From contig JAHFHC010000031.1 of NCBI GenBank assembly GCA_023247085.1, forward strand, positions 1 to 8,592: DNA of 8,592 bases. The letters are read 5' to 3'. The position numbers were made by a program, and so were the translations under genes. Origin of the DNA: Microcaldota archaeon (GTDB lineage Archaea; Micrarchaeota; Micrarchaeia; Norongarragalinales; UBA8480). Below are positions 1 through 8,592 of the stretch, in pieces (the first letter of the stretch is position 1; the number at the start of each line of letters is the position of its first letter). The notes below the pieces were generated by a model. That model was not told the origin of the DNA, did not search any database, and saw only the letters and a list, made by a program, of their open reading frames with translations.

Positions 1-2400
1 AATTAAAGAAACTTCATCCAAAGACTCATTACTCTCAACCGCAACCACCATACTATCATTAACCAAAGTACTTCCCTGACTCGGCGTCGAACCAACAAAA
101 CCCACAGAAAGCAAAACAGGAACATGCGTAAAAGTAACGTTCCGCGCATTACTCAACGGAGTGTTATTGAAAATCGGAGTATACAAATAGTTACCTGGGC
201 GTATGCGATTAATTGTAACTGTAAACTGAGTCGAAGACAAACGTGTCATTGCCAAATTAGTCGAAACATTCTGCTCAAGACTCTGCCACAATAAATCTAC
301 ACCGGTAAGCGGCTTGTTCGAAACAACCGTAAGAGTCACATTGTTCTTCTCAGATAACGTTATTCCATCTGCAGGTGTAGGGTCAACAAAAACCGCAGCT
401 GCAGGCACAAAAGTAACTGAAACATTCCCCGAATCACTTAACTGAGTGTTATTGAAAACCGGAACATACGAATAGACACCAGGTAATATATCATTAATTG
501 ACAGCACAAACTGAGTAGGAGACAACTGTATCATATGCAAAGTAGTCAAAACATTACGCTCAACATCCGCCCACAACAACTCCACACTCGATAACGGCTT
601 ATTAGCACTGACTGCAATCGTTACATTATTTGACTCAGAAAGTGTTGCCCCGTTTTCGGGGGTAGGATCAACAAAAATTGCTGACGCCGGCACAAAAGAC
701 ACTGAAACATTTCTCGAATTAGCTAAAAGAGTACCATTGAAAACCGGAACAAAAGAATAAACGCCTACTGGCAAATCATTCAAAGTAAACGTAAACTCAG
801 TGGGAGAAACCGAAACCATAGGATACGCAACCGTGACGTTTCGCTCTAAATCCCACCAAACTAAATCCACACTCGACAACGGCTTATTCGCAGTAACAGC
901 AATAGTCGCGTTATTAGTTTCAGACAACATTGCGCCATCTGCAGGTGTAGGGTCAACAAATGCCGCAGAAGGCGGTAAGAAAGTCACTGTAGCGTTTCTC
1001 GAACCACTTAACTGAGTGTTATTGAAAACCGGAACAAAAGAATAAACGCCCACCGGCAAATCACTAACGGTTAAAGTAAATTGAGTCGAAGACAACTTCA
1101 CCATAGAATAAGTAAGCGTACTGTTTTGCTCAACATTACGCCATAATAAATCCACGTTTGCAAGCGGCTTATTAGCACTAACTGTAATCGTTACATTATT
1201 CGACTCAGACAACATTGCTCCATCCATGGGAGTAGGATCAACAAAAATTGCTGACGCCGGCACAAAAGACACTGAAACATTTCTCGAACCACTTAACGCA
1301 GCGCCATTAAAACTCGGAACGTATGAATAAACGCTCGGCAGCACATTGTTAATCGTCACTGTAAACTGAGTAGGGGAAACTCGCGCCATCAGATACATAA
1401 CCGTGGTGTTTTGTTCGAGGTTCTGCCAAACTAAATCCGCGCTTGGAAGTGGTTCGCTTGAAGCAATTGCAATGGTTACATTGTTTGTCTCAGACAACGT
1501 TACTCCATCTGCAGGCGTAGGGTCAACAAAAATCGCAGATGGAGCAGTTGGCGTTAGAACGGTTATTGTAACATTTCTTTGATTAGTTAGCAGGGTGTTG
1601 TTGAAAATCGGAGTGTACGAATAATTGCCCGGCGGAAGGTCGCTAATCGTAATCGTAAACAAAGTTGGATAAAGTTGTGTCATGAGATATCTAGTTAAGT
1701 TGTATTGGCCTATATTCCGCCATAGTATATCGACACCTGAAAGCGGCTTGTTCGAAACAATTGCAATGGTTACATTATTTGTCTCTGATAGCATTATCCC
1801 ATCTTTTGGCGTGGGATCAACAAAAACCGCAGCCGCAGGCACAAAAGAAACTGAAACGCTCCTCGAATCAATTAACTGAGTGCCATTGAAAACCGGAACG
1901 TACGAATAGGCACCTGGCGGCACGTTGCTAATTGTTGTTATAAATTGAGTTGAAGAAAGTCGCGTCATAGGGCGAGTAATCGTGTTGTTTTGCTCGAGGT
2001 TCTGCCAAACTAACTCAACATCAGAAAGCGCCTTGTTAGAAGTAATTGCAATGGTCACATTATTTGACTCAGACAAAACCACTCCATCCCCGGGAGTAGG
2101 GTCAACAAAAACCGCAACTGGCGATAAGATTACTGTAACGTTTCTCGGATTGGTTAAACTGGTGTTGTTGAAAATTGGAGTGTACGAATAATCACCTTGC
2201 GGAACGTCGTTAATTGTAAACGTAAAAAGAGTTGGAGAAACCTGCGTCATGGGATACGCAACCGTGGTGTTTTGTTCGAGATTCTGCCAAACTAAATCCG
2301 CGCTTGGAAGTGGTTCGCTTGAAGCAATTGCAATAGTTACATTATTCGCATCTAAAAGTATTGACCTATCATCAGGCGTAGGGTCAACAAAAACCGCGGA
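1..2400 (-). repeat. In-frame tandem repeat array, ~285-bp unit, eight full units plus a partial
   Basis: Successive copies of the FVDPTP-coding segment start at intervals of 282, 285, 294, 285, 285, 285, 285 and 291 bases, all multiples of three, so the array encodes modules of 94-98 residues. The 294-base interval comes from extra residues before the fourth copy (TVLTPTAPSA); the same type of linker (TVLIPYAPSA) precedes the first copy. Copies differ at many positions, but some blocks are nearly identical at the DNA level, which points to relatively recent internal duplication or gene conversion. The array continues past the left edge with a more divergent copy (GFVGSTPS). These are protein-domain repeats, not a CRISPR or transposon structure. 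Confidence 0.93.
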
Positions 2401-3801
2401 AGGAGCATATGGAATTAGAACCGTTATTGTATATTGTGGCGAAGTCGTCCTTTCTCCAGTGGAATTCACTACCCCTGAAACGAAAAAGGAAACTGAGCCA
2501 CTGAGTCCAGTTAAGTTTGCTTCATATGCTTTATTTGTGCCGTATACGCTATTTGTAATATTAGTCATCTGCACTCTGCCTATAGACGTTCCTTGTTGAA
2601 AGAAGAGCGTTGCTGATGATAATGCGAAGAATGATGAAACTCGGATGGTTACTTGTGGCCTCCCCGTAACCATATCACGATTTAATGGAGTTGGAGCAAC
2701 GAACTGTATAAGTGCAGGTGTTCGGTCTACAACGGATCTTAAAGTTTGTTGAGAAATGGTCTGTGCGCTCGAGTATTCTGTTGCAGGCATTGAACTAGTT
2801 GCGTTTACTATATAAGCGCCAGGCGCAAGTCCAAAAGCTTTAACCGAATGTGTTTTCTCTAGCGTGTAGTTTGAAATTTCAATATAATTGGATTCGTTGA
2901 AGAGTTCAGTTATCTTTACTACGCTCGGTGTGTTTAAGTTTGTATCCCAAGTTACTGCAATGTCATGAACTGGATAATTGACCATTTCAGCTTGCAAGTT
3001 AGACATAGATAATTGTAAATTACACCATTGAAAGCTGCTCTGTTTACTAGAATTAAAAACGGGGTTGAAATCTTCGATGAATTGCGATATACCTCTAGTG
3101 TCATTTCGCATACCGAATTTAGAACCTACGCTCAATACTTTGCCAGAATAATTGCGAGCTAGGACTTTTGCATACGGGTTTGGACAAGCTGCAGTGTTTA
3201 CAGTTGCGCCGTATCGCTCGCAAACATTTAGTACATTTCGGATTAGACTAGCATCCTTTGGCATTAGGCGTTCGCTTCCTGCTATTCCGGGTAAAAATTT
3301 GCTATCGAGTTTAAGCGGATTAAAACATTTAGTGCAAGCTATTGAGTTTGTTGCATTACAGTCTACTCGGTTTAATTGCGCTTGCGTGTATTGAACTACT
3401 TCAGTGTAAACTTGCGGTTCATCGCCTATAGGAGTTGGCGCAATTGGCGGTTTTGGAGTTTTTTCCTGCTTTGGTTTTGGAGTGTCAGTATCGTTAGTAT
3501 CGCTATTGCTTATTTGACTGGAAGCAGCAAATGTTTTCGCCGCAGTGTTTTTTTTGTCGGTTGCTGGAGTTTGGTCATTTACTGAATCGGTTTTAGTTGT
3601 GGCATTGGTTTTAGCTGTTGTAATTGCATTAGCCGCTTTATTCGGATTAATTTTGGTTGTTTCTTTTGCGGAATTAAAAGCGTTTTTGTTATAGGCAAAT
3701 CCATCACTATTGGGCGCTGCAAATAGTGGTACAGCTAAAGTGATGAGTAAAATTAAAACGAGTATTGTTAGGTGCTTGCCATGAGCAAAAGTCATGGACA
3801 T
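1..3801 (-). CDS. Giant secreted surface protein with tandem Ig-like repeats (3' end beyond window)
   Basis: The minus frame is open from the ATG at 3801 to the left edge, giving at least 1267 residues with no stop. An in-frame TAA at 3823-3825 excludes a longer start; a second ATG at 3795 is possible. Residues 1-29 look like a signal peptide: HGKH, a run of Leu/Ile, then LFA-AP. Residues 30-130 are a Thr/Lys/Asn-rich, then Lys-Pro-rich stalk. Residues 145-265 form a domain with six Cys (148, 156, 159, 194, 206, 260). A divergent FVAPTP module begins near 367. Modules with the FVDPTP signature follow, with its Asp (Gly in the last) at 473, 567, 662, 760, 855, 950, 1045, 1140 and 1237. Each carries a conserved NNVTI strand, an LxW motif, and a GxYSYxPxFNxT motif. 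N-X-S/T sequons are dense. By family knowledge this suits an archaeal S-layer, adhesin or stalk protein outside the cell; the specific role is unknown. The C-terminal anchor is not in view. The membrane-protein cluster lies 83 bases upstream on the same strand. Confidence 0.92.
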   Translation of the reverse strand, partial: MSMTFAHGKHLTILVLILLITLAVPLFAAPNSDGFAYNKNAFNSAKETTKINPNKAANAITTAKTNATTKTDSVNDQTPATDKKNTAAKTFAASSQISNSDTNDTDTPKPKQEKTPKPPIAPTPIGDEPQVYTEVVQYTQAQLNRVDCNATNSIACTKCFNPLKLDSKFLPGIAGSERLMPKDASLIRNVLNVCERYGATVNTAACPNPYAKVLARNYSGKVLSVGSKFGMRNDTRGISQFIEDFNPVFNSSKQSSFQWCNLQLSMSNLQAEMVNYPVHDIAVTWDTNLNTPSVVKITELFNESNYIEISNYTLEKTHSVKAFGLAPGAYIVNATSSMPATEYSSAQTISQQTLRSVVDRTPALIQFVAPTPLNRDMVTGRPQVTIRVSSFFALSSATLFFQQGTSIGRVQMTNITNSVYGTNKAYEANLTGLSGSVSFFVSGVVNSTGERTTSPQYTITVLIPYAPSAVFVDPTPDDRSILLDANNVTIAIASSEPLPSADLVWQNLEQNTTVAYPMTQVSPTLFTFTINDVPQGDYSYTPIFNNTSLTNPRNVTVILSPVAVFVDPTPGDGVVLSESNNVTIAITSNKALSDVELVWQNLEQNNTITRPMTRLSSTQFITTISNVPPGAYSYVPVFNGTQLIDSRSVSVSFVPAAAVFVDPTPKDGIMLSETNNVTIAIVSNKPLSGVDILWRNIGQYNLTRYLMTQLYPTLFTITISDLPPGNYSYTPIFNNTLLTNQRNVTITVLTPTAPSAIFVDPTPADGVTLSETNNVTIAIASSEPLPSADLVWQNLEQNTTVMYLMARVSPTQFTVTINNVLPSVYSYVPSFNGAALSGSRNVSVSFVPASAIFVDPTPMDGAMLSESNNVTITVSANKPLANVDLLWRNVEQNSTLTYSMVKLSSTQFTLTVSDLPVGVYSFVPVFNNTQLSGSRNATVTFLPPSAAFVDPTPADGAMLSETNNATIAVTANKPLSSVDLVWWDLERNVTVAYPMVSVSPTEFTFTLNDLPVGVYSFVPVFNGTLLANSRNVSVSFVPASAIFVDPTPENGATLSESNNVTIAVSANKPLSSVELLWADVERNVLTTLHMIQLSPTQFVLSINDILPGVYSYVPVFNNTQLSDSGNVSVTFVPAAAVFVDPTPADGITLSEKNNVTLTVVSNKPLTGVDLLWQSLEQNVSTNLAMTRLSSTQFTVTINRIRPGNYLYTPIFNNTPLSNARNVTFTHVPVLLSVGFVGSTPSQGSTLVNDSMVVAVESNESLDEVSLI

Positions 3802-3813
3802 ATATGTCGTTTT

Positions 3814-3833
3814 TAGCTTTTTTTAACCTTTCG
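3814..3833 (-). promoter_or_regulatory. Candidate TATA/BRE promoter of the surface-protein gene
   Basis: Reading the minus strand, CGAAAGGTTAAAAAAAGC lies about 15-33 bases upstream of the ATG at 3801. The A-rich core is centred near -26, as expected for an archaeal TATA box on a leaderless transcript, and no Shine-Dalgarno-like sequence precedes the ATG. The whole 3802-3884 gap is A-rich on the minus strand, so the match is not very specific. There is no T-tract terminator after the upstream gene, so read-through from the membrane cluster is equally possible. Confidence 0.35.
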
Positions 3834-3884
3834 ACTTACTCGCGTTTTTGTGTTTTCTTATTTTTTACTTTGATTTATTTTTAT

Positions 3885-4292
3885 TTATTTTCGCTTTTTC
3901 TTCTTTGTAGCACTGTGGATTTTACTTTGCTTAGATGAGCCAAGTGAACTTTCAAATTTTATTAGTTTTGCTATTTTTCTTGTTGCTATGAAGAATTCAC
4001 CTTCAAACATAAGTGCAAATGCAAGGAAGCCTACTAAAAAGCCAGTTACAAACCAGTTGAACATTCGTTCACTTGCTTGTAGTGCAGTGTTGCTTGTTGC
4101 TGATACAACTAAGCGTTGGGGCGAAGTCGGGTAATTGGTTTGCAAGTAGTTATTGGCGAACCACATGCCGATTATTATCAGTGCAATTACAAAGAGTCTC
4201 CATTTGATGTTGTAAAACTCGTCGCGTTGCTTGTTGGCAAATTTGTACAATTTTAAAGTGTCATATACTGAAGGCATTTTGTCTGGTTTCAT
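3885..4292 (-). CDS. Small two-helix membrane protein with a lysine-rich tail, unknown family
   Basis: This 135-residue protein is not one I recognise. Residues 1-30 are polar and charged, with Tyr10, Tyr16 and Tyr27. A hydrophobic helix spans about 31-51. A polar loop of about 52-78 contains YPTSP. A second helix spans about 79-105. The remainder is basic and ends in KKKKRK. By the positive-inside rule both termini should be cytoplasmic and the 52-78 loop outside. It starts at an ATG 11 bases after the stop of the 90-residue gene and is the last of four same-strand membrane genes; the surface-protein gene begins 83 bases further on. The basic tail could contact nucleic acid, membrane lipid or a cytoplasmic partner, but nothing in the sequence decides which. 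The gene call is strong from context and composition; the function is unknown. Confidence 0.85.
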   Translation of the reverse strand: MKPDKMPSVYDTLKLYKFANKQRDEFYNIKWRLFVIALIIIGMWFANNYLQTNYPTSPQRLVVSATSNTALQASERMFNWFVTGFLVGFLAFALMFEGEFFIATRKIAKLIKFESSLGSSKQSKIHSATKKKKRK

Positions 4293-4303
4293 CTCTCATT
4301 TTT

Positions 4304-4576
4304 TTATTTTTTCAAGTTGAATAATCTGAACAGCGAGGGGATTAATAACAATAACGTGGATGAAATGATTGCCCAGCCAAGGTAGCCAATTGCACCGATT
4401 ATGGGGTGTTCAATTACCAGGTAATAGATGAGTATGAATCCAACTGCCATTGACAACATTGGAGAAAATGGCAAGTGCTCTTTTGCCCAGTTGTAGTAGT
4501 AGAACGCTAGCCAAAGTAAAATTATCCACTTTATTATGTCAAGCCAGAAGCCAAATTGTTCAAATAATAGTAACAT
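4304..4576 (-). CDS. Very small three-helix membrane protein, unknown family
   Basis: This 90-residue protein is almost entirely hydrophobic, with likely helices at about 8-30, 38-54 and 58-80, a short Lys-Glu-His loop at 32-34 and an FNLKK end. It is rich in Trp and Tyr (FYYYNW at 25-30), typical of membrane-interface belts. Its ATG overlaps the stop of the upstream gene by one base (TGATG), which implies translational coupling. A GAGG at 4585-4588 on the minus strand, eight bases before the ATG, is a reasonable ribosome binding site, with GGAG just upstream of it. I cannot assign a family. Its size and position suggest a subunit of a membrane complex made with its neighbours rather than a stand-alone enzyme; that is inference. 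Confidence 0.85.
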   Translation of the reverse strand: MLLLFEQFGFWLDIIKWIILLWLAFYYYNWAKEHLPFSPMLSMAVGFILIYYLVIEHPIIGAIGYLGWAIISSTLLLLIPSLFRLFNLKK

Positions 4577-5046
4577 CAGTGTGGCCTCGCTCCTTCGGAT
4601 AATAGTTGATTTGCACGTTGTTCGTAATTAGCTTGTTTATGCTGGTGTGCTTTGAACTTTTCTATTTCGTCATTAGTTAATTGTTGTCCATCCATTAGTT
4701 TCTTTTGAATGAGAGTCATTTGTGCATCTTCAGCTTGTCCTTCGTGTAAACCAAACATGCCTAAAATCGGGAGTATACCCATATCTATGATGAATTGGAA
4801 GTGCCCGGACATTACTATGAAAACGAAGAATAGCAAGACAAGTACAGTTATGGAAATGGCGTGGAAGAGCATAAAGTAAGCAGCGATTACTGCCACTAGG
4901 CCAAGTATCACTTGTTGTTCTCTGAACACTACAAAGAGCCAGTAGAGTATGTAGGAAAAAACAAGTATTTTCACAACGAAACCGAGGTCAGCAATAGTAC
5001 TGAAAACGCTGAGCAAAGCAAGTAATGTAAATGGCGTAGTGAACAT
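4576..5046 (-). CDS. Multi-helix membrane protein with a charged C-terminal tail, unknown family
   Basis: This 156-residue protein has four or five hydrophobic helices within residues 5-100 (about 5-18, 22-40, 46-62, 64-80, 85-100), separated by very short loops such as FREQQ at 41-45. Residues 101-156 are polar and probably helical (HEGQAEDAQ, then an LTNDEIEKF segment) and end in EGARPH. The tail is probably a cytoplasmic interaction domain. The ATG lies three bases after the stop of the preceding gene. GGTGGTG at 5056-5062 on the minus strand, nine bases before it, is a plausible ribosome binding site that also encodes the Val run at the end of the upstream protein. I see no catalytic motif and no recognised family. 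It is the second gene of the four-gene membrane cluster. Confidence 0.87.
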   Translation of the reverse strand: MFTTPFTLLALLSVFSTIADLGFVVKILVFSYILYWLFVVFREQQVILGLVAVIAAYFMLFHAISITVLVLLFFVFIVMSGHFQFIIDMGILPILGMFGLHEGQAEDAQMTLIQKKLMDGQQLTNDEIEKFKAHQHKQANYEQRANQLLSEGARPH

Positions 5047-5049
5047 TTT

Positions 5050-5535
5050 TTATGACACCACCACAAAAGGCCTTGCGATTACTAATATAACTAGCAAGGC
5101 TAAGCCGAAACCAAAGAACTTGGCGGCATTGCTCCAGTAACTCCACATTGACCCTTTACCGCGATAGTCTAGTATTAAACCAGCTGCAAGCGTAGTTGCA
5201 GCAATGCAAGACAATACAAGTGGAATAATAAACAGTAAGTCAAAAAAAGTGAATAGGGTAGGCGCACCGGTCATTAATTTAGATGCAAAGTACCCGTATT
5301 TAGCCCCTTCTAATAGCATGGCGGCTATTCCACCTATTCCAAACAATAAGAGGGAAGCTATGAAGACGAAGAAAAATGCGTTGAATTCGCCAATGGTCTC
5401 GCCTGGAGAAAATGCATATGGGGGAGTTACTTTTACTGTTGTCAAGTGCTTTGCGTTTTGGTCAGAATTATAAAAGTAAACGGCGGCGAATGCAACTAGA
5501 AACGCGAGTAACGCAACTATAGTTAGGGACTTCAT
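5050..5535 (-). CDS. Four-helix membrane protein, first gene of the membrane cluster, unknown family
   Basis: This 161-residue protein has an N-terminal helix at 5-22, an external loop at 23-50 (TTVKVTPPYAFSPGETIGE), and further hydrophobic segments at about 51-75, 93-123 and 138-157. A conserved-looking LLEGAKYGYFASK motif lies at 74-86 and a short charged loop LDYRGKG at 122-128. The placement of Gly-rich helices and a Pro in the third segment vaguely recalls the SpoIIM-like membrane family, but the diagnostic Asn-Gly and Pro-His-Gly-Glu positions are not evident, so I do not make that assignment. It leads the four-gene cluster, with a candidate TATA box about 34 bases upstream, and is divergent from the isomerase gene. 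Function unknown. Confidence 0.87.
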   Translation of the reverse strand: MKSLTIVALLAFLVAFAAVYFYNSDQNAKHLTTVKVTPPYAFSPGETIGEFNAFFFVFIASLLLFGIGGIAAMLLEGAKYGYFASKLMTGAPTLFTFFDLLFIIPLVLSCIAATTLAAGLILDYRGKGSMWSYWSNAAKFFGFGLALLVILVIARPFVVVS

Positions 5536-5564
5536 GTTCTACACACGTTTTTACGATGTAGGCG

Positions 5565-5574
5565 TATTTAAAAC
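5565..5574 (-). promoter_or_regulatory. Candidate TATA box for the membrane-protein cluster
   Basis: The minus strand reads GTTTTAAATA centred about 34 bases before the ATG at 5535. This would place transcription start a few bases before the start codon, giving a very short leader. No ribosome binding site is seen in the intervening bases, which end GTGTGTAGAAC. It sits in the 106-base divergent region shared with the isomerase gene. Confidence 0.5.
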
Positions 5575-5610
5575 TGCGTTGAGAACATCGCTATAGTGGT
5601 AATAAGCGGG

Positions 5611-5621
5611 CTTTTAAAAAC
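5611..5621 (+). promoter_or_regulatory. Candidate TATA box for the isomerase gene
   Basis: CTTTTAAAAAC is centred about 26 bases before the ATG at 5642, with a GCGGG stretch just upstream that could serve as a BRE. The spacing is what is expected of a leaderless archaeal transcript, and no Shine-Dalgarno-like sequence precedes the ATG. It supports 5642 as the start. Confidence 0.5.
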
Positions 5622-5641
5622 ATGAAAAAAGTAATAGTTCA

Positions 5642-6622
5642 ATGCTTGACATATTACGGAATTTTCCAACTCAGTGCATTGAAGCAACGAAGTTAGGCCA
5701 CGGCATCAAAATAAACTGTGGCACAAGCGAAGCGGATAGCATAAATGAGGTTGTAATCGCCGGAGTTGGTGGAAGCGCTTTTGCGGGCGACGTTGTAGAA
5801 TGTCTTGCAGGTAAAGAAGTGCGCGTCCGGGTTAGCAAGGGTTATTCGCTTCCATTTGGAGTTGGAAAAAACTCACTGGTATTCGCAGTGTCTTATTCTG
5901 GAAACACTGAAGAAACTATTTCGGCATTTGAAGAAGCAGTGAAAAAGAATATAGGTAGAGTTATTGGGGTTGGAAGTGGGGGAAAACTAGAGGCGCTTTG
6001 TAAAAAACAAAACTTTGCATTCATCAAAGTGCCCGGTGGGTTGCCACCGCGCGGTTCAACGGGTTACTTGGCACTTTCAATACTCAATGTGCTAATTGAT
6101 AATCATATTATTTCTAGTAAATGGATTGAAAAAATCGGAGTTGAATTGAAAGATAGTGATGCTGAACAAACCGGAAAGGCAATTGGGGAACGAGTGTTCA
6201 AAAAAATTCCGTTAGTTTATTCTTCAGATGATCTTGAATGCATTTCTTATGGTTGGAAAATGAAATTCAATGAAAATAGTAAAATCCACGCTTTTGCAAA
6301 TAAATTTCCTGAACTTGATCACAATGAATTAGTGGGTTACACAAAGAAAAACGGCGATTTTCACACTATACTTGTACGCGACTCTGGCGATAACTTGCGC
6401 ATAAAAAAGCGTTTTGATATTACTCAGAAACTCATTGAAAGACTAGGCGGCGAGTGCACAGTTGTTAATACAAAGGGGAGTAATTTAGCCTCGCGGGTTT
6501 TCTACGCGTTGTACGTTGGCGACTGGGCTAGCTTTTATTTAGCTTTAAAGAACAAAGTTGAAGCACGGCCAGTGGAGATAATTGAAGAACTCAAAAAAGA
6601 AATGGAAAAAAATAAACTATAA
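5642..6622 (+). CDS. Bifunctional phosphoglucose/phosphomannose isomerase, archaeal SIS-domain type
   Basis: The family interconverts fructose 6-phosphate with glucose 6-phosphate and with mannose 6-phosphate in the cytoplasm, feeding glycolysis/gluconeogenesis and supplying mannose for glycan synthesis. At 326 residues the protein has the usual length of the archaeal family. The first SIS domain shows GVGGSAFAGD at 41-50 and the phosphate-binding SYSGNTEE at 84-91. PPRGSTGY at 135-142 matches the family's conserved Pro-Arg segment. NENSK at 210-214 and FPELDHNELVGY at 222-233 include Glu224 and His227, which correspond to the catalytic Glu/His pair known from crenarchaeal enzymes. The C-terminal ARPVEIIEELKK is also typical. 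The N-terminal LRNFPTQC fits the family's usual start. It is the only plus-strand gene, divergent from the membrane cluster and convergent with DUF424. Both activities are inferred; a single activity cannot be excluded. Confidence 0.95.
   Translation: MLDILRNFPTQCIEATKLGHGIKINCGTSEADSINEVVIAGVGGSAFAGDVVECLAGKEVRVRVSKGYSLPFGVGKNSLVFAVSYSGNTEETISAFEEAVKKNIGRVIGVGSGGKLEALCKKQNFAFIKVPGGLPPRGSTGYLALSILNVLIDNHIISSKWIEKIGVELKDSDAEQTGKAIGERVFKKIPLVYSSDDLECISYGWKMKFNENSKIHAFANKFPELDHNELVGYTKKNGDFHTILVRDSGDNLRIKKRFDITQKLIERLGGECTVVNTKGSNLASRVFYALYVGDWASFYLALKNKVEARPVEIIEELKKEMEKNKL
6593..6612 (-). terminator. Candidate U-tract terminator for the DUF424 cluster
   Basis: On the minus strand, runs of seven and six T (6606-6612 and 6593-6598) begin 19 bases after the DUF424 stop. 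Archaeal RNA polymerase commonly stops at such tracts without a hairpin. The tracts fall inside the Lys/Glu codons at the end of the convergent isomerase gene. Confidence 0.45.
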
Positions 6623-6630
6623 GTTATAAG

Positions 6631-6951
6631 CTATAAATTATAGATTTGTAAGTGTGGTACGCTTTTTATTTTTCTAGCTGCTGTAATTGAAATCGCTTGA
6701 GAAGCTGCTGCGAGTGTTTCTTTGCCAACTAGGTTAAATGAAGTATTTTCTTCGCCATGCAATTGTTTTATAATTTGAGTTGCTTGTTTTGCGCTTATTA
6801 ATTCGCCTTTGTAAAAGCTAGCGTAAGTTGATAAGTCAAGCACTGTTTTTTTGTCAACTAGTTTTTTTCCAATTAAATTTTCATCGCACATCGCTATGAT
6901 TACTGAAGTTTTTTCAGGATACTGCCTCGTGTTTTTCTTATAGTAAATCAT
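6631..6951 (-). CDS. DUF424 family protein (archaeal conserved protein)
   Basis: With the ATG at 6951 the protein has 106 residues. It carries the DUF424 pattern: an N-terminal strand (MIYYKK), then SVIIAMCDENLIGKKL with the conserved CDE-LG, a central ASFYKGE with the conserved FY-GE, SFNLVGKE with the conserved N-LVG-E, and a closing SVPHLQIY with the conserved VPH. DUF424 is a short soluble archaeal domain of unknown biochemical function. The frame also offers a GTG at 6963, but the ATG at 6951 overlaps the upstream stop as ATGA, the usual arrangement for coupled genes, and begins directly at the first domain strand, so I prefer it. It is the last gene of the right-hand minus-strand cluster, and its stop is eight bases from the stop of the isomerase. 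Confidence 0.88.
   Translation of the reverse strand: MIYYKKNTRQYPEKTSVIIAMCDENLIGKKLVDKKTVLDLSTYASFYKGELISAKQATQIIKQLHGEENTSFNLVGKETLAAASQAISITAARKIKSVPHLQIYNL
6662..6674 (+). terminator. Candidate U-tract terminator for the isomerase gene
   Basis: CTTTTTATTTTTC begins 40 bases after the isomerase stop and gives two runs of five T on the plus strand. It lies inside the end of the convergent DUF424 gene, mirroring the tract on the other strand. There is no strong hairpin. Confidence 0.4.
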
Positions 6952-7595
6952 CGTTTTGAGCACTTGAATGAATCTACTACGTGTTGTGCGATTATGATGT
7001 CATGGTTAAGCGCCTTTGGAATCCCAATTATGACAAGGGCAGCATAAGGGTTGTTTTCCTCGTCTTTGCAATTGTAAAACGCGTAGTGCATTGTTGCTGA
7101 TTCGCTTGAATAAGTTGATAGAAGTGGCGTGTCTAGCTCGGTTACAATTAACCTGACAGTTTCGCCTTGGCTATTGGTGAACATGCGGTTTGACACTACG
7201 CCAGTGCCTTGAACTGATTCTAGCAAGTTTTCGAACTCGTTTTCTGCAGTGGCGGAGTTGTCTGTTATTACTTCTATTGTTTCAGGCAAGGAGTCACCTG
7301 CGCCGGATAAAGCTCTGAATTCTGGGATTTCAATTGCTGGTTCTTGTGCGTAGAACCCAACCGGGTACTGTATTGCAAAACCAAATTTTTCATTTGTATA
7401 CGTGAGAAACTTGTAAGTGGAATTAATTGGAGTTTGTTCAAAGCGTGGTTGAACTGCATCGCTTACTTTTTGCGGCGTTAGTTGTTCCCAGCCATTGAAT
7501 GCAACTAGCCAAGACGCGATTAAAACAATTGCAGTTATGGTTACAACTATAGATAGCCCAGTTGACTTGCTTGGAGTATTTTTCATTTCAACCAT
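6948..7595 (-). CDS. Membrane-anchored extracellular protein with PsbP/Mog1-like signature
   Basis: With the ATG at 7595 the protein has 215 residues. A single hydrophobic helix lies at about 15-33 (LSIVVTITAIVLIASWLVAF), after a short polar N-terminus with Lys5 and Lys10 and with no lipobox Cys, so it is probably an uncleaved anchor with the rest outside. After a linker comes YTNEKFGFAIQYPVGF at 66-81, the strand-turn signature shared by PsbP-like and related Mog1-fold proteins. Later strands include ETVRLIVTEL at 145-154 and ALVIIGIP at 186-193, and a final helix follows. Cys176 and Cys212 could form a disulfide. The fold call rests on that short motif and is moderate. The frame extends to a TTG at 7610, and an ATG at 7586 is also possible; 7595 is chosen because a TATA-like stretch lies about 28 bases upstream. 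The stop overlaps the start of DUF424. Confidence 0.85.
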   Translation of the reverse strand: MVEMKNTPSKSTGLSIVVTITAIVLIASWLVAFNGWEQLTPQKVSDAVQPRFEQTPINSTYKFLTYTNEKFGFAIQYPVGFYAQEPAIEIPEFRALSGAGDSLPETIEVITDNSATAENEFENLLESVQGTGVVSNRMFTNSQGETVRLIVTELDTPLLSTYSSESATMHYAFYNCKDEENNPYAALVIIGIPKALNHDIIIAQHVVDSFKCSKR

Positions 7596-7616
7596 TTTAT
7601 TATTTTTCAACTCAAC

Positions 7617-7629
7617 TTTTTATTTTCCA
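7617..7629 (-). promoter_or_regulatory. Candidate TATA box for the PsbP-like/DUF424 pair
   Basis: The minus strand reads GGAAAATAAAAAG about 22-34 bases before the ATG at 7595. The 85-base gap between the two genes (7596-7680) is strongly A-rich on this strand, with further AT-rich runs upstream, so the exact box is uncertain. No T-tract follows the upstream gene. Confidence 0.3.
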
Positions 7630-7680
7630 GCCAATTTTTTTATATTTCAATTTTTTGATTTCAAATAACTTTTTTCTTTT

Positions 7681-8592
7681 TTATCCGCCGATTGCTACTG
7701 TGCGTTGTTGTGAAGTTGAAGTAGAAGCGGCTGATTCCAGCGCTTTGCCGTCGCCTTCGTCTTCAGGCTTACCTTTTAGGGACGCGATATCGCTGCTTGC
7801 TAGTGAAGCGAATTTAAAGTTGCCTTTTAATTCAGGTAACACTGGCGTCTCTGGTAACATGAGCGTGTCGAACAACATTTTTGGCGGAATGTTCGGATTG
7901 TTCATCACTACAAATAACTGGTATGAGTCTGAAGCTGAATCGACTTGGTTTTGGACAATGCACGCGTCAGTGTCTGAATTACAGAGGTTTGCCAAATAGA
8001 ACGATTTCGGTTCATTGCAATTGCCTGTTTCATCTTGCGTGCAGAACTTGTGAATTGAAGGTAATTTTGACGAACTAAATGGGTCTTCAATGTGATAAAC
8101 CACTAGTACATTCCTTGCATTTGGTGAAACAACCGCTTGGTTTGGCCGGACATCAACATCTAAACCAAGCTGGACACCGATTTGTAGGAGCGCGGGTAAA
8201 AGCGCTTTTCCAAATTGCTTGAACTTCGCTGCTCTGGACAAGGCAGTAACGGTCGCAGGTTTAACAGCCGCTTCTGCTTCAGCTACTGCATCTTTTGAAT
8301 GTTGTTCTATCATAGCCGCTAACTTATCATCTGCTAATTGTTGGATTTCTGCGGGGGTTGGCGCTGCCGGAGCTGCTGAACCAGAAGCAGTTGCAGCTGC
8401 TGTAGCTGCTGTATGCGCTGAGTTTAATTCTTGTGCAGCATCTGCTCGCAAACTGGCAACTACCTTAGCATCACTTTTAAGTTGGCTGTCGATAATTGGT
8501 TTTATGACTTTTTCGTAGTCCGCTGGTTTTGTAGTTAGTAACTCTTCGTAAAGCGCAAGGCGACTGCTGTCGTCTAATATGCCCCGGCTTCT
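7681..8592 (-). CDS. Ala-rich protein with four clustered cysteines, unknown (5' end beyond window)
   Basis: The minus frame is open from the right edge to the TAA at 7681, giving 303 residues without a convincing start, so the N-terminus lies outside the window. A TTG at 8451 is in frame but lies inside the continuous protein. Visible residues 1-50 are charged and helical (LYEELLTTKPADYEKVIKP). Residues 51-82 are Ala/Thr/Ser/Pro-rich low complexity. Residues 83-125 are probably a long helix or coiled coil. A globular part at about 130-262 includes a strand ARNVLVVYHIED (159-170) and Cys184, Cys192, Cys204 and Cys211 in a CX7C...CX6C arrangement with intervening Asp/Asn. The end is Ser/Thr-rich and closes AIGG. 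The cysteine pairs would suit disulfides in an extracellular protein or, less likely, a metal site. I do not recognise a family. It precedes the PsbP-like gene by 85 bases on the same strand. Confidence 0.85.
   Translation of the reverse strand, partial: RSRGILDDSSRLALYEELLTTKPADYEKVIKPIIDSQLKSDAKVVASLRADAAQELNSAHTAATAAATASGSAAPAAPTPAEIQQLADDKLAAMIEQHSKDAVAEAEAAVKPATVTALSRAAKFKQFGKALLPALLQIGVQLGLDVDVRPNQAVVSPNARNVLVVYHIEDPFSSSKLPSIHKFCTQDETGNCNEPKSFYLANLCNSDTDACIVQNQVDSASDSYQLFVVMNNPNIPPKMLFDTLMLPETPVLPELKGNFKFASLASSDIASLKGKPEDEGDGKALESAASTSTSQQRTVAIGG

Follow-up and report, generated by a model that had tools for sequence, protein, structure and literature searches.

We tentatively propose, with a little less than even confidence, that four adjacent genes (p1–p4) on a Micrarchaeota contig encode core membrane subunits of an order-specific complex built around a HerA/VirB4-fold pseudo-ATPase, which would probably serve giant surface proteins. 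Envelope construction and contact with other cells in DPANN archaea are, to our knowledge, largely unexplained, and an order-confined membrane array with matching giants and an apparently dead HerA/VirB4-fold protein offers a concrete gene set to test. The array may also be an instance in which a DNA-pump fold has been put to new use as a scaffold. Judged by sequence, the protein families and the array appear to be new and previously undescribed, and the array departs in one tested defining feature from the nearest known kind of system, Ced/type IV secretion (T4SS).

Four membrane protein genes and their families

The stretch of DNA analyzed here (the window) is an entire 8,592-bp contig, C11, of a 0.89-Mb, 92% complete Micrarchaeota genome from the order Ca. 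Norongarragalinales. Its relatives also bear the Micrarchaeota label, and among those that carry the cassette is LFW-144_1 (L076), the type of Ca. Norongarragalina meridionalis in the same order (PMC8561730). Members of the order are biosynthesis-rich to an unusual degree and possibly less dependent on hosts (PMC12892359). A term search of the paper naming the order most often turned up neither surface proteins nor secretion, and no description of a comparable array was found in the literature naming the order, of which mostly open-access papers were covered. The window contains the following features:

1..3801, minus strand: Ig-repeat surface protein, signal-like at its N terminus; the contig edge cuts off the 3' end
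3885..4292, minus strand: p4, 135 aa, two transmembrane segments (TM), a conserved EGE motif and a strongly basic C-terminal tail
4304..4576, minus strand: p3, 90 aa, Trp/Tyr-rich membrane protein with 2–3 TM; the most conserved
4576..5046, minus strand: p2, 156 aa; its model shows three membrane helices plus a helical hairpin in the cytoplasm
5050..5535, minus strand: p1, 161 aa, polytopic membrane protein with ~4 TM (hydropathy)
5565..5573, minus strand: TATA-box-like element TTTTAAATA, ~29 nt 5' of the p1 ATG (read by eye)
5642..6622, plus strand: divergent phospho-sugar isomerase (bact-PGI_C, E 3.9e-41), a housekeeping gene that parts g7 from p1 in this genus
6631..6963, minus strand: g7, DUF424 protein (PF04242, E 1.3e-11), which many relatives have close to p1
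6948..7610, minus strand: g8, order-specific protein (215–220 aa) with an N-terminal TM and an extracellular domain, directly after g9
7681..8592, minus strand: g9, giant surface protein anchored at its N terminus, of which the contig end leaves only the C-terminal 303 aa

The initial annotation had described p1–p4 as tightly packed genes for small hydrophobic proteins. We reproduced the four open reading frames exactly, with the same sizes and the same gaps of 3, -1 and 11 bases, and hydropathy agreed with the architecture it gave (TM, a Trp/Tyr-rich p3, a basic p4 tail). On the evidence of their sequences, p1–p4 are real coding genes under purifying selection rather than chance ORFs, because homologues occur across the order, dN/dS between the window genome and a congener (G002) is ~0.09, 0.09, 0.07 and 0.13 for p1, p2, p3 and p4, and third codon positions hold most of the changes in this comparison. 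The predicted model of p2 (pLDDT 81.5) has three TM and a helical cytoplasmic tail. The C-terminal tail of p4 carries a net charge of +4 to +11 over its last 20 residues in 23/23 homologues; as speculation, it could bind ribosomes or nucleic acid.

The TTTTAAATA element is the probable promoter of p1–p4 as a four-gene unit. The same annotation had seen no terminator between this unit and the downstream repeat protein, and we likewise found, by eye, no oligo-T tract on the coding strand 3' of p4. However, a TATA-like element, GGTTAAAAAAAG (about 3828–3817, also read by eye), sits immediately 5' of the Ig-repeat gene, and co-transcription of p4 with that gene is therefore left unsupported.

The claim that these genes are undescribed has stood up, as profile, sequence and fold searches yielded no lasting family. 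Neither Pfam, NCBIfam nor PHROGs held a family for p1–p4 of the window that stands, and PHROGs returned no viral family. When all p1–p4 homologues were scanned singly, matches were weak and inconsistent, with the exception of one p2 homologue (L041), which scored 31 against DUF5392 (PF17370; cut-off 25). Nine other p2 homologues tested singly gave no match, two p2 members in total matched at E<=1, and the hit probably stems from sequence composition (TM together with a charged helix). Profiles of p1, p2, p4 and the array protein c6 found no credible relative among PDB sequences, and the predicted fold of p2 matched nothing in the PDB below E 4.9.

Several candidate identities were rejected. 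By eye, p1 seemed superficially similar to SpoIIM (PF01944), and one of 15 p1 members gave a weak match (E 0.14). Profile-profile comparison put the hhalign probability at only 0.4%, with the minor flaw that the SpoIIM set held a few wrong-frame ORFs; a PF01944 genome search recovered true SpoIIM genes separately (G000:C21 in the window genome) and reported no p1 copy. Weak or isolated, mostly sub-cut-off matches of p2 to BcsG, Halogen_Hydrol or GvpG, of p4 to Sulf_transp or PKD_channel and of p3 to TgpA_N were taken as hydrophobic or coiled-coil noise.

A longer array in one archaeal order

We compared 29 genomes of the order and ~266 others from the phylum. These are metagenome bins, many of them fragmented, so that absence from one bin is weak evidence, and gene starts in some relatives were picked by script. 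Both p2 and p3 were present in 23/29 order genomes, and every order genome lacking a p2/p3 match was <90% complete. Outside the order, a p2 profile search gave one marginal match and the p3 profile none in the ~266 other genomes searched in the phylum. A pattern scan for p3 across 84,980 bacterial and archaeal species, one genome per species, returned only 21 loci, all archaeal.

The genes stay together in relatives: p2-p3-p4 were contiguous and inseparable in 23/23 p2-encoding genomes spanning seven families, with nearly all gaps between -11 and +55 bp. This linkage is old, since protein identity to the window copy drops to ~25% among homologues. Of the 23 p2-bearing genomes, 15 had p1 at the locus (~1 kb off in one), and in the other eight no p1 was found there.

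Beyond these four genes, the relatives show a longer array, with the order g9, g8, g7, p1, p2, p3, p4, c5, c7, one or two c22, c36, c12, c9, c6, c11 and DNA polymerase B (PolB), in which c12 is variable and c9 and c11 lie on the opposite strand. Apart from c6, considered below, the additional genes seen in relatives encode:

c5: small membrane protein of 75–121 aa, no accepted family
c7: small, hairpin-like, hydrophobic membrane protein of ~95 aa, no accepted family
c22: small, hairpin-like, hydrophobic membrane protein, no accepted family
c36 and c12: small membrane proteins, no accepted family
c9 and c11: coiled-coil proteins

Where both genes are present, c7 lies <=12 kb from p2 in 17/21 genomes and c6 in 12/22, against ~2% for chance linkage within 12 kb by a simple estimate that assumes random positions in a 1-Mb genome. 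In the window genome itself, c22-c36-c9-c6-c11-PolB are on a separate contig (C12). None of the three genomes from this genus yielded a c7 gene; both the window contig and the G002 contig end inside the Ig-repeat gene, and assembly breaks at Ig repeats are a likely reason that c5 and c7 went unseen in the window genome. Profile comparison of p3 with c5 (hhalign probability 63%, E 7e-5) indicates that the two are probably paralogues. The profile signal between p2 and c5 was weak, and shared ancestry of p2-p3, p2-c7 and p3-c7 was unsupported.

A membrane complex had been suggested for p1–p4, and this idea is plausible given that they belong to the longer conserved array. Because p2-p3-p4 are contiguous and the wider array accompanies them, the parsimonious interpretation is a membrane complex, and the array products would then form one complex acting as a membrane machine.

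Three minor observations concern the array region. Next to PolB, c11 (L033 2241-2585 and homologues) has weak similarity to the archaellum accessory protein FlaC (E 0.02). One array-adjacent PolB (L044 15378-18899) has an apparent intein-like insertion at its YGD motif. At another locus (L043 7745-11104), c22 and c9 are separated by a tandem run of three paralogues, each 348–401 codons long and assigned to no family.

The HerA/VirB4-fold protein c6 and Ced-like machines

The four-gene view of the initial annotation was incomplete in that it overlooked c6, the HerA/VirB4-fold protein of the array. This cytoplasmic protein has ~440–600 residues, and its sequence profiles gave weak DUF87/HerA signals only, one profile-search score being inflated because the matched locus was already in the profile. 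The AlphaFold model of c6 (pLDDT 81, pTM 0.66) had S. solfataricus (Sso) HerA as its top Foldseek match (E 4.5e-10), and residues 170–489 gave VIA Z scores of 21.1 to S. solfataricus HerA and 19.7 to VirB4. Thus c6 shares its predicted fold with HerA/VirB4 ATPases (PF01935 and relatives), and its P-loop region resembles that of other Micrarchaeota proteins whose HerA domains are intact. It differs from HerA/VirB4 in its N-terminal sequence and in the P-loop itself: Walker A is degenerate in 10/10 aligned copies (e.g., GGSREQR for HerA GxxGxGK[ST]), and the window genome's own c6 reads VVVGGTRQQR at that position. From a HerA/VirB4 fold with a lost Walker A it follows that c6 is probably a pseudo-ATPase.

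The main rival to our proposal is a domesticated type IV secretion or Ced/Ted-like apparatus encoded by the array: it would transfer DNA or assemble a thin pilus, with the polytopic and two-helix proteins as channel and pilus and c6 as a VirB4/CedB-derived subunit. Ced pairs a single polytopic protein with small two-TM proteins and an ATPase of the VirB4/HerA type (PMC9905601). The array resembles the Ced/Ted systems of Thermoproteota (CedA, CedA1, CedA2, CedB) in encoding small and polytopic membrane proteins together with a VirB4/HerA-fold protein (c6, by model and linkage), c7 and c22 being small, hairpin-like and hydrophobic, and in fast sequence divergence between lineages (PMC9905601, PMC11868833). 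Missing sequence matches do not by themselves refute this reading, since Ced and Ted components themselves have no recognizable sequence similarity to one another (PMC9905601). However, the intact Walker A of these systems was absent from c6 in the ten aligned copies and in the window genome, so that c6 could not be the sole motor, and no intact VirB4-type ATPase was seen in the array. Neither a CedA/VirB6 nor a CedA1/VirB2 homologue was recognized: a VirB6/CedA channel has 6–7 TM, and p1 has ~4 by hydropathy, with no solved-structure match by sequence; profiles of c7, c22, c5 and p3 matched no PDB pilin chain at the sequence level; and p2 showed no such match by fold. The array also differs in having more small proteins, in being found in Norongarragalinales only and in being giant-linked in some families. 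We consider a Ced/Ted-like apparatus fairly unlikely.

Giant surface proteins and a possible role for the array

Complete relatives of g9 are 2,556–5,178 aa long and combine a short cytoplasmic stretch and a single TM with Ig/prealbumin-like domains; CarboxypepD_reg and Big_1 domains are present. A search with the g9 anchor found 2–6 giants per positive genome in 20 order genomes and none in phylum-sample genomes outside the order, so that the distributions of g9 giants and cassette nearly coincide. Very large surface proteins are also known from the reduced genomes of other DPANN archaea, such as the SPEARE proteins of nanohaloarchaea; by description, g9-type giants are set apart by their N-terminal anchoring, their CarboxypepD_reg/Big_1 domains and their order-specific anchor.

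The initial annotation had linked the four genes to the Ig-repeat protein downstream, and this link did not hold. The Ig-repeat gene adjoins the cassette in only two genomes of one genus, the window genome and a congener, and its N-terminal part was found, among 60 genomes searched, only in the same two, with two copies in the window genome (the second at G000:C3:496-1710, L169, with 67% identity). The broader notion of a surface-protein link survives in part, through a different giant. The g9-g8 pair lies upstream of the cassette in ~10/23 genomes from four families, and g8, which serves as a marker of g9, is <=12 kb from the cassette in 10/21 genomes with both. In families f3, f5 and f7, however, the pair is located away from the cassette; g8 follows a g9 giant even at sites remote from p1–p4.

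A giant-handling role is favored because giants and cassette share one order restriction and are adjacent in four families, and it stays uncertain because g9-g8 are apart from the cassette in f3, f5 and f7. That separation leaves the identity of the clients to distribution and partial linkage, and the restriction of two things to one order is a weak sign of common function. We infer, with this in mind, that the giants are clients of the complex. In the mechanism we propose, the complex would probably include, besides p1–p4, c5, c7, c22, c36, c12, the coiled-coil proteins c9 and c11 and cytoplasmic c6, which, with its degenerate P-loop, would act as a scaffold and not a motor. The small proteins would build a membrane platform. 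Facing the cytoplasm, c6 (or ribosomes) may dock to the p2 helical tail and the p4 basic tail; at the outer face, the platform may receive or organize the order's giants, which have one N-terminal cytoplasmic and TM anchor in common. It is conceivable, if unlikely in this full form, that the complex descends from a HerA/VirB4 pump whose dead motor became a scaffold and that, with about nine unrecognized small membrane subunits, it inserts, anchors or patterns giant N-anchored fibers. If true, one DPANN lineage would have an order-specific apparatus for display or cell contact, with fibers of up to ~5,000 residues.

A membrane-organizing or envelope-stress complex, in which PspC/LiaF/holin-like proteins sit on a pseudo-ATPase scaffold with no surface-display or DNA role, is distinctly improbable. 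It would account for the sub-threshold matches of c5 to LiaF-TM (E 0.006), of c12 to Phage_holin_4_2 and of one p3 member to NfeD_membrane, but these all fall under curated cut-offs and are spread over unrelated families, as expected of short hydrophobic sequences, and the linkage to g9-g8 would be left unexplained. That order-specific hypothetical genes lie together merely by chance gene order, with no common complex, is very improbable: c6, g8 and g9 are scattered in f3, f5 and f7 and the neighbors PolB and DUF424 resemble housekeeping genes, but p2-p3-p4 stay together in every p2-encoding genome across seven families, c7 is near in most genomes, and both hold at identities down to ~25%.

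Two further observations concern very large genes. One locus (L118 1348-18598) carries two tandem giant anchored surface genes of 2,948 and 2,784 codons, with g8 after the first. Elsewhere, frames of 3,271–12,373 codons contain HerA-like P-loop regions (L103 at G015:C12, match 135445-135678; L108; L109; L025). The L025 frame has an intact ATPase motif, GATGSGKT, after a TM segment that itself follows an extracellular-looking region, and may be read as a fusion between a HerA domain and a giant surface protein.
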